Shown: positions 1 through 14,411, numbered from the stretch's first letter. The stretch: 14,411 nucleotides of DNA from Candidatus Fermentibacterales bacterium (GCA_016928495.1 JAFGKQ010000306.1:1-14411); one strand, 5' to 3'. Numbers and translations: made by a program. The notes: generated by a model from the letters alone, not told the origin.

Positions 1-527
1 AGGGCGGGCTGGAAGAGCAACTGGGATCCCGCATCCACCGGCCAGCCTTCCTCCGGACAGCCCTCCATCGAGTAGACGTGCAGTCTGCCGTCGTTGGTGC
101 CGAAGCAGATCTCAGGCTCGCCGTCGGAATCCAGGTCGGCCGACGTCACCCCGGTGATGATGCCCGCGCCGGCGGACACGGGCCAGCCCGGCGCCTCGCC
201 GCCGTACCTGTCCACCGCGTGGACCGAGCCGCCGTTGTCGGCGAAAACCACGGCGTGCATCCCGCAGTAGGGAAGGTACACGCTCGCGGGTCGCTGCACG
301 ACTCCGGGAGCCGAGGCGAGCGGGAAGCCCGGAAGGGGATCGCCGGAGGAGTCCCAGCCCCCGAGACCGCTCTCGCCTAGGGGGACAAAGACGTCCATCG
401 TTCCCATGCCGTTGGAGGAGAGCAGGGGGGCGCCGCGCGGACTGCCCTGGGCCTGAACCTCCCAGATCGAGGCTGCGAGCGATGAGACCGGCACGAGGTC
501 TAGTGCCGAGCAGAGCAGCAGAACCAA
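1..527 (-). CDS. Secreted FG-GAP / beta-propeller-like repeat protein (3'-truncated by window edge)
   Basis: The minus strand reads open from a TTG at 527-525 to the window edge (175 codons, C-terminus missing). The start is chosen because GGAGG lies 7 nt upstream (539-535), an in-frame TAG sits at 563-561, and no ATG or GTG lies between. The N-terminus is hydrophobic (VLLLCSALDLV, then VSSLAA), so a signal peptide is likely, although its n-region oddly lacks a positive charge. The mature part has alternating blade-like units: GWDSSGDPLPGFPL, then DRYGGEAPGWPV, then SMEGCPEEGWPV. It also has the calcium-loop-like DLDSDGEPEI followed by CFGTNDGRLHVY. This pattern is typical of FG-GAP/VCBS or PQQ-like propellers in secreted or surface proteins. 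The gene is divergent from the envelope operon and has its own good promoter. The specific function is unknown; the family-level call is fairly secure. Confidence 0.8.
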   Translation of the reverse strand, partial: MVLLLCSALDLVPVSSLAASIWEVQAQGSPRGAPLLSSNGMGTMDVFVPLGESGLGGWDSSGDPLPGFPLASAPGVVQRPASVYLPYCGMHAVVFADNGGSVHAVDRYGGEAPGWPVSAGAGIITGVTSADLDSDGEPEICFGTNDGRLHVYSMEGCPEEGWPVDAGSQLLFQPA

Positions 528-534
528 GGGGGAA

Positions 535-539
535 CCTCC
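535..539 (-). promoter_or_regulatory. Shine-Dalgarno sequence fixing a TTG start
   Basis: GGAGG on the minus strand lies 7 nt before TTG 527-525. It is the only strong ribosome binding site between the in-frame stop at 563-561 and the coding region, so it decides the start of the propeller-like gene. Confidence 0.7.
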
Positions 540-557
540 GAAGCGTTGACGGATTTG

Positions 558-587
558 ATACTACGCCGACGGGTTCTCCGAAGTCAA
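558..587 (-). promoter_or_regulatory. Sigma70-type promoter for the propeller-like gene
   Basis: On the minus strand, TTGACT (587-582) is followed after 18 nt by TAGTAT (563-558). The -35 matches 5 of 6 and the -10 matches 4 of 6 consensus positions. Transcription would start near 551, giving a leader of about 25 nt before the TTG start. This is inferred from sequence only. Confidence 0.5.
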
Positions 588-618
588 CCGCAGGAGCCGT
601 TGAGAACGACATTCATGG

Positions 619-647
619 TTGACTGAGACTCCGGCCGCGGGAATAGT
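619..647 (+). promoter_or_regulatory. Sigma70-type promoter for the envelope-machine operon
   Basis: TTGACT (619-624) is followed after 17 nt by AATAGT (642-647), matching 5 of 6 and 4 of 6 consensus positions. It would give a leader of roughly 80 nt before the ATG at 733. It is the best candidate in the 205-nt divergent spacer and carries the same -35 hexamer as the opposing promoter at 582-587. Confidence 0.45.
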
Positions 648-732
648 CCATGCAACCGCCGTGTAGTGCTGACGGCGGAACGGGCTACATGGGTTTCGAG
701 CTCACCGGGCCGCTACCGAAGGAGCTGTGAGC

Positions 733-1683
733 ATGCGAACATTTGTATCCTCCACACTGCTCGCTGTCACCACTGGGCTCTTCTCCGCGGCCGGGACCCG
801 TGCCGGGTCCCTCCCCTTCGCGCGCTCCGGCGTCCTCGACTCGCCCGATGCCTACATCCTCAGGCACACGGAAGTTGAGATGGAACTCTCCGCAGCCGCC
901 TACACGGTCGCGGACACCAGCGGCGGCAGTGACAGCGAGTTCGCCCTTACCGGCCACATCGACATCGGTCTGTTCGACTACGGGCAGATAGGCGTCTCCT
1001 ATCTCGCCGACGGAGGCATCTCCGGAAGCGTCAAGCTGTCCGTGATCAGGGAGAGCGTCACGGTCCCCGCCTTCGCGGTGGGTCTCGAGAACATCACGGG
1101 AGAGAAGTACATCGAGCACTTCAAGCAGCCCGACGGCAGCTTCTACCCCTACGATCACCAGCAGAACTGGTCCGCCTACGGAGTGGTCTCGAAGGACTTC
1201 AGGTACCTGATCGGCGTTCCCGTCACACTGAGCGTGGGCATAGGTCTCGGCAGGTTCGTCGGGGTCATCGACAACGGTTCTCTGGGGATAGGAAGCAGGC
1301 TGGCGCACGGTGCCTTCGCCTCGCTTGTCTACGAGCCAGGCGAGCGCTTCGACATCATCCTGGAGGAGGACGGGCGGGACTTCAACCTCGGGCTCCGGTA
1401 CGAGGTGAGCCCCCTGTTCACCGTGGAGATCGCCTGGGCCGAGTTCGAGAAGACTCTCTTCCCCGCCGAGACCCACAACCCCGCTGACATAATGCAGAAC
1501 TCCAAGTTCTCGTTCGGCCTCTACTCCCGCTTCGGGCCCCTCTTCGGAGCGAGAAGGCTCGAGCTGGAGCGTGAGCAGCAGAGGATCCAGCGGGCCAGGG
1601 CCAGGCTGAGGGAGCTGGAGGAGAGGCGGCGGGCCGCCGAGGAAGAGCTGCAGAGACTGATGGAGCTCCTGGAGAGCGATTGA
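733..1683 (+). CDS. Outer-membrane-type beta-barrel protein with C-terminal coiled coil
   Basis: The gene encodes 316 residues. ATG 733 is preferred over GTG 727 because GGAG (721-724) is 8 nt from the ATG but only 2 nt from the GTG. Residues 1-24 form a signal peptide (RTFVSSTLLAVTTGLF, cleavage near TRA-GS). Residues 45 to about 270 show alternating polar/hydrophobic strands with Gly and aromatic residues (HIDIGLFDYGQIGVSYLADGG, FNLGLRYEVSPLFTVEIAWAEF), as in YjbH-like or other outer-membrane barrels. The last ~42 residues (275-316) are a charged amphipathic helix rich in Glu, Arg and Leu (REQQRIQRARARLRELEERR), predicted to be a periplasmic coiled coil. The barrel therefore does not end in the usual C-terminal aromatic strand. 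It is the first gene of the operon, and the next start overlaps its stop. Barrel identity is inferred; no exact family is recognised. Confidence 0.78.
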   Translation: MRTFVSSTLLAVTTGLFSAAGTRAGSLPFARSGVLDSPDAYILRHTEVEMELSAAAYTVADTSGGSDSEFALTGHIDIGLFDYGQIGVSYLADGGISGSVKLSVIRESVTVPAFAVGLENITGEKYIEHFKQPDGSFYPYDHQQNWSAYGVVSKDFRYLIGVPVTLSVGIGLGRFVGVIDNGSLGIGSRLAHGAFASLVYEPGERFDIILEEDGRDFNLGLRYEVSPLFTVEIAWAEFEKTLFPAETHNPADIMQNSKFSFGLYSRFGPLFGARRLELEREQQRIQRARARLRELEERRRAAEEELQRLMELLESD

Positions 1684-4600
1684 CGGGAGGCGTGTTGGGC
1701 AGGCTTCTTGTCCCCCTTCTGCTTGCCGTCGCCCTCCTGTTCCCGGTCAGCGGGGACGACGGGGACGACCTGGAGCTCGACGGGCTCATACGGGCTGCCC
1801 AGGAGGAGCTGGCAGCTCTCGAGGAGCAGATATCCAGGGAGGAATCCAGGATCGCCCGCCTGGAAACCCAGCTCGTCGAGCTGCGTCAGCTACAGGCGAT
1901 AAGATCCAGCGCCAGCAGCGCGTTCAGGCTCGGCGAGGAGCTCTACGAGAGCGGGTCCATCGTCTGGGCCAGAGACGCCTTCGAGGCGGTCATCGAGAAC
2001 TTCCCCGAGTCCGACTTCTGCGTTCAGGCTCTCTTCCGCCTGGAGCTGATCTGCTTCGAGCTACAGGACTTCGAGCAGTCTCTAGCCTACTTCGGTGAGC
2101 TCAGGCAGAGGGACCCCGTCTTCGAGCACATGGACCTTGCCCTGATCACGGCCGCCCTCAGCAACTACAGCACCGGCGAGTTCCCCGAGTGCAGGCGCCT
2201 CCTGGGCGACATCTCACCGACGGGTCGCTTCGATGTGCTTGCCGACTACCTGACGGCAGTCGCCTTCGTCGAGGAGGGGCAGGTCGATGCCGCCAGGGAA
2301 ACCCTCGAGAACATCCTGAGCAGGGCCGGGACTCACAGGGAGGAAGCGGCCCTGGCCGACAGGGCCAGGATAGCCCTTGCAGAGATCATGGTGGACGAAG
2401 AGAGCTTCGAGGAAGCGCTCGACCAGTACGACCGGATCTCGCCCTTCAGTCCCTACTACGACATAGGGATGCTGGGCAAGGTGTGGGTCCTCATGAGGCA
2501 GGAGGAGTACCAGAGCGCCTACAACCTCGCGGAGCGCGTGCTCAGGGAGGTGCCCTCTACGGAGCTGCGCAACGAGTTCGATCTGGCCATGGCGAACTGC
2601 GCCCTGGGCGCCGAGGACCTGGACGTGGCGATAGCCCGTTACCGGCAGCTCATGAACGAGCACCGGCAGTCCGTGGGCATGCAGGAGCTGTTCCTGAGCG
2701 GCTCTTCCACCGAGGAGCAGTACGAGGAAGAGAGGGAGCGGCTGGAGAGGATAAGGCTCGGGCTGGCCGAGCTCAAGGCCGAGGCCTACTCCAGGGGCGA
2801 CCTCGAGGCCGTCGAGATGATCGAGCGGGAGGAGGAGGCGATAAGGCAGCTCTTCGTGAGCATCTCCGCCATGGAGGCGGAGATGTCCCTTCCCGTCGAG
2901 GAGATGAGCACGGAGAGCATGATCAGGGAGCTGAACAGGCTCATAAGCGTGAACAGGGACCAGACGGAGGCCCTCGCGATTTCCGTAGACGAGGTGGAGA
3001 GGCTGGCCTCGTCATCGGGCAACGCCGCCCAGCTCCGGGAGATCGGCGATCTCGAGGAAGAGGTGGACAGGATCAGGCTGGCCCTGCAGGACCTCGCCTC
3101 CAAGTTCGAGACCGGGCTCACGCAGAGCCACGAGTGGCTGCAGGAGACGCAGTACGGCATCGCGATAGCGACCTACATGGAGAGGGAGCTCCGGAGGGAC
3201 TCGCTGAACTACCTCGGCTACCTCTACCAGGACCAGATAAGACTGGCGGAGGGGCAGGACGATTCCATCGCCGTGCGCAACCTCCAGGCCGAGAGACAGC
3301 GGAGGACCACGGCTCTGCAGCAGAGGATCGACGCTTCCGCCATCGAGTGCGCCGAGCTTCTTGAGGAGTACCTGGCGAGCTTCCCCGAGAGCCGCTTCAC
3401 CGCAGACATCCTGGTCAGGCTGGCGCAGCTCTACTACGACATAGACAAGGCAGCCTACCTGGACATGATCGCCTCCAGCACCGGCGAGACCTTCGTCCCG
3501 GAGGACTACACAAGGTCGGTGGAGCTCTACCAGCGCGTGCTCGACAACTACCCCGGGAGCGATGTGGAGGACGTTGCCCTCTACTCCCTGGGCTACTGCC
3601 TCCAGAAGATGGGCGACCCTGCCGGCGCCGTTGCCAACTACAGGCGGCTCCTCGCGCAGTACCCCCAGAGCGCTCTCGCCGCGGAGACCAACATACGCGC
3701 GGGGGACTTCTACTTCGAGAGCTTCGAGTTCGACAGCGCCGAGGTCTACTACACGAACATCCTCGATCACCCCGGAGCGGATCCCGACCTCTACCAGCTC
3801 GGGATCTACAAGCTGGGCTGGACCTACTACCTCCTGAACGACTACAAGAAGTCGGTGGCGGTCTTTGCCTACCTCATCCGGGACAGCCAGAGGATGGAGG
3901 AGCTGGGAGTCGCGAGCCGCAGCGGAGCCATGGTGAACGAGGCGATGGAGTACATGGCTCACGACTTCATGGAGCAGGGGCAGCAGGCTCCGGTCAGCCT
4001 CGCGACCAGGTTCCTGGACAGGTTCGGGGACGAAGATGTCGGCTACGAGGTCCTCTCGCAGATGGGCGTCTTCTATCAGGAGCAGGGCTACTGGGTGGAG
4101 GCGATCGGCTCGTTCGAGGCGCTGCTCGACAGGTATCCGAATGCCGGGCAGGCTCCCTACCTCCAGGCCAGGATCGCGCTGTGCTACGAGGGCGCCGGAG
4201 ATCTGGAGATGGCCAACCAGGCCAGGGAGGAGCTCATCGAGAACTACTCCTACGACAGCGAGTGGGCCTCTCTGGTCGGCCAGGAAGTGGCCACCGCCGC
4301 GATCGACTCCCTGCGCGGCCAGACCCTCAGACAGGCCGTCCTCTACTACCATCAGCAGGCTGTTGCCCTGAAGGACGAGGACCCCAGCCGGAGCAGGCAG
4401 TACTGGAGGGGGCTGGCCGAGAGGGCCGGGACCTATCTGCAGGAGTACCCGGACTCGAGGGAGGCGCACGAGTTCAGGTTCATTCTCGGTGACGCCTACT
4501 ACAGCCTCGGAGACTACGTCGAGGCAGGCGACTCCTACATGGCCGTCGCGACGGACAGCACCTCCATGCAGAACCAGGAGAACGCGCTGAACAACGCCTG

Positions 4601-6101
4601 CGCATCCTACTTCAGCGCTTATACGGACGTCCAGGGAATCGACAGCACTCTGGTGAGGGGGAAGCTCGAAGCAGCGCTCGCCCTCTACGTGGATCTCTAC
4701 CCGGAGGGCGAGAACGTCCAGCTGTTCCTCTACAATCTGGCCGGCTACTCCTACGACGCCGATGATTTCGCGACTGCCAGGACCTACTACCGGATGATCT
4801 ACGACGACTACCCGAGCTCCGAGTACGTCGCGCGATCCGCCAGGATGATCGCTGCCGCGTACGAGCTCGACGAGATGTACGGGGAGGCCGAGACCTGGTA
4901 CGAGCGGGCCGCGGCCGCGGCCCGCAGGACCGGCGAGGACCTGGGGGAGGACTTCGAGCTTCTCGCGGCCAGCGCGGCCTACAGGGATGCCGAGTCCCTC
5001 GCCCAGAGCGAGGACGTGGTCTCACTGCTGACCGCAGCGGCGAGGTTCGAGGAGTCCGCGAGGGCCCATGCCGGGTCCGCGATTGCTCCCGTTGCGCTCT
5101 ACGACGCGGGCGAGACCTACGCGAAGGCCGGGGACCTCGAGAACTCCGTGAGGTGTTTCCGTGACCTGTCCAGGGTCTACCCCGAGAACGAGCTCGCCCC
5201 GAGAGGGCTGCTTCGTGCCGCTGTGCTTGCCTACGAAGCGGCTGACTACGTGATGGCAGGCAACATGTTCCTGGAGGCCCACAGCCTCTATCCCGAGTCG
5301 CCGGAGCTGTCCGGCGCGCTCTACAACGCCGCGCTGTCCTTCGAGGAGGCAGGCCGGACTGACCTGGCCGTGCAGGTCTATGACCGGATAGTGGCTGAGC
5401 GGACCGGCAGCGCACAGGTCATGGTGGAGATAGCCGGCAAGTACGGTGAGTACCTCTACGAGCACGGCCTGAGGACGGAAGCCTCGGAGATGTTCCGGCT
5501 CACGATCGAGGTCTACGACATGTACAGGGCCGGCGAGGTCTACTACCCCGGCATGGCAGCGTTCAGGCTGGGTGAGCAGGCCTTCGAGAGCTACAGGTCG
5601 GTGACCGCGACGGTCGGGACTGCCGCTCAGAAGACCCAGCTGATGCAGGAGACCGAATCCTGGTACACCAAGACCCTGAACTACTGGCACGAGACCTGGT
5701 TCATGGCTGCCTGCGTCAGAGCCGGCGAGCTGTACGAGGACTTCGCCAACTCGATCGGGTTCATGGATCCGCCGGCCGACCTGGTCGCGATAGGACCCGA
5801 TGCCGTGGATGCCTTCTACGCCGAGCTCTATCCCGTCATGGAGCAGTACCTGGGCAAGGCCCTCACGGTGTACCAGTTGGCTGTCGAGAAGGCGATCTCG
5901 GCCGGGATCATGAACGCATGGGTGATCAGGGCCGCCGACCATCTCGAGCTGATGATGCCGGGAGCGGTCCAGCAGATGGGCGGGCTGCCCGGATACGGAC
6001 CCGCGCCCGAGGAGGCTGGACAGGTCGAAGAGGAAGGCGTAGACTCCTCTGAGTCAGGCGATCTCGGCACGGATGCCGGCTCCGGGACGGGGTCGGAATG
6101 A
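1680..6101 (+). CDS. Giant periplasmic TPR protein (YbgF/BamD/AgmK-like repeats)
   Basis: The gene encodes 1473 residues with a signal peptide (GRLLVPLLLAVALLFPVSG). The start is uncertain: TTG 1680 overlaps the previous stop and has GGAG 5 nt upstream; GTG 1692 and TTG 1695 lie just after GGGAGG (1685-1690). All keep the signal peptide. Residues about 30-66 form a coiled coil (AAQEELAALEEQISREESRI), as at the N-terminus of YbgF/CpoB. TPR units follow at about 70-322 and 535-1350, with BamD/YbgF-type spacing (EVIENFPESD-like, YRRLLAQYPQSALAAE, YYRMIYDDYPSSEYVARSA). A second, long coiled-coil/helical segment interrupts them at about 324-482. The tail (about 1437-1473) is acidic and rich in Gly/Ser. 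It is probably a protein-protein scaffold in the periplasm that links the outer-membrane barrel to the inner-membrane motor encoded downstream. Very large TPR proteins also accompany Agl/Glt gliding motors. The exact partner is unknown. Confidence 0.88.
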   Translation: MTGGVLGRLLVPLLLAVALLFPVSGDDGDDLELDGLIRAAQEELAALEEQISREESRIARLETQLVELRQLQAIRSSASSAFRLGEELYESGSIVWARDAFEAVIENFPESDFCVQALFRLELICFELQDFEQSLAYFGELRQRDPVFEHMDLALITAALSNYSTGEFPECRRLLGDISPTGRFDVLADYLTAVAFVEEGQVDAARETLENILSRAGTHREEAALADRARIALAEIMVDEESFEEALDQYDRISPFSPYYDIGMLGKVWVLMRQEEYQSAYNLAERVLREVPSTELRNEFDLAMANCALGAEDLDVAIARYRQLMNEHRQSVGMQELFLSGSSTEEQYEEERERLERIRLGLAELKAEAYSRGDLEAVEMIEREEEAIRQLFVSISAMEAEMSLPVEEMSTESMIRELNRLISVNRDQTEALAISVDEVERLASSSGNAAQLREIGDLEEEVDRIRLALQDLASKFETGLTQSHEWLQETQYGIAIATYMERELRRDSLNYLGYLYQDQIRLAEGQDDSIAVRNLQAERQRRTTALQQRIDASAIECAELLEEYLASFPESRFTADILVRLAQLYYDIDKAAYLDMIASSTGETFVPEDYTRSVELYQRVLDNYPGSDVEDVALYSLGYCLQKMGDPAGAVANYRRLLAQYPQSALAAETNIRAGDFYFESFEFDSAEVYYTNILDHPGADPDLYQLGIYKLGWTYYLLNDYKKSVAVFAYLIRDSQRMEELGVASRSGAMVNEAMEYMAHDFMEQGQQAPVSLATRFLDRFGDEDVGYEVLSQMGVFYQEQGYWVEAIGSFEALLDRYPNAGQAPYLQARIALCYEGAGDLEMANQAREELIENYSYDSEWASLVGQEVATAAIDSLRGQTLRQAVLYYHQQAVALKDEDPSRSRQYWRGLAERAGTYLQEYPDSREAHEFRFILGDAYYSLGDYVEAGDSYMAVATDSTSMQNQENALNNACASYFSAYTDVQGIDSTLVRGKLEAALALYVDLYPEGENVQLFLYNLAGYSYDADDFATARTYYRMIYDDYPSSEYVARSARMIAAAYELDEMYGEAETWYERAAAAARRTGEDLGEDFELLAASAAYRDAESLAQSEDVVSLLTAAARFEESARAHAGSAIAPVALYDAGETYAKAGDLENSVRCFRDLSRVYPENELAPRGLLRAAVLAYEAADYVMAGNMFLEAHSLYPESPELSGALYNAALSFEEAGRTDLAVQVYDRIVAERTGSAQVMVEIAGKYGEYLYEHGLRTEASEMFRLTIEVYDMYRAGEVYYPGMAAFRLGEQAFESYRSVTATVGTAAQKTQLMQETESWYTKTLNYWHETWFMAACVRAGELYEDFANSIGFMDPPADLVAIGPDAVDAFYAELYPVMEQYLGKALTVYQLAVEKAISAGIMNAWVIRAADHLELMMPGAVQQMGGLPGYGPAPEEAGQVEEEGVDSSESGDLGTDAGSGTGSE

Positions 6102-6553
6102 CCCGCCTGCCGAACGCAGGCTTCAGGGCCCGGGTCGCCGCGGCCCTGGTGCCGGTCCTCCTCTGCTCGATCGCCTTCGCTCAGGCCCGGATAGAGCAAG
6201 GCAGGCTCATACTCGAGGAGATCACGATCAGGGGTGAGTTGCGGACGCCTCAGGCCCTCTTCATCATCATGAAGAGCACTCCCAACCTGAGCAACGTGCT
6301 GCTCGAGAGGAGCTTCCTCGAGGACGTGGTGAGGCCGATCTATCCCGATGCCTTCGGAGAGGACCCCATGTTCTCGAGCGGGGAGCCGCGGATAGTGCTT
6401 CCCTGGTGGCTGCGCTACGGCACTGTGGCCGCCTTCGGGGGGCTCTCCGTGTATGGCTATACGTCGGGGAGCGACGAGGAGAGCCTTGCCTTCGGAGTGA
6501 TCGCCGGGCTCGGTCTCGTAGGGAATCTGATACTCGATCTGGTCGGGGACTGA
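6098..6553 (+). CDS. Exported 151-residue protein of unknown function, motor-operon component
   Basis: The ATG overlaps the preceding stop as ATGA, so translation is probably coupled to that of the TPR gene. Residues 1-28 are a signal peptide with a basic n-region (MTRLPNAGFRARV) and cleavage near AFA-QA. The mature N-terminal half contains LILEEITIRGELRTPQALFI followed by ERSFLEDVVRP, a compact motif (ITIRGELRxPQ, then LLERSFL) that looks like a conserved family signature rather than random sequence. The C-terminal third has two hydrophobic Gly-rich helices (about 105-121 and 129-148), which may sit in a membrane. I do not recognise a named family. Its position directly before the TolQ-like gene suggests a periplasmic or membrane adaptor of the same complex. 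Confidence 0.75.
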   Translation: MTRLPNAGFRARVAAALVPVLLCSIAFAQARIEQGRLILEEITIRGELRTPQALFIIMKSTPNLSNVLLERSFLEDVVRPIYPDAFGEDPMFSSGEPRIVLPWWLRYGTVAAFGGLSVYGYTSGSDEESLAFGVIAGLGLVGNLILDLVGD

Positions 6554-6593
6554 GAACCCGCTTGCGCTCTGCTGAGAGAGGAGATGGAACCTG

Positions 6594-7484
6594 ATGCGTC
6601 GTCTAGTCTTTCCCGTGCTCACTGTCGTGGCGGCCACGATCCTGGCCGGAATGGTCCTTGCCCAGCCGCCCGAGGGTGATGTCCCGGCTGACTCCCTCCT
6701 CGCTGACTCTCTTCGAGCCGACTCGCTGAGGGCTGACTCCATCGCGGCCGTTCAGCGGGCGGATTCCATCCGCGCCGATTCCATAGCATCCCTGGAGGCC
6801 GCCAGGGCCGATTCCATCGCTGCCGCGCTGGAAGCCGAGGCGAGCAGAGGCTTCTTCGCGAAGGCGGCGGACTTCTTCCGCAAGGGTGGTCCCGCGATGT
6901 GGGCCATCCTGCTCTTCCTGACCGCCGGCCTTGCCATATTCATCGAGCGGTTCATCTTCCTCTTCTTCGTAGCCAATCTCCATCCCGAGAGCTTCATGGC
7001 GAGGATTGCGGATCTGGTCCGCAGGGGCAGCATCGAGGGGGCCATTGCCGCGGCCTCGAGCAAGGACGCTCCGCTGGCCAGGGTAATAGAGGCTGCGCTG
7101 CGGAACTACCGCGGCACGGCCCGGGACATCCAGAACGCGGTGGACGAGATGGCGCTTGCGGAGCTCCCGCGGCTGAACGCCAGGACAGGGTATCTCGCCA
7201 TGCTTGCCAACGTCTCGACGATGGTCGGCCTGCTAGGCACGATCTTCGGACTGATCACAGCGTTCTCCGCCGTTGCCGCAGCTGACCCCGAGACAAGGAG
7301 CACCCTGCTCGCGAACGGCATCTCCCAGGCGATGAACACGACCGCGTTCGGCCTGATGTCGGCCATTCCCCAGCTCATCGCCTACTCGTTCCTCACTTCC
7401 AAGGCAGACAGGCTGATAGACGACATAGACCGGTACTCCGTCATGGTCATGAACATGCTGGCACAGGCGAGGAAGGAAGACTGA
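6594..7484 (+). CDS. MotA/TolQ/ExbB-family proton-channel protein with N-terminal ADS-repeat extension
   Basis: The gene encodes 296 residues; AGGAG at 6579-6583 precedes the ATG by 10 nt. Residues 1-23 are a cleavable-type signal peptide (ending VLAQ). Residues 32-75 are an unusual periplasmic low-complexity stretch with seven copies of ADSL/ADSI. The TolQ/ExbB domain follows: TM1 about 102-126 (WAILLFLTAGLAIFIERF), a cytoplasmic helical region, TM2 with the signature MVGLLGTIFGLITAF (Thr216), and TM3 with NTTAFGLMSAIPQLIAYSF (Thr249/250). These threonines and the GLLGT and AIP motifs line the ion path in the family. Members form a pentameric inner-membrane stator around a TolR/ExbD dimer and use the proton-motive force. 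The two following genes supply the TolR/ExbD partners, so assignment to this motor is strong. Whether it is a TolQ, ExbB or AglR orthologue cannot be settled here. Confidence 0.93.
   Translation: MRRLVFPVLTVVAATILAGMVLAQPPEGDVPADSLLADSLRADSLRADSIAAVQRADSIRADSIASLEAARADSIAAALEAEASRGFFAKAADFFRKGGPAMWAILLFLTAGLAIFIERFIFLFFVANLHPESFMARIADLVRRGSIEGAIAAASSKDAPLARVIEAALRNYRGTARDIQNAVDEMALAELPRLNARTGYLAMLANVSTMVGLLGTIFGLITAFSAVAAADPETRSTLLANGISQAMNTTAFGLMSAIPQLIAYSFLTSKADRLIDDIDRYSVMVMNMLAQARKED
6687..6818 (+). repeat. ADS(L/I) short repeat encoded in the TolQ-like gene
   Basis: Codons 32-75 carry seven ADSL/ADSI tetrapeptides, mostly with a five-residue period (PADSL LADSL RADSL RADSI, then RADSI RADSI and RADSI). 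At DNA level the unit gc-(c/t)-gac/gat-tcc/tct recurs with synonymous changes, so the repeat appears to be kept at protein level and is not a fresh tandem duplication. Confidence 0.8.
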
Positions 7485-7485
7485 G

Positions 7486-8055
7486 ATGGCTCAGGCCGCT
7501 TCAGGCCGCAGCCACAGGAAGAAGCGCGGGACGGTCCTCGACATGCTGCCCGTTATGAACCTGTTCTGCGTCATCATCCCCTTCCTGCTGCTCAGCGCCT
7601 CCTTCCTGGAGGTGACCACGATAGCGATGTCCCAGACCGAGGGGATAAGCCGCTCGGGAGGTTCTACGGCCAACCTGGCCCGGTCCGAGGAGGACAGGCT
7701 CCAGCCCAAGGTCATCGTGACGGAGCGGGAGATGTTCCTCGGCACCACGGCGGCAACGGTCCATGTCTGCTACAGCTTCCAGGTCCTCGACCAGGAGACG
7801 GGCCGCTCGATCACGAGGTATGACATGGATTCCCTGCGCATCAAGCTCCAGGAGGCCCACGAGGTGCTCTCCGAGGCCTATCCCATGATCGAGTTCAGGA
7901 AGGTCACCATCCTCACGGAGCCCAGGGTCCGCCTGGACAACTTCGTCGAGGTGGTGGACGTCTGCCGGGAGATCGGGCTGGATCAGCCGGGCCTTCAGGT
8001 CGCTCCCCCGGAGGCCTTCGCGTCCGCCCTGGGCGGCCTTCCGAGGGGAGGCTGA
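7486..8055 (+). CDS. TolR/ExbD-family protein 1, with Asn in place of the proton-carrying Asp
   Basis: The gene encodes 189 residues; its ATG starts 1 nt after the TolQ-like stop. A short basic cytoplasmic N-terminus (SGRSHRKKRG) precedes one membrane helix (about 22-42), then a periplasmic domain ending in the TolR-like pattern ILTEPRVRLDNFVEVVDVCREIGL. In ExbD/TolR/MotB the start of the helix reads N-x-x-[TS/P]-x-x-D, with the Asp carrying protons. Here it reads DMLPVMN: Asp19 is at the usual Asn position and Asn25 at the Asp position (codon 7558-7560). The rest (LFCVIIPFLLLSASF) aligns well, so the gene does not look decayed. It probably pairs with the second ExbD protein in a hetero-dimer inside the TolQ-like pentamer. 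The family call is firm; the functional consequence is inferred. Confidence 0.88.
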   Translation: MAQAASGRSHRKKRGTVLDMLPVMNLFCVIIPFLLLSASFLEVTTIAMSQTEGISRSGGSTANLARSEEDRLQPKVIVTEREMFLGTTAATVHVCYSFQVLDQETGRSITRYDMDSLRIKLQEAHEVLSEAYPMIEFRKVTILTEPRVRLDNFVEVVDVCREIGLDQPGLQVAPPEAFASALGGLPRGG

Positions 8056-8063
8056 GGCACAGA

Positions 8064-8600
8064 ATGGCTGCTCCCAGCAAGAGGCATGTCCCCCTGTTTC
8101 TCGGCTACAACAAGTCGAGGGCCCTTCTGCGAGGCCTGGACAGGAAGGTCGAGCTCAACCTCACCTCGATGATCGACATGTTCACGATCCTGGTGGTCTT
8201 CCTGCTGAAGAGCTACAGCGCCGAGGGCGCCATAGTGACCGTGAGCCAGGCGCTGGCGCTGCCCCATTCCCATGCCGAGCAGCGCATCGAGATGCGCCTT
8301 CAGATAGACGTCAACAACTCCGTGATCGTCGTGGACGGCGATCCGGTGGTTCAGGTGGACGAGGATCTCCTCTCCACCGGCAACTCCATCCCGCTTCTGA
8401 CCGCCCGTCTGAGGGATCACCTGGAATACACCGCACGCCTGAAGGGTACACTGGGCGAGGAGGACAGAGTGGTGAACATCCAGGGTGACGAGGCGATCCC
8501 GGCGATCCTGCTGCAGAGGGTGATGGCAAGCTGCTCCGAGGCCGGATACGAGACGCAGAACATCGCCGTGATCAAGATCGAGGGCGAGGAGCAGGAATGA
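8064..8600 (+). CDS. TolR/ExbD-family protein 2, canonical Asp retained
   Basis: The gene encodes 178 residues and begins 8 nt after the first ExbD-like gene. A longer basic cytoplasmic segment (residues 1-31, KRHVPLFLGYNKSRALLRGL) precedes the signature NLTSMIDMFTILVVFLLKSY, with Asn32 and the proton-carrying Asp38 in the normal positions (codon 8175-8177). The periplasmic domain has the expected beta/alpha pattern (MRLQIDVNNSVIVVDGDPV, then ILLQRVMASCSEAGYETQNIAVIK). It should supply the protonatable subunit of the motor. Its sequence is clearly different from the first ExbD protein, so the pair is not a recent duplication. Two different TolR-like partners for one TolQ-like stator are also known in the Myxococcus Agl motor (AglR with AglQ and AglS). 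Its stop overlaps the next start as ATGA. Confidence 0.92.
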   Translation: MAAPSKRHVPLFLGYNKSRALLRGLDRKVELNLTSMIDMFTILVVFLLKSYSAEGAIVTVSQALALPHSHAEQRIEMRLQIDVNNSVIVVDGDPVVQVDEDLLSTGNSIPLLTARLRDHLEYTARLKGTLGEEDRVVNIQGDEAIPAILLQRVMASCSEAGYETQNIAVIKIEGEEQE

Positions 8601-10474
8601 GCAGAGCGGGCCCGGAAGAGGGGAAGATCCTCGCCATCGCGGTGACCCGCGACGGCAAGGTCGTCAACAAGCTCATCCCGGGGCGGGAGCCGGTCAGGCT
8701 CGGCAGCGACTACAACAACAACATCATCGTGGAAGGCCCGAGCGTGCCCGGGAGCATGGTGCTCATCTCCCCGGGGCCGACAAGGGGCACCTACGTCCTG
8801 CGCCTGACCGAGAGCATGGACGCCAGGATCTCGTCGCCCGACGGCACCACCCTGGTCTTCAGCGACCTCCGGGATCTCGGCGTTTTCAGGATGGAGAACG
8901 GGGTCTTTCTCTGGAGCTTCAAGTACGGCGATCAGGGGCAGGTCCAGATAGGCCCCTACGCCGTCCATTTCGGCTACATACAGCCTCCGCCGCCGCCCAG
9001 GAAGGAGCCGGTCGCGGCTCCCGAGCCCGTGGCAGCCGGGCAGGAGGAGGCGGGCCCGGCGGACGAGCGCGTTCTCCGGCTCATCGTGACCGTCGGGAAC
9101 GAGGAGAAGGAGATCATCCCCAATGCGGGCATAGCCACAATAGGGGAGGCCGACTACAACACCGTCCACGTCAGGGGCGCGGGACTTCCCAGGATCCACA
9201 CTCTGCTTGAGCCTGCCGACGGCAAGTACAGACTGAGCCTGCTGCCCGAGATCGACGGCGGCATCATGGTGAAGGGCAAGATCCTCTCTTTCCAGACCCT
9301 CATCGAGAGGAACCTCCTGACGCAGTCCTCGCCTGGAGAGCCTTTCGTATGGGAGTTCGACAAGAACGTCTCGGGCGTGTTCGTGGTCGGAGGCAAGGAG
9401 ATATCCTTCGGCTTCGTGGAGCCTCCCAGGGCGGTTCCCGGGAAGCAGGCTGCTCCAGCGCCGCCGGCTGAGATCCCGAGGGAGAAGTACGTTCCACCCG
9501 AGTACGACTGGTCCAGGTTCGCCGCACGGCCCCATGACGCGCTGGTCTGCAAGGGCCCCATAAGGGAGGCTTCCAGGTTCCAGATGATCATAGGCGCCGG
9601 AATCGCCATCGCCGTTACTCTGGGGGCCGTTTGCGACCGCCTGATCGTGGTTCCCGAGGAGACCATAACCCAGATGCTGAGGCGTGCTCCCAGCGCCAGG
9701 GTCGCCAGCCTGGCGCAGGTTCCCCAGGCCGTCGAGGGCGTCGGGGAGGAGATCATCGGCGACCTTCCCGACGCGGAGACCGTCAGCGGCATAGGCACCG
9801 GCGGCGGAGGGCCTGGCGGAGGCCAGGGATCCGGTCCTGCCGGGGTCGCTGCCGGTCAGCAGACGGCTGCGGGCGTGCTCCAGGACATCGGCTTCGCCGC
9901 CTACGGAACTGGAGCAGCCGGCGGTGGACCCGGCTTCATGTCCGATCTGCAGAGCGCTGCCTCGTCCGGGCTGGGGCTTCACTCGGGAGTCTCCGGGGAC
10001 GGTCTGATGGAAGGGTCCGGCGGTGGCGGCGGAGGATCGGGCGGGATCACAGGGCTGGTCGGCACAGGAGGCGGCATAGAGGCTGCGGAGACCGTCTCCG
10101 CAGACCAGGTGGCCGCTACCCACAGGGCAGCTTCCGTCACGGTCTCGGCCTCCGCGACGGGGCAGGCGATCGATCTCGGCTTCCGCAACATGTCCGACAT
10201 CAGAGCGCGTCTGGGCATTCTCAAGATGAGGGTCCAGACCGCCTACGAGAGCCTCCTCAGGAGCAATCCCACCGCGGGAGGCACGATAACGGTCAACTTC
10301 TCGATCACCCCCGGAGGCTCGGTCGTGGGCGTCTCGGTGTCCGCGCCCTCCGAGCTCCAGGGACTGGTGGCGACGGTCCAGTCAGCTACTCAGGCCCTCA
10401 ACTTCGGAGCTGCCGAGGGCCAGACGGAGAACCTGCCGGTAACCGTGCCGATAAGGCTCCTGCCGCCCGAGTAG
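8597..10474 (+). CDS. GltG/GltJ-like integrator: two FHA-like domains, one TM helix, AgmX/PglI TonB-like C-terminus
   Basis: The gene encodes 625 residues and overlaps the previous stop by ATGA. Residues about 10-128 and 158-275 are two related cytoplasmic beta domains. The first has PVRLGSDYNNNIIVEG; the second has ATIGEADYNTVHVRGAGLPRIH, recalling the FHA pattern IGR...N.I....S..H, but the phosphothreonine-binding Arg and Ser are largely lost. Both end in strands leading to GF/GY-V/I (HFGYIQP, SFGFVEP) before a Pro-rich linker (130-150, 276-301). One membrane helix lies at 330-346 (MIIGAGIAIAVTLGAVC). A Gly-rich periplasmic spacer (about 395-495) leads to a C-terminal domain (535-625): LKMRVQTAYESLLRSNPTAGG, then TVNFSITPGGSVVGVSV. 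This fits the AgmX/PglI, TonB-like fold. The protein would couple a cytoplasmic signal and the motor to periplasmic or outer-membrane partners. It is the last gene of the operon. Confidence 0.87.
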   Translation: MSRAGPEEGKILAIAVTRDGKVVNKLIPGREPVRLGSDYNNNIIVEGPSVPGSMVLISPGPTRGTYVLRLTESMDARISSPDGTTLVFSDLRDLGVFRMENGVFLWSFKYGDQGQVQIGPYAVHFGYIQPPPPPRKEPVAAPEPVAAGQEEAGPADERVLRLIVTVGNEEKEIIPNAGIATIGEADYNTVHVRGAGLPRIHTLLEPADGKYRLSLLPEIDGGIMVKGKILSFQTLIERNLLTQSSPGEPFVWEFDKNVSGVFVVGGKEISFGFVEPPRAVPGKQAAPAPPAEIPREKYVPPEYDWSRFAARPHDALVCKGPIREASRFQMIIGAGIAIAVTLGAVCDRLIVVPEETITQMLRRAPSARVASLAQVPQAVEGVGEEIIGDLPDAETVSGIGTGGGGPGGGQGSGPAGVAAGQQTAAGVLQDIGFAAYGTGAAGGGPGFMSDLQSAASSGLGLHSGVSGDGLMEGSGGGGGGSGGITGLVGTGGGIEAAETVSADQVAATHRAASVTVSASATGQAIDLGFRNMSDIRARLGILKMRVQTAYESLLRSNPTAGGTITVNFSITPGGSVVGVSVSAPSELQGLVATVQSATQALNFGAAEGQTENLPVTVPIRLLPPE

Positions 10475-10475
10475 A

Positions 10476-10493
10476 GCCCGAGCGCGCTCGGGC
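10476..10493. repeat. 18-bp perfect palindrome just after the operon
   Basis: GCCCGAGCGCGCTCGGGC begins 2 nt after the last stop codon of the operon. It may form a first hairpin that supports termination or protects the mRNA 3' end, ahead of the larger hairpin at 10507-10534. Confidence 0.6.
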
Positions 10494-10506
10494 CGGAGTA
10501 TCGAAA

Positions 10507-10538
10507 GGGGCGCACCGGATGCCCGGTGCGCCCCTCTT
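10507..10538. terminator. Rho-independent-type terminator, probably bidirectional
   Basis: A perfect 12-bp stem (GGGGCGCACCGG, loop ATGC, CCGGTGCGCCCC) is followed by TCTT on the plus strand. On the minus strand, the short run TTTCGA follows. It sits between the operon and the convergent lipoprotein gene, so it can serve both. The T tracts are short, as is common in GC-rich genomes. Confidence 0.7.
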
Positions 10539-10558
10539 CGTGCAACTGGATAACGGTC

Positions 10559-10888
10559 CTACTCGAAGAGAGCCTTGATCGTTCCCCAGGTCTCGCTCTG
10601 GAGGGCGAGCAGCTCGCCCTCGATGATGAAGGGAAGGCCCTGGGGCTGGTTGGTCCCACCCATGAGGATGGGGGACCAGCTTCCCGTGTAGTACTGCCAG
10701 GCGTCGCCCGTCTCGGGCTGACCGGTGATGGTCACGGGGTTGCCCCAGACACCGGAGGACACCGTGTCGATGGAGGTGGTCATCAGGACCGAGCTCTGTT
10801 CCCATGCCCTGCCCGAGCAACCGGCCAGGGCCAGCGCGGCCAGGATGGCCAGCTGCAAGTGGCGTGGCGTGAAGGCAGCAGAAGGCAA
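10559..10888 (-). CDS. Small predicted lipoprotein of unknown function
   Basis: This encodes 109 residues if started at TTG 10888-10886, which is preferred because AAAGGAG lies 6 nt upstream (10901-10895). An in-frame ATG at 10921 would add 11 residues but has no good ribosome binding site and would bury the SD inside the gene. The N-terminus is a lipoprotein signal (RHLQLAILAALALAGC) with lipobox LAGC and Cys24. The mature protein is about 86 residues, rich in Gly, Thr, Ser and Trp, without recognisable motifs (GNPVTITGQPETGDAWQYY, GGTNQPQGLPFIIEGELLAL). It is probably anchored to a membrane facing the periplasm. It is convergent with the motor operon and shares its terminator, and divergent from the PH-like gene. 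No family is recognised. Confidence 0.68.
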   Translation of the reverse strand: MPSAAFTPRHLQLAILAALALAGCSGRAWEQSSVLMTTSIDTVSSGVWGNPVTITGQPETGDAWQYYTGSWSPILMGGTNQPQGLPFIIEGELLALQSETWGTIKALFE

Positions 10889-10894
10889 CCGAGG

Positions 10895-10901
10895 CTCCTT
10901 T
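10895..10901 (-). promoter_or_regulatory. Shine-Dalgarno sequence fixing the lipoprotein TTG start
   Basis: AAAGGAG on the minus strand stands 6 nt before TTG 10888-10886. The same heptamer precedes groES at a similar distance, which supports it as the favoured ribosome binding site in this genome. Confidence 0.6.
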
Positions 10902-10936
10902 CGGCGTGGTGAGGGGCCCAACCGCCCCGAGGGGGG

Positions 10937-10944
10937 TTATTATG
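10937..10944. promoter_or_regulatory. AT-rich -10-like element in a divergent spacer
   Basis: TTATTATG is the only AT-rich stretch between the lipoprotein and PH-like genes. It contains TATTAT (5 of 6 to the -10 consensus) on the plus strand and CATAAT (5 of 6) on the minus strand. No convincing -35 box was found for either direction, so this is only a candidate promoter site. Confidence 0.3.
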
Positions 10945-11005
10945 CTCGGCGGTCCGGCTTCGCAGGAACCGTGTCTCCACGGAGAGATGACGAAGGAAGG
11001 TCCGG

Positions 11006-11656
11006 ATGAAAGCCAGGTTCGACAGAGACACCATCGAGCAGAGGCTGGCGGCTCACCTCGGCGCCGGCGAGAGGTTGCTGGCCTGGGGCTGGGGCACGCT
11101 GGGCATGAAGAACGTGCTCACAGCCGCGACGAGCCAGAGGCTGCTCCTCGAGTTCGTCAGCATCGGCCTGAGGACAAGGGAGGTTCAGTCCATGCCCTAC
11201 GGCAGCCTCGAAGCGGTGGAGACCCGCAAGGGGGACTCCACGATACCGGGATGGGCGAAGCTCAACCTCCAGCTCGCTGCGATGAGCGCGTTCACGACCA
11301 GCCTTGTTCTCAAGAAGGTGGGGGAGCCGCCATTCCATATCCTGTTCAGGCCCATGCCCCGCCTGGGCGACAACCGGGGCGCCGCCCTCGAGATCGGCAG
11401 GATCATCATGGAGATGAGGCCCGAGCTGCCGACGAGCGTCGACTACGCCGGGGATGCCGGGGACAGCCGGCGCCCGGGATGTGCAACGGCGCTTCGATGG
11501 GGCGTTGTCGGAGGTGTCGTGCTGGCGGTGCCTGTGGGGGTTGCCCTCGGGGGTCCGGAGGGATTCGCAGCCGGCTTCTTCGCCGGGGCGCTGGTGGCGG
11601 GTCTCTTCTCGTTCTTCTGGGCGATGATCAGGAGATCGTTCACCGGGACCGGCTGA
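11006..11656 (+). CDS. PH-like domain membrane protein
   Basis: The gene encodes 216 residues; AAGGAAGG ends 5 nt before the ATG. Residues about 12-138 resemble the bacterial PH-domain (YokE-like) pattern: LGAGERLLAWGWG, then LTAATSQRLLLEF, PYGSLEAVETRKG, and a final helix (AALEIGRIIMEM). A linker leads to two Gly/Ala-rich hydrophobic helices (about 164-182 and 186-207), so the PH-like domain is predicted to face the cytoplasm from the inner membrane. Such domains are mostly of unknown role in bacteria. The gene stands alone between the lipoprotein and a strong hairpin facing groEL. Family assignment is by pattern only. Confidence 0.72.
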   Translation: MKARFDRDTIEQRLAAHLGAGERLLAWGWGTLGMKNVLTAATSQRLLLEFVSIGLRTREVQSMPYGSLEAVETRKGDSTIPGWAKLNLQLAAMSAFTTSLVLKKVGEPPFHILFRPMPRLGDNRGAALEIGRIIMEMRPELPTSVDYAGDAGDSRRPGCATALRWGVVGGVVLAVPVGVALGGPEGFAAGFFAGALVAGLFSFFWAMIRRSFTGTG

Positions 11657-11678
11657 GCGGTTCCGCTGCAGGAAAGGC

Positions 11679-11706
11679 GAGAGGGCCGGCCGGGGCCGGC
11701 CCTCTC
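11679..11706. terminator. Hairpin terminator between convergent PH-like gene and groEL
   Basis: A 13-bp perfect inverted repeat (GAGAGGGCCGGCC / GGCCGGCCCTCTC, central GG) lies 22 nt after the PH-like stop and 25 nt beyond the groEL stop. It lacks a clear T run on the plus strand; on the minus strand TCGCCTTTCC follows. It is placed to end both transcripts. Confidence 0.6.
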
Positions 11707-11731
11707 ATCAGGTTCGGCGGATCGTACCGGC

Positions 11732-13674
<1,943 letters not shown>

Positions 13675-13729
13675 GTTGCACTCCTTTCATTGTGCACCGT
13701 ACGTTCTGGCATCTGATTCCATCGCGCCT

Positions 13730-13745
13730 GCCCGGCCGGCCGGGC
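13730..13745. repeat. 16-bp GC palindrome in the groES leader
   Basis: GCCCGGCCGGCCGGGC is a perfect palindrome 56 nt upstream of the groES start. In the leader RNA it could form a short stable hairpin between the small upstream frame (13787-13767) and the groES ribosome binding site. It could also be a protein-binding site. Its role is unknown. Confidence 0.5.
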
Positions 13746-13766
13746 GCGGCATCTCTGCGCCTGCCA

Positions 13767-13787
13767 CTATGGAAAAGCAAGTGTCAT
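13767..13787 (-). other. Possible 6-codon upstream frame in the groES leader
   Basis: ATG at 13787-13785 opens a frame encoding MTLAFP and stops at TAG 13769-13767. GAGGAG (13799-13794) lies 6 nt before it, an ideal spacing. It lies inside the predicted groES transcript, upstream of the GC palindrome. A leader-peptide role is only a possibility, because so short a frame can arise by chance. Confidence 0.25.
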
Positions 13788-13821
13788 GCCATTCTCCTCA
13801 AGGCTGACATCCAGCTCGTAA

Positions 13822-13850
13822 ATGATTCGATAACTGTCACTTACTTCCAA
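13822..13850 (-). promoter_or_regulatory. Candidate promoter of groES-groEL
   Basis: On the minus strand, TTGGAA (13850-13845) is followed after 17 nt by AATCAT (13827-13822). Each matches 4 of 6 consensus positions. It lies in the most AT-rich part of the spacer and would give a leader of about 140 nt. Confidence 0.35.
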
Positions 13851-13967
13851 AGGGCTCTTCCGGGGGCTCGACACTGCAGAGCGCCCCTCCCGGCAGTCGG
13901 TCACTTTGGCGCATCGGCACCGGTGCGCCGGGGCGCCTTTCCCGGGACTCACGGACGGCCTCCCGAG

Positions 13968-13982
13968 GGCCTAGATTAGGCC
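13968..13982. repeat. Inverted repeat upstream of hutH
   Basis: GGCCTA and TAGGCC are separated by GAT, 55 nt before the hutH start. It may be an operator-like dyad or part of an alternative RNA fold with the overlapping GGCC-rich sequence at 13956-13971. No regulator gene is in the window to pair with it. Confidence 0.35.
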
Positions 13983-14026
13983 GGTCGGTTCTCCGGAACG
14001 GGCCATGCCCGGGCTGGAGGCAGCAT

Positions 14027-14031
14027 GGAGG
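14027..14031 (+). promoter_or_regulatory. Shine-Dalgarno sequence favouring the hutH TTG start
   Basis: GGAGG at 14027-14031 is 6 nt before TTG 14038-14040. A second GGAGG (14040-14044) is only 2 nt from the in-frame ATG 14047, too close for efficient initiation. Confidence 0.5.
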
Positions 14032-14037
14032 ACGCAG

Positions 14038-14411
14038 TTGGAGGACATGGTAACGATCGAGCACGAGAGCACATCTCTGGAGCAGGTCGCCGCCGTCTCC
14101 AGGGGGGCTGCTGCGCGTCTCTCGGAGAGGGCGAGGTCCGCCATCTCGAAGGGAAGGGCGGCGCTCGAGGGAAGAATTCGCGAAGGCCGCCCCATATACG
14201 GGGTCAGCACCGGCTTCGGAAGGCTGGCCGGAACAAGGGTCTCGAACGATCAGGTCGAGGCCCTGCAGCGCAACCTGCTGTTCAGCCACGCCTGCGGGTC
14301 CGGACCCCCGCTTCCGCACAGGGTAGTGAGAGTCATGATGTTCCTGCGCGCGGCATCGCTTTCGAGCGGCAGGAGCGGAGTGAGGACAGAGCCTGTCGAG
14401 CTGCTGCTCGC
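14038..14411 (+). CDS. hutH: Histidine ammonia-lyase, N-terminal part (cut by window edge)
   Basis: The enzyme removes ammonia from L-histidine to give urocanate, the first step of histidine degradation, in the cytoplasm. The frame is open to the window edge (124 codons). Recognisable blocks are RPIYGVSTGFGRLAGT, with Tyr54 in the place of the catalytic Tyr53 of Pseudomonas HutH, then LQRNLLFSHACGSGPPLP, and RAASLSSGRSGVR, in the usual family order. The Ala-Ser-Gly triad that forms the MIO cofactor lies beyond the window, so phenylalanine or tyrosine ammonia-lyase activity cannot be fully excluded. The family usually has YG(V/I)NTGFG; Ser replaces the Asn here. TTG 14038 is chosen on ribosome-binding-site spacing; ATG 14047 and ATG 14005 are in-frame alternatives. 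It is transcribed divergently from groES. Confidence 0.92.
   Translation, partial: MEDMVTIEHESTSLEQVAAVSRGAAARLSERARSAISKGRAALEGRIREGRPIYGVSTGFGRLAGTRVSNDQVEALQRNLLFSHACGSGPPLPHRVVRVMMFLRAASLSSGRSGVRTEPVELLL

Follow-up and report, generated by a model that had tools for sequence, protein, structure and literature searches.

The Agl-Glt gliding machine of Myxococcus xanthus is powered by AglRQS, in which a TolQ-like subunit, AglR, works with two unlike TolR-like subunits, AglQ and AglS. In the 5:2 model of such motors both aspartates of the axle dimer are protonated in turn, with ten protons used per revolution, and the D22N substitution in MotB mimics the protonated form; the stoichiometry of AglRQS, and whether AglQ and AglS form a heterodimer or homodimers, is stated to be unknown (PMC9389320). 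Substitution of the AglQ aspartate (aglQ D28N) is reported to abolish proton conductance; neither gliding nor coat assembly by Nfs then takes place (PMC3858216). One proton site is thus insufficient in this two-Asp motor, because the aglQ mutation alone kills it despite the Asp of AglS. A contact between AglR and GltG and a TonB-box model have been described (PMC3169522, PMC5349195), with possible TonB boxes on GltA/B proposed as contact sites for GltG (PMC5349195) and a TonB box also named on GltF (PMC9389320). A "core complex" of gltC, D, E and G with aglR, Q and S (Group B), whose function is unknown, occurs in Gamma- and Deltaproteobacteria and Fibrobacter, in hosts mostly not known as gliders, and GltF was earlier regarded as confined to Myxococcales and Bdellovibrionales (PMC3169522).

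A seven-gene operon in Candidatus Fermentibacterota

The window, the whole stretch of 14,411 nucleotides that was analysed, is one entire contig of a MAG (2.3 Mb, 81% complete) from the phylum Candidatus Fermentibacterota. The host genome is the sole member of its family within the genome set compared, and the named relatives of its integrator protein come from Candidatus Fermentibacteria, Sabulitectum and Hyd24-12 bacteria. ORF calling gives seven tightly packed genes, all on the + strand, at positions 727-10474. These encode an outer-membrane β-barrel of 318 residues with a signal peptide (727..1683), a giant exported TPR protein of 1473 residues recognised by TPR/YbgF/BamD-type profiles (1680..6101), a small exported GltF-like protein of 151 residues (6098..6553), a TolQ/ExbB/AglR-like channel subunit (6594..7484), two TolR/ExbD-like subunits, a in the AglQ position (7486..8055) and b in the AglS position (8064..8600), and a GltG-like integrator of 625 residues (8597..10474). 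The Pfam search of the operon products (21 families, mainly TPR) matched MotA_ExbB (PF01618) in the channel subunit at 2e-26 and ExbD (PF02472) in subunits a and b at 2.4e-7 and 1.6e-11. The initial annotation had described one operon with short gaps and overlaps encoding these seven kinds of product; the coordinates bear this out, since three neighbouring pairs overlap by 4 nt and the other three are 1, 8 and 40 nt apart, and the product labels are backed by domain searches and models. It had also placed the operon between a promoter and strong hairpins. The two hairpins 3' of the integrator gene stand (10476..10540, + strand; -50.2 kcal/mol, z -5.6 by RNA folding), although the T-run of a classical terminator does not follow them; the promoter is less certain, the candidate at 619-647 being a weak consensus match of a kind found four times in the window, with 1.6 expected.

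The TolQ-, TolR- and TonB-type domains, and the YbgF-like profile in the long TPR protein, could suggest that this is simply the organism's Tol-Pal or TonB energiser in another gene order. We consider this extremely improbable and reject it, because both systems have separate loci in the same genome and the tree described below separates both from the operon. Contig C53 carries a complete tolQ-tolR-tolA-tolB-pal set with a TPR gene, contig C61 carries ExbB-ExbD-ExbD adjoining a TonB-dependent receptor gene, and no tolA, tolB, pal or TonB-dependent receptor gene is present in the operon. The operon is therefore not the genome's sole TolQR set with tolA, tolB and pal close by, and the earlier view that it is no plain Tol-Pal or TonB operon is upheld.

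Asymmetry of the two TolR-like subunits

The channel subunit has the pore threonines Thr216 (7239-7241) and Thr250 (7341-7343), whose equivalents are kept in all 17 loci read from other lineages. A PDB sequence search with this subunit matched TolQ/ExbB only, and with subunits a and b gave no meaningful match. Subunit b has the proton-binding aspartate, Asp38 (codon GAC, 8175-8177). At the same position subunit a has Asn25 (codon AAC, 7558-7560), followed seven residues on by Pro32, so that an Asp in both the AglQ- and the AglS-position subunits, the narrow definition of a gliding motor, is not found. This site is occupied by Asp in ExbD, TolR, MotB, AglQ and AglS.

The asymmetry is a fixed feature of the phylum, Asn25 being invariant in 32 distinct subunit-a sequences and Asp38 in 33 distinct subunit-b sequences. 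Among 33 complete trios from outside both the phylum and the sampled Myxococcota, some of which could still belong to Myxococcota that the sampling did not draw, the residues in a and b are N/D in 28, G/D in two, S/D in one and D/D in two. In the sampled Myxococcota (70 loci, including near-duplicates) D/D is found in 56, N/D in 12, G/D in one and D/A in one. The D/A locus, in genome G410, is the one reverse case and again has exactly one Asp; every complete pair examined has at least one. Twelve ordinary ExbD/TolR proteins from three genomes all have Asp (one read by eye). The transmembrane (TM) helices of a and b also differ consistently, with Pro at +7 in 53 of 57 non-Asp subunits as opposed to 2 of 62 Asp subunits. 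The association of Asn with Pro reflects about four independent changes, too few for a usable tree-corrected test, which had four pairs. In the open-access literature searched, we found no report of an Asn-type ExbD/TolR protein or a hetero-TolR motor.

In the Myxococcus-like genome G069 the TolQ/TolR/TolR trio has TolR-like proteins of 162 and 194 residues, and we identify this pair as AglQ and AglS because these lengths match those in PMC3169522. The matching Asp in its AglQ-position ORF is residue 29 by the start codon chosen, and we take it as D28. Many lineages thus naturally have what in Myxococcus is a laboratory loss-of-function state, AglQ D28N. As the normal state here equals a substitution that kills the Myxococcus motor, either one site is tolerated or the roles of the subunits have been misjudged. 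The initial annotation had not noticed that subunit a lacks the proton-binding Asp, and the label of an Agl-type motor therefore needs qualifying.

Two arrangements of the axle can be weighed. The stator could be a TolQ5-b2 complex with two aspartates, as in ExbBD. Subunit a would then be a catalytically dead paralogue with an adaptor or plug role, perhaps connecting the motor with the TPR protein or the cell wall. The known 5:2 chemistry would need no more than subunit b, the Asp38 of b is invariant in the phylum, and the consistent difference in the TM helix would suit a separate role for a. Against this, the a and b genes are near neighbours in the complete trios read, a still has its ExbD profile match and its TM helix, and M. 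xanthus needs both AglQ and AglS, with the Asp of AglQ essential (PMC3858216). The G410 locus would moreover need a2 as its motor, and with its single Asp it slightly favours a one-site heterodimer over a b-homodimer. We regard the homodimer as the less likely arrangement, with perhaps one chance in four, and prefer an a-b heterodimer.

The integrator

The integrator is modelled with two FHA-like domains at about residues 8-128 (8618-8980) and 157-275 (9065-9421), a TM helix at about 9575-9628, a Gly-rich linker, and a TonB/TolA-like C-terminal domain at residues 529-624 (10181-10468), the limits of the FHA-like and C-terminal domains being VIA-align ranges. The FHA-like domains align with Z values of 7 to 8 and the C-terminal domain with up to 7.6. 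These values are moderate, and a mean pLDDT of 53.5 makes the model weak overall; even so, each of the two fold types comes up repeatedly among the highest-ranking matches, at the position where it would be expected. Phosphothreonine-binding FHA domains have the residues GR...S..H. The canonical Arg and Ser positions are largely not kept here, making phosphopeptide binding doubtful.

At the profile level the integrator falls below the NCBIfam cut-offs for both GltG and the AgmX tail; for the AgmX/PglI tail (NF033768) it scores 3.3e-7 and 30.3 bits, where the cut-off is 40, and its match to TonB_C in Pfam (0.0022) is also below cut-off. For the initial annotation's AgmX-type integrator, the models show a TonB-like fold and FHA-like domains, and the AgmX tail profile gives a match below its cut-off. 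A mismatch of the C-terminus to the AgmX/TonB fold, which would have told against the machine proposed, was not seen, since this region models as a TonB/TolA domain. A profile of Fermentibacterota integrators matches GltG of G069, itself above the curated cut-off, at 4e-7.

Barrel, TPR protein and small exported protein

The barrel model (mean pLDDT 66.7) has barrel strands and a C-terminal helix of 43 residues (275-317; nt 1549-1677) predicted as a coiled coil. Compared with known structures by Foldseek it gives 155 matches at E<=0.001, among them the outer-membrane barrels NanC, KdgM and FapF. The C-terminal helix is among the best conserved parts in an alignment of ten relatives and is kept also in other lineages. 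Searches with the barrel alignment found no relative at E<=0.001 in the Myxococcus-like G069 or the Anaeromyxobacter-like G216, and no counterpart of a GltA/GltB/GltH-type barrel is seen by sequence; a structural analogy to these barrels is possible.

The TPR protein begins with a coiled-coil-like stretch. Searched with its HMM, G069 gives a match at the gltD-position ORF (7e-46), but TPR profiles cross-match widely and this one does not separate GltC and GltE. In three genomes of one further genus (G071, G218 and G353) its counterpart is two adjacent TPR genes, which suggests that the 1473-residue protein is a gene fusion.

The small exported protein has a motif conserved across phyla, LEEITIRG...P (nt 6206-6343), given in the family as LEEI.I.G...P. 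From comparison with receptors, we take this motif to resemble a TonB box. An HMM of this family, drawn from sequences of many lineages, gives GltF of G069, the one GltF tested, 12.4 bits, compared with 2.7 for the best of 1909 scored shuffles. Reading of the frames places that gltF before gltG, the position held by the small gene here. By score and position the small protein resembles GltF.

Conservation and relationship to Agl-Glt

Of 42 genomes of the phylum, 41 have an integrator match, among them all 24 near-complete ones. Since some weak matches in the count of 41 are other TonB-tail proteins, subunit a was searched as well, and is present in 38 of 42 and again in all 24 near-complete genomes. 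The comparison of gene neighbourhoods that had been proposed for this locus shows the order barrel-TPR-small-TolQ-a-b-integrator throughout the uncut neighbourhoods read, with one exception. The exception, G013, keeps the last four genes and has unrelated genes in place of the first three, with no barrel anywhere in its genome. Genes for groEL/ES usually lie near the operon in this phylum. A search of 290 genomes found subunit a in 40 genomes outside the phylum, and in many of the loci fetched the TPR, small, TolQ, a, b and integrator genes follow in the same order. All seven parts are present in G071, G218 and G353. The seven-gene set is above chance, because its order recurs across the phylum and in these three genomes of another lineage.

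Profiles of the Fermentibacterota motor match G069 at 4e-60 (TolQ to AglR), 3e-9 (a to AglQ) and 9e-27 (b to AglS). In a tree of TolQ, a and b, with the two diagnostic columns removed and rooted on ExbB/TolQ, the heteromeric motors, including AglRQS and relatives, form one clade against the Exb/Tol outgroup (100/100); within it AglRQS is the sister group of the Fermentibacterota motors, with less than full support (92/75). Together with the likeness of the small protein and integrator to GltF and GltG, and a probable likeness of the TPR protein to GltD, this bears out the kinship to Agl-Glt that had been proposed, and supports the operon as an Agl-Glt-related machine, a compact, phylum-wide relative of the core complex. 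The state of subunit a, Asp or non-Asp, changes four times on each of two trees. Besides AglRQS, a second Myxococcota group and two smaller places have Asp; most of the other branches are non-Asp. We infer that the Asp was regained in the gliding motor, although change counts alone do not fix the direction.

The sister position of the motor and the GltD-, GltF- and GltG-like partners also raise the question of whether the operon serves true gliding, as the equivalent of Agl-Glt in Fermentibacterota. We think it unlikely. The Asp in the AglQ position that is required for Myxococcus gliding is absent, the barrel is without a relative in the two myxobacteria-like genomes searched, and the core complex occurs in bacteria with no known gliding. 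Work at the outer membrane or on a surface polymer seems likelier. No paper on motility in Hyd24-12 was found by title or abstract.

A proposed one-site model

We propose, as the most probable reading, that the operon encodes one energised trans-envelope machine with an a-b heterodimer and one proton site. A TolQ-like pentamer would house the heterodimer; as Asp is present in b alone and the Asn of a would mimic the protonated state, there would be one proton site per axle rather than two, and with one Asp fewer the motor would lose half of its proton-driven steps or take them passively. The integrator would bind the motor by its single TM helix, with its two FHA-like domains sensing the cytoplasmic side, while its TonB-like domain would cross the cell wall and take hold of the small GltF-like protein by its TonB-box-like strand. 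From there the stroke would reach the outer membrane through the small protein, the long TPR protein and the barrel's coiled coil, and would probably serve to pull or move an outer-membrane barrel complex or a surface polymer. Points that stand against the one-site model are the aglQ D28N result, the low profile scores and low pLDDT (53.5) of the integrator, and G013, whose locus is without barrel, TPR and small genes.

The natural N/D pair makes the question of a heterodimer or homodimers of AglQ and AglS testable, because an a-homodimer should not conduct protons. More broadly, the odds seem even that a widespread class of 5:2 motors is naturally asymmetric, with a heterodimeric axle in which one subunit has the single Asp and Asn (or Gly/Ser) holds the other in what amounts to a permanently protonated state. 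AglRQS, with its two aspartates, would then be derived, its second site regained in one of about four gains in the sampled tree.

Comparison with known systems

TolQ-TolR-TolR-TPR-vWA clusters likewise combine TolQ, two unlike TolR proteins and a TPR gene (PMC12204202), but their transducer ends in a vWA domain whereas the integrator here ends in a predicted TonB/TolA fold. Tol-Pal and ExbBD-TonB share the channel chemistry and the TonB-like C-terminus; their TolR and ExbD have Asp, they fall outside the clade of this motor, and TolB, Pal and a receptor are absent from the operon. The Nfs spore-coat machine, which moves surface polysaccharide (PMC3858216), has the same class of motor but is a Myxococcus Glt paralogue driven by AglRQS, of D/D type.

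The closest likeness is to AglRQS with GltD/E/F/G of M. xanthus, which has a TolQ with two unlike TolR-like subunits in the same clade, a GltG-type FHA-TM-TonB integrator, and TPR and small exported partners. The operon differs in having Asn in place of the AglQ Asp, two FHA-like domains without the canonical Arg/Ser positions, and a barrel for which no GltA/B/H-type relative was found in G069 or G216. The Agl-Glt genes lie in three clusters, whereas here there is one operon, within which no gene for MglA, AglZ, GltJ, GltI, GltK or CglB is present. The Group B core complex has the same motor trio, TPR proteins and integrator in one region (PMC3169522); here, in contrast, a coiled-coil barrel heads the operon, the TPR genes are apparently fused, and the set includes a GltF-like gene. 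An uncultured phylum and further lineages are added to the range of the core machine, together with its GltF-like part and a barrel-coiled-coil partner. The novelty is that this relative of the Agl-Glt core, compact and phylum-wide, brings a barrel of its own and has one Asp in its stator pair.

The motor locus differs in G013, a relative within Candidatus Fermentibacterota. At L056 (contig G013:C30) the genes for the TolQ-like protein, both TolR-like subunits and a shortened integrator are retained, and unrelated genes occupy the places expected for the barrel, the TPR protein and the small exported protein. A search for the barrel throughout the G013 genome (1.9 Mb, 98% complete) found none. 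Further barrels of the operon's family are encoded in the source genome, G000, as a tandem pair at L263 (G000:C57, 7221-9081, minus strand) with no adjoining motor genes, and a second barrel locus is present in most genomes of the phylum. Several relatives also encode small exported stand-alone proteins consisting only of the AgmX/TonB-like domain that forms the integrator C-terminus; these were located at L266 (2601-3038), at L267 (6756-7160) and at L038, directly downstream of the integrator.

Just past the operon, groEL and groES are encoded on the minus strand (window 11732-13674). They lie near the operon in most relatives too, in varying orientation. A small lipoprotein-like ORF (10562-10921, minus strand) and a 216-residue ORF (11006-11656, plus strand) with no match in Pfam or NCBIfam were not seen next to the operon in the relatives read.

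The operon's TolR-like subunits carry Asn25 at the AglQ position and Asp38 at the AglS position. The reverse case is found in G410 (L250, G410:C470, 3084-4313), where the AglQ-position subunit has Asp and the AglS-position subunit Ala, with gene order otherwise the same as in the operon. In the other ExbD pair of G000 (L001, G000:C61, 1941-3160), which adjoins a TonB-dependent receptor, both members have Asp.
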